A stretch of 50,839 nt of DNA from Alphaproteobacteria bacterium (lineage in GTDB: Bacteria; Pseudomonadota; Alphaproteobacteria; Rhodospirillales; Magnetovibrionaceae). The DNA is taken from the NCBI GenBank assembly GCA_015231605.1, contig JADGBG010000009.1, positions 1 through 50,839 of the forward strand. Reading direction: 5' to 3'. Under the pieces are notes generated by a model, which was not told the DNA's origin, made no database searches, and saw only the letters and a list, made by a program, of their open reading frames with translations. Of the stretch, positions 1 to 50,839 are shown one piece after another. Numbering within the stretch: the stretch's first letter is position 1; each line of letters starts with the position of its first letter. Both the position numbers and the translations under genes were made by a program.

Positions 1-708
1 CTGCTGGCGTCGGGCCTCTACATGGGCGTCACCAGCTTTTCCGACACCCAGGGCATTCTCAACCGCCCGGGTCTGATTTCCATCGTCGGCACCATGCTGT
101 CCGGAGTCTCGGCCTTTTTGATGTACCGCTATCTGACCTGCGTGGCGGAACGCAACAACAACGCCGTGCTGCGCGCCCTGGCCCACGAAAACCGCATGGA
201 CGTCATTTCCGCCGTGGTGGTGCTGTCGGGCATCGTCATGGCCGATTTCGTGTGGCCCGAAGCCGACCATTTGGCCGCCTTCCTGGTATCCCTGCTGGTG
301 GTGAAGATGGGCGCGGAAGTGGTTTGGGACGCGGTCAAGGGGCTGCTCGACGTGTCCGTGCCCCAGGACGTGCTGGCCGACATTTCGCGCACCGTGCGCC
401 TGACCCCCGGGATCGAGGACGTGCAACTGGTGCGCGGACGCAGCCTTGGCGAATTGTGGGAAATCTATCTCCACGTCACGGTGGATGAAAACAAGACCAT
501 CGGCGAGACCGAAGACGTCGTGGACCTGTTGCGCAAGCGCGTGCACAAGGCGTTCGCCCAGGTTCAGCACGTCTGGGTCGTCACCAACCCCGAACGCAAG
601 GCCGACGACGATGGCGGCGATTACTGGTCGCAACACCTGTTCGCCCTGCCGCGTGACGGAGAAGACGCCGGCGTCGGCGCCGACGACAAGGCCCCCGCGA
701 CCCCATAA
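1..708 (+). CDS. Cation diffusion facilitator (CDF) family metal transporter, C-terminal part
   Basis: The reading frame is open from the first base of the window, so this is the 3' part of a longer gene; the ATG at base 22 is internal or at best an alternative. CDF proteins export Zn2+, Fe2+ or Mn2+ from the cytoplasm in exchange for protons. The visible part holds the last membrane helices, including the HENRMD sequence (bases 184-201). This is the HxxxD half of the transport metal site found in helix 5 of the family; the matching half lies upstream of the window. A cytoplasmic dimerisation domain of about 80 residues follows (PGIEDVQLVRGR, then LWEIYLHVTV), with a charged, disordered tail. 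The metal cannot be told from this part. A zinc-binding CZB gene follows 32 bases downstream on the same strand, which favours zinc as an inference only. Confidence 0.85.
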   Translation: MLASGLYMGVTSFSDTQGILNRPGLISIVGTMLSGVSAFLMYRYLTCVAERNNNAVLRALAHENRMDVISAVVVLSGIVMADFVWPEADHLAAFLVSLLVVKMGAEVVWDAVKGLLDVSVPQDVLADISRTVRLTPGIEDVQLVRGRSLGELWEIYLHVTVDENKTIGETEDVVDLLRKRVHKAFAQVQHVWVVTNPERKADDDGGDYWSQHLFALPRDGEDAGVGADDKAPATP

Positions 709-740
709 ACCCGCCGCGAGACGACGGAAGGACGATCCCC

Positions 741-1100
741 ATGTTCGACATTTCCCGCGCCCGCCTAGTGCACCTGAAATGGCTGATGCAGCTGGAAGAG
801 GCCCTGCGCCACGGCAAAAGCCCGGCGCTCGCGTCGCACACCAGCTGCGAACTGGGGCAGTGGCTCTATGACGAAGGGCTGGCGAAGTACAAGAAGTACC
901 CCGAGATCTCGTTCCTGGAAAAACGTCATCAGCGGTTCCACGAAACCACCGAACTTCTGGTTCGTCTGTTCCAGGACCGCAACTTCGTCGAGGCCGAGGT
1001 CGCGCTGGACGAGCTCAAGCGCGAAAGCCAGGACCTGATCTTCATGCTGACCATGCTGGAATACCGCATCACCGGCGGCCCGGACCGGGTGAAGTCCTGA
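741..1100 (+). CDS. Stand-alone CZB (chemoreceptor zinc-binding) domain protein
   Basis: A 119-residue protein made of a single CZB domain. CZB four-helix bundles bind one zinc through three His and one Cys and are usually fused to chemoreceptors or diguanylate cyclases. The family signature is complete: HLKW (His11), then C-E-L-G-Q-W (Cys36), then HQRFH (His63, His67), with normal spacing. There is no signal peptide or membrane segment, so it should be cytoplasmic. The start is supported by a GGAAGGA ribosome site about ten bases upstream. It follows the CDF exporter on the same strand and probably shares its transcript. With no output domain attached, it may act by binding a partner or as a small zinc or redox sensor; this is inference. 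Confidence 0.85.
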   Translation: MFDISRARLVHLKWLMQLEEALRHGKSPALASHTSCELGQWLYDEGLAKYKKYPEISFLEKRHQRFHETTELLVRLFQDRNFVEAEVALDELKRESQDLIFMLTMLEYRITGGPDRVKS

Positions 1101-1143
1101 CCCGGTTCACTCCACGGACGGCGAAAAGGCGGCTAAAATCGGC

Positions 1144-1983
1144 TCATTGCGGCTTCTCGAAAATAAAGACCTTGATGTCCGCCGGAAACACGCCCTCGCC
1201 TAACGTCAGTACGACGCTGCCGATATAAAGGGCTGCCGTCGAGACGCGGTTGACCGAAACGGAACGAAGCCGTTGCCTCAGCCGGCTCAAGGACGTTGTC
1301 CGCAATCGTCCTGAATGCAGGGTGCGATAACCGATCGTGTTCTTTATCAAAGTCTTTAGTGAGTGTTCCGAAAAGTAATAGACATGAGGGGATGAAAACC
1401 CTTTCTGCCATAGTCGTTCGTAGGGCTTGTTCCAGCCCAACACTTTCATGATCCTTGCGGTGCGATAGAAAATGCCGTCGCTCATGGGCAGGTTGATCAA
1501 GAGTTTTCCGCCGGGCGTCAGCAGTCGGTTGCATTCGTGCAGGGCGTTGCGCGGATCGGGGACATGCTCGAACACGTCGTTGAACGCAACGATGTCAAAG
1601 GACCTGTCGGGAAAGGACGCGGTCACCGCGGGGAACAGCCCCGTCAAGACCTCATGCCCTTTACGTTTTGCCTCGTCTCCATAGGCGTCGGGTTCGATGC
1701 CGACAACGGATAGGCCGCGTTTGCGGGCGCCGTCCAGAAAAAAACCCCTGGCACAACCAATTTCAAGCAACCGCTGTCCGGATAAGTCGCCAGTGCCGTC
1801 CAGCACTTTCCAGATCCGTTCGAAATTGTCACGGCGAAGGTCTTCAAGGCCATCCACGCCGCCCCCCGTGCCCGTGGGCAGGTCGGCAATTTCCAAGCCG
1901 CATGCCGAACACTTTGAAACCCAGTCGCTCACGTGGAATACGGGGCCGCCACAGGCTATGCATGGTTTGGAGAGATTTGACAT
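1144..1983 (-). CDS. SAM-dependent methyltransferase with N-terminal zinc ribbon
   Basis: A 279-residue class I methyltransferase. Residues 8-28 carry two CxxC pairs (C8/C11 and C25/C28), a short zinc ribbon often seen before this domain in polysaccharide-modifying methyltransferases. SAM motif I is LLEIGCARG (72-80), followed by the acidic GIEPD that contacts the ribose, and FNDVFEHVPDP matches the post-motif region of Methyltransf_11/23 enzymes. The substrate is unknown; sugar or lipid-linked glycan methylation fits the glycosyltransferase encoded just upstream on the same strand (stop at 2042, 58 bases away). Base composition is clearly poorer in G+C than the housekeeping genes nearby, suggesting transfer together with the next two genes. 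Confidence 0.8.
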   Translation of the reverse strand: MSNLSKPCIACGGPVFHVSDWVSKCSACGLEIADLPTGTGGGVDGLEDLRRDNFERIWKVLDGTGDLSGQRLLEIGCARGFFLDGARKRGLSVVGIEPDAYGDEAKRKGHEVLTGLFPAVTASFPDRSFDIVAFNDVFEHVPDPRNALHECNRLLTPGGKLLINLPMSDGIFYRTARIMKVLGWNKPYERLWQKGFSSPHVYYFSEHSLKTLIKNTIGYRTLHSGRLRTTSLSRLRQRLRSVSVNRVSTAALYIGSVVLTLGEGVFPADIKVFIFEKPQ

Positions 1984-2041
1984 CCTTGTGTGTGCGCCTG
2001 CATGGTTTGAAGAGTGAAACCAGACCCTGGGTTTCGATGAA

Positions 2042-3394
2042 TCAGCCGGACTTGGGTGAACGATGGAGCCATTTCTGATGGAAGGTTACGGCAATATAGG
2101 CTGCACAGTATGCATACACGATGATCAGGGGGGTGTTGTAACGGACCATGTTTGCACTCGCGAACGCATGGAACCCTACCATGAACACGGACGGGAAAAC
2201 AAACATCAGCAGTTTTGACAAGGACCCGTTTCGCGCCTCCATCAGCGCGACCGGGATGAAACACAGCAACCCGACGACGCTGACGAAGCCGCCGACCCAC
2301 ATGCCGCGGACGGCGATGGGGATGGTCAGCATGAGATGCTTGAACAGATTGTCGAAAATATAGGGGCCTATCCCTCCGGCGTCGTGAATGGCGTCATGCA
2401 CCAGGGCGACGTCATTGAAATAGACGTTCGAACCAATAAAGCCCAGACGGCTGTACAACGCTTCGTCGAAAAGAAGAGAAGCAAGTTTCTCGCCAATGAC
2501 GGGCAGCCAGTAAACGTAACTGACCCAATATTCAGGCCAGGACATGGAATTGTAACTTGCCCGCTTGCCAAAAACGGTTAAGTCGTAATTTTCCGTGATG
2601 GCGAAGGTGTCCAGTTGCACGAGGTTGCGGACCATCCACGGCAAGACGGTCAAGGAAAACGTCAAGGCGCTCATTGCGACGGCATATGCAACGTGCGCAA
2701 GCTCATCCTTTTCGATGGCTTTCCGGTAATAGGCGTAAACCGCATAAAGGGCGATCCCTAGGTAAAGATAGGACGGTCGCGTCAAAGACGCCATGCCGAT
2801 GAATGCCCCCAGCAAAAGGATATTGCGCACGTTTTTCGCATTCGACGAAAAAGCGCGGACCCAGAAGAGCATGGCGGCGGAAAGCAGGAAGAAGGCCAAT
2901 GTTTCCGTCAGCGCCCGATAAAAAAAGACGCCGTAGGCATTGGACGCAACAACCAAAAGCATGGCGATGAATGCCAGGGCTTTGTTATCGGATATGGTTT
3001 TGATGGTGTAAAACGTTAAAATATAGATCCCGCCTCCGAGAACCGCCTGAACGACAAACAGGACCTCCATCGCGTTGAGGGCGCAGTTTCCCGGGTCGCT
3101 GCCGCCCATGCAATCCAGAAGGGCGGCGAAATCTCCGTTAAAAAACGCAATAAGATCCAGTAAACCGATGTAAAGCGGCGCAAGCCACGCACCGGGCGTG
3201 GCCTCCAGTCCCAGGTTCGTGAAAACCCCCGTTTTGAATAACGTGTCCGCTATGCGAAGGTATGTGAAATCGTCTACCAGAGGGATCGCGAGCCCCACGG
3301 AAAACGCCTGTATGAAAGATGAAATCAGTGATACGACGGTTATGCCCAGAAACTGTACTTTCCAGTTGTCCCATAACCCAGCGACATGTCGCAT
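2042..3394 (-). CDS. Multi-spanning GT-C/GT39-like membrane glycosyltransferase
   Basis: A 450-residue integral membrane protein with roughly ten or more hydrophobic segments. Near the N terminus, after the first helix, LVDDFTYLRIADTL has the acidic pair followed by an aromatic residue and amphipathic helix seen in the first extracytoplasmic loop of ArnT/PMT-type enzymes; about 25 residues later comes the A-P-L-Y stretch common in the same fold. Such enzymes move a sugar from a polyprenyl-phosphate donor to an acceptor on the outer face of the inner membrane. Donor and acceptor cannot be read from the sequence. It heads a two-gene minus-strand unit with the methyltransferase and diverges from the radical SAM gene at 3500. 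G+C is low: 28 of 60 bases in 2941-3000. Confidence 0.7.
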   Translation of the reverse strand: MRHVAGLWDNWKVQFLGITVVSLISSFIQAFSVGLAIPLVDDFTYLRIADTLFKTGVFTNLGLEATPGAWLAPLYIGLLDLIAFFNGDFAALLDCMGGSDPGNCALNAMEVLFVVQAVLGGGIYILTFYTIKTISDNKALAFIAMLLVVASNAYGVFFYRALTETLAFFLLSAAMLFWVRAFSSNAKNVRNILLLGAFIGMASLTRPSYLYLGIALYAVYAYYRKAIEKDELAHVAYAVAMSALTFSLTVLPWMVRNLVQLDTFAITENYDLTVFGKRASYNSMSWPEYWVSYVYWLPVIGEKLASLLFDEALYSRLGFIGSNVYFNDVALVHDAIHDAGGIGPYIFDNLFKHLMLTIPIAVRGMWVGGFVSVVGLLCFIPVALMEARNGSLSKLLMFVFPSVFMVGFHAFASANMVRYNTPLIIVYAYCAAYIAVTFHQKWLHRSPKSG

Positions 3395-3499
3395 GAATAA
3401 TGTCCCGGTGTTTAATCATAAGGTCGCTGCTTTTGTAACACGGAACAGTGAAAAGAACTGCATTTTCCATAAAGTGAAAGCCATCGTGAAGGGGCGCCC

Positions 3500-5029
3500 A
3501 TGAACACGGCAGGGACCAAAGTGTGCTTGATTCGTCCGCCGATCCTGTGTCCGAAGAGCCACCCGATCGTGCAGATGACGCCCCCCATCGGGCTGGCCTA
3601 TGTTGCGGCCGCCCTGAAAGCGGAGGGCCTAGACGTCGCCGTGATCGATTCCCTGGCCGAAGCCTTCGATACGCGCCACGCCTGGGGAGAGGATTGTTAT
3701 CTGTATGGGCTCGGCATCGAGGATATTCTCGACCGGATTGACCCGGCAACGCATGTGATCGGCGTGGCGACGGCCTTTACCTTCGAATGGCCGGTTTATC
3801 GAGAGTTGATCCGGCGCATAAGCGCGCGGTTTGCGGACGCTTACCTGATCGGGGGAGGGGAGCATATCACGGCCTTGCCGGAACTGTGTCTCAACGAAAC
3901 GCCACTTGACGCCGCCGTTTTGGGCGAAGGCGAGGCCATCACCGTGCAGGTGGTGGATGCGCTTGTCCATTCCCATCGGAACTTGTCGGATATCCACGGT
4001 GTCGCGTATCGCGATGCCGATGGAAAAATCGTGATCACTCCCCGTCACCAGAGAATTCGCAACCTCGACGACATCCCGCCCCCGGCATGGGACCTGTTGC
4101 CCATTGAGCGCTATTTGGACCGTGGCTACGGGTTCGGTGTGTCGCGTGGCCGCTCCATGCCGGTCATCGCCAGCCGAGGGTGTCCATATCAATGCACGTT
4201 CTGCTCCAACCCCTTGATGTGGACCACGCGCTGGACCGCCCGCCGGGTAGACGATCTGTTGGATGAATTGGAGCACTATCAGAACCGTTACGGTGCGGAA
4301 AACTTCGATCTCTATGACCTGACGGCCATCGTCAAAAAAGACTGGATTGTCGAGTTCTGCGATAAAATCCAAGAACGCGGCCTATCCTTTACATGGCAGT
4401 TGCCGAGCGGAACGCGTTCCGAAGCCATTGATGCGGAAGTCGCCCGATTGCTGTTTCATTCCGGCTGCCGGAATATGTCGTATGCGCCGGAAAGCGGCTC
4501 GGAAACCGTTCTGACGCGCATTAAGAAGAAAATCCGACTAGACGACATCTTGCAATCCGTCGATGGCGCCGTGAGAGCGGGACTGAACATCAAAGTCAAT
4601 TTGATGTTTGGGTTTCCGGGCGAAACTTGGCGCGAAATATCCCAGTCTTTCGGCTTCATCTGCAAGTTGGCCTGGGCCGGAGCCCATGACCTGAGCATCT
4701 GGGCGTTCTCGCCTTATCCGGGGTCCGAGTTGTTTGCCGATTTGCAATCCCGGGGCAAAATCGAAATGACGGAACAATACTATAACGATCTCCGTTCCTA
4801 TTCCGATATTTCCCAAAGCCAGTCATTCAGCGAGCATATTTCCGACGGCATGCTGAGAACGTTGCGGTGGGCGGGTACGGTCCTGTTTTATGTGGTGGCG
4901 TGGCTGCGTCGGCCGTGGCGCCCGTTTGGCATGGTGTTCAACGTTCTGAGAGGCAAGCAGGAAAGCCGATCGGAATTGGCGCTCGCGTCCTTCCTGCGTC
5001 GCATGTCGATGAAAACGAACGGAAAGTGA
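3500..5029 (+). CDS. B12-binding domain radical SAM protein
   Basis: A 509-residue protein with an N-terminal cobalamin-binding Rossmann domain (about 1-150, starting from the typical VCLIRPP strand) and a radical SAM barrel. The 4Fe-4S motif CxxxCxxC is C228-P-Y-Q-C232-T-F-C235, and NLMFGFPGET is a conserved barrel segment. Members of this class perform methylations or rearrangements on unactivated carbons, as in hopanoid and bacteriochlorophyll pathways. The substrate here is not identifiable; with a divergent methyltransferase and glycosyltransferase, envelope lipid or glycan modification is a reasonable inference. The start has GAAGGGG about eight bases upstream. The C-terminal basic, hydrophobic segment (WAGTVLFYVVAWLRRPW) may touch the membrane. 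A bidirectional terminator follows. Confidence 0.85.
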   Translation: MNTAGTKVCLIRPPILCPKSHPIVQMTPPIGLAYVAAALKAEGLDVAVIDSLAEAFDTRHAWGEDCYLYGLGIEDILDRIDPATHVIGVATAFTFEWPVYRELIRRISARFADAYLIGGGEHITALPELCLNETPLDAAVLGEGEAITVQVVDALVHSHRNLSDIHGVAYRDADGKIVITPRHQRIRNLDDIPPPAWDLLPIERYLDRGYGFGVSRGRSMPVIASRGCPYQCTFCSNPLMWTTRWTARRVDDLLDELEHYQNRYGAENFDLYDLTAIVKKDWIVEFCDKIQERGLSFTWQLPSGTRSEAIDAEVARLLFHSGCRNMSYAPESGSETVLTRIKKKIRLDDILQSVDGAVRAGLNIKVNLMFGFPGETWREISQSFGFICKLAWAGAHDLSIWAFSPYPGSELFADLQSRGKIEMTEQYYNDLRSYSDISQSQSFSEHISDGMLRTLRWAGTVLFYVVAWLRRPWRPFGMVFNVLRGKQESRSELALASFLRRMSMKTNGK

Positions 5030-5073
5030 CGTCCCACCGTGGCCGGGCAAAGCCCGACCCGGTTCGGTTTGGG

Positions 5074-5114
5074 CAAAAAAAGGGAGCCAACGCCCAGGGC
5101 GATGGCTCCCTTTT
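5074..5114. terminator. Bidirectional intrinsic terminator
   Basis: A perfect nine-base stem, AGGGAGCCA (5081-5089) with TGGCTCCCT (5103-5111), is flanked by an A run on the left and a T run on the right. It can therefore stop transcription from the radical SAM gene on the plus strand and from the cyclophilin gene on the minus strand, both of which end next to it. Confidence 0.85.
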
Positions 5115-5138
5115 CACGGTTATCGTGGGCCGGAACGC

Positions 5139-5705
5139 TTACTTGGCGTCGGCGGCCACCTGCATCTTGACGATGGTGTCGGGGTCCGGGTCGATGTTGC
5201 CGCGCCGGTCCTTGCCATGGTTGATCTTGTCGACCACGTCCATGCCCTCGGTCACGTAGCCCCATACGGTGTACTGGCCATTGAGGTGGGGGGCCGGGGC
5301 GAACATGATGAAGAATTGCGACGACGCGCTGTTGATGTCCTGGGCGCGGGCCATGCCGACCGCGCCGCGCTTGAACGGCTCCATCGAGAATTCCGCCGGC
5401 AGGTACTGTTCCATGCCCGACGCGTCGGTGTAGCCGCCGGTGCCGTTGCCCTTGGGATCGCCCGTCTGGGCCATGAAGCCGTCGATCACCCGGTGAAAGG
5501 TGAGACCGTCGTAAAACCCCGCGCGGGTGAGCGCCTTGATGCGCGCCACGTGCTTGGGCGCGACGTCCGGACGCATTTCAATGATGACGCGGCCGTTCTT
5601 GGTGTCCAGGTACAGCGTGTTTTCGGGGTCCAGGGCCTGGGCCTGATCGGTCATGAACAAAACTCCCATAACGAGTGCGACAAAGGCGCTGACGATGCGT
5701 GCCAT
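5139..5705 (-). CDS. Periplasmic cyclophilin-type peptidyl-prolyl isomerase
   Basis: A 188-residue cyclophilin. The first 24 residues form a signal peptide ending near AQA-LD, so the enzyme should fold proteins in the periplasm. Cyclophilin motifs are present: FHRVIDGFMAQTGDP with the catalytic Arg, then FKRGAVGMARA, then SSQFFIMFAPAPHLNGQYTV, with VWGYVTEGMDVVDKI near the end. The length fits the short bacterial PpiA/PpiB group. The start has AAGGAAG at good distance. It is probably transcribed alone: its own terminator lies downstream, and the cheZ gene upstream is on the same strand 40 bases away, so limited read-through from cheZ is possible. Confidence 0.93.
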   Translation of the reverse strand: MARIVSAFVALVMGVLFMTDQAQALDPENTLYLDTKNGRVIIEMRPDVAPKHVARIKALTRAGFYDGLTFHRVIDGFMAQTGDPKGNGTGGYTDASGMEQYLPAEFSMEPFKRGAVGMARAQDINSASSQFFIMFAPAPHLNGQYTVWGYVTEGMDVVDKINHGKDRRGNIDPDPDTIVKMQVAADAK

Positions 5706-5745
5706 ATTGTCTTCCTTTTCGAATGAAGCGTGAAATGGGCCGGAA

Positions 5746-6288
5746 TCAATCGAACAGGGCGTCGATTTCGGCCTGGCTGATGGATCGGGTCGGGTCGAGC
5801 GCCGGACCGTTGAGAAGCTTTTCGTCCGCGGTCTTTTCCGCGCCCTTGACTTCCACCTTGGCGATTTCCTCCTCGCCCCACAGTTGGGTCAAGGCGCTGA
5901 CGCGGGCTTCGACATAGGTCAGCGAACGCGCCACCTTGGTCACGCGCTGGCCGGTGATGTCCTGGAAGCTGCAGGACTGGATGATGTCCATGTCGTTGGC
6001 GGAAATCTTGTCCAGGAGAGCGGCGTGTTCCGGGGCGGTGGCGATGGCGCGCAGTTGCTGGACGGCCTCCTCGTTGCGCTCCGCCGCTTCCATGATGGAA
6101 TTGGAGGCGTCGTCGGTCGCCTTGATCACGGCGTCAAGCTGGTCGGCCATGGTGTCGAAGTGGTGGTCGTCGTCGGCGGGCCGGGAAATGCTGGCGATTT
6201 CTTGGCGCACACGGTTGATGTATTGAAGCAGACCTTGAAGTTCCGACTTCAACGCACCGGAGTCGAGATGATCGATTGGCGCCGTCAT
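5746..6288 (-). CDS. cheZ: CheZ-type CheY-P phosphatase (alphaproteobacterial form)
   Basis: A 180-residue, almost entirely helical cytoplasmic protein. The CheZ core motif SFQDITGQRV is present, giving the phosphatase pair D110 and Q114 that attack phospho-CheY in the known enzyme. After a variable linker (about 140-168) the last ten residues are SQAEIDALFD, which looks like the N-terminal CheY-binding peptide of the flagellar switch protein FliM and serves here as the CheY tether. The frame stays open upstream to a TTG at 6348, but the ATG at 6288 has a GAGGGGG site in front and is preferred. No other chemotaxis gene lies in the window. The phosphatase sets the lifetime of the motor-switch signal. 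Confidence 0.87.
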   Translation of the reverse strand: MTAPIDHLDSGALKSELQGLLQYINRVRQEIASISRPADDDHHFDTMADQLDAVIKATDDASNSIMEAAERNEEAVQQLRAIATAPEHAALLDKISANDMDIIQSCSFQDITGQRVTKVARSLTYVEARVSALTQLWGEEEIAKVEVKGAEKTADEKLLNGPALDPTRSISQAEIDALFD

Positions 6289-6430
6289 GGTGGTCGCTAC
6301 CCCCTCTTCAAATCCGCGAAAAACCCTACGTGACGGCGGTGGGCCCAACCGTCCTTTTCATAACCTTACTGTATTGCGCGTGGCGAATAAAGAATATTGG
6401 CCGTTCCGCGGGCGGTTTTCGCCCCGTGGT

Positions 6431-6787
6431 TCAGCCGCCCGGTTTGGAGGGCAGCATGGCCTTCATCGCCAGGACCTGGAGCTTGAGACGCTGTTCCGGC
6501 GAGAGGTCCTTCAGTACGTCCTGTTTGGCCGAATGGACGCGCCGGGCTTCCTGGATCAACTGGCGCCGGTCCTTCGGGATGCCGCCCGGCCCCTTTTCCT
6601 TGACCGCGTCGATCTTGGCGTCCAGCTGACGCTTGATGTCTTCCTGGGTTTCTTCCGGCGGCGGCGGCGGGGCCAAGGGAGCGTGATGGGGGGCATGAGG
6701 ATGCGCCCGTTCCTTGGTGTGCTCCAACGCCTGGCGGGCCTTTTTGTCCAGGAACAGCGACAGCAGGGCGTTGGAGATTTTGGACAT
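6431..6787 (-). CDS. Small His/Pro-rich helical protein of unknown function
   Basis: Not recognised as a named family. The predicted product has 118 residues: a short amphipathic N-terminal helix, a His- and Pro-rich hinge (about residues 28-45, with repeated HP and AP and a run of five Pro), then charged helices ending in LKLQVLAMKAMLP. There is no signal peptide or membrane span. The frame is open upstream to 6988, but the extension has no family-like character and the ATG at 6787 opens a more natural N terminus (MSKISNALLSLF). The ribosome site is weak. It lies upstream of cheZ on the same strand, 142 bases away, so co-transcription is possible but unproven. Confidence 0.55.
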   Translation of the reverse strand: MSKISNALLSLFLDKKARQALEHTKERAHPHAPHHAPLAPPPPPEETQEDIKRQLDAKIDAVKEKGPGGIPKDRRQLIQEARRVHSAKQDVLKDLSPEQRLKLQVLAMKAMLPSKPGG

Positions 6788-7033
6788 GCGGATGTCTTTC
6801 GTGGCCGATTCGCCCTTCAAAATACCGCAAATCGCCGCCGCTCTGCAAATTCCCGGCGAGGCCCGCTTTTGCCGATTGCATTCGCCAACGGCTGGGATAG
6901 GATGTGCGGGCCGGAAACGGCGCTCCAGGAGACCTCCCCATCTCTGGAATAGCGGCGCGTCCCGAGGGGGATGACGCACGAAATTCACGCGGAATTAACA
7001 GAAAAAAGATAGCGCTTTTTATATCGGCGCAGT

Positions 7034-8464
7034 ATGTTGCGGGCCATCATGAAAAGGACAAGAAACGCAAAGATCATCGCCACGCTCGGGCCTGGCCGTT
7101 CATCCGAAACCGATATCGCGGAATTGGTGGAAGCCGGTGCGGACGTGTTTCGTCTCAACTTCTCCCACGGCGCGCACGAAGAGCACAAAAAGCGTTACGA
7201 CGCGATCCGCCGTCTGGAAGAAAAGTACAAGCGCCCCATCGGCATCCTGATGGACCTGCAAGGTCCCAAGCTGCGCGTCGGCCGGTTCGAAAACGGCCGC
7301 ATTCGGCTGGTCAAGGGGCAGCCGTTCCGTCTCGAACTGACGGAAGAAAAGGGCAACGACACGGTCGCGCCCCTGCCGCATCCGGAAATCTTCGCCGCGT
7401 TGCGTCCCGGCATGGATCTGCTGCTGGACGACGGCAAGGTGCGCCTGCGCGTCGACAAGGCCGGCAAGGATTTCGCCGAGACCGAGGTGGTCGTCGGCGG
7501 CGATCTGTCGGACCACAAGGGCGTCAACGTGCCGAGCGCCATTCTCGAACTCTCCGCGCTGACCGAAAAGGATCTTGTGGATCTCAAGTACGGCCTGGAA
7601 CTGGGGGTCGACTGGATTGCGCTGTCATTCGTGCAGCGCCCCAGCGACCTTGAGGAAATCAAGGCCATCGTCCAGGGCCGCGCCGGGGTGATGGCGAAGC
7701 TGGAAAAGCCGTCCGCCATCGAACACCTGCACGGCATCGTCGAACTGGCCGACGCCGTCATGGTGGCGCGCGGCGATTTGGGCGTGGAACTGCCGCCCGA
7801 AGACGTTCCGGTGCAGCAAAAGCGCATCATCAACGCGTGCCGCATCGCCGGCAAGCCGGTGGTGGTCGCGACCCAGATGCTGGACAGCATGGTGCATGCG
7901 CCGACCCCGACCCGGGCCGAGGCCTCCGACGTCGCCACCGCCATCTACGACGGCGCCGACGCGGTGATGCTGTCGGCGGAAACGGCGGTGGGCGACTTCC
8001 CGGTGGAATCGGTGTCCATCATGGACCGCATCATCAACCGGGTGGAACGCGACCGTCTGTATCGCAAGATGACCGACGCCGCGCGCTCGCACCCCGAAGC
8101 CACGGCCGCCGACGCCATCAGCGCCGCCGCGCGCCAGGCGGCGGACACCATCTCGGCCCAGGTGATCGTGTCGTTCTCGTCCACCGGTTCGACCACGTTG
8201 CGCATCGCGCGCGAACGTCCGGCGGTGCCGATCCTGGGCCTGACCCCGAACCTGTCCACCGCGCGGCGTCTGGCGCTGGCGTGGGGCGTGCACTCGGCGC
8301 GCACCAAGGACGTGGAGAACTTCGACGAAATGATGGGCAAGTCCGTGCGCATGTCCAAGCGGCGCGAATTCGCCACCGAGGGCGACAGCATCGTGGTCGT
8401 CGCGGGCATCCCGTTCGGCATCGCCGGCGGCACCAACATCCTGCACATCGCCAAGGTCGACTGA
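7034..8464 (+). CDS. pyk: Pyruvate kinase
   Basis: A 476-residue pyruvate kinase, which makes ATP and pyruvate from phosphoenolpyruvate in the last step of glycolysis. The order of motifs is normal: KIIATLGP at the N terminus, FRLNFSHG with the substrate-binding Arg and the K+-site Asn and Ser, MDLQGPKLRVG, the B domain (about 75-170), KLEKPSAIEHL, and the signature VMVARGDLGVELP, then a complete regulatory C domain. The second ATG at 7049 (MKRTRNAK) is at least as likely a start by comparison with the family, since neither has a good ribosome site. The gene stands alone and ends at a strong terminator. Confidence 0.96.
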   Translation: MLRAIMKRTRNAKIIATLGPGRSSETDIAELVEAGADVFRLNFSHGAHEEHKKRYDAIRRLEEKYKRPIGILMDLQGPKLRVGRFENGRIRLVKGQPFRLELTEEKGNDTVAPLPHPEIFAALRPGMDLLLDDGKVRLRVDKAGKDFAETEVVVGGDLSDHKGVNVPSAILELSALTEKDLVDLKYGLELGVDWIALSFVQRPSDLEEIKAIVQGRAGVMAKLEKPSAIEHLHGIVELADAVMVARGDLGVELPPEDVPVQQKRIINACRIAGKPVVVATQMLDSMVHAPTPTRAEASDVATAIYDGADAVMLSAETAVGDFPVESVSIMDRIINRVERDRLYRKMTDAARSHPEATAADAISAAARQAADTISAQVIVSFSSTGSTTLRIARERPAVPILGLTPNLSTARRLALAWGVHSARTKDVENFDEMMGKSVRMSKRREFATEGDSIVVVAGIPFGIAGGTNILHIAKVD

Positions 8465-8486
8465 TCCCGGCCTTGTCCCGAAAATC

Positions 8487-8525
8487 GAAAACGGCGTCCG
8501 CTTGCGCGGGCGCCGTTTTCTTTTC
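8487..8525 (+). terminator. Intrinsic terminator of pyk
   Basis: GAAAACGGCG (8487-8496) pairs perfectly with CGCCGTTTTC (8511-8520), followed by TTTT. It stands 22 bases after the pyk stop codon. The A-rich left arm could also stop the opposing histidine kinase transcript. Confidence 0.85.
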
Positions 8526-8551
8526 GGCTGAATGAGGAACGAGGGGAGAGT

Positions 8552-9865
<1,314 letters not shown>

Positions 9866-9938
9866 CTGGTGTCTCCTTTTCGGGTTTTGTTTGTCCTTAG
9901 CAAACCGCGTGCCAGGGACAAAAGCCGCAAACAGAGGC

Positions 9939-9952
9939 GTTTTTGCAAAAAC
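9939..9952. promoter_or_regulatory. Perfect 14-base palindrome between divergent genes
   Basis: GTTTTTGCAAAAAC reads the same on both strands. It lies in the 220-base gap between the histidine kinase start (9865) and the AEC transporter start (10086), where an operator for either gene could sit. A second short inverted repeat (GTGCC / GGCAC) lies near 9983-10001. No regulator is known to match, so this is only a candidate. Confidence 0.3.
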
Positions 9953-10085
9953 AAACAGCAATAATCGCCCAAAATGGAGGCTGTGCCCAATAAATAGGCA
10001 CGTCTGGGTTGGGCGGGAAAGGCATGGCGCGGCGGGGCGGAATGGAGTATGACCCCGCAACGCCACCGTTCGGGACCCTGCCGCC

Positions 10086-10961
10086 GTGTTTGCACAGTTG
10101 TTTTCCATTTTGGCGCCCGTGTTCATCGCCGCCGCGATCGGGTACGCCTGGGTCCGGTTCGACCGGCCGTTCGACGTGGACACCGCGACCCGCCTTGTGG
10201 TTGCGGTGGGGGTGCCTTGCCTGGTGTTCCAGTCGCTCACGGGCGCGGGCGCGGACCGGGCGGCCCTGGTGGACGTGGCGGGTGCCGCGGTCTTGGTGAT
10301 GGCGGTCACGGCCGCGCTGGGCGTTGCGTTCCTCAAGGCCTGGGGGCAACCGGTGCGGGCGTTTTTGCCGTCCATCTTCCTCGCCAACAATGGTAACATG
10401 GGCCTGCCGCTGACCCTGTTCGCGTTCGGTCAGGAAGGTATGGCGCTGGGCATGGCCTTCATGGTGGCGTCCGCCGTCGTCGGCCTGCCCGCGTTGGCGA
10501 GCCTGTCGTCGGGGGTCAGCAGCCTGGGCGCGCTGGCGCGGTTGCCGATGGTGTATGCGGTTCTTCTGGCCCTTGCGTTTCTGGCCCTGGACTGGCCGGT
10601 GCCGGGGTGGACGACCAACACCCTGGACCTGCTGGCCGGGTTCACCGTGCCGTTGATGTTGATCACCCTGGGCGCGTCGCTGGCCAAGATGGGGGCCACG
10701 GGCATGGGGCGCGGCGTGGTTCTGGCGGCCCTGCGCCTGTCGCTGGGCTTCGCCGTCGGCTGGGGCGTGGCGGAAGCGCTGGGCTTCGAGGGCGTGGCGC
10801 GCGGCGTGGTGATCTTGCAGTCCTCCATGCCGGTGGCCGTGATCGACCACCTCTACGCCCAGCGCTATGGGACCGAGCCCCGCGCCGTGGCCGGAGCGGT
10901 TCTGGCGTCGACCTTGGCCTCGCTGGTGACCCTTCCCATATTGATATGGTTCGTCCTATAG
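10086..10961 (+). CDS. AEC family (auxin efflux carrier-like) transporter
   Basis: A 291-residue inner-membrane protein with about ten hydrophobic segments. The conserved AEC motif N-x-G-N-x-G-L-P-L appears as FLANNGNMGLPL around residues 98-109, and the C-terminal half repeats the fold (GFTVPLMLITLGASLAKMG). Bacterial members move dicarboxylates such as malate or other small organic acids; the substrate here is not readable. The gene starts with GTG (GGGA upstream) and is followed 34 bases later by the EamA transporter on the same strand, which probably shares the transcript. Confidence 0.85.
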   Translation: MFAQLFSILAPVFIAAAIGYAWVRFDRPFDVDTATRLVVAVGVPCLVFQSLTGAGADRAALVDVAGAAVLVMAVTAALGVAFLKAWGQPVRAFLPSIFLANNGNMGLPLTLFAFGQEGMALGMAFMVASAVVGLPALASLSSGVSSLGALARLPMVYAVLLALAFLALDWPVPGWTTNTLDLLAGFTVPLMLITLGASLAKMGATGMGRGVVLAALRLSLGFAVGWGVAEALGFEGVARGVVILQSSMPVAVIDHLYAQRYGTEPRAVAGAVLASTLASLVTLPILIWFVL

Positions 10962-10995
10962 CTGGACCGGACAGAACGAACCGGAGACGCCCATC

Positions 10996-11898
10996 GTGCC
11001 GACCCTTGCCCGCGACATGATCTTGATGCTGATCCTGGCGGTGATGTGGAGTTCATCCTTCACCGCCATCAAGGTCGGCGCGGACGCCCTGCCGCCCACC
11101 ACCTTCGCCATGTTGCGGGTGGTGATCGCCGCGGTGGTGATCTTTGCGTGGCTGAAGATCGCGCGCAGGCGCCTCACGGCGGATCCGCGGCTGTGGCTGT
11201 CGTTTCTGCTGATCGGCCTGTTCGGCAACGTCATCCCGTTCATCCTGATCAATTGGGGCGAACAGGAAATCCCGTCGGGCTTGGCGGCCATCCTGATCGC
11301 GGTGATGCCGATTTCCGCCCTGCTTTTGGGACGGTTGATGGCGGACGAGATCCTGAACGTCCGCCGGGCGGTTGGCATCTTTCTGGGTTTCGCGGGCGTG
11401 GTGGTGTTGATTGGACCCGAGGAACTGCTGGCGCTCGGCGACAACGTGATGCGCCAATTGGCGGTGGCGGGGGCGGCGGTGTGCTACGCCATCGCCGCGA
11501 TTTTGGTGCGCAAGCTGCCGACCGCCAAGCCGACCGAGCACGGCACCGGCGTGCTGATCGCGTCGGCCGCCGTGCTGGTTGCGCTGTCGGTGGCCATCGA
11601 CCGGCCATGGATCTTGGACTATGACTTCGACGCGCTGGCGGCGGCGGCGTACCTGGGGGTGTTCCCGACCGCGTTGGCGACGCTGTTTTTGATGATCGTG
11701 GTGGCGTCGCGGGGCGTGACGTTCCTCGCGCTCAACAACTACCTGATCCCGGTGCTGGGTGTGGCGTGGGGATACCTGTTCCTCGATGAACCGGTGGGCG
11801 GCGATGCGGCCGTCGCGCTGGTCCTGATCCTGGCCGGCGTGGCTCTGGCCGGCGGCGGACCGGGCACGCGCAAGGACCTGGCCCGGGAAACGGCTTAG
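10996..11898 (+). CDS. EamA/DMT family transporter
   Basis: A 300-residue inner-membrane protein with two five-helix EamA repeats. Typical sequences are MLILAVMWSSSFTAIKVG at the start of the first repeat, NWGEQEIPSGLAAILIAVMP, and in the second repeat YLIPVLGVAWGYLFLDEP. Members export amino acids or other metabolites; no substrate can be assigned. It begins with GTG preceded by CGGAGA. Its stop overlaps the stop of the opposing acyl-CoA ligase gene by four bases, so the two transcripts converge. Confidence 0.9.
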   Translation: MPTLARDMILMLILAVMWSSSFTAIKVGADALPPTTFAMLRVVIAAVVIFAWLKIARRRLTADPRLWLSFLLIGLFGNVIPFILINWGEQEIPSGLAAILIAVMPISALLLGRLMADEILNVRRAVGIFLGFAGVVVLIGPEELLALGDNVMRQLAVAGAAVCYAIAAILVRKLPTAKPTEHGTGVLIASAAVLVALSVAIDRPWILDYDFDALAAAAYLGVFPTALATLFLMIVVASRGVTFLALNNYLIPVLGVAWGYLFLDEPVGGDAAVALVLILAGVALAGGGPGTRKDLARETA

Positions 11899-13700
11899 CC
11901 GTAAAGATCTTCCAACGCCGGGCCGTAGAGTTCATTGAGCTTGTGGCGGCGCACCTTCAGCGTCGGCGTCATCTGGCCGTTTTCGATGGTGAACGGTTCG
12001 GGCGCGACGATGAACTTGCGCACCTTTTCGATGTTGGACAGCCGCGTGTTGACCCGTTTCACCGCGTCGGCCAGGGCGTCGTGAAGATCAGGGTCCTGGG
12101 ACAGGGTTTCCAGGCTTAGGGGCTTGCCGGTTTTGCGGGCCCACATCAGCAGCCATTCGCCGTCCGGCACGATCAGGCCCACCAGATGCGGGCGGCGGTT
12201 GCCGTAGACCATGGCTTGGGAAATTTCCGGCTCCAGGGTCAACAGTCCTTCGATGCGCTGGGGCGCGACGTTGTCGCCGCCGGAATTGACGATGATGTCC
12301 TTCTTGCGGTCCGTGATGCGAAGATGCCCGTCCTCGTCCACGTGTCCGATGTCGCCGGTGTGCAGCCAGCCGTCGACGACGGTCTTGCGGGTGTTGTCCT
12401 CGTCCCGCCAATAGCCCTTCATCACCAAGGGGCCCTTCACCAAAATTTCCCCGTCGTCGGCGATTTTCAGTTCGGTGTCGGGAAAGATCACGCCCACCGT
12501 GTGCATCTTGCGCCGGTCGCACGGGTTGACCGAAATCACCGGGCCCGATTCGGTCTGGCCGTAGCCTTGGTTGATGCCGAGGCCGAGCGCGGTGAAAAAT
12601 ACCCCGATGTCCGGGTTGAGCGGCGCGCCGCCGGACACGAAGGCCTTGAGCCGTCCGCCGAAGCGTTCCTTGACCTTTTTGCGCACCAGGGTGTCGAGAA
12701 CGGTGTTTTGCAGGCGTTCGAAGATATTCAGAGAATCTGGCCGTTCATAGGCTTTCGCCCCCAGCGCGACCGCGCGGTTGAACAGTTTTTCCTTCAAGCC
12801 GCCCTGCTTGGCGACGCCGCGGGTGATGCGCGCGTGCATCATTTCGTAAAGCCGGGGCACCGCCATCACCACCGTGGGTTTGGCCTCCGCCATGTTGGCG
12901 AGCAGGTGCTCCGCCCCTTCGGCATAATAGATCTGCGCGCCCAGGGCGATGGGCCAAAACTGGCCGGCGGTGTGTTCGTAGGAATGGGACAGCGGCAGAA
13001 AGGACAAAAACACCTCGTTCTTGAGGCCCAGCTGCGCCAACACCTGGGTCGCGCCCCGGATGTTGTGCAGCAGCGCCGCGTGGCTCTGCATCACCCCCTT
13101 GGGCGTGCCTCCGGTGCCGGAGGTGTAGATGATGCACGCCGTGTCGGCGGAGGCGATGGCGTCCGCGTCGTCGATCAGGTTGTCGTGGTTCGCCGCGCCC
13201 TCGGCCAGCACCTGCTTCCATGCAGAGAGTTCGACGTTGAGGCTTTGCCGGATCGGAACCTCTTCCATCGTCACGGCGAAGCGCGTGGCGTCGGAGCGGT
13301 GCGCGGCCGGCAGGACCTTTTCCGCCAGTTTGGCGGTGGACACGATCACGCCCACGGCGCCGCTGTGTTCGATGATGTGGCGGTGGTCGTCCACGGTGTT
13401 GGTGGTGTAGGCGGGCACCGTGACGCCGCCCGCCAGCATGATGGCGATGTCGGCGATCAGCCATTCGGGGCGGTTTTCCGACACCAGGACCACCCGTTCG
13501 CCGTCCCTGACGCCGCGCAGACGGAGCCCCCGCGCCAGTTCGCTGACCTGGGTGGCGACTTCGCGCCAGCTGTGGGGGTGGTACGCACCGTCCCGTTTCG
13601 CCCACAAAAAGGGGTGTTCGCCCATGCGTTCGACCTGATCGAAGAACATGGACACCAGGTTCGGCCAGTCCTGGGCGGCGGCATGGTCGGGCAAGGTCAT
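11895..13700 (-). CDS. Long-chain fatty acid-CoA ligase (AMP-forming)
   Basis: A 601-residue enzyme of the ANL superfamily that activates fatty acids as acyl-AMP and then acyl-CoA. The ATP loop is CIIYTSGTGGTPKG, followed by the YGQTE adenine-site motif, GWLHTGDIGHVDEDG and the hinge ITDRKKDIIVNSGGDNVAP. The layout matches the FadD15/FAA1 group that ends with a short helical C terminus rather than the FadD group. The ATG at 13700 (GGGGGA upstream) is preferred over one at 13745, which would push into the leader of the divergent peptidase gene. It probably feeds beta-oxidation or phospholipid remodelling at the inner membrane. Confidence 0.92.
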   Translation of the reverse strand: MTLPDHAAAQDWPNLVSMFFDQVERMGEHPFLWAKRDGAYHPHSWREVATQVSELARGLRLRGVRDGERVVLVSENRPEWLIADIAIMLAGGVTVPAYTTNTVDDHRHIIEHSGAVGVIVSTAKLAEKVLPAAHRSDATRFAVTMEEVPIRQSLNVELSAWKQVLAEGAANHDNLIDDADAIASADTACIIYTSGTGGTPKGVMQSHAALLHNIRGATQVLAQLGLKNEVFLSFLPLSHSYEHTAGQFWPIALGAQIYYAEGAEHLLANMAEAKPTVVMAVPRLYEMMHARITRGVAKQGGLKEKLFNRAVALGAKAYERPDSLNIFERLQNTVLDTLVRKKVKERFGGRLKAFVSGGAPLNPDIGVFFTALGLGINQGYGQTESGPVISVNPCDRRKMHTVGVIFPDTELKIADDGEILVKGPLVMKGYWRDEDNTRKTVVDGWLHTGDIGHVDEDGHLRITDRKKDIIVNSGGDNVAPQRIEGLLTLEPEISQAMVYGNRRPHLVGLIVPDGEWLLMWARKTGKPLSLETLSQDPDLHDALADAVKRVNTRLSNIEKVRKFIVAPEPFTIENGQMTPTLKVRRHKLNELYGPALEDLYG

Positions 13701-13785
13701 GTTTCGGCGTCCCCCGTCGCGAAAGCGTGTTGTGTTTCCATCCATTCCAACCCTATATCAAGGCGACGATCAAGGAGGAAAGCAC

Positions 13786-15579
13786 ATGACCGCCACTTCC
13801 CCGCTGCCCGAATGGGACCTCGGCCACCTTTATGCGGGACCGGACGATCCGGCCCTGGGGCGCGATCTGGACGGGGCCGAACGCGCCGCGCGCGCGTTCG
13901 CCGACACCTACAAGGGCAAGTTGGAGGTCCTGGACGGGGCGGCGTTGGGCCGCGCCATCGCCGAGTACGAGGCCTTCACCGACACCCTGCACCGGGCCAT
14001 GAGCTACGGTCAGCTGTTGTTCGCGGTCAACACCGCCGATCCCGAGGTGAGCCGCTTCCACCAGACGCTGCAGGAACGCGTCACCGACATTTCCACCGTT
14101 TCGCTGTTCTTCACCCTGGAAATCAACCGGCTGGACGACGCGGCGTTGGCCAGAATGCTGGAAGACCCCGCCGCCGCCAAATACCGCCCGTGGCTGGAGG
14201 ACGTACGCCAGTACCGCCCGCACCAACTGTCCGACGAGATGGAGCAGCTGTTGCACGAAAAGTCCGTCGCCGGACGGTCCGCGTGGTCGCGCCTGTTCGA
14301 CGAGACCTTCGCCGACATGCGCTTCGACGTCGAAGGGGTGGGCGACGGATTGACCGAATCGGAAACGCTGAATCTGCTCAGCGATCCCGACCCCGTCAAA
14401 CGCAAGGCCGCCGCCAAGGGCTTCGGCACGGTCTTGGGCGAGAACGTGCGCCTGTTGGCGCTGATCACCAACACGCTGGCCAAGGACAAGGAGATCGAGG
14501 ACCGCTGGCGCAAGTTCGCCCGGCCCGTGTCGGAACGCAACCTCGCCAACCAGGTGGAGGACGAGGTGGTGGACGCCCTGGTGGCGGCGGTGCGGGCCTC
14601 CTTCGCGGATCTGGCGCACCGCTATTACGCGCTCAAGGCCAAATGGTTCGGCAAGGCTGCGCTGGAGTATTGGGACCGCAACGCGCCGCTGCCCGACGAC
14701 GACGCGAAGAAATATTCCTGGGACGAGGCCCGCGCCCTGGTTCTGGACGCCTACCGCGCGTTCGACCCGGCCATGGCGGACGTGGCGCAACGCTTCTTCG
14801 ACGGGCGCTGGATCGACGCCGGGCCGCGCGCGGGCAAGGACAGCGGTGCGTTTTCCCACCCCGTCACGCCCAGTGCGCATCCCTACATCTTGATGAACTT
14901 CCACGGCAAGGCGCGCGACGTCATGACCTTGGCCCACGAACTCGGCCACGGCGTGCACCAGGTTTTGGCGGCCGGGCAGGGGACGCTGATGGCGGACACG
15001 CCGCTGACCACCGCCGAAACCGCGTCGGTGTTCGGCGAGATGCTGACGTTCCGCAAGATGGTGGACGGTGAGACGAACCCCAAACGCCGCCGCGTTCTGC
15101 TGGCCGGAAAGGTGGAGGACATGCTCAACACCGTGGTGCGCCAGATCGCGTTCCACGAATTCGAACGCCGCGTCCATGACGAACGGCGCACGGGCGAACT
15201 GTCGGCCGTGCGGCTGGGCGAAATCTGGCTGGACGTGCAGGGCGAAAGCCTGGGACCTTCGATCCGTTTCGAGGACGAATACAAATACTACTGGGCCTAC
15301 ATTCCGCATTTCGTGCATACGCCGTTTTACGTTTACGCCTATGCGTTCGGCGATTGTCTGGTGAATTCGCTCTACGGCGTGTTCGCCGCCGGGCACGCGG
15401 GATTCCAGGCCAAATATCTGGACATGCTGGCGGCGGGCGGGACCAAGCGCCACCGCGAATTGCTGGCGCCGTTCGGGCTGGATGCGGGCGCGCCGGACTT
15501 CTGGCGCACGGGGCTCGGCGTCGTTTCCGGCTTTATCGACGAGTTGGAGGCGATGGAGCGCGCATCCGGAACCTCTTGA
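13786..15579 (+). CDS. pepF: M3 family oligoendopeptidase F
   Basis: A 597-residue cytoplasmic zinc metallopeptidase that cuts short peptides. The zinc motif HExxH is LAHELGHGVHQ (His384, Glu385, His388), with the third ligand in the helix TAETASVFGEM about 27 residues later, and the C-terminal H-x6-Y region (YWAYIPHFVHTPFYVYAYAFG) of the M3B group. The start has AGGAGGAAAGCAC directly upstream; the frame is open before that but the extension lacks a ribosome site. It is divergent from the acyl-CoA ligase with 85 bases between the starts. Confidence 0.95.
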   Translation: MTATSPLPEWDLGHLYAGPDDPALGRDLDGAERAARAFADTYKGKLEVLDGAALGRAIAEYEAFTDTLHRAMSYGQLLFAVNTADPEVSRFHQTLQERVTDISTVSLFFTLEINRLDDAALARMLEDPAAAKYRPWLEDVRQYRPHQLSDEMEQLLHEKSVAGRSAWSRLFDETFADMRFDVEGVGDGLTESETLNLLSDPDPVKRKAAAKGFGTVLGENVRLLALITNTLAKDKEIEDRWRKFARPVSERNLANQVEDEVVDALVAAVRASFADLAHRYYALKAKWFGKAALEYWDRNAPLPDDDAKKYSWDEARALVLDAYRAFDPAMADVAQRFFDGRWIDAGPRAGKDSGAFSHPVTPSAHPYILMNFHGKARDVMTLAHELGHGVHQVLAAGQGTLMADTPLTTAETASVFGEMLTFRKMVDGETNPKRRRVLLAGKVEDMLNTVVRQIAFHEFERRVHDERRTGELSAVRLGEIWLDVQGESLGPSIRFEDEYKYYWAYIPHFVHTPFYVYAYAFGDCLVNSLYGVFAAGHAGFQAKYLDMLAAGGTKRHRELLAPFGLDAGAPDFWRTGLGVVSGFIDELEAMERASGTS

Positions 15580-15612
15580 TACTCATTAGTGATCTGTCAA
15601 TACTGATGTGCT

Positions 15613-16620
15613 ATGAAGGAGTTTGCGCGCCGGGCCATCCGCCCGGCCGGGGGGTTGCCGTTTCGCCTGGAGGGGATGGAGCGGCGCGGGAAACAGCGGA
15701 TTTCGAGCATGTTTGAAGCGGATGACAACGAAAAATACGGCTTGCAGGTGGCCAACCGCTCCACCGCGGCGACGAAGACGATCATCCGTTCCGTGCTCGA
15801 CCTGATGATGCGCCACCGCCTGCTCACCCAGGACAAGAAAACCCCGGAACTGGACAACGACATCAAGGAGCTGGTGCGCGAGATCGAGGTCATCATCCGC
15901 ACCAACATGCTCAATCACGGCAACGAACTGTCTGATCTGGTGCGCAAGGACATGCAGGCCCAATTCACCCAGCAGATGGTGATGGCCAAGGCGTCGAGCC
16001 AGCCCCCGTCCAGGCAGGGCCGCCCGGCCGCGCCCATGCCCGCGCCGCAACAGGAAAACGGCAAACGCAGCAAGTTCCTGCTGCGCCTGATCGCGGGACG
16101 GTTCTCGCATCTCTTTTCCGATCCCAAGTCCCCCGTGTTCCCGCGCGAGGTGGTGGGCGCTTTCAACGATTACCTCGACAAGCTTTTGGGCGAGGTGCTG
16201 TACAACGAGCTCAACGTCGAGGCGCAGGAATTGCTCAGTCAGTTCCATACCGATGATGATGGGGAAATCTGGAAGCGGATCGCCACCAACGACCGCCACA
16301 AGCGTTTCGCCTACAACATCCTGATCCGCATCCTTTTGAAGTTCGAGGATTTCGAATGGGCGCGGCGCAATTTCATCAATATTCTCACCAACGTGACCGA
16401 GCGCACGTCCGGTTTCGTGTTCGAGGACAAGCACTTCCAGGTCCTGTTCTCGGCGCTGTTTTCCGATATTTTCCGGGCCTTGTGGGACGACGAGGAAAGC
16501 ATGAAGCTGGACTTCATGTTCGGCGAGGGTACGTCGGATCGCATCGACGGCATCCGCGACGCGTTCAAGGTCTACAAGGAACTGGAAAACCAGCGGGCCA
16601 AGGCCCGCGCGGCGGGGTAA
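15613..16620 (+). CDS. Conserved-looking helical protein of unknown function
   Basis: Not recognised. The product is up to 335 residues, largely helical and without membrane spans. Two parts can be seen: an N-terminal segment (about 34-120) with regularly spaced hydrophobic residues (TIIRSVLDLMMRHRLLTQ), a Pro/Gln/Ala linker (about 128-148), and a C-terminal domain (about 150-330) rich in aromatic residues (RFAYNILIRILLKFEDFEW, FSDIFRALWDDEESMKLDF). Three starts are possible: 15613, 15676 (TGGAGGGG just upstream) and 15709 (MFEADDNEKYG); the first has no ribosome site and the later two are more credible. It follows pepF by 33 bases and converges on the DUF3108 gene. Codon use is typical of the window, so it is a real gene. 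Confidence 0.72.
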   Translation: MKEFARRAIRPAGGLPFRLEGMERRGKQRISSMFEADDNEKYGLQVANRSTAATKTIIRSVLDLMMRHRLLTQDKKTPELDNDIKELVREIEVIIRTNMLNHGNELSDLVRKDMQAQFTQQMVMAKASSQPPSRQGRPAAPMPAPQQENGKRSKFLLRLIAGRFSHLFSDPKSPVFPREVVGAFNDYLDKLLGEVLYNELNVEAQELLSQFHTDDDGEIWKRIATNDRHKRFAYNILIRILLKFEDFEWARRNFINILTNVTERTSGFVFEDKHFQVLFSALFSDIFRALWDDEESMKLDFMFGEGTSDRIDGIRDAFKVYKELENQRAKARAAG

Positions 16621-16626
16621 TGCCCC

Positions 16627-17475
16627 TCAGTTCGTTTCTTCGTCCCTCAGTTCACATTCCGTCGGGCATATGTCCGTCAGCGTCAGCACGGGCCCGTGGT
16701 TGACCGGGGCGATTTGCAGCGGGACGAACGCGCCGTCCCTGGACAGATAGAAATCGTAAGGCGACGATTTCCAGATTTCCTCGTGGCGCTTCTTGAACCC
16801 CGCCAGCGGCGTGGGCGTGACCCGCACGCGGTAGGTTTCCCGCACGCGTTCACCGATGGTGCGGGTGGCGGGGCCGAGGTAGGCGAGCGTCATGTCGAAC
16901 CGCCGCCGGCCGTCGAACCCCTTGAGAACCCAGGTCGAGGGACCGCCCGCGAAGTGCTCGCGCACCTTGAGGCGCATTTCCGACACCAGGGCCAGCGGAT
17001 CCAGCACGCCGATGCGTTCCGCCTCGGGCACGTCGTCCAGGGTTTCCGGCCCCTTGTCCCGAGGGTTCCACGCGTCCGGCCGGTCGGGCAGAGGTTGCGT
17101 GCCCGTCTTGGACTGGGCGGGGAGCGTCGCGGGGGTGAAGACGATGTCCAGCCAGCGGAAATGCTTGGCATTGACGTATTCCGTCCGATAATGCCCGGCG
17201 ACGTGGGATGCGGGATGGGCGTCAATACGGCCCTGGCCCTCGGCGGTCATGGAGAAGTTGCTGAAATACCGCGTCACGCCCCGGGTTTCCAGGCGCAGGC
17301 GGTTCTCGTACACGCCGTCCCGTTGGTCCAGCGACAGGGTGAAATCCGCGACGTGCAGCCCGCCCCAGTTGGCTTCATAGGCCAGGTGCAAAGCCTCGCC
17401 CCGGGCCGGGCCGGAAAGCAGGGCCGAAACGGCGAGGACGCCCCCGGCGGACAGGCGCGAACGGTTTGTGAACAT
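16627..17475 (-). CDS. DUF3108 family exported protein
   Basis: A 282-residue protein with a signal peptide (about 1-26, ending ARG-EA) and the DUF3108 pattern: LAYEANWGGLHVADFTLSL early, then alternating beta strands, and near the end the PYDFYLSRDGAFVPLQI strand. Family members are periplasmic or outer-membrane-associated beta-rich proteins of uncertain role in Proteobacteria, sometimes linked to envelope lipids. The middle carries a charged segment that mentions no known motif. Nothing in the neighbourhood points to a partner: it converges on the unknown gene before it and diverges from the transhydrogenase operon. Confidence 0.75.
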   Translation of the reverse strand: MFTNRSRLSAGGVLAVSALLSGPARGEALHLAYEANWGGLHVADFTLSLDQRDGVYENRLRLETRGVTRYFSNFSMTAEGQGRIDAHPASHVAGHYRTEYVNAKHFRWLDIVFTPATLPAQSKTGTQPLPDRPDAWNPRDKGPETLDDVPEAERIGVLDPLALVSEMRLKVREHFAGGPSTWVLKGFDGRRRFDMTLAYLGPATRTIGERVRETYRVRVTPTPLAGFKKRHEEIWKSSPYDFYLSRDGAFVPLQIAPVNHGPVLTLTDICPTECELRDEETN

Positions 17476-17539
17476 GGCTCATGATAAATCATGGAAACCG
17501 GGAAAAAACACGGGTTTTTTCGTCTTTTCGCAACGCGGA

Positions 17540-17560
17540 GCTTGTAACCCTGGAACAAGC
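17540..17560. promoter_or_regulatory. Inverted repeat and possible promoter upstream of pntAA
   Basis: GCTTGT (17540-17545) and ACAAGC (17555-17560) form a perfect six-base inverted repeat with a nine-base spacer. CATATAAAG follows within ten bases and could serve as a -10 box, with TTGTAA inside the repeat as a -35. The repeat would then overlap the promoter of the transhydrogenase operon as an operator might. Assigned by eye only. Confidence 0.3.
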
Positions 17561-17619
17561 GGGCATATAAAGCCTGCAACACGGAAAAACAGGGTATTTC
17601 AGGCTGTAGACGGTTCATC

Positions 17620-18762
<1,143 letters not shown>

Positions 18763-18765
18763 GTC

Positions 18766-19125
18766 ATGGACGCGGCTTCCATCGCACAACAGACCAATTC
18801 CCTGGCCGCGGCCGCGATGAGCGCGGGCGCGGGGGCCGAGGGCTTTTCCTTCATCGCGCTGTTCACGGTATTCGTGCTGGCGTGCTTCGTCGGCTACTTC
18901 GTGGTGTGGAGCGTCACGCCCGCGCTGCATTCGCCGCTGATGGGCGTGACCAACGCCATCTCGTCGGTGATCATCGTCGGCGCGCTGATCGCGGCGGGTC
19001 CGGCGGACATGAATTTTTCCAAGATCATGGGCTTCGTGGCCGTCACGCTGGCGTCCGTGAACATCTTCGGCGGTTTCATCGTCACGCAACGCATGTTGCA
19101 GATGTTCAAAAAGAAAAAGAAGTAA
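18766..19125 (+). CDS. pntAB: NAD(P) transhydrogenase subunit alpha part 2 (membrane dII)
   Basis: A 119-residue membrane subunit with three or four transmembrane helices ([20 protein letters not shown], then [14 protein letters not shown], then [17 protein letters not shown]) and a lysine-rich end (MFKKKKK). The sequence [20 protein letters not shown] is the conserved loop and helix that, with PntB, forms the proton channel. The first 25 residues are an Ala/Ser-rich tail. It lies between pntAA and pntB with spacings of 3 and 12 bases, so all three are translated from one message. Confidence 0.95.
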
Positions 19126-19137
19126 GGGGGCGCGGAA

Positions 19138-20529
19138 ATGTCTGAAAACATGAGCGCGTTCGCGTACCTCGTCGCTTCCGTCTGCTTCATCCTGGCGCTG
19201 CGCGGCCTCAGCCACCCGGAAACGTCGCGGCGCGGCAACATCCTGGGCATGGTCGGCATGGTCATCGCCATCGCCACCACCCTGGTCGATCCGGACGTGG
19301 TAAGCTATCCCGTGATCATCGCCGGCATCGTGCTGGGCGGCGGCGTCGGCGCGGTGGTCGCGCTACGCATCCAGATGACGGCGTTGCCCCAGCTGGTCGC
19401 GGCCTTCCACTCGCTGGTCGGTCTCGCCGCCGTGTTCGTCGCGACGGCGGCGCTTTACAACCCGTCCGCCTACGGTCTGGGGATGCCGGGCACCATTCCG
19501 GCGGCCAGTCTGGTGGAGATGGGCCTGGGCACGGCCATCGGCGCGATCACGTTCTCGGGCTCGGTGATCGCGTTCGCCAAGTTGCAGGGCATCATGTCCG
19601 GCGCGCCCATCACCTTCAAGTTCCAGCACCCGCTGAACGCCCTGTTGGGGTTGACGATGGTGGGTTTGTTCTTCCTGTTCGCCACCACCGAAAGCCACCA
19701 GATATTCTGGGCGCTGGCGGCGTTGGCGTTCCTGATCGGGTTCTTGATCATCATCCCCATCGGCGGCGCGGACATGCCGGTCGTGGTGTCGATGCTGAAC
19801 TCCTATTCGGGGTGGGCCGCGGCAGGCATCGGCTTCACGCTGGGCAACCCGCTGCTGATCGTCACCGGCGCCTTGGTCGGCGCATCGGGCGCGATTCTGA
19901 GCTACATCATGTGCAAGGGCATGAACCGTTCCATCTGGAACGTGTTGCTGGGCGGTTTCGGCTCCGACACCGGGGTGGCTTCCGCCGCCGCCGCGCATGG
20001 CGGCTCGGTCAAGTCCGGCTCGGCCGACGACGCGGCGTTCATCATGTCCAACGCGTCCAAGGTGATCATCGTTCCCGGCTACGGCATGGCGGTGGCGCAG
20101 GCCCAGCACGCGCTGCGCGAAATGGGAGACCTTCTCAAGAAGGAAGGGGTGGACGTGCGCTACGCCATCCATCCCGTCGCGGGCCGCATGCCCGGCCACA
20201 TGAACGTTCTGCTGGCCGAAGCCAACGTGCCCTATGACGAAGTGTTCGAGCTGGAAGAGATCAACAACGAATTCGCCACCGCCGATGTGGCGTTCGTGAT
20301 CGGCGCCAACGACGTCACCAACCCCGCCGCCAAGACCGACCCGCAGAGCCCCATCTACGGCATGCCGATCCTGGACGTGGAAAAGGCTGGCACGGTGCTG
20401 TTCCTCAAGCGCTCCATGAGCTCCGGCTACGCCGGCGTCGACAACCGCCTGTTCTTCGCCGACAACACCATGATGCTGTTCGGCGACGCCAAGAAGATGA
20501 CCGAGGAAATCGTCCAGGCCCTGGGCTAA
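19138..20529 (+). CDS. pntB: NAD(P) transhydrogenase subunit beta (dII + NADP-binding dIII)
   Basis: A 463-residue subunit with about eight transmembrane helices (1-265) and a cytoplasmic NADP(H)-binding domain. In the membrane part, FHSLVGLAAV and ADMPVVVSMLNSYSGWAAA are conserved, including the channel His and the Asn/Ser-rich helix. The dIII domain has VIIVPGYGMAVAQAQHALREM, YAIHPVAGRMPGHMNVLLAEA and DVAFVIGANDVTNPAA, and near the end LKRSMSSGYAGVDNRLF. Length and order are those of a complete, active enzyme. The operon ends at the terminator just downstream. Confidence 0.96.
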   Translation: MSENMSAFAYLVASVCFILALRGLSHPETSRRGNILGMVGMVIAIATTLVDPDVVSYPVIIAGIVLGGGVGAVVALRIQMTALPQLVAAFHSLVGLAAVFVATAALYNPSAYGLGMPGTIPAASLVEMGLGTAIGAITFSGSVIAFAKLQGIMSGAPITFKFQHPLNALLGLTMVGLFFLFATTESHQIFWALAALAFLIGFLIIIPIGGADMPVVVSMLNSYSGWAAAGIGFTLGNPLLIVTGALVGASGAILSYIMCKGMNRSIWNVLLGGFGSDTGVASAAAAHGGSVKSGSADDAAFIMSNASKVIIVPGYGMAVAQAQHALREMGDLLKKEGVDVRYAIHPVAGRMPGHMNVLLAEANVPYDEVFELEEINNEFATADVAFVIGANDVTNPAAKTDPQSPIYGMPILDVEKAGTVLFLKRSMSSGYAGVDNRLFFADNTMMLFGDAKKMTEEIVQALG

Positions 20530-20550
20530 GTCATCCTCCGCACCCAAACA

Positions 20551-20584
20551 AAAACGGCGGCCCCGCACGGAGCCGCCGTTTTGA
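20551..20584. terminator. Intrinsic terminator of the pnt operon
   Basis: AAAACGGCGGC (20551-20561) pairs perfectly with GCCGCCGTTTT (20572-20582). The symmetric A and T runs allow it to work for pntB on the plus strand and for the YjdM gene ending at 20602 on the minus strand. Confidence 0.85.
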
Positions 20585-20601
20585 TTTGTGCCGTTGGCGG
20601 A

Positions 20602-20943
20602 TCACGCCTTCTTGACGAACTCCGACTTGAGCCCCATCGCGCCGATGCCGGGGATCTTGCAGTCGATGTCGTGGTCGCCGCCGACCAGGCGGATGTTTTT
20701 CACCTTGGTGCCGACCTTGACCACCGCGGACGAGCCCTTGACCTTGAGGTCCTTGATCACCACCACGGTGTCGCCATCGACGAGCACGTTGCCGACCGCA
20801 TCTTTGATCGTGGCGTCTTCGCCGGTGGATGCGTCGCCGCCGTCCCTGGCCCATTCGTGCGCGCATAGGGGACAAACGAGCATGGCGCCGTCTTCATAGG
20901 CGTATTCGCCGCCGCACTTGGGGCAGGGGGGCAGACCGCTCAT
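20602..20943 (-). CDS. YjdM/PhnA family zinc-ribbon protein
   Basis: A 113-residue protein with an N-terminal zinc ribbon ([13 protein letters not shown], then CPLCAHEW) and a C-terminal SH3-like PhnA domain ([17 protein letters not shown], then [17 protein letters not shown]). It was once linked to alkylphosphonate use because of its name, but the family has no firm catalytic role. A strong AGGAG site precedes the ATG. It follows the solute-binding protein gene with only 15 bases between them, so the two are probably co-transcribed. Confidence 0.9.
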
Positions 20944-20958
20944 CCGTGACGTTCTCCT

Positions 20959-21792
20959 TTAATCCAGCACCGCGATCGGCAAAAGGCCGTTGCGCTCGGC
21001 GTATTCGCGCAGCCGTCCGTCCGTTTTCGCCGCCGTGATGAATGCGTTGACGCGGGCCAGCCACGCCGGGTCGCCCTTGGGCACGGCATAGGCGTAAGGC
21101 GTGGGCGCGAGCGTGGTTTCCGGCTCCAGCAGACGGCCCCAGTCGCTCAACACGGCCATGCGCCGGCCGTAGGGATAGTCGGTCATGAACACGTCGGCGC
21201 GCCCGGCCTGGACTTCCTGCTCGCGGCCCTTGAAACTGTCCACGACGCTGAGCCGGGCGTGTTTGAGATAACCCAGCATCACCGGCTCCATGTAGGTGCC
21301 TTTCTGCACCACCACCACGTGACCGGCCTTGTCGATGTCGGCCCAGGTCTGGATGTCGGCGTTGGCCTTGTCGGAAATGCCATAGATGCCGCTGCTCAGG
21401 TGCGGGATGGAGAAGTCCATGTGTTCCTGACGGTCGGGGCGCACGCCGACGCCGTGCATGGCGATGTCGCAGGCGTCGTTTTCCATGTTTTCGACCAACT
21501 TGGCGAAGGAACTGTCGACGAATTCGACCTTGACGCCGAGATCCTTGGCGAAGGCCAGGGCCATGTCGATGTCGATGCCTTCCAACTCGCTCGTGCGCGG
21601 GTTGCGATAGCTGATGGCGAAGTAGTCCGGCCAGATGCACACCCGGAGCACGCCGCCGGATTGGATGGTGGCCAACCGATCGGCGGCCTGGACGCTGGGG
21701 GCGGACAATGTGATCGCGACCACCGCCAGCGCGCCGAAGACAGTGGCGAAACCGTCCCTAAGCGAGGGGCGGGCCATCGATTTAACGTTCAT
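20959..21792 (-). CDS. Periplasmic solute-binding protein, family 3 (amino-acid type)
   Basis: A 277-residue exported binding protein. The signal peptide runs to about residue 36 (VQA-AD). The mature part starts with the family-3 pattern RLATIQSGGVLRVCIWPDYFA and continues with LEGIDIDMALAFAKDLGVKVEFV, the hinge region and FMTDYPYGRRMAV. Proteins of this type bind amino acids or small organic ions for ABC importers or for sensor kinases. No permease or ATPase gene is present in the window, while a membrane histidine kinase starts 104 bases away in the opposite direction, so a sensing role is possible. The ATG at 21792 has TGGAGA upstream; longer in-frame extensions overlap the kinase and are rejected. 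Confidence 0.88.
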   Translation of the reverse strand: MNVKSMARPSLRDGFATVFGALAVVAITLSAPSVQAADRLATIQSGGVLRVCIWPDYFAISYRNPRTSELEGIDIDMALAFAKDLGVKVEFVDSSFAKLVENMENDACDIAMHGVGVRPDRQEHMDFSIPHLSSGIYGISDKANADIQTWADIDKAGHVVVVQKGTYMEPVMLGYLKHARLSVVDSFKGREQEVQAGRADVFMTDYPYGRRMAVLSDWGRLLEPETTLAPTPYAYAVPKGDPAWLARVNAFITAAKTDGRLREYAERNGLLPIAVLD

Positions 21793-21895
21793 TTCGGATC
21801 TCCAGTATCGTTTCGGGTCGGCGCATCCCAAGCCGTTCACAATAATCGTTTCATGGTGTATTGCTAGAGGGAGTATTTCAGGAAGTGGACCGCGC

Positions 21896-24001
21896 ATGTC
21901 GAATATCGAAGGATTGGTCGTCCCCGGCGCCTTGCGCAAAACCACCGCGCGGATTCTGTTCGGCGCGGTCGCCGTCATCGCGATGATGGTGCTGGTGTCC
22001 GCCATCGTCCTGTGGAACAGCCACGACCAGATGCATGAAGCCGTGTCCCACCGGCTGCAGACCGCGGCCACCTACAACGAACAGAGCCTGACCCGCACCC
22101 TGGAATCCATCGACGGAGCCCTGGAGCGGGTTTCCATCGGCGCCCGCGATGGGAACTTGGAAAAGACCCTGGACGACGTCCTCCGGTTTTCCCCGCATCT
22201 GCGCCAGATTCTGGTGATTGACGACAAGGGCCGCATCGTCGCGGACACCGCCAAAACGTTCTATGACGCCGAGGCCACGAACGCGGTCGATTTGGAGGAC
22301 CTCGGCATCGCCAAAACCGGGATGAAAAGCCTGGGCAGCCGGATGCGCATCGGCAAGGGGATCGCCAAGCGATTCATCGGTCCGGCGTCCGGCGTCGGGG
22401 TCTCGTCGCCCCATTGGTTGCTGCCCATCGCCTTGCTGGGGAACGAACGGGGCGGGCCGGGGGTGCACGTCGTCGCGGCGATCAATCCCACCGCCCTGAC
22501 GCCGAACCTGGACGCGGCGGTTTTTCGCGATCACGGCGAGGCGGCGATCACGTTGCTGGACGGCTCGATCATTCTGTCCAACGCCGCACTGCAAGGTGGT
22601 CTGTCGGCCATCCGCACGCCACGGGTTCCGGCGGAAATTTCTGCGCGCTATTTCGCAAGCGAGGCGGGGGTTCTGGCTGGAACTCTGCCGCAAAAACCGT
22701 CACTGGGGCTGATCGCCTATCAAGTGTCGCCGGTCTATCCCATCGCGGTGGTCGTCGCGGCCACGGACCAGGATATTTTCGACGGTTGGGCGGCGGACAA
22801 CCTGGCGCTTCTGTTGATCGCCATTTCCATTCCCTTCGTCAGCGCCGCCCTGATCGCCGTGTTCGGGATACAGGCGATCCAAAAGCTGCGTTTGGACGAA
22901 GGGGTGAGGGCGTTGTCGCGGGTGGTGGAGCAGAGCCCGGCTTCCCTCATCATCACCGACCCGACCGGGAAAATCCTCTATGTGAACGCGGCGTTCACCA
23001 ACCTGTTCGGTTACGAGCCCGGGGACGCCATCGGCCAGACGCCACGGCTTCTCAAAAGCGGCGGGGTCGGCGTCGATACGTACAATGAGCTCTGGCAAAC
23101 CATCAAGCAAGGCGGGGTCTGGCACGGGGAACTGGTCAACAAGAGCAAGGGCGGAGCCCTGAAATGGGTGGACGCCATCGTTTTCGGCGTGTCGGTGCAC
23201 GGCGGGGGGCCCGATTTCTTCGCCGCGATCGAAACCGACATCACCTTGAAAAAGGAATACGAGGAACGGCTCATCCGGGAAAAGATGCGCGCCGAGGCCG
23301 CCAACATCGCGAAAATGCAGTTCCTATCGTCCATGAGCCACGAACTGCGCACCCCGCTCAACGCGATTCTGGGCTTCGGGCAAGTGCTTGCGGCCAAGCA
23401 GAAGGATCCCCTGAGCAAAGGACAACGCGAAGGCTTGGACATGATCCTGAAGAACGGCGAGCACCTTTTGGACCTGGTGAACGAAGTCCTGGACCTCGCC
23501 CAGATCGACGCCGGGAACGTCGAGCTTGCTCCGAAGCGCCTGAATGTCACGGAATTGCTGACGGGATGCCAGTCCATCATGGGGCCGCAGGCCGGGGGGC
23601 GCGACATCGCCTTGACTTTGAACGTTCCGGCCGAACTGGAGGTGTGGGCAGATCCCCCGAGACTGCGCCAGGTGATTTTGAACTTGCTGTCCAACGCGGT
23701 GAAATACAACCGCGCGCACGGCGAAGTGCATGTTGGCGCCCAGGCCGGGGCGAACGGGATGGTGCGGATTTCCGTCCGGGACACCGGCGCGGGAATTCCC
23801 CCGGAGCTTCAGGACATGGTGTTCGAGCCGTTCAACCGTCTCGGCAAGGAAAACTCCAACGTCCAGGGCACGGGCATCGGCCTCAACATCTGCAGGGACC
23901 TGATCACGGCCATGGGCGGATCGATCGATTTCGAAAGCGGCGTGGGGGTGGGCAGCACCTTCTGGATCGACGTTCCGGCCCGCGAACCCGGGACGCCCTA
24001 A
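21896..24001 (+). CDS. Membrane sensor histidine kinase with extracytoplasmic sensor and PAS domain
   Basis: A 701-residue kinase. A first membrane helix (about 18-41) is followed by a periplasmic Cache-like region (about 45-295, with LRQILVIDDKGRIVADT), a second helix (about 298-325), a PAS domain (about 335-455, LIITDPTGKILYVNAAFTNLFGY is its core and is cited here in pieces: LIITDPTGKILYVN and AFTNLFGY), a HisKA domain with His482 in SMSHELRTPLN, and a HATPase domain with NLLSNAVKYN, DTGAGIPPEL and GTGIGLNICRDL. There is no HAMP and no receiver domain. The start at 21896 has AGGAAG upstream. Its stop overlaps the end of the opposing EAL-CZB gene by four bases. The divergent solute-binding protein is a possible ligand carrier. 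Confidence 0.9.
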   Translation: MSNIEGLVVPGALRKTTARILFGAVAVIAMMVLVSAIVLWNSHDQMHEAVSHRLQTAATYNEQSLTRTLESIDGALERVSIGARDGNLEKTLDDVLRFSPHLRQILVIDDKGRIVADTAKTFYDAEATNAVDLEDLGIAKTGMKSLGSRMRIGKGIAKRFIGPASGVGVSSPHWLLPIALLGNERGGPGVHVVAAINPTALTPNLDAAVFRDHGEAAITLLDGSIILSNAALQGGLSAIRTPRVPAEISARYFASEAGVLAGTLPQKPSLGLIAYQVSPVYPIAVVVAATDQDIFDGWAADNLALLLIAISIPFVSAALIAVFGIQAIQKLRLDEGVRALSRVVEQSPASLIITDPTGKILYVNAAFTNLFGYEPGDAIGQTPRLLKSGGVGVDTYNELWQTIKQGGVWHGELVNKSKGGALKWVDAIVFGVSVHGGGPDFFAAIETDITLKKEYEERLIREKMRAEAANIAKMQFLSSMSHELRTPLNAILGFGQVLAAKQKDPLSKGQREGLDMILKNGEHLLDLVNEVLDLAQIDAGNVELAPKRLNVTELLTGCQSIMGPQAGGRDIALTLNVPAELEVWADPPRLRQVILNLLSNAVKYNRAHGEVHVGAQAGANGMVRISVRDTGAGIPPELQDMVFEPFNRLGKENSNVQGTGIGLNICRDLITAMGGSIDFESGVGVGSTFWIDVPAREPGTP

Positions 24002-25242
24002 GAGAACCTGCTGAATCTCGGGAGTTCGTTTCGCGCGTCGTCTTCGTCGTCGGCGCGGCTGAAGTTCTCGCGCAGCCCCTCGGCGAACGACAGCGCGACG
24101 ATGCGCGACACTTCCTGATCGACCTGTTCGGAGAGTTGCAGGAAGGCGTTCGACGCCTCGATGATCGCTTCGTGGTCCGGTTGGGCCTTGACCGTCTTGA
24201 TCAGCGCGTCGCCGGCGACATGCATCTGATTGTGCAGGTCCTTGAGCCTTTTGTAGACCCGTTCCGAGAACCCTGCCTTTTCCATGTCTCGGTACCATTG
24301 GCCCAGCCGGCAATAGGCGGCGTGATGGCGCAGGTCCATCTTGGGCAGGTTCACCCATTCCTCCGGCCGGGTCATGGTCATGGTGTAGACCGTGTCCAGA
24401 ACCTTGCGGCGATAGGCCAGGTGGTTGCTCCAGGCGTTGTACAGAAACCCCAGCTCACATGAAGGCCAGGACGGATCGTCCTTGAGAACTTGGATGAAGC
24501 TCTCTATGGGCTGGGGGCGGGCCATCCAGAATCCCTGGGCCTCGCTGCACCCGGACGCCAGCAGAAAGGCGTACACGGTTTCGTTTTCGATCCCCTCGGC
24601 GATGGTCTTGATGTTCATGTCGCGCGCCATCTTCAGGCTGGAGCGGACGATATGGGTGTTTTTCGGATCCTCGCTCATGCGCCCGACCACGCCCTGGTCG
24701 ATCTTGAGGGAGGAAAACGGCAGCTGGCTTAACGCGTCCAGAGATGAATAGCCGGTGCCGAAGTCGTCCATGACGATTTCGACGCCCAGCGCCACCAAAT
24801 CCAGCAGCGTGGCGTGAATCCGTCCGGATTGGTGAACGATGGCGGTTTCCGTGATTTCGATCTGAATGTTGCCGGGACTGATGATTTGGTTGCCGATGTA
24901 GCTGCGCAGCATCTTCACCAGGTAGGGAGACAGCAAGTCCAGGGCGGACACGTTGAAGGCGATTTGAATGTCGGGTTTCAGCGCGCGCAGGCGGGCGATG
25001 TCCTGGACCAGTTCATTGACCATCACGGCGGTGATGTCGGTGATGAAGCCGCTTTCTTCACATTGGGGAAGGAACAGCCCCGGCGGCACCAGGGATCCGT
25101 CTGATTTTTTCCAGCGCAACAAGGCCTCTCCGCCGACGATGCGGCCGGAATGGAAGGAAATTTTCGGCTGATAATGGAAACACAGCTCGCCCGCGTGCAA
25201 CGCGGCCTCGATTTCGGCGAGCGGAATTGCGCTGTTGTCCAT
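23998..25242 (-). CDS. EAL-domain c-di-GMP phosphodiesterase fused to a CZB-like zinc domain
   Basis: A 414-residue soluble protein. The EAL domain (about 8-252) has every catalytic residue expected for an active enzyme: E39-A-L, N97 in NVSA, E129 and E132 in EITE, D159-D160 in DDFGTG, K180, E216 in AEGIE, and Q236 before GFWMARP. It should cut c-di-GMP to pGpG. The second half (about 262-385) looks like a CZB domain: H274-L-A-Y, C311-R-L-G-Q-W and H337-N-Q-M-H341, although the gap between the first His and the Cys is longer than usual. Zinc or redox control of the phosphodiesterase is inferred. The ATG at 25242 (GGAGAAG upstream) is preferred over 25269. Confidence 0.87.
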   Translation of the reverse strand: MDNSAIPLAEIEAALHAGELCFHYQPKISFHSGRIVGGEALLRWKKSDGSLVPPGLFLPQCEESGFITDITAVMVNELVQDIARLRALKPDIQIAFNVSALDLLSPYLVKMLRSYIGNQIISPGNIQIEITETAIVHQSGRIHATLLDLVALGVEIVMDDFGTGYSSLDALSQLPFSSLKIDQGVVGRMSEDPKNTHIVRSSLKMARDMNIKTIAEGIENETVYAFLLASGCSEAQGFWMARPQPIESFIQVLKDDPSWPSCELGFLYNAWSNHLAYRRKVLDTVYTMTMTRPEEWVNLPKMDLRHHAAYCRLGQWYRDMEKAGFSERVYKRLKDLHNQMHVAGDALIKTVKAQPDHEAIIEASNAFLQLSEQVDQEVSRIVALSFAEGLRENFSRADDEDDARNELPRFSRFS

Positions 25243-25511
25243 CACTTCTCCGGTGTCTCCCCAGGGCAATCGGGTGAACCCGATCGCCCTTATCTTTTCG
25301 CCCCCTCAAGCGCCGGGCGGGCGCATCCGCGCCCTTGGCTCGCTCCGCCGACGCTCCGCGCGGCCTCATTGGCCGTTGGAAAGCCTCCGTCCAGGCGGCG
25401 GCGGAGTATTTTCCTTCACCCGATCAACCCCCCAGACGTTTGGCTGGGAAAACGTAACAGGGGGGCGGGGCGGGCGCAATCCCCGTGGGGCGTCGTTAAT
25501 TTAAGGAAAAT

Positions 25512-26858
25512 CTAATACGCGTATTCGCGAAAGATCGGGTCGATGTTGTTCTTCCACCGGCGTTCATAGGCGAACAGCAGGTCCTCCGCGGGCGTCAGGC
25601 CGGATTCCGCGATTTGGAAAAGCGGCTTGAGGAACCGGCTTTCGTCCAATCCGACGTTGTCGAGCCGTTGGCGGCGCACCAAGCCCTGGTGAGACAGTTC
25701 CAGCATGGTCATGGCGATGTCGCCGACCTTGCCGCCGCGGAACGGGGTGTTGAGGGCCCGGCGCGGTACCTCGGCGCGGAGAAGCGCGTGTTCCTCGGCG
25801 GTCCAGTCCTTGATCAATTCCCACGCCCCGTCCAGGGAAGAGGGATCGTACAACAGCCCCACCCACAACGCCGACAGCGCGCAGATGCGGTTCCACGGCC
25901 CACCGTCGGCGCCGCGCATTTCCAGATAGCGCTTGAGCCGGACTTCCGGAAACGCCGTGGTCAGATGGTCTTCCCAGTCCTTGAGGGTCGGGCGTTCCCC
26001 CGGCAGGGCCGGGAGCTTGCCGGCCATGAAGTCGCGGAACGACTGGCCCGAAGCGTCGATGTAGCGCCCGTGGCGATAAACGAAGTACATCGGCACGTCC
26101 AGCATGTAGTCCACGTAACGTTCGAACCCGAAACCGTCCTCGAAGAGGAACGGCAGGCTGCCGGTGCGGTCGGGATCGGTGTCGGTCCAGATGTGGCTGC
26201 GAAAGCTAAGAAAACCCGAGGGCTTGCCCTCGCGGAACGGGGAATTGGCGAACAGCGCGGTGGCGATGGGTTGCAGCGCCATTGAAACCCGGAACATCTT
26301 GACCATGGTGGCTTCGGAATCGAAGTCCAGGTTGACCTGCACGGTGCAGGTGGCCTGCATCATGTGCAGGCCCAATTGGCCGCGCTTGGGCATGTAGGAT
26401 TTCATGATGCCGTAGCGTCCCTTGGGCATCCACGGCAACTCGTCGATGTGCCATTTGGGCTGGTAGCCGACGCCGAGGAACGCGATGTCCATTTCGCGGG
26501 CCACGGCCTTGACCTGGTTGAGGTGATGTCCGACCTCGTCGCAGGTTTCGTTGATGCTTTCGAGCGGCGCGCCGGACAATTCCAGCTGCCCCGCGGGCTC
26601 CAGCGTGATGGACGAGCCGTCGTCCTGCTTCAGGGCGATGACGTTGCCGTTCTCAAGAACGGGTTCCCAGCCGAACCGCGTGAGCTTTTCCAGCAGCACC
26701 CGAATGCCCTGGTCGCCGTCGTATTCCAGCGGGCGCAGGGTCGACAGGTGGTAGGCGAACTTTTCGTGCTCGGTGCCGATGCGCCAGCGGTCGCGGGGCT
26801 TGCAGCCGCCTTCCATGTATTCGACCAGGGTGCGCGTGTCGGTGATGGGCTCGTTCAT
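25512..26858 (-). CDS. gshA: Glutamate-cysteine ligase, plant/alphaproteobacterial type
   Basis: A 448-residue enzyme for the first step of glutathione synthesis, joining glutamate and cysteine with ATP. The typical start of this class is present ([15 protein letters not shown], with the metal-binding Glu), followed by [36 protein letters not shown] and [15 protein letters not shown]. Length and motifs match the GCS2 type-3 enzymes of alphaproteobacteria and plants rather than the E. coli type. It lies two bases after rsmE on the same strand, with GAGAAGG in the end of that gene as its ribosome site, so the two are translationally coupled. Confidence 0.95.
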
Positions 26859-26860
26859 GG

Positions 26861-27625
26861 TCAGGCCTTCTCGTCGGATGCGTTGCGGTGCGGGGGCAGG
26901 GCGTTCGCCACGGCCAAGACGGTTATGGCGGCGGTTTCGGCGCGTAAGATGAGCGCGCCCAAATTCACGGCGCTAGATTTGGGCAGCTTGAGGACGGCGT
27001 CAAGCTCTCCGTCTTCGAAGCCGCCTTCGGGGCCGATGAGAAAACCGAGCGGCCCCGCCGTCGCCCGGATCGCCTCGGCGAGCGGGGCGGCCTCGCGCCG
27101 TTCCGCGGCCACCAGAAGGGCGCGGTCGGCGGGCCACGCGCCCGCCAAGCGCTCCAGCAGGACGGGGGCGAGCAGCCGCGGCAGGGTCAGGCGTTCGCAC
27201 TGTTCGGCGGCGTCGACGACTTGCTGGGCCAGCCGTTCCATCTTGAGACGGCGGTTTTCGGTGCGCCGGGTGATGACGGGCAGCAGGCATTCCGCGCCAA
27301 GTTCCACGGCCTTTTCCACCACCATGTCGAGGCGGTCTTTCTTCAACGGCGCGAAGGCGAGCCACGGGCCGGGCTCGCTTTGCTGCGGGCGGATGCGTTC
27401 CAGGCACAGCGCCCGGGCGGATGCCTTGCCCAGCGCCGTCAGTTCGGCCCACCATTCGCCGTCCCGGCCGTTGAACAGCGTCACCACGTCGCCGGTCTTG
27501 GCGCGCAGCACGGCGCGCATCTTGTGCGCGGCCGCGGGGCCGAGTTCCGCCGTCACGTCTTCGCCCAGCGAAGATTCCGTATACAGACGCGAAAGGGACC
27601 GGTAAGGCGAAGGCGTTGAGTTCAT
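26861..27625 (-). CDS. rsmE: 16S rRNA (uracil-1498-N3)-methyltransferase
   Basis: A 254-residue SPOUT methyltransferase that modifies U1498 in the small-subunit decoding region. An N-terminal PUA-like domain (about 1-75) precedes the knotted catalytic domain with [54 protein letters not shown] and [13 protein letters not shown] at the SAM-binding knot. The start is an ATG at 27625 with a weak ribosome site; a much longer open frame reaching 28540 covers ubiA in antisense and is rejected. It heads the rsmE-gshA unit and diverges from ubiA. Confidence 0.94.
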
Positions 27626-27679
27626 TCGGACATCATAGGCGTGTTTGCAATGGGATGCATCTTTGACGTAAAACAAGGC

Positions 27680-28621
27680 ATGACTGAAACCGTGAACGCC
27701 GCCAAGCCCGCCGGGAAGACCGAAAGCGACCGCCAGGACCAAAGCTGGATCGCGCGGGCCACGCCCGGACCGTTGCGTCCCTACATGTTCCTGATGCGGC
27801 TCGACCGGCCGTGGGGGTCGTGGCTGTTGCTGTTGCCGTGCTGGTGGTCGGTGAGCCTGGCGTCCGGCGGCGGCTGGCCGGATCTCGGGTTGATGGCGCT
27901 GTTCGCCCTGGGCGCGGTGATCATGCGCGGAGCCGGGTGCGTGATGAACGACATCGCGGACCGCGATTTCGACGGTCAGGTGGCGCGCACCGCCAACCGT
28001 CCCATTCCCAGCGGCCAGGTGACGGTCAGGCAAGCGCTCGCGTTTCAGATCTTCCTGGGCTTCGTGGGACTCGCCATCCTGGTGCAGTTCAATCTCTTCG
28101 CCATCGGGGTGGGCATCCTCTCGCTGACCACCGTGCTGGTCTACCCCTACATGAAGCGGTTCACCTATTGGCCGCAGATCTTCCTGGGGCTGTCCTTCAA
28201 TTGGGGCGCGTTGCTGGGCTGGGCGGCGGTGAAGGGCTCCATGGACCCGGCGGCCGTGGTCTTGTACGTGGCGGGCATCTTCTGGACGCTCGGCTACGAC
28301 ACCATCTACGCCCACATGGATAAGGACGACGACGCCCTGGTCGGCATCAAGTCGACCGCCCTCAAGCTGGGCGACGCGACGCCCAAATGGCTGGTGTTTT
28401 TTTACGCAATGGTGATCGCGCTGGCCGCCGTGGCCGGGGAACTGGCGGGCTTGAGCATCTGGTACTACGCCGCCCTCGCGCCCGCCGCCCTGCACCTGGG
28501 CTGGCAGATCCGGGGCCTCGACATCCACGACCCCAAACAATGCCTGTCGCGCTTCAAGTCCAACCGCGACTTCGGCCTGCTTTTGCTGGCGGCCATACTG
28601 GTGGGGCAGCTGGTGCGCTGA
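27680..28621 (+). CDS. ubiA: 4-hydroxybenzoate polyprenyltransferase
   Basis: A 313-residue inner-membrane prenyltransferase that attaches the polyprenyl tail to 4-hydroxybenzoate in ubiquinone synthesis. Both Asp-rich motifs are present: NDIADRDFDGQ and DTIYAHMDKDDD, on cytoplasmic loops between about eight transmembrane helices; ARTANRPIPSGQVT is also conserved. The ATG at 27680 (MTETVNAAK) is preferred; a GTG at 27641 and an ATG at 27650 upstream add a tail not typical of the family. It is divergent from rsmE, and the UbiD homologue for the next pathway step lies about 2.7 kb further on. Confidence 0.94.
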   Translation: MTETVNAAKPAGKTESDRQDQSWIARATPGPLRPYMFLMRLDRPWGSWLLLLPCWWSVSLASGGGWPDLGLMALFALGAVIMRGAGCVMNDIADRDFDGQVARTANRPIPSGQVTVRQALAFQIFLGFVGLAILVQFNLFAIGVGILSLTTVLVYPYMKRFTYWPQIFLGLSFNWGALLGWAAVKGSMDPAAVVLYVAGIFWTLGYDTIYAHMDKDDDALVGIKSTALKLGDATPKWLVFFYAMVIALAAVAGELAGLSIWYYAALAPAALHLGWQIRGLDIHDPKQCLSRFKSNRDFGLLLLAAILVGQLVR

Positions 28622-29308
28622 TCAAATCCGCAGCGCATCCTTGGCCAATATTTCGGTGCGTCGGGCCCGCGTCTCTTCGCTGTCGATCTGCGCGCGGATG
28701 AAATCGTCGAGCGGTGTTTCGGGTTCCAGGCGGGTGCGGACGTGGTCGAGGATTTGTTCCTGGGTCATGGCCGGCCACAGGCGGTTTTCGGTGGTGATGG
28801 CGCTGAGCGCCACCGGTTGGCCGTCGCGGTTGAGGCAGCCGCGCCGGGACAGATAGGCGAACAGGTCGTCCACTGGGTCGCCGCCGTCGATTTCCAGCCG
28901 CGCGCCGGCCAGGCGGATGAAGTCGTAGTTCACGCCCACGGCCTCACTGTCGTGCATGTGTTCCAACTGCTCGTCGGTCAGTAGGGTGACATACAGCTCG
29001 GCCGCCGCGCCCGGCGCGCGGGCCAGCGTGGCGGGAATGGCGCCATAGCGCGAAACGTGGGCGCTGTAGACCGCGTCGAAATCGTAAAGGCGCGCTCGCA
29101 GCACCGGAATGGGGAACTTCAGAAGTTGCGGAACCGGGGCGAACTTGGCGGCCAGGCGGTCGGGCGAGGCGTTCGATCCCGCCGCCACGACGGCATGGCG
29201 GCACCCCACGCACGGCGGTTCCGGCAAATCGCGCCAGCCGTCACGGTAGAGGACATAAGAGCCGCCGGGAATGAAATAAGGGTACGCCTTGGCGTGGTCG
29301 ACGGGCAT
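28622..29308 (-). CDS. Unknown protein with a gamma-glutamylcyclotransferase-like fold
   Basis: A 228-residue cytoplasmic protein, not assigned to a named family. Three points recall the GGCT/AIG2 fold: AVVAAGSNASPDRL resembles the YGSN substrate loop, MHDSEAVGVNYDFIRL resembles the segment around the catalytic Glu followed by Tyr, and DDLFAYLSRRG resembles the following strand. The N terminus has CVGCRH, a possible metal-binding CxxC. The C-terminal 60 residues are helical and charged. It begins four bases after the HD-GYP stop and is surely translated from the same message. If the fold is right, a glutamyl or similar cyclising activity is possible, but this is a weak inference. Confidence 0.6.
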   Translation of the reverse strand: MPVDHAKAYPYFIPGGSYVLYRDGWRDLPEPPCVGCRHAVVAAGSNASPDRLAAKFAPVPQLLKFPIPVLRARLYDFDAVYSAHVSRYGAIPATLARAPGAAAELYVTLLTDEQLEHMHDSEAVGVNYDFIRLAGARLEIDGGDPVDDLFAYLSRRGCLNRDGQPVALSAITTENRLWPAMTQEQILDHVRTRLEPETPLDDFIRAQIDSEETRARRTEILAKDALRI

Positions 29309-29312
29309 GACC

Positions 29313-31151
29313 TTACTTCAGGTACTTGTCCAGATCGACCTCGTCCAACTGGTCGGGACGCAGGAACCGTTCGGCGTATTCCTTGTAGACGCCGCTTTCC
29401 AGCATCAGGCGGAACAGGTCCGCGTCGATGTGCTGATCCTTGACCATGAAGGACAGGATCTTGATGCTTTCGCTGAGCGTCTTGGGCTTTTTGTACGGAC
29501 GGTCGGCGGCGGTGAGCGCCTCGAACACGTCGGCCAGCGCCATGATGCGCGCGGGCACCGACATGTTTTCCTTGGTGAGTTTCTTCGGATAGCCCGTGCC
29601 GATCAGGGTTTCGTGGTGCGCGCCCGCGTATTCCGGCACATTGCGCAGGTGTTTGGGGAACGGCAGCTGGCCCAGCATCACGATGGTCTGGACGATGTGG
29701 TTTTGGATGATGTAGCGGTCTTCCGCCGTCAAGGTGCCGCGGCCGATGGACAGGTTGTAGACCTCGCCCCGGTTGAACAGGTGCTTCGGCACGTCCATGT
29801 TGAAGCCGTACTTGTCCGAATTCGGCGCTTCGAAGGTGCCGTCGCGCGGGAAGATGTGTTCGGGCTTGTCCTGCAAAAGCTGTTCGACCACGGGCAGGGG
29901 CCGGGCGGGCTCCACTTCCTTGCGGCGCAGCTCCTCGTGCGAGATGCCGATGCGGTCGTCCAGCGTGCGGGTCCAGGTATGACGGGCGATGTCCTTGAGA
30001 CGCTGGACCTTATCCTCGGCCATGAACTCACCGCCCACGTTGCATTCCGCGACGAAGGCGTAATCGTCGTCGATGCGGGCCAGCGTGGCGTCCAACTCGG
30101 CCTTGAGCGCGTCGCGATCGCCGCCTTCGGCCACCTGTCTCCAGTAGGCGATCTCGGCTTCGCGTTTCAGGACTTCGAAGCGCATGCGCACTTCGTGGAT
30201 GCGGTCATGGATGGTTTCCAGCTTGGTCGCCTTGTCGACCACGTATTCCGGCGTCACCACCTTGCCGCAGTCGTGCAGCCAGCTCGCCAGATGCAGCTCG
30301 CGGAAATCCCCCTCGTCCATGGTGAAGTCCTTGAGCGGGCCTTGCTCGGTCCCGGCGGCGGCCTCGGCCATCATGCGCGCCAATTCGGGCACGCGCGCGC
30401 AGTGCCCGCCGGTGTAGGGCGACTTGGCGTCGATCGCGCCGCCGATCACCATGATGAAGCTGTCCATCAGGCGGGCCTGGGCTTCCAGAAGCATCTGGTT
30501 GTCCACCGCCACGGCGGCCTGGGAGGCCAGCGCTTCGATCATCGGCACGATGGTGGACGAGAACGGGATCGATTCGCCCGTGTCCGGGGCCTGGGCGTTG
30601 AGCAACTGCAACACCCCGATGACCTCGCCGGAATGGTTCTTGAGCGGCACGTTGAGGAACGACTTGGAACGATACCCCGTGCTCTGGTCGAATTTGCGCG
30701 GGCCCGTGAAATCGAATTCGGTCGCTTCGTAGACGTCGGGGATGTTGACCGTTTCACCGGTCAGCGCCACGTGCGAGGCGACGTTCTTGTGGTTGGGTTC
30801 ACCCGTCTTGGGATCGTAGACGCTGAGCGGCGGGAACGGAATGTCCTCGCCCGTGGTGCCGCCCTTGGCGATGCCAAGCGAATCCGTGCGCATGATCTCG
30901 AACTTGAGGTATTTGCCGTCGGCCTCGGCCTCGAACTGGGGTTCGGGGATGCCTTCGAATTCCACCATGTTGCCGCACAGATACAGCGTCCCGCCGTCGG
31001 CGTGACACAGGGCCTTCGCTTCCAGCAGGATGTTTTCGAGCAGGCGCTCGTGGTTGCGTTCGGCCGACAGCGCAATGCCGATTTCAATCAGCTTGGCGTA
31101 GTCCGCTTCGCGCATACCCCCATTGCTTGGCGTCGCATCGATTGGCGCCAT
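29313..31151 (-). CDS. GAF-HD-GYP c-di-GMP phosphodiesterase with a large insertion
   Basis: A 612-residue cytoplasmic protein. A GAF domain (about 15-220, ending [20 protein letters not shown]) leads into an HD-GYP domain. The metal and catalytic residues are visible: H250 in GGHCARV, H293-D294 with K297 in LHDCGKV, H485 in QNHIV, H512-H513-E in [14 protein letters not shown], and D541 in [16 protein letters not shown] enzymes degrade c-di-GMP to GMP. Between HD and the HHE-GYP motif there are about 218 residues instead of the usual 60 or so; the extra 150 are helical and charged (about 310-460). The start has AGAGGGATC upstream. It is first in a two-gene unit. Confidence 0.88.
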
Positions 31152-31324
31152 GATCCCTCTGCCCGTGTGTGTCGACCTAACAAAAAGGCCTTGTTTGTTA
31201 CGTTTTTCTCATCTCAGTATAGATTTAAACATCAAATTCCCGTTAAGGAAATGATCCTTTTTTTCTATAACGTCTTACAGCGGTTAAATTTTTGTGATCA
31301 TGAAAACGAACGGACGGCATTGAC

Positions 31325-32839
31325 ATGGCTTTTGCATCCCTGAGGGACTTCATCGCGGACCTGGAACGCACGGGGGATTTGGTGCGGGTGAAGGTCCCCG
31401 TATCCCCCGATTTGGAGATGACGGAGATCCAGACCCGCCTGCTGGCGGAGCAAGGCCCGGCGGTTCTGTTCGAAAATCCGGTGCGCGCAAACGGTGCGCC
31501 CTACGGCCATCCGGTGCTGGTCAACCTGTTCGGCACGGTGGAGCGCGTGGCGCGCGGCATGGGGCGCAAGCCAGAGGAGTTGAAAGGCGTCGGCGAAACC
31601 CTGGCGTTCCTGCGCCAGCCCGAACCGCCCGGCGGTTGGCGCGAAGCGCTCGACATGGCGCCGATTCTCAGGACCGTCATGGCGATGAAACCCAAGACCG
31701 TGAAGTCCGCGCCGTGCCAGGACGTCGTGTTGACCGGCGATCAGGTGGATCTGTCGAAGCTGCCCATCCAGTCATGCTGGCCGGGCGAACCGGCGCCGCT
31801 GATCACCTGGCCCTTGGTGGTCACCCAGGGGCCGGATCCCAAAGGCGACAAGCGCGATACGCCGAATCTGGGCATCTACCGCATGCAGGTGACGGGCAAA
31901 AACACCACCCTGATGCGCTGGCTGCACCATCGGGGCGGCGCGCAGCACTTCCTGCGCTGGAAGGAAAAGCGTGACGATCCCATGCCGCTGGCGGTCGCCA
32001 TCGGGGCGGATCCGGGGACCATTCTGGCCGCCGTGACGCCGGTGCCGGACACCCTTTCGGAATACCAGTTCGCGGGGCTGCTGCGGGGGGAAAAGGTGCA
32101 GCTTGTGGACTGCAAGACCGTGCCTTTGCAGGTTCCGGCGACGGCGGAAATCATCCTCGAAGGCCATGTGTCACTGTCGGACGAGGGGCCGGAAGGGCCC
32201 TACGGCGACCATACCGGCTATTACAACAACGTCGAGCCGTTCCCCGTGTTCACGGTGTCCGCCGTCACGCACCGGCGCGACGCGATCTACCTTTCGACCT
32301 TCACCGGCCGCCCGCCCGACGAGCCCAGCGTGCTGGGCGAGGCGTTGAACGACGTGTTCGTGCCGCTGTTCACCCAGCAGTTTCCGGAAGTGCGCGATTT
32401 CTGGCTGCCGCCCGAGGCGTGCTCGTACCGCGTCGCGGTGGTGGCGATGAAGAAGGCCTATCCCGGCCACGCCAAGCGCATCATGATGGGGGTGTGGTCG
32501 TACCTGCGCCAGTTCACCTACACCAAGTTCGTCATCATCGTCGACGAGGACATCAATGCCCGCGACTGGAACGACGTGATGTGGGCGCTGTCGACCAACG
32601 TGGACCCGGCGCGCGACGTGGTTCTGGTGGAAAACACGCCCATCGACTATCTGGATTTCGCCTCGCCCGATTCGGGGTTGGGATCGAAGATGGGCATCGA
32701 CGCCACCACCAAGATCGGCGCGGAAACCAAGCGCGAATGGGGAACCAAGATCCGCATGGACCAGTCCGTGGTCGACCGCGTCAGCGCCATGTGGGGCGAA
32801 CTGGGTCTGCCGGGATCGGGCACGCCGATCTGGAAGTAG
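31325..32839 (+). CDS. ubiD: UbiD family decarboxylase (polyprenyl-hydroxybenzoate decarboxylase)
   Basis: A 504-residue enzyme that uses prenylated FMN to decarboxylate 3-polyprenyl-4-hydroxybenzoate in ubiquinone synthesis. The cofactor and catalytic regions match the family: [19 protein letters not shown] with the Arg that holds prFMN phosphate and metal, then HHRGGAQHF, then [19 protein letters not shown] with the two Glu of the active-site network. The C-terminal [15 protein letters not shown] is also typical. A flavin prenyltransferase (UbiX) is needed and is not in the window. It diverges from the HD-GYP gene over an AT-rich gap (31152-31324) that must hold both promoters. Confidence 0.93.
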
Positions 32840-32927
32840 GCGGGCGGGTCTGTCTTTCCACACCGTGAGCAATGGATCGGATTGACGGCGATGTGCGACA
32901 AACTTGGGGGCAATTGCACATTTTTTG

Positions 32928-32955
32928 TTGTGAAAATGCGGGGGGGGGATAGTAT
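32928..32955 (+). promoter_or_regulatory. Possible promoter with a nine-G tract in the spacer
   Basis: TTGTGA (32928-32933) and TAGTAT (32950-32955) could be -35 and -10 boxes with a 16-base spacer. The spacer contains a run of nine G (32940-32948). The next coding start is at 32996. Loss or gain of G would change the spacer length, so expression could vary between cells; this is inference from sequence. Confidence 0.3.
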
Positions 32956-32995
32956 TCGGAGTCTCAGTGCAACGACGTCAACCAGGAGGGGAAGC

Positions 32996-33274
32996 ATGTC
33001 GTCAGCCGCATTGCACCTCAATACGCTTCTTGTCAAGGCGCCCGTGGTCAAGGCCTTCGCCACCAGTTCCATCGGCGCGACCGGGGCGGTCGCGGCGTTG
33101 GTTGGCGGCACCAGTGTTCTGACCCTCGGCGCCTTGGGCGCGGCGGCGGGCGCGGCGGTTTATGGCGTGCTGAAGGCGCGTGAAACCGACGAGACCATCC
33201 GTTCCCGGAAATTGTTCGGCGTCAAAAATCCCGCACAGACGGCCCTGGACGCGTTTCGTCGGGTGTTCGCTTGA
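32996..33274 (+). CDS. Small Ala/Gly-rich hydrophobic protein of unknown function
   Basis: A 92-residue product, not recognised. The middle (about 22-62) is a long hydrophobic Ala/Gly/Val stretch (IGATGAVAALVGGTSVL, then LGALGAAAGAAVYGVL) that could form two membrane helices, followed by a charged end (KARETDETIRSRKLFG). The ATG at 32996 has an excellent AGGAGGGG site, so it is a real gene although short; the open frame extends upstream without a ribosome site. It converges on the coiled-coil gene of the PilZ operon, 21 bases away. A membrane-inserted peptide is the best guess. Confidence 0.65.
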   Translation: MSSAALHLNTLLVKAPVVKAFATSSIGATGAVAALVGGTSVLTLGALGAAAGAAVYGVLKARETDETIRSRKLFGVKNPAQTALDAFRRVFA

Positions 33275-33295
33275 TTTCAATGGTCTTGGGCGGGA

Positions 33296-33829
33296 TCACC
33301 CGATTCGCTTGACCATTTCCACGCGTTTCAATTCCAGATAGTCGTGGATGTCCTTTTCCGCGAGGCTCTTTTCGTTGCGCGCGAAGTCGGCGAAAAAATC
33401 GCGGATTTGGTCGAATTCGGCGTTGATGCGCTCGGTCAATTCGCGACGCATGGTCTGGGCCTCCTCGCGGTATTCCTTGTCGAAACGTTCGCCCAGACGG
33501 CGCTTTTCCTCTTCGGACCAGGCGCGCACCTCGCTTAGGGCCAGTTTCTTCTCGGCCGCCATGTCGGCCTTGAGGGCGGCCTCCATGTCCGCCCGGCGCG
33601 CCGCCAAGTCCTGTTCCAGGGTGCGCACGTGCTCCAGCAACTCGCGTTCCTTGGCGGCCAGGTAGTCGAGGTTGGTTTCCAGGATGTTTCGGGCGGCAGG
33701 GTCCATGCCGTCCTCGGGCGCGGCGTCCGTCTGCGCCTTGGTCCCGGCGAAACGGTCCGCCCCCCATCCGAAGGCTGCGCCGAACGCCAGTCCGAACACC
33801 GCCGAAGACACTATCGTCGTCACAATCAT
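33296..33829 (-). CDS. Membrane-anchored coiled-coil protein in the PilZ/VWA operon
   Basis: A 177-residue protein with one N-terminal hydrophobic helix (about 3-23, VVSSAVF-like, Gly/Ala-rich) and a long charged coiled coil (about 50-170) with heptad-like spacing (LETNLDYLAAKERELLEHV, then LEQDLAARRADMEAALKAD). The family is not recognised. Its start codon overlaps the stop of the VWA-PilZ gene (ATGA at 33826-33829), so translation is coupled and the two products are likely partners. An inner-membrane anchor with a rod on one side of the membrane is inferred; the side cannot be decided from the sequence. Confidence 0.7.
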   Translation of the reverse strand: MIVTTIVSSAVFGLAFGAAFGWGADRFAGTKAQTDAAPEDGMDPAARNILETNLDYLAAKERELLEHVRTLEQDLAARRADMEAALKADMAAEKKLALSEVRAWSEEEKRRLGERFDKEYREEAQTMRRELTERINAEFDQIRDFFADFARNEKSLAEKDIHDYLELKRVEMVKRIG

Positions 33830-35370
33830 TGCGTCACCTCGTCAATCCGGGTCTGTAGCTCGACCCAGGCCATCCATGCGTCCTCATTGTCGGCAAATTC
33901 GTCCAACAGGACAACGACATTCACGCCGTCGCGCATACGCAGGGTGCATGCCACGACCGTCAGGTCATGGACCAGCGCGGGGCACGTGACGCGCTCGATG
34001 CGGTCCGCCGCGAAATCCTCGGCCCTAAACATCAGGCCTTCCAGGGAAATGTCGCTGACCTCGGCGCTTCGCGGCATGCCGTCCGGTCCCGTCCAATGCA
34101 CCAGCATCGCGCCCGCCGGAACCTTGACGCGATGCGACAAACGCCGTTCGCGGTCCAATTCTTCCTGGCCGTGCGCCATGAATTTGCGGCGGGCCCGCTC
34201 GGCATCGTCAAGGGTCTTGGCGACGCGATCGTTGATGAAATCGGTGGCCGGGTGGGCGATGAAGGCCATGGCGTCCCGTTCCGACGCGCTGGCGTTTTCC
34301 CGTGCTCGAGCGCGCAACCGCCACAACGCCCACGCCAATACGATCAACAACACCAACAAGGCCGCCAGCAGAGCCGGGTTGATGCCGACGTCCTTGGGTT
34401 CTGCCCGCGCGGGGTTCGTGACGACGGGGGACTGGGCTTGGTGCTGAGGCTGAGGCTGAGGCTGAGGCTCGGATATCTCGTCCGCCAGATTGGCCGCACC
34501 GTCGCGGGTTTCCTGCACCGTTTCCAGGGCCTGGCGAACACGCTTGGCGAAGTCTGCGGGTAACGGTTCGTCGATCAGGCTGCTGGCCTTTTTTTGCAAT
34601 TCGACCATGGCGTCGCGCATGCGGGCGACGGGGTCTTCCTGATCGGCCAAGCGGATCGGCAGGTGTTGGGCGGCGGCGGCCTTGGCCCAGGTGCGCAGGA
34701 AGTACGACCGCCCAGACAAATCCCAGACCACCAGCTTGTTGGCGAGCTTGGCCTTAAGTTCGTCAAGCTGTCCTTCGATCAGGTCGTAGTTGCGCTGGTG
34801 GTAGGCCGTGCCGAGCGCGTCGAACAGTTCGCCAGGCGTTCGGCCAGCGGCCTTTAACTGGGCGTGACGGGCGTTGAGATCGCCATAGCGCTCGTCGGCC
34901 AGGACGGCGGGGCTAAGGTATTCCAAGCGCCGATCCCAGACGTCGGGCGCGCCGTCGGAAATCACCACCACCAACTTGATCGCAGCGAAATCCTCTTGTC
35001 CCAGCAGATAACGGATGGGGCGTTCGAAGTCCGTCACCTTGCCCTTGGCGGCGATGGCGTCCATGCTCCTGGGCAGTTCCGCCATGGACTTGGGGTGGTC
35101 CGTGCGCGCCACGGTGTGTTCGCGTGCTTCCTCGTCGAAACCGACCAACACCAGTTCATGCGGCGTCTTGAAGGTCTTCACGAAGGTGGTGAGCCAAACC
35201 TTGGACGCCAGTTTGGGGTCGTAGCGCTGCATGGACCCGGACTGGTCGAAAATCACGATGATGCGCCCCGGTACTTCCTCCGCGCGCGCCGCGCCGCCCA
35301 AACTCACGGCGAGCGCAAGCCCCGCCAAGACGGTCAGACGATACAGCAAAAGGCTGGAAAAACGGGGCAT
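33826..35370 (-). CDS. Exported VWA domain - single membrane helix - cytoplasmic PilZ domain protein
   Basis: A 514-residue protein with an unusual order of domains. A signal peptide (1-30, ARA-EE) precedes a von Willebrand A domain (about 34-240) with a complete metal site: D42-Q-S44-G-S46, T113 and D139 in ISDGAPD. A helical region (250-300) and a Pro-Gln repeat (302-310) lead to one membrane helix (about 331-351). The cytoplasmic part has a charged helix (355-405) and a PilZ domain with R410-L-S-H-R414 and D440-I-S442-L-E-G445, the two c-di-GMP-binding motifs. It is the middle gene of a three-gene operon, 18 bases after the small PilZ gene. The arrangement suggests that cytoplasmic c-di-GMP controls a periplasmic adhesion or scaffold domain; function is inferred. 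Confidence 0.85.
   Translation of the reverse strand: MPRFSSLLLYRLTVLAGLALAVSLGGAARAEEVPGRIIVIFDQSGSMQRYDPKLASKVWLTTFVKTFKTPHELVLVGFDEEAREHTVARTDHPKSMAELPRSMDAIAAKGKVTDFERPIRYLLGQEDFAAIKLVVVISDGAPDVWDRRLEYLSPAVLADERYGDLNARHAQLKAAGRTPGELFDALGTAYHQRNYDLIEGQLDELKAKLANKLVVWDLSGRSYFLRTWAKAAAAQHLPIRLADQEDPVARMRDAMVELQKKASSLIDEPLPADFAKRVRQALETVQETRDGAANLADEISEPQPQPQPQHQAQSPVVTNPARAEPKDVGINPALLAALLVLLIVLAWALWRLRARARENASASERDAMAFIAHPATDFINDRVAKTLDDAERARRKFMAHGQEELDRERRLSHRVKVPAGAMLVHWTGPDGMPRSAEVSDISLEGLMFRAEDFAADRIERVTCPALVHDLTVVACTLRMRDGVNVVVLLDEFADNEDAWMAWVELQTRIDEVTQ
34444..34467. repeat. Six-base tandem repeat (four copies) coding for a Pro-Gln linker
   Basis: CTGAGG is repeated four times. On the coding (minus) strand it gives alternating Pro and Gln between the VWA domain and the membrane helix. 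Slippage by whole units would change the linker length by two residues without breaking the frame. Confidence 0.85.
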
Positions 35371-35388
35371 GTCGCGTTCTCGGGGCTT

Positions 35389-35715
35389 TCAGTCCAGTGC
35401 GTCGTCAATCAGGGACGCCATGTAGGTCCGTGCGTTCTTGTTCAGGGTGAGGTACTGAACAGCCAGGGTGTCGTCCTCGGCGCGGATGACCTTGGCCGCC
35501 ATTTTCACGTCCACCAGGATGGTCCCGCCCAGGCCCAGCCCGGTAATGTTCACCAAATCGCCCGGAACATGGTCGCCGCGATAGCATTGCAGCAACAATC
35601 CGCCCAAGCTCATGTTGATGGCGAAAAAGATCTCGTCACCCATTCGCGCGCAAAATTCCGGACGATTGACGCGCGGATGTTCGCGCCGGTCCTCGGCTTT
35701 GCCCGTATCCGTCAT
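35389..35715 (-). CDS. Single-domain PilZ protein (c-di-GMP receptor)
   Basis: A 108-residue cytoplasmic protein consisting of a PilZ domain. The binding motifs are R11-E-H-P-R15 and N34-M-S36-L-G-G39, matching RxxxR and [D/N]xSxxG, so c-di-GMP binding is expected. The ATG at 35715 has a GAGGGGGG site; the open frame before it overlaps the divergent oxidoreductase start and is rejected. It is the first gene of the operon with the VWA-PilZ and coiled-coil proteins. Stand-alone PilZ proteins usually act by binding a partner, and the natural candidate is encoded next. Confidence 0.88.
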   Translation of the reverse strand: MTDTGKAEDRREHPRVNRPEFCARMGDEIFFAINMSLGGLLLQCYRGDHVPGDLVNITGLGLGGTILVDVKMAAKVIRAEDDTLAVQYLTLNKNARTYMASLIDDALD

Positions 35716-35878
35716 GGTGCCCCCCCTCGGATATGCCGTTTCAAACATGAAACTGTGTATTTGAGAACAGGATAGCCGCGCCCGACGTCTCGGGAAAGGG
35801 GAGATTGCGCGGGGCGTTTTGCATACCGGCGCGGGCGCGATATAGTCTGTGGACGGGATTGCGAAAAGGGGATGGCAC

Positions 35879-38800
35879 ATGGCGTTGACGCTCGGCTTCG
35901 GTCTGACGTTCGAAGACCTTTACGACGACGTCGCCTTGGCGCGCGTGGACGGCGCGTTTCTGGACCGGCTTCCCGGCGGCCTGCGAGACCGCCTGCGGGC
36001 CGCCCGCGCGGATGCGGACGGGATGGAGACGAAGGCCGAAGCGGACCTGCTTCTCGACTTGGCTCCGCACCTTGACGCCTTCATGGGCGCGTTGTTCGGC
36101 ATCGGGGACGCGCTGGCCGCCGTGTCGCGGATGCATGCGGACCTGGACGGGCTCTATGCCTGCAAGCGTCTGTTCGTGCAACGCCGCGCGCTCAAGGGCA
36201 AGAGCCAAGCCGACGCGGAAGTCCTTGACGGCCCGGCGCTGGAAGCCGCCCTGGCCCCCAAGCTGGGCGGTCGACTGACGCAGTTCAGCTTCGCCCGGGC
36301 GGTGATGGATTGGGACGGCGACGACGCGGCCCTGGCGCTGGACTACGCCCTGTGGGCGACGTTGAGCGACGCGGGCCGCGCGCGCCATGCCGACGACATC
36401 CTGTTCCGCCAGCCCGGCCATCCGGACTTCCAAAACCTCGTGCGCGCGGACGAAACCGAGGTCGCCGGGGTGAAGGCCGTCCAGTTCGCGCCCGACCGGC
36501 AAATCCCGCGCGACGGCTTCGCCCTGACGGATCCGGGCTGCGATCTGGTGGGCGCGCTGGATCAGGCGCATTACTGCGTGCTGTGCCACGACCGGGGCAA
36601 GGATTCGTGCTCCCACGGGATCCGCGATAAGGCCACCGGGGCGTTCCAGAAAAACCCGCTGGGCGTCACCCTGGCGGGCTGTCCGCTCGGCGAAAAGATT
36701 TCCGAAATGCACGCCGCCATGATCAAAGGGCACGCGGTGGCGGCGGTGGCGCTGGTGGCGGTGGACAATCCGCTGTGCGCGGGCACGGGGCACCGCATCT
36801 GCAACGATTGCATGAAGGCCTGCATCTACCAGAAGCAGGACCCGGTGAACATTCCCGAGGCCGAGACGCGGGCGCTCAAAACCGTGCTGGAACTGCCCTG
36901 GGGATTCGAAATCTACGCCTTGCTGACCCGCTGGAATCCGCTCAACCTGCGCCGTCCGCTGCCGCGTCCGGCAACGGGCTACACGGTGCTGGTGGTCGGT
37001 CTGGGCCCGGCGGGCGCCGCGCTCAGCCATCATCTGATGCAGGACGGGCACGCCGTGGTGGCCGTCGACGGGGCCAAGATCGAACCGCTGGAACCGGCGC
37101 TGTCGGGCATGCGCGTGGACGGAACGCGCGCGCCGTTCGAACCGGTGCGCGATTTCGCCGACATTCGCGAGCCGCTGGACGCGCGCGTCATGGCGGGCTT
37201 CGGCGGCGTCGCGGAATACGGCATCACGGTGCGCTGGGATAAGAACTTCCTCAAGGTCATGCGCCTGGTGCTGGAACGCCGCCGGGCGTTTCGCATGTAC
37301 GGGGGCGTGCGGTTCGGCGCGCAGCTGACGCGCGATGCCGCGCACGATCTGGGCTTCGACCACGTGGCGCTGTGTCTGGGCGCGGGCAAGCCGACGGTGC
37401 TTGACATGGAAAACAATCTGGCGCGCGGCGTGCGCCAGGCCTCCGACTTCCTGATGGCGTTGCAACTCACCGGCGCGGCCGAGCCGGACAACCTGGCGAA
37501 CCTGCAACTGCGCCTGCCCGCCGTGGTGATCGGCGGCGGCCTGACGGCCATCGACACCGCGACCGAGGCGCTGGCCTACTACGTCAAGCAGGTGGAAAAA
37601 TTCCTGGCCCGCTACGACGTGCTGGAAGCCAAGCTGGGGCGCGAGGTCTTGCGTGCGCGCTGGACGGCGGAAGATCACGCGGTCGCGGAAGAGTTTCTCA
37701 CCCATGGGCGCGCCGTGCGTTATGAACGGGCCAGGGCGCGGGCGCAGCGGCGCAAGCCCGACTTCGCGCCGCTGCTGGATCAGTGGGGCGGGGCCACCAT
37801 CGCGTACCGCCGGCGCATGGTGGACGCGCCGAGCTACACGCTCAACCACGAGGAAATCGAAAAGGCCATGGAGCAGGGCGTGCGCTTCGCCGAACTGCTG
37901 TCGCCCACCGGCGTCGAGGTGGACGAGCACGGCTGGGCCCGGTCCATCACCTTGGAAATCCAGGAGATGGGCGACGACGGCCGTCCCCATGGCACGGGGC
38001 GCAGGGTGAGCCTGCCCGCCCGCGCGGTGCTGGTGGCCGCGGGCACCAAGCCCAACACGGTGCTGTCCAGGGAAGATCCGGATTTCTGCGCGCGGGACGG
38101 CAAGTTCTTCCGGGCGGTGGACGAAGGCGGGACGCCCGCGAAGCCGGAACGCTCCGCCAAGCCCAAGGACGTGCGGGTTCTGCTGGACGCGACGCCCGGA
38201 CGGACCATGAGCTTCTTCGGCGATTTGCACCCCAGCTTCGCCGGCAACGTGGTGAAGGCCATGGCCAGCGCCAAGCAGGGCTATCCGGCGGTGAGCGCCG
38301 CCCTGGCCAAGGCGGCTGCGTCGGGCGTTCCGTTCGCGGACTTGGTGGCGAAGTTGGACGCGGGACTGAGGGCCACCGTGGCGCGGGTGGAGCGGCTGAC
38401 ACCCAACATCGTCGAGGTGGTGGTGAACGCCCCGTTCGCCGCGCGGGCGTTCCGCCCCGGCCAGTTTTTCCGTCTGCAAAACTATGAAGCTCTGGCCCCG
38501 CTCAAGCGCGGCACGCACATGATGATGGAAGGCATGGCCCTGACCGGCGCGTGGGTCGACCGGGACGCGGGGCTGGTGTCGTTGATCGTTCTGGAAATGG
38601 GCGGATCGTCCAGTCTGGTCGCGCACTTGAAGCCGGACGAGCCGGTGATCCTGATGGGCCCGACCGGCGCCCCCACGGAAACGCCGGGGGGCGAGACGGT
38701 TCTTCTGGCGGGCGGCGGGCTCGGCAACGCGGTGCTGTTTTCCATCGGCCAGGCGCTGCGGGCGGCGGGCTCGCGGGTTCTCTATTTCGCCGCCTACAAG

Positions 38801-39325
38801 GGCGTGAACGACCGCTATCACATCGAAAACATCGAACGCGCCGCCGACGCCATCGTATGGTGTTGCGACGAGGCACCGGGTTTCCAGCCTTCACGTCCCG
38901 GGGACAAGGCTTTCGTCGGCAACGTGGTGCAGGCCATGCGGGCCTACGGCGCGGGTGAACTGGGAGAGACCGCCATCGGCCTGGACGAGGTCGACCGCGT
39001 CATCGCCATCGGTTCGGACATGATGATGAAGGCCGTGGCGGATGCGCGGGGAGGGGTGCTCAAGGCCTTTCTCAAGCCCGGCCACACGGCGCTGGGGTCC
39101 ATCAATTCCCCAATGCAGTGCATGATGAAGGAAATCTGCGCCCAGTGCCTCAACCGCCACGTCGACCCCGAAAGCGGCGAGACGCGCGTGGTGTTCAGTT
39201 GTTTCAACCAGGATCAGCCGCTGGATGCGGTCGACTTCGCCACATTGAATTCCCGCTTGCGCCAGAACGCGGTGTCGGAAAAACTGACTGCGGCCTGGAT
39301 ACGGCATTGTCAGGAGGAACCATGA
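35879..39325 (+). CDS. Giant single-chain flavin / iron-sulfur pyridine nucleotide oxidoreductase
   Basis: A 1148-residue soluble protein with several redox modules. After an unassigned N-terminal part (1-215) comes a Cys-rich region: C221, C233-x2-C236-x7-C244, C268, and C300-x7-C308-x2-C311-x3-C315, able to hold iron-sulfur clusters as in the GltD/dihydropyrimidine dehydrogenase group. A dinucleotide-binding domain starts at TVLVVGLGPAGAALSHHL (about 369), with a second one at VVIGGGLTAIDTA. The last 300 residues resemble the ferredoxin-NADP reductase/DHOD electron-transfer subunit: FRPGQFFRLQN, LLAGGGLGNAVLF, and near the end C-x5-C-x2-C followed by VVFSCF as a 2Fe-2S site. The parts correspond to those of NfnB plus NfnA. 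ATG at 35879 has AAAGGGG upstream. Substrates unknown. Confidence 0.8.
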   Translation: MALTLGFGLTFEDLYDDVALARVDGAFLDRLPGGLRDRLRAARADADGMETKAEADLLLDLAPHLDAFMGALFGIGDALAAVSRMHADLDGLYACKRLFVQRRALKGKSQADAEVLDGPALEAALAPKLGGRLTQFSFARAVMDWDGDDAALALDYALWATLSDAGRARHADDILFRQPGHPDFQNLVRADETEVAGVKAVQFAPDRQIPRDGFALTDPGCDLVGALDQAHYCVLCHDRGKDSCSHGIRDKATGAFQKNPLGVTLAGCPLGEKISEMHAAMIKGHAVAAVALVAVDNPLCAGTGHRICNDCMKACIYQKQDPVNIPEAETRALKTVLELPWGFEIYALLTRWNPLNLRRPLPRPATGYTVLVVGLGPAGAALSHHLMQDGHAVVAVDGAKIEPLEPALSGMRVDGTRAPFEPVRDFADIREPLDARVMAGFGGVAEYGITVRWDKNFLKVMRLVLERRRAFRMYGGVRFGAQLTRDAAHDLGFDHVALCLGAGKPTVLDMENNLARGVRQASDFLMALQLTGAAEPDNLANLQLRLPAVVIGGGLTAIDTATEALAYYVKQVEKFLARYDVLEAKLGREVLRARWTAEDHAVAEEFLTHGRAVRYERARARAQRRKPDFAPLLDQWGGATIAYRRRMVDAPSYTLNHEEIEKAMEQGVRFAELLSPTGVEVDEHGWARSITLEIQEMGDDGRPHGTGRRVSLPARAVLVAAGTKPNTVLSREDPDFCARDGKFFRAVDEGGTPAKPERSAKPKDVRVLLDATPGRTMSFFGDLHPSFAGNVVKAMASAKQGYPAVSAALAKAAASGVPFADLVAKLDAGLRATVARVERLTPNIVEVVVNAPFAARAFRPGQFFRLQNYEALAPLKRGTHMMMEGMALTGAWVDRDAGLVSLIVLEMGGSSSLVAHLKPDEPVILMGPTGAPTETPGGETVLLAGGGLGNAVLFSIGQALRAAGSRVLYFAAYKGVNDRYHIENIERAADAIVWCCDEAPGFQPSRPGDKAFVGNVVQAMRAYGAGELGETAIGLDEVDRVIAIGSDMMMKAVADARGGVLKAFLKPGHTALGSINSPMQCMMKEICAQCLNRHVDPESGETRVVFSCFNQDQPLDAVDFATLNSRLRQNAVSEKLTAAWIRHCQEEP

Positions 39326-40269
39326 CCGCGCTTCTCGCAGATATCGGCGGCACCCACGCCCGCTTCGCCGTGATGGACGATCAAGGAAAGACGTCGCACG
39401 AAACGGTGTTCCCCACGTCCGAGCACGCCACCATGTGCGGCGCGGTGCGGTCCTATCTGGCGGATCTGCCCCATGACCAACGCCCGCACCGCGGCGCCTT
39501 CGCGGTGGCGTGTCCGGTGCACGGCGACCGGGTGCAATTCACCAACCTGGACTGGGCGTTTTCCATCCGTTCCGTGACGGACCAGTTGGGTTTGATGCAA
39601 TTGAACGTCGTTAACGACTTCGCCGCCATCGCCCACGCCTTGCCGGCGTTGGCCGTGCGCGGCAGCCGCCCCATCGGCGGGGGGCAGGTGGTGAAGGACC
39701 TGCCCATGGCGGTTCTCGGCCCGGGCACGGGGCTTGGGGTTTCCGGGTGGATTCCCAGCGGGGCCGGGGGCGTGGTTTTGGATACCGAGGGTGGGCACGT
39801 GACGCTGGCCGCCCGCACCGACGAGGAGGCGGCGGTTGTGGATATCCTGCGCGGCCGGTTCGGCCACGTATCCGCGGAACGCGCCATTTCCGGTCCCGGA
39901 CTCATGAACCTGTATCAGGCCCTGTGCGCGATCGAAGGCGTTCAGGAGCAGGATCACCAGCCCCAGGACATCACCACCCACGCCCATGCCGATCCCAAAA
40001 GCATCGAAGCCCGGACCGTGGGGATGTTCTGCGGCTTCCTCGGCACCGTCGCGGGGGACTTGGCGCTGAGTCTGGGCGCGCGCGGAGGAGTGTTCATCGC
40101 CGGCGGCATCCCCGGAAAGCTGGGGTCGGCGTTCGACGAATCGTGCTTCCGCGCCCGGTTCGAGGACAAAGGCCGGTTTTCGGAATACCTGGCCGCCATC
40201 CCCACCTTGTTGATCACCAACCCCAACCCCGCGTTTCTCGGGCTGGCGGCGATGTTGACGCATCAGTAG
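39322..40269 (+). CDS. glk: Glucokinase
   Basis: A 315-residue enzyme of the Glk family (not ROK) that phosphorylates glucose with ATP. The phosphate-1 motif is LLADIGGTHARFAV, the sugar site includes LNVVNDFAAIAHALP with the catalytic Asp, and the adenosine side has VLGPGTGLGVSG. A Glu/His-containing segment ISGPGLMNLYQAL matches the family. Its ATG overlaps the stop of the large oxidoreductase gene (ATGA), with CAGGAGGAACC upstream, so the two are translationally coupled. Sugar entry and redox balancing in one transcript is notable. The end overlaps that of the opposing cyclase gene by seven bases. Confidence 0.94.
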   Translation: MTALLADIGGTHARFAVMDDQGKTSHETVFPTSEHATMCGAVRSYLADLPHDQRPHRGAFAVACPVHGDRVQFTNLDWAFSIRSVTDQLGLMQLNVVNDFAAIAHALPALAVRGSRPIGGGQVVKDLPMAVLGPGTGLGVSGWIPSGAGGVVLDTEGGHVTLAARTDEEAAVVDILRGRFGHVSAERAISGPGLMNLYQALCAIEGVQEQDHQPQDITTHAHADPKSIEARTVGMFCGFLGTVAGDLALSLGARGGVFIAGGIPGKLGSAFDESCFRARFEDKGRFSEYLAAIPTLLITNPNPAFLGLAAMLTHQ

Positions 40270-42134
40270 GACTGATCGTCGGTCCACATTTCCGGCGCGA
40301 AGTGGATCACCCGATTGCGGCCCTGTTCCTTGGCCTCGTAGAGCGCCACGTCGGCGAACTTGAGGGCCTGCCAGAAGGTGTCCGCGTCCTTGGGGTATTC
40401 CGCCGAGCCGATGGAGATGGTCTTCTTCAGCTTGGTTCCGGCGGTGATGATCTCCATGCTTTCGATGGTGGAGCGGATCTTTTCCGCGACCTCTTGTGCA
40501 GGCGTGCCGACCGTATCCACCAAGACCACCAGGAATTCCTCGCCGCCGAAACGGATCACCATGTCCGACGCCCGCACGGTTTGGCGCAGGACCTTGGCCA
40601 GCGCCTTGATCACGTCGTCGCCGGCGTCGTGGCCGTAGGTATCGTTCACCATCTTGAAGTGGTCGAGGTCCAGCATCATGATGGTCAAACCGATCTGACG
40701 CCGGTCCGCGTTGGCCACCAGGGTGTCGATGTATTCTTCCAGGAAGCGGCGGTTGTTGAGGCCTGTCATCGGATCGCGCAGGCTGGATTCCTTCAATGTC
40801 GCCATCAGTCGCTTGGTTTCCAGCACCGGCGCGGCTTCGCGCAGGTAGACCTTGATGAACGGCACCTGCGCCAGCGTGTCGATGCCGCATCCGGGCTTGG
40901 CGATCAACTGCACCACGTTTCCGACGGATCCCGCCTGGATCACCGGAATGCAGACGTAGCGGTATGAATCGCAGCCTTCGGGCGGCCGGAAGGAATAGCA
41001 GATGTCCGGATCCGAAATGCCGTCGATCACATGGCCCGTGCGCCGCGCGCGGCAACCGTCGCCGCGCACCAGGATCTGCGGGTCGCACCATTTGCACCCC
41101 CCGCCCAGTTCGCCGTCGACGATGGTGGGAACCATCTGGTTCTTCTTTTGCGGATCGATTTCGTAGATGGAGTATTCGGTCACGCCGTAGTCGGTGGCGA
41201 TGACGCGCGCCAGACGCTGGAGGATTTCCTCCTTGCTTTCGTCTTCTTCGATGGCCTGCTTGAAGATGGACGCGCGGGTCAGTCCGTCCACCATGTCGGT
41301 GGTGGCGTCGAGCAGGTTTTCCCCCGGCTGCGGCGCGCGGTTGGTCAGTCGCGCGACATTCGCGCCGATGGCGTTGAGGCCTTCGTCGAGGAACGCCAGG
41401 AGCCGGTTCATGTCCTGGGCGATCTGGCCCATTTCATCGTCGGTGATCTTCTTCACCTTGGTCGTGAAGTCGCCGTCGAGGGCCTTGTGCACCGCCTTCT
41501 TGACGTTGTCGGCGGTGAGGGACAGCGGGCGGATCAGGCGGCTCACCAGCAGCAGGGCGGCCAGGGTGAACAGGGCGACGGTGCCGATGATGCCGGACAC
41601 GGTCAGGATCGCCTTGTCCTTGAGGTTGCCGATGGACATGGAAATGGTCACCGCGCCCAACACGTCGCCTTCCTTGACCTCGTGGCATTCCAGGCAGTTG
41701 GGCGAGCCGTGAGCCGTGGCGGTGAACGGAATGGTGCCGCGAAAGAACGTGTCGCCCGCTTTTTCCACCACTTCGTAGCGGGCCTGGCCGTCGGTCAACA
41801 CCTGCTTTTCGATTTCGTCGGTGGTCATTTCGGTCGCAGTGCCTTCGCCGAACTGCCCGACCACGTGGTGGGAGCGCACGACACGGGCGCCGGACAGACC
41901 CTGAACCTCGACAAGGCGCTTGAGGAAACCTTCGCGCTGGTCGATGACGCCGTTGATCATGCTTTCCGTCAGGCCCACCCGCACGATTTCCGCCGCCGTG
42001 CGGATGTGGTCGGTGGAAGACGCGATGGAAAACGTCCGGAACGCATACAGATTGATCGCCACCAGCATGATGATCAGACCTGTCGAGATCAGGGCGAAAG
42101 AGGTCGTGACTTTGGTGTTGAGCTTCATGATCAT
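40263..42134 (-). CDS. Membrane diguanylate cyclase with a periplasmic c-type heme motif
   Basis: A 623-residue sensor. Two membrane helices (about 12-32 and 176-198) bracket a periplasmic domain (33-175) that carries C147-L-E-C150-H151, a CxxCH heme-attachment motif, in a Tll0287/DUF3365-like setting. A HAMP region (198-250), a GAF-like domain (about 295-440) and a GGDEF domain (452-615) follow. The active site is G530-G-E-E-F534 and the inhibitory site R521-A-S-D524 is intact, so it should make c-di-GMP with product inhibition. The GAF part is rich in Cys (347, 350, 361, 379, 388, 395, 416), which may form a second redox or metal site. The start is ATG at 42134 or 42128. It likely senses redox state or gas. 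Confidence 0.88.
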   Translation of the reverse strand: MIMKLNTKVTTSFALISTGLIIMLVAINLYAFRTFSIASSTDHIRTAAEIVRVGLTESMINGVIDQREGFLKRLVEVQGLSGARVVRSHHVVGQFGEGTATEMTTDEIEKQVLTDGQARYEVVEKAGDTFFRGTIPFTATAHGSPNCLECHEVKEGDVLGAVTISMSIGNLKDKAILTVSGIIGTVALFTLAALLLVSRLIRPLSLTADNVKKAVHKALDGDFTTKVKKITDDEMGQIAQDMNRLLAFLDEGLNAIGANVARLTNRAPQPGENLLDATTDMVDGLTRASIFKQAIEEDESKEEILQRLARVIATDYGVTEYSIYEIDPQKKNQMVPTIVDGELGGGCKWCDPQILVRGDGCRARRTGHVIDGISDPDICYSFRPPEGCDSYRYVCIPVIQAGSVGNVVQLIAKPGCGIDTLAQVPFIKVYLREAAPVLETKRLMATLKESSLRDPMTGLNNRRFLEEYIDTLVANADRRQIGLTIMMLDLDHFKMVNDTYGHDAGDDVIKALAKVLRQTVRASDMVIRFGGEEFLVVLVDTVGTPAQEVAEKIRSTIESMEIITAGTKLKKTISIGSAEYPKDADTFWQALKFADVALYEAKEQGRNRVIHFAPEMWTDDQSY

Positions 42135-42208
42135 TTTTCGGCTTTTGCCGTTCTCCCCCAGATGGTCGGGGCATCATAAACCCGCCTCGGGAAATTGCAC
42201 AACACCGA

Positions 42209-42321
42209 AAAAGCGCGGCGCGGCTGGTCAGGGTTTCCGCGTCCTTGCCGTGGCCGGGCGCGATGGCGATGGCGATGCTGACACCGACCTGCAACGTGTT
42301 TCCGGCGTGGGTGAACGGCTG
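42209..42321 (-). pseudogene. Remnant of a GGDEF domain
   Basis: Read on the minus strand from 42321, the codons give QPFTHAGNTLQVGVSIAIAI followed by APGHGKDAETLTSRAALF. This is the standard C-terminal part of a GGDEF domain, where the conserved order is F..G..L.V..SIGIA.....G.DAE.L...AD.A. The match ends abruptly in a sequence that is not ALYxAK and there is no gene on either side that it could belong to. The frame stays open to 42294 only by chance and runs on antisense into the neighbouring cyclase. It appears to be what is left of a third cyclase gene, perhaps lost when the adjacent cyclase was inserted or rearranged. Confidence 0.7.
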
Positions 42322-42381
42322 TCCGACGCGCTGAAGGCCGGCATGTGGAATTCTCGAGGCGTTCAGGCGTATGGCAAGGTC

Positions 42382-42400
42382 AATGTCCGCTGTTAGGGGC
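42382..42400 (+). repeat. 19-base direct repeat, left copy
   Basis: AATGTCCGCTGTTAGGGGC. A near copy, AATGTCCGCTTTTTAGGGGC without the first base change, occurs at 45008-45026/27; the two flank the PAS-GAF cyclase gene. In this copy the TCCGCTG core pairs with CAGCGGA on its right. Confidence 0.6.
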
Positions 42401-42473
42401 TGCAGCGGACGTCATTGAGTGTCGGTAAAAAAAAGTCGCTTCGTGATCCAGGACGGACATCACGTCTCGTATG

Positions 42474-44867
42474 TCAGTTTCCGGCCGCCACTACGCGATT
42501 ACGGCCACTTGCCTTTGCGGTATACAATGCCTTGTCTGCTTCCCGCAGGCAGGCGTGCTGGTCCTCGCCATCAATGGGAATGGTGGCCACTCCGCAGGAA
42601 ATGGTGAGTTGGGGCAAGGGTTTTCCGCCGTAATGGATTTCGCGGGATTCAACCGCCTTGCGAATTTCCTCCCCCTTGGCGGTGGCGCCTTCCTTGTCCA
42701 ATCCGACGAAAACCAAGGCGAATTCCTCGCCGCCGTAGCGGCAGGGTAGGTCCTGGCTTCGGCAATTTTCACGCAAGATATTGGCAATTTCCTTGAGCAC
42801 CACGTCACCGGCATCATGGCCGTAGGTGTCGTTGAAGCCCTTGAAATGGTCCGCGTCCACCAACAGGATGGAAATGGGATCGCCACTGCGTTGAGAACGG
42901 CGAATTTCCAATTCCACGGTTTCGTCGAAGAAGCGACGGTTAAACAGTTTCGTCATCGGGTCACGAATGGATTCTTGTCTAAGCTTTTCGCGCAGTTGCA
43001 GGTTGGAAACGGCGACGCCCAGACGATCGGAAACCGCCGATAAGACGTCCATGTTGCGCTGTAAGCGCGCGCGGTGATGTTCGGCCGTCATCTCGATCCC
43101 TGGCGGCGCGTAGAGGGACAGCAACCCAATGATGCCGTCACGGGTGGACACGGGCAGACACACGGCATGATCCAAGGCCACATCCTTGATATGGGGACAA
43201 ACCAGGTGGTCCTCGCCCGTTTCCAAAACCTTGGTTTCACCCTGGCGCATGGCCCAGCAGTCGCCGACTTTGAAATAGTCTTCTCCTTCGTATTGCCCAC
43301 CCCATTTCGCGCAGAGCTCCAACACGTTGCCGTTTTCCACGCTGAAATAGCCTCCCACTTCCATCGGAAACAGGATCGCGCAGAACTTCGCCACCGCATC
43401 GAACAATTCGTCCTGGCTTTCGGCGGACTGAAAATAGCCATTCATTTTGTTAAGCTGGGAATTGACCCCGTTCATGGCGTCGAGCGCGCTGACGCGCATG
43501 GATAAATCTTCGTTTAATTTGCGCAGTTCTTCTGCGCTGCGCTTTTGCTCGCTGATATCGCGGATCACCCCTGTAAACATGTTTCGCCCACCCACGGTGA
43601 TGTGGTTGACGGACAAAAGCATGGGGAACTCTTCGCCGTCCCTGCGTCTGCCGGTGACTTCGCGGCCTTTGCCAATGACCTTTTTGATGCCGGTATTGAC
43701 GTAGGCCGAGATGTAACGGTCATGGTTGGATTGATAGGGGTCGGGCATCAGCATCTTGACGTTTTGTCCGATCATTTCGTCAAGACGGTAACCGAACATG
43801 GTTTCCGTGGCCGGGTTGGCGTCTTCGACGATGCCCTGTTCGTTGATGGTGACGATGGCTTCGGTGGCGCCGCTCAAAATGGCGCGCCCGCGCGCTTCGC
43901 TTTCGCGGAGGGTGGTTTCAGCCTCTAAGCGCTGTTTTTCCAGACGCAGGGTGATTATCAAATTGGAGCACGTCACCAGGAACGGTTGGAGAAATTCGAT
44001 GAGTTCCTCGCTGTAGCCACCCGGTCGGTTGGCGATGCCCACCATGCCGACGAACTCCTCACGTGAAAAGAACGGCAAGCCCAGGAATGCGTTCAGCGCC
44101 GGATGGCCTTCGGGCAGGCCGCCGCTGCGCGGGTCGTTGGCGGGGTCGTTGGATAGCACGGGTTTGCAGGTCGTCATGACCTTGCCGAATAAGGTCTCGG
44201 TGTTGGTGAACTTCAGGCCTTCGGGTACTTTTTCCTCATAGAAACGCTGCGTTTCATCGTTCCAGGCAATATTGGTGATGGCGTGTGTCGTCAGGATGGG
44301 GGCATTGCTGTCGTCGTATCCGATTTCTCCAATGAACCCATATTCGCTTTGCGTTAGAGACAGCAGTTCATTGAGAAGCTTTTCAAACACAATCCCAGGC
44401 TTGATATTGCGCGAGATTTCCTGTTGCGCGGTGGTGATGGCCTGGAGGAGTTGGCGGTAGCCCTGTTGCACGGTGATATCACGCACAACGCCGGTAAACA
44501 TGCGCCGCCCACCGACCTGCATTTCCGATACCGCCAGTTCGAAGGGGAACAAACTGCCGTCCTTGTGCCGCCCCATGACTTCGCGGCCCACGCCGATGAC
44601 GCGCTTTTCACCGGTTTCCAAATAGCGCGCTAGATAGCCATCATGCCTGGCGCGGTGGGGCTCGCCCATCAAGGTGGAAATATTCTTCCCGACCACCTCG
44701 TCCTGGCGGTATCCGAATAGCCTTTCCGCCGAGGGGTTGAAGCTTTCGATCACGCCGGTTTCGTCGATGGTAATGATGCCGTCGGCAACCGTCTCGAACA
44801 TCGACTGAAAACGGATGTCCGCGTCGGAGCGGTCCTTTCGATGCTTTTGTGACTTGGAGGTAGTCAT
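42474..44867 (-). CDS. Diguanylate cyclase with two FixL-like PAS domains and two GAF domains
   Basis: A 797-residue soluble protein: PAS1 (18-132), GAF1 (140-310), PAS2 (325-440), GAF2 (455-625), GGDEF (635-795). The catalytic motif is G712-G-E-E-F716 and the I-site is R703-S-Q-D706. Both PAS domains follow the heme-binding PAS of FixL closely. PAS1 has RHDGYLARY with H75 and R81, and IGVGREV with R95, matching the heme ligand His200, Arg206 and Arg220 of Bradyrhizobium FixL. PAS2 has NHDRYISAY with H382, Ala388 in place of the second Arg, and R402. An oxygen- or redox-sensing cyclase is inferred. G+C is visibly lower than around it (26 of 60 in 44341-44400), and direct repeats flank it, so transfer is likely. 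Confidence 0.87.
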   Translation of the reverse strand: MTTSKSQKHRKDRSDADIRFQSMFETVADGIITIDETGVIESFNPSAERLFGYRQDEVVGKNISTLMGEPHRARHDGYLARYLETGEKRVIGVGREVMGRHKDGSLFPFELAVSEMQVGGRRMFTGVVRDITVQQGYRQLLQAITTAQQEISRNIKPGIVFEKLLNELLSLTQSEYGFIGEIGYDDSNAPILTTHAITNIAWNDETQRFYEEKVPEGLKFTNTETLFGKVMTTCKPVLSNDPANDPRSGGLPEGHPALNAFLGLPFFSREEFVGMVGIANRPGGYSEELIEFLQPFLVTCSNLIITLRLEKQRLEAETTLRESEARGRAILSGATEAIVTINEQGIVEDANPATETMFGYRLDEMIGQNVKMLMPDPYQSNHDRYISAYVNTGIKKVIGKGREVTGRRRDGEEFPMLLSVNHITVGGRNMFTGVIRDISEQKRSAEELRKLNEDLSMRVSALDAMNGVNSQLNKMNGYFQSAESQDELFDAVAKFCAILFPMEVGGYFSVENGNVLELCAKWGGQYEGEDYFKVGDCWAMRQGETKVLETGEDHLVCPHIKDVALDHAVCLPVSTRDGIIGLLSLYAPPGIEMTAEHHRARLQRNMDVLSAVSDRLGVAVSNLQLREKLRQESIRDPMTKLFNRRFFDETVELEIRRSQRSGDPISILLVDADHFKGFNDTYGHDAGDVVLKEIANILRENCRSQDLPCRYGGEEFALVFVGLDKEGATAKGEEIRKAVESREIHYGGKPLPQLTISCGVATIPIDGEDQHACLREADKALYTAKASGRNRVVAAGN

Positions 44868-44994
44868 GGCAATCGTTCATCCAAGGTTTTATATCCCAGA
44901 ACGGTATACCTGTTTTTTTCAAAAATCCATCCGTCAGGTAATGGCTATAAAAAGAAGTTTCCAGAAGCCCCCGCACAGGTCCGCGTCCCTACGC

Positions 44995-45021
44995 AAAGCG
45001 GAAGTCGAATGTCCGCTTTTT
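44995..45021 (+). terminator. Terminator-like hairpin without an upstream gene
   Basis: AAAGCGGA (44995-45002) pairs perfectly with TCCGCTTT (45012-45019), followed by more T. By form it is an intrinsic terminator for plus-strand transcription, yet no plus-strand gene lies within the previous 4.7 kb. It could close a small RNA, or be a mobile repeat remnant, since it overlaps the right 19-base repeat. Confidence 0.45.
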
Positions 45022-45027
45022 AGGGGC
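45008..45027 (+). repeat. 19/20-base direct repeat, right copy
   Basis: AATGTCCGCTTTTTAGGGGC. It matches the left copy at 42382-42400 except for a G versus T change and one extra T. The pair brackets the PAS-GAF cyclase gene. Confidence 0.6.
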
Positions 45028-45099
45028 GCGAAATTCCATATGAACCGTCGAAGAGCCTTTTTGTCTCCAGGGTAAGTTGAGCGTGCGGCACAAACAATC

Positions 45100-45131
45100 A
45101 GCCCCCGCAACGTGTTCGGGTTGCGGGGGCT
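45100..45131 (-). terminator. Inverted repeat after grxD
   Basis: AGCCCCCGCAA (45100-45110) pairs with TTGCGGGGGCT (45121-45131), a very stable 11-base stem with a 10-base loop, 41 bases after the grxD stop on the minus strand. The T run after it is short (TGATTGTTT), so termination is likely but not certain. Confidence 0.6.
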
Positions 45132-45171
45132 GGCGTGCGCTTGGCCGGGTGAATGTCCCGGCGGTCCCGGA

Positions 45172-45510
45172 TCAGACGTTTTCGTAGGCGATGCCCTTGG
45201 CGTCGAACAGCTTTTGCAGTTCGCCGGTGGAATACATTTCGCGCACGATGTCGCAGCCGCCGACGAACTCGCCCTTGATGTAAAGCTGCGGGATGGTCGG
45301 CCAATTGGAGAACGCCTTGATGCCTTCGCGGACTTCCATGTCCTGCAAAACATCGACGCCCTTGAACTTGACCTTCATCTGGGACAGTACGCCCACCACG
45401 GCGGCGGAGAAGCCGCACTGAGGGAACATGGGGTTGCCCTTCATGTAGAGCAGAACGTCGTTGCCGTCGATGTCGGCCTGAATGCGGGCGAAAACGGGAT
45501 TGTCGGTCAT
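45172..45510 (-). CDS. grxD: Monothiol glutaredoxin, CGFS type (Grx4 family)
   Basis: A 112-residue protein with the CGFS active site (FPQCGFSAAVV), KGNPMFPQ before it and WPTIPQLYIKGEFVGGCDIV in the glutathione-binding half. CGFS glutaredoxins carry and hand over 2Fe-2S clusters and form cluster-bridged complexes with BolA proteins. The bolA gene lies directly upstream (28 bases), in agreement. The start has AAGGAAC. It is the last gene of the purQ-purL-bolA-grxD run. Confidence 0.96.
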   Translation of the reverse strand: MTDNPVFARIQADIDGNDVLLYMKGNPMFPQCGFSAAVVGVLSQMKVKFKGVDVLQDMEVREGIKAFSNWPTIPQLYIKGEFVGGCDIVREMYSTGELQKLFDAKGIAYENV

Positions 45511-45538
45511 ATCGTGGGGTTCCTTGTTAGCGCCGTCG

Positions 45539-45781
45539 TCAGGCGTCGTCTTCGGGGGCGGAGGTTTGCAGGCCCAGCGCGTGCAACGCGCCGTCCATGC
45601 TGCCCTTGAGCGCGGCGTAGACCATCTGGTGCTGCTGCACGCGGCTCTTGCCGGTGAAGGCCTTGGAAATCACGCGCGCGGAATAGTGGTCGCCGTCGCC
45701 GCGCAGATCCTCGATATGCACTTCGGCGTCGGGCAGGCCTTCCTTGATCAGGCGTTCGATTTCGGCGGCTTCCATGGCCAT
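45539..45781 (-). CDS. BolA family protein
   Basis: An 80-residue protein with the BolA fold: IERLIKEGLPDAEVHIEDL, then DGDHYSARVISKAFTGKSRVQ, then QHQMVYAALKGSM with the conserved His in RVQQHQMVY. The short length and the loop fit the BolA/IbaG group that partners with CGFS glutaredoxin in iron-sulfur sensing or delivery. It starts with AGGAGA six bases upstream, 27 bases after purL, and is followed by grxD. Confidence 0.95.
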   Translation of the reverse strand: MAMEAAEIERLIKEGLPDAEVHIEDLRGDGDHYSARVISKAFTGKSRVQQHQMVYAALKGSMDGALHALGLQTSAPEDDA

Positions 45782-45808
45782 GGGCGGGTCTCCTCGGTTC
45801 GTTCGGGC

Positions 45809-48016
45809 TTATTCTTCGAAGTCCGGATGCGCCATGTATTCCGGCATCCATTCCTCGTGCGCGGATTTCAGCGCCGCCACGGATATGGTTTCGCCCGCGC
45901 CGATGATCAAGTCCGCGCCGCCCGTTTCCCCGATTTTTTGCGCAGGAACCCCGGCGGCGGCCGCGGCGGCCAACAGGGCCTCCGCGTCGCGGGTGGTGAC
46001 GAGGTAGCGCGCCTGGTCCTCGCCGAAAATCCAGGCGTGCAGCGGCAGGGCGCCGCTCAAATCTTCGATCTTCGCGCCGATGCCGGACGCCATCGCCATT
46101 TCCGCGACGCCCACGCCGAGGCCGCCGTCGGACAGGTCGTGACACGCAGTGACCGCCCCCGACAGGATTTGCGCGCGCACGAAGTCGCCATTGCGCCGTT
46201 CCGCCGCCAGATCGACCGGCGGCGGCGGGCCGTCCTTGCGGTCAAGCGTTTCCTGCAGGTACTGACTGGACCCCAAATGGCCCTTGGTCTCGCCGATCAG
46301 CACGACGGCTTCGCCAGCGGCCCGGAACGCCATGCCCACGGCCTGGTCCACGTCCTGGATCAGGCCCACGCCGCCGATGGTCGGGGTGGGCAGGATGCCG
46401 GCGCCGTTGGTTTCATTGTACAGCGACACGTTGCCCGAGATCACCGGGAAGTCCAGCGCCAGGCAGGCCGCCGACATGCCTTCGCACGCGCCGACGAACT
46501 GGCCCATGATTTCCGGGCGCTGCGGGTTGCCGAAGTTCATGTTGTCGGTGATCGCCATGGGCGTCGCGCCGGTGGCGGTGATGTTGCGATACGCCTCGGC
46601 CACGGCCTGCTTGCCGCCTTCGACCGGGTCGGCGAAGACGTAGCGCGGCGTGACGTCGGAGGTCATCGCCAGCGCCTTCTTCTTGCCGTGGATGCGCACC
46701 ATCGCCGCGTCGCCGCCGGGGCGGCCCTTGGCGGTGGTGTCGGCCATGACCATGTGGTCGTACTGTTCCCAAATCCAGCGCTTGGAGCAGCCGTTGTGCG
46801 AGCCCACCAGCGTTTCCAGCGCCGCCGTGATCGACAGCGGCGCGTCCACGGTGGCCGGGTCCAACGCCGCGCGCTTGGGCGTCGGGACCCACGGGCGGTC
46901 GTATTCCGGGCTGGCCGCAGCCAGCGGATCGATGGGCAGGTCGGCGACCATCTCGCCCTTGTGGAACAGGCGCATGCGGCCGGTGTCGGTGATCGTGCCG
47001 ATGATGGCGAAGTCCAGTTCCCACTTCTCGAAGATGGCCTTGGCCATCTCTTCCTTTCCGGGCTTCAGGACCATGAGCATGCGCTCCTGGCTTTCGGACA
47101 GCATCATTTCATAGGGCGTCATGTTCGGTTCGCGCTGGGGCACGGCGTCCAACTGCATGTCGATGCCGGTGCCGCCCTTGGACGCCATTTCGAACGACGA
47201 GGACGTCAGCCCCGCCGCGCCCATGTCCTGGATGGCGACGATGGCGTCGGTGGCCATCAGCTCCAGGCACGCTTCCAGCAACAGCTTTTCCGTGAACGGG
47301 TCGCCGACCTGGACGGTGGGGCGCTTTTCTTCCGAATCCTCGGTGAATTCGGCGGACGCCATGGTCGCGCCGTGGATGCCGTCGCGGCCGGTCTTGGACC
47401 CGACGTAGACCACCGGATTGCCGACGCCCGCGGCGGCGCAATAGAAGATGTTGTCGGCCTGGGCCAGACCCACGCACATGGCGTTGACCAGGATGTTGCC
47501 GTCGTAGCTGGGGTCGAATTCGCATTCGCCGCCGACCGTCGGCACGCCCATGCAGTTGCCGTAGCCGCCGATGCCTTCCACCACGCCGTGGACCAGGTGA
47601 CGGGTCTTGGCGTGTTCGGGCGAACCGAAGCGCAGCGCGTTGAGGTTGGCGATGGGACGCGCGCCCATGGTGAACACGTCGCGCATGATGCCGCCGACGC
47701 CCGTCGCCGCGCCCTGGTAGGGTTCGATGTAGCTGGGGTGGTTGTGGCTTTCCATCTTGAAGATGACGGCGTCGTTGTCGCCGATGTCAATGATGCCGGC
47801 GTTTTCGCCCGGGCCGCAGATGACCCATGGGGCCTTGGTCGGCAGGGTTTTCAGCCACTTCTTCGACGACTTGTACGAACAGTGCTCAGACCACATGACG
47901 GAAAAGATGCCGAGCTCGGTCATGTTCGGCTCGCGGCCCATGATGTCGAGCACCATCCGGTACTCTTCCTCGGTGAAGCCGTGTTCCTTGACGATTTCGG
48001 GGGTGATGTTGCTCAT
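45809..48016 (-). CDS. purL: Phosphoribosylformylglycinamidine synthase subunit PurL
   Basis: A 735-residue subunit that turns FGAR and ATP with ammonia into FGAM in purine synthesis. The two AIRS-like halves are complete: [40 protein letters not shown] and [20 protein letters not shown] in the first, and [29 protein letters not shown] and [17 protein letters not shown] in the second. The length is that of the small PurL that needs separate PurQ and PurS. PurQ is directly upstream, 15 bases away. The start has GGGGAGGAACC. Confidence 0.97.
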
Positions 48017-48031
48017 GATTGGTTCCTCCCC

Positions 48032-48697
48032 TTAGGCCGCCAGGTGCTTGACCAGGGCGTCGAACAGCGGCTTGCCATCGATGCCGCCTTGCAACGGATC
48101 CACCAGGCGTTCCGGGTGGGGCATCATGCCCAGCACGTTGCCCTTCGCGTTGAACACGCCGGCGATGTCGTTGCGGCTGCCGTTGGGGTTCTTGACGTAA
48201 CGCAGCGCGACCTGACCCTCGCCTTCGATCCGCTTGAGGGTTTCGTCGTCGGCGAAGTAGTTGCCGTCGTGGTGCGCCACCGGATAGGTGATGATTTGGC
48301 CCTGGGAGTAGCCGTTGGTGAACGGGGTGTCGGCGCGCTCGACCTTCAGCGCCACGTCCTTGCAGATGAACTTGAGGTTGGCGTTGCGCATCAGAACGCC
48401 CGGCAACAGGCCGCTTTCACAGAGAATCTGGAAGCCGTTGCACACGCCCAGAACGTGGCCGCCGCGCTCGGCGTGCTTGACGACCTCGGCCATGATCGGC
48501 GAACGCGCCGCCATCGCGCCGCAACGCAGGTAGTCGCCATAGGAAAAACCACCCGGAATCGCGACCAAGTCATAGCCGGACAATTCGGTGTCGCGGTGCC
48601 ACACCATGTCGACGGGGGAGCCGATGGACTGCTCCAGCGCAACCTTCATGTCGCGGTCGCAGTTGGAGGCGGGAAAAACGATGACGCAGGCTTTCAC
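48032..48697 (-). CDS. purQ: Phosphoribosylformylglycinamidine synthase glutaminase subunit PurQ
   Basis: A 221-residue class I glutamine amidotransferase that supplies ammonia to PurL. It opens with [16 protein letters not shown], has [19 protein letters not shown], the nucleophile Cys in GVCNGFQIL and the catalytic His-Glu in MMPHPERL. The start is a GTG at 48697 with AAGG upstream; a GTG four codons earlier is a possible alternative. A longer open frame up to 49057 overlaps the opposing SGNH gene and is rejected. The usual purS gene is not found upstream of it. Confidence 0.96.
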
Positions 48698-48857
48698 GAT
48701 GAGCACCTTTTTCAGGGTTTCAAGCGGATTGTGTTTAGTATGGATTTCCGCGAAAAGCCAGGGTTGAGATGAATGGGCTTTTCCCTTTCGGTCATGCTGG
48801 TATGCTGGCCGCGCGAGAGATGGCGCGTAAACGGTTTTCAGCGTTGGGATAAATGGA

Positions 48858-50006
48858 ATGCGGCGGTTGGTGCGAGGGGTGAAAAACGGGTTCGCCATTA
48901 TCGTGATGGTGCTTTTATGCACCGAGATTTTCAGCGCCGTTTCCGTGGAAAGCGGGGCGATTCCCGCCCCCGCCCCATCATACGTGATGCCGGGCCTTGA
49001 TCCGTTTTGGGCCGACATCGACCCCAGTTTCGGGGTGTGGCATAGCCCCAACGTCACCTATATCCATAAAGCCGGTTGCTTCCGCGCCACGTACCGCACC
49101 AACGCGCATGGCATGCGTGACCGCGAGCGCGCTCTGGACGCACCGGCTCCACGCGCCGTGGTGCTGGGCGATTCGTTCGTTGAAGGATTCGGGTTGGAAC
49201 GCGACGAACGCTTCACCGATCGCCTGGAACGGAAAACAGGGGTGGAGCATCTGAATTTCGGGACGGCGGGTGATTTCGGCACGGTCCAGGAATGGCTGCT
49301 TTACGACACCCTGGCCAGCCGGTTTCGTCATGACCGGGTGATGGTCGTCATCCTGCCGCGTAACGATTTCGTCGACAACGATCCCGAATTCGGCCGTGTG
49401 TCCCACGCCCAGCGCTATCGGCCCTACGCCATCGCCAATGCCTCCGGTGGCTACGACATCGAATACCGCGACAAGGCGCACCTCAACGTTTGGGGCCGGA
49501 CCGAAGATCGGATGCGCAAGCAACGCCTGCGCGCCATGCGTCAGGTCCCAACCAACTATTCCTACGCGGTCAACGTCTTCAATTACATGAAGAAACTCAT
49601 TGCATTCCGCGCCGGCGGGGATGCGCCGGTCGATCCCGACCCGGAAGGGCGTGGCTCGGCCTACTGGAACTACACGCGGGACGGTCTGGACCGCATGACC
49701 TGGGCGCTGGAACGCATCGTCGAAAAAGCCGGGGAACGCCCGGTCGACCTGGTGCTCCTGCCGATGATGATCGACATTCTGGACGCGCGGAAAAAGAAAG
49801 AGACGCGCCCGCCCTTGACCCGTGACCTTGAAACGTTTTCCGACCGTTTCGACAATGTGCGTGTGCATGACCTGCTGCCCGATTTCACGGGGCTGAACGA
49901 TCCCCAGGCCATGTATCATCCTTGCGACGGCCACTGGAGCCCGCAAGGCGCGGCTCTGGCGGCGGAGGTCTTGGCTGGACGTATCTACGCCAGGACGGGA
50001 AATTGA
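48858..50006 (+). CDS. SGNH-fold hydrolase-like protein
   Basis: A 382-residue protein with an N-terminal hydrophobic helix (about 8-27) that is a signal anchor or signal peptide. The SGNH blocks are present: [13 protein letters not shown] (block I with the Ser nucleophile), [10 protein letters not shown] (Gly block), [10 protein letters not shown] (Asn block), and [16 protein letters not shown] (block V, Asp-His). Such proteins act as esterases or acetyltransferases on extracellular polysaccharides (AlgX/AlgJ-like). The next gene begins 14 bases after its stop and is probably co-transcribed. The purQ gene diverges from it. Confidence 0.83.
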
Positions 50007-50020
50007 GGAAGGCCTCGCGC

Positions 50021-50839
50021 ATGAACACACCGATCCGCGATCTTTGGTACGGGCTTCGATTCCGTCTGGCGCGTCCCCGCAAGAATTACGTGGAGGCGGC
50101 GCATTTTTACGCGCTCGACGACGCCAACCGGGCGGCGCTGCTGTTCAAGAAATCCGTGCGTTTTATCGAGCTGGAAATCTCCAGCTATTGCAACCGGGTG
50201 TGCGCGTATTGCCCCAACGTGTTCATCGACCGCCGTTCCGCCCAGCACTATATGGACGACGGCGTGTTCGACAACCTGATGCGCGCGCTGGGGCGGATCG
50301 GCTATGCGGGCGTGATCCGGCTGCACCGTTACAACGAGCCCCTGTCGGACCGCGACTACGCCATCCGCCGCATCCGCCAGATCCGCGCGGCCATTCCCGA
50401 CGCGGTGTTGGAGATTTATACCAACGGCGACTACCTCAAACACGACTACGTGGCCGAACTGCGCGATCTGGGGTGCCGCAAGATGTTCGTCAACGCCCAC
50501 GTCAACTGGGACGAATACGACGAGCAAAAGGGCTGGGACCACCTTGGCAAGCTGGTGGAGAAGCTGGGTTTCCCCCACCACGCCAACCCGGCCACGCCGA
50601 CCGAGATTTCGTACACCGTCGACGTCGGCGGCGGGATGGAATTCACCTACGCCATGAACAACTTTTATGGCGAAAACGCCGACGGCCGCGCCGTCGCCAG
50701 CGACCGGGGGCAGTCGTTGGACATCGCCACCGATTACGTGCGCACCGCGCCGTGCCTGCGTCCGTTCGACGAATTGCAGGTGGAATATACCGGAACGCTG
50801 GCGCCGTGCTGCCACATCCGCACCGACGTGCCCAAGCAC
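50021..50839 (+). CDS. Radical SAM/SPASM protein, truncated by the window end
   Basis: At least 273 residues; the frame is open to the last base. The radical SAM cluster motif is C-N-R-V-C-A-Y-C (ISSYCNRVCAYCPN), and the barrel continues with VIRLHRYNEPLSD and LEIYTNGDYL. CLRPFDELQVEYTGTLAPCC marks the start of a SPASM/twitch auxiliary cluster. The ATG at 50021 has GAGGAAGG upstream and follows the SGNH gene by 14 bases. SPASM enzymes modify peptides, sugars or lipids; with an SGNH partner a polysaccharide-related role is a guess. Confidence 0.85.
   Translation, partial: MNTPIRDLWYGLRFRLARPRKNYVEAAHFYALDDANRAALLFKKSVRFIELEISSYCNRVCAYCPNVFIDRRSAQHYMDDGVFDNLMRALGRIGYAGVIRLHRYNEPLSDRDYAIRRIRQIRAAIPDAVLEIYTNGDYLKHDYVAELRDLGCRKMFVNAHVNWDEYDEQKGWDHLGKLVEKLGFPHHANPATPTEISYTVDVGGGMEFTYAMNNFYGENADGRAVASDRGQSLDIATDYVRTAPCLRPFDELQVEYTGTLAPCCHIRTDVPKH

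Follow-up and report, generated by a model that had tools for sequence, protein, structure and literature searches.

McaA and McaB homologues in a magnetotactic alphaproteobacterium: the McaB-docking region is predicted to be a PilZ domain

Introduction

Three genes that lie on the minus strand between positions 35715 and 33296 of the window (the whole stretch of 50,839 nucleotides analysed here), in the order pilZ, VWA-TM-PilZ gene and coiled-coil gene, are read here as the mcaA-mcaB locus of a magnetotactic alphaproteobacterium, in which a PilZ domain would serve as the dock for McaB and the docking would probably be tuned by c-di-GMP; we give this reading a probability of roughly 60%. By homology the VWA gene belongs with McaA and the coiled-coil gene with McaB, the two proteins that position magnetosomes in Magnetospirillum AMB-1 (PMC9512821, PMC13170167). 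For AMB-1 it has been reported that McaA is brought by its VWA/MIDAS part to inner membrane of positive curvature, that the localisation is dashed, that residues 530-665 of McaA are both necessary and sufficient for McaB binding, and that loss of the 530 region alters MamK dynamics and the chain pattern (PMC9512821, PMC13170167). The identification as PilZ gives this docking region a fold and a candidate ligand. In the open-access literature no paper was found that names the McaA 530 region a PilZ domain or ties it to c-di-GMP; PilZ is mentioned in neither PMC9512821 nor PMC13170167, and c-di-GMP goes unmentioned in the newer of the two. If the reading is true, the arrangement of the magnetosome chain may respond to c-di-GMP, and a bacterial organelle-positioning system would be linked to this molecule, a link at which a transposon screen in MSR-1 only hinted: non-magnetic insertions were recovered in or beside diguanylate cyclase genes, and the authors mention c-di-GMP while preferring polar effects as the explanation (PMC7676999).

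Organisation of the locus and membrane topology

The unit opens with the standalone pilZ gene (35389-35715, minus strand), which has a good ribosome-binding site and encodes a single-domain PilZ protein of 108 aa. After a gap of 18 bases follows the mcaA-like gene (33826-35370, minus strand), whose 514-aa product combines a signal peptide (about residues 1-31), a periplasmic VWA domain with a MIDAS metal site, one TM helix and a cytoplasmic PilZ domain. Its stop codon overlaps by four bases (ATGA) the start of the mcaB-like gene (33296-33829, minus strand), which encodes 177 aa with an N-terminal TM segment (residues 2-24) and a coiled coil. Facing the unit, and converging on mcaB, is a plus-strand gene (32996-33274) with a strong ribosome-binding site for a small membrane protein of 92 aa, possibly a further member of the locus.

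The VWA domain (34570-35274, minus strand; residues ~33-267) carries the MIDAS residues D42, S44, S46, T113 and D139, none of which varies among the 12 aligned homologues, and its model superposes on 4fx5 with a VIA-align Z of 14.9 (2.9 A over 174 residues). A hydropathy scan places the TM helix at residues ~328-352 (34315-34389, minus strand; model helix 332-358), directly followed by RLRARAR, so that the positive residues lie on the cytoplasmic side. The C-terminal PilZ domain (33835-34158, minus strand; residues ~405-512), assigned from an AF2 model, PDB matches and a motif table, bears R410xxxR414 and D440xS442xxG445. The parts list of an earlier note on this DNA thus holds throughout: the single-domain PilZ gene 18 bases before the VWA gene, the exported VWA with intact metal site, the single helix with VWA and PilZ on opposite sides of the membrane, the C-terminal PilZ with both motifs and the ATGA-coupled membrane coiled-coil gene are all borne out.

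Further genes of the window can be recorded here. Within about 10 kb of the mcaAB unit lie a GAF/HD-GYP-type gene (29313-31151, minus strand) and two GGDEF genes (40266-42134 and 42477-44867, both minus strand); many GGDEF proteins are found in all seven genomes checked, with about 30 GGDEF domains in the genome of the window. An ORF of 1096 aa (45482-48769, plus strand) has no Pfam match at E 0.001.

Homology and distribution of McaA and McaB

A search of 317 genomes of the order gave matches to the 514-aa protein in 27, most of them full length and ~39-46% identical. Among the genomes with full-length homologues are Magnetospirillum sp. UT-4 and SS-4, M. moscoviense BB-1, Paramagnetospirillum caucaseum SO-1, P. 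marisnigri SP-1, strain LM-1 and Terasakiella sp. PR1. Beyond the order, a class-wide search of 385 evenly drawn genomes found the full architecture in the window's own genome alone. Compared with AMB-1 McaA, the window protein is 35% identical in the VWA part and 23-25% in the C-terminal domain (E 1.3e-12 in a whole-genome search). The two McaA-type matches in AMB-1 sit in what we take to be the places of mcaA, in the magnetosome islet, and of mcaA-like (amb0908), and the mamAB genes of this strain where the magnetosome island is presumably located. Homologues of McaB were found in 20 genomes, a count that leaves out a weak match in G140 (a 1287-aa frame, discounted), and each adjoins a gene with the McaA C-terminal domain; the McaB-like protein of the window is 48% identical over 124 aa to that of G124 and 30-39% identical to other McaB-like proteins. 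With the coiled-coil gene adjoining full-length homologues (39-46% identical) in many genomes, the arrangement is more than a product of chance.

This conservation belongs to the pair and does not extend to the gene in front of it. The standalone PilZ is a canonical member of its family, with 26.0 bits to PF07238 against a cut-off of 22.5 and both motifs present (REHPR, NMSLGG). Members of its family turn up in 56 of 317 genomes of the order, most of which have no mam genes, and outside the window none was found beside mcaA in the genomes examined. The expectation that all three genes would be conserved together was accordingly abandoned, while the pairing of mcaA with mcaB that formed part of it stands. 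The standalone pilZ is most readily understood as a gene recruited to the locus locally, and its recruitment agrees with, and is no proof of, control of the locus by c-di-GMP.

The two halves of McaA also occur apart. Three genomes (G033, G257 and G193) have the C-terminal domain without VWA and with mcaB, and two (G003 and G015) have the VWA part without the C-terminal domain and no mcaB; the exception is G192, with a weak copy of the C-terminal domain and mcaB not found. This distribution hints that the C-terminal domain is the McaB dock. At the loci concerned, the VWA-less genes of G033 (L046, 9548-10662) and G257 (L045, 8469-9917) combine a TM segment with a PilZ-like domain that has lost the c-di-GMP motifs, are accompanied by McaB, and lie within about 5 kb of mamI-mamE; in G193 (L078, 4677-6772), a genome 80% complete and with no MamK match, a PilZ-like gene is followed by two tandem McaB-like genes. 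The McaA-related VWA-TM proteins without the PilZ domain are found at 5729-7147 of L043 (G003) and 9554-10819 of L044 (G015), and G015, listed as complete, gave no MamK match at E 1e-40.

Magnetosome genes in the genome and around mcaAB

MamK is present in 36 of the 317 genomes of the order and in 23 of the 27 that are McaA-positive (Fisher p 6e-22, a value that ignores kinship), as well as in 19 of the 20 with McaB. The genome of the window is itself magnetotactic by gene content: another of its contigs (C148) carries relatives of mamE (a fragment), J, K, L, M, O, P, A, Q and B, its MamK scores 507 bits to NF040964, above the curated NCBIfam cut-off, and on a further contig (C18) MamD scores 312 bits to NF040916 against a cut-off of 100. 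In this assembly of 213 contigs mcaAB and mamAB are on separate contigs, and their linkage is that of a shared genome.

A further tie comes from the small gene that converges on mcaB. Its 92-aa product is 56% identical over 62 aa to a paralogue whose gene is the immediate neighbour of mamD on C18, and this paralogue is the sole relative found among 42 genomes. The position of the paralogue links the window contig with C18 and points to a magnetosome islet as the likely nature of the window locus; the 92-aa protein is possibly an uncharacterised magnetosome membrane protein. Its similarity to the tail of MamD (E ~0.1 in a tiny database) is such that a relationship is not claimed. In the other genomes, mamD-like LG-repeat genes lie within a few kb of most of the fetched mcaAB loci with enough flank. 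At the contig edge of the window (22-705, plus strand) there is also a cation-diffusion-facilitator gene, 37% identical to AMB-1 MamV over 197 aa, which may belong to the magnetosome CDFs or be an ordinary member of that family.

The C-terminal domain of McaA

The full-length AF2 model is usable over the VWA part and poor at the C-terminus, and the C-terminal domain was therefore folded alone, with a mean pLDDT of 75.8 and ~71-90 over the beta barrel. The best structural match of this model is the PilZ domain of YcgR (VIA-align Z 12.4, 2.3 A over 103 residues), followed closely by that of Alg44 (Z 12.2, 2.1 A over 100 residues); nearly all PDB matches are PilZ down to Z 6.2, and the first other fold appears at Z 5.4. 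The best Foldseek E value is a modest 1.7e-3, and a search of a viral fold library returned nothing informative.

A proof of the PilZ assignment by sequence alone was tried and dropped. Pfam PF07238 matches the C-terminus at E 0.13 in the full protein and at E 0.009 (16.8 bits) in the domain alone, under the gathering score of 22.5, which is a sequence threshold set by curation rather than a feature of the fold itself; the window member is the only one to match even at this level, the other 11 of 12 members of the domain family having no Pfam PilZ match. A PDB profile search with the domain gave unrelated matches alone, at E 0.29 and above. When aligned by hhalign with the PilZ proteins of the same genome, the domain has both motifs in register at a probability of 23% and a score of 26.1, against a best score of 22.4 for 16 scrambled or reversed controls. 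The PilZ claim thus rests on fold and motifs. In this connection G124 can be mentioned, where the McaA-like protein on contig 1 has intact PilZ motifs and the genome has no Pfam PilZ match at E 0.001, so that the McaA domain may escape standard PilZ counts.

The residues that would contact the ligand are strongly conserved. R410, R414, S442 and G445 are invariant in the 12 aligned homologues and position 440 is always D or N, and all 16 full-length McaA-like proteins have the complete set RxxxR plus [DN]xSxxG; many of these are near-identical Magnetospirillum copies, so that the 16 stand for no more than about four lineages that are independent. Both motifs are kept although the proteins of the window, of G124 and of the Magnetospirillum group have ~40% of residues in common. 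In the divergent copies, by contrast, both motifs are incomplete in nine of nine, AMB-1 McaA included, where Q/F replace the arginines and DVALQG stands at the second motif; no copy was found with just one of the two motifs complete, the motifs being kept or lost together. The earlier expectation that homologues would retain the motifs is therefore correct for the full-length McaA-like proteins and fails for AMB-1 McaA and the other divergent copies. The long branches of the C-terminal domain tree are unsurely placed, and for this reason a number of motif losses is not claimed.

Residues 530-665 of AMB-1 McaA, numbered on the assumption of a GTG start inferred at ORF residue 11, are collinear with the window helix (from ~375) plus the PilZ domain. 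On the basis of these models, the McaB-docking region of McaA is predicted to be a PilZ domain, and given its motifs the C-terminal domain of the mcaA-like protein probably binds c-di-GMP.

Proposed mechanism and alternative explanations

The pair encoded in the window very probably works as McaA and McaB do in AMB-1. In the mechanism that we propose, the exported VWA domain would, through its metal site, hold McaA at certain sites in the inner membrane, which the protein would cross by its one TM helix; and the cytoplasmic PilZ domain would dock McaB, the TM/coiled-coil protein sitting on magnetosomes, so that the McaA-McaB pair may change the dynamics of the MamK filament and with it the spacing of the magnetic organelles. 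Because the PilZ domain of the McaA-like clade keeps the c-di-GMP motifs, docking in this clade would probably be tuned by c-di-GMP; that ligand binding gates docking outright is a possibility to which we lean less. The upstream standalone PilZ may act on the pair as an extra receptor. AMB-1 McaA, its motifs lost, would be a c-di-GMP-blind derivative, which fits the accelerated evolution and neofunctionalisation proposed for this protein by Wan et al. A wider version of the proposal, in which c-di-GMP sets the position of magnetosomes directly, McaA is a transmembrane VWA-PilZ landmark, c-di-GMP switches its docking of McaB, and so MamK dynamics, in the majority of magnetotactic Rhodospirillales, and the fragmented chain of AMB-1 results from an insensitive, constitutive paralogue, is speculative and on balance doubtful.

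It may be argued that the PilZ fold is a mere protein-protein dock for McaB, with the motif residues kept for structure or for another ligand and c-di-GMP uninvolved. PilZ domains that bind proteins without a ligand do exist, as in P. aeruginosa PilZ, and several of the VWA-less copies beside mcaB are also without the c-di-GMP motifs. Moreover, AMB-1 McaA docks McaB (PMC13170167) although its motifs are lost, so that docking in itself does not require c-di-GMP. A dock of this kind would nevertheless leave unexplained that, at ~40% identity, exactly the ligand residues R410, R414, S442, G445 and D/N440 are retained, that both motifs are kept or lost together, and that a canonical PilZ gene joined the window operon, and we consider it unlikely. 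It has also to be considered that the McaA-like clade performs some other task specific to MTB, such as a c-di-GMP-dependent placement of MamK or of envelope structures, rather than crystal spacing, since deletion of mcaAB-like in AMB-1 gave no chain phenotype under standard conditions and most species with the McaA-like clade have continuous chains (PMC9512821). The mamD-like genes nearby and the purifying selection reported by the authors of the AMB-1 work suggest, against this, a magnetosome role, and the lack of a deletion phenotype could be explained by a conditional function; such another task seems very improbable.

The function proposed in the earlier note, an adhesion system resembling LapD in which the cytoplasmic PilZ would pass a c-di-GMP signal outward to a periplasmic VWA domain, has the topology and the motifs right and can appeal to the adhesive role of VWA domains in many proteins. 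The distribution of the family, however, tracks MamK and McaB: these relatives of McaA and McaB are found almost only in magnetotactic genomes, often by mamD-like genes. No LapG-type protease, large adhesin or secretion gene was found among the main window ORFs scanned with Pfam, and in AMB-1 localisation is the role of the VWA part, while the cytoplasmic part, which binds McaB, is the effector, so that the direction of signalling is probably the reverse of that proposed. On the distribution and the AMB-1 experiments the adhesion model was rejected, and we regard it as very improbable indeed. The tuning of a PilZ dock by c-di-GMP is thus the reading that we prefer for the McaA-like clade; it bears on how magnetotactic species set their chain pattern and on the role of the widespread McaA-like and McaB-like proteins, and the lost ligand site may account for the difference between the AMB-1 pair and its relatives.

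Comparison with known systems

The LapD/LapG/LapA system shares with the window locus a c-di-GMP module and a periplasmic domain that are separated by the inner membrane; the window locus differs from it by having no degenerate GGDEF/EAL receptor, protease or adhesin, and by an information flow that is probably opposite. YcgR, Alg44 and other PilZ effectors have the same predicted fold and the same RxxxR and DxSxxG motifs, whereas in the mcaA-like protein a single helix connects the PilZ domain with a periplasmic VWA domain, and its partner is a magnetosome protein. AMB-1 McaA and McaB, encoded in the magnetosome islet, have the same architecture and partnership, with 530-665 as the homologue of the window PilZ domain, and the differences lie in the incomplete motifs, the long variable cytoplasmic linker and the C-terminal extension of AMB-1 McaA. 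Close counterparts, too, are the McaA-like and McaB-like proteins of Magnetospirillum (amb0908 and amb0907 in AMB-1): the gene order there is B then A instead of A then B, and the window has a shorter McaB and a pilZ gene in front, while signal peptide, VWA-MIDAS, TM helix, a C-terminus with RxxxR and [DN]xSxxG, the neighbouring mcaB and ~40% identity over the full length are common to both.
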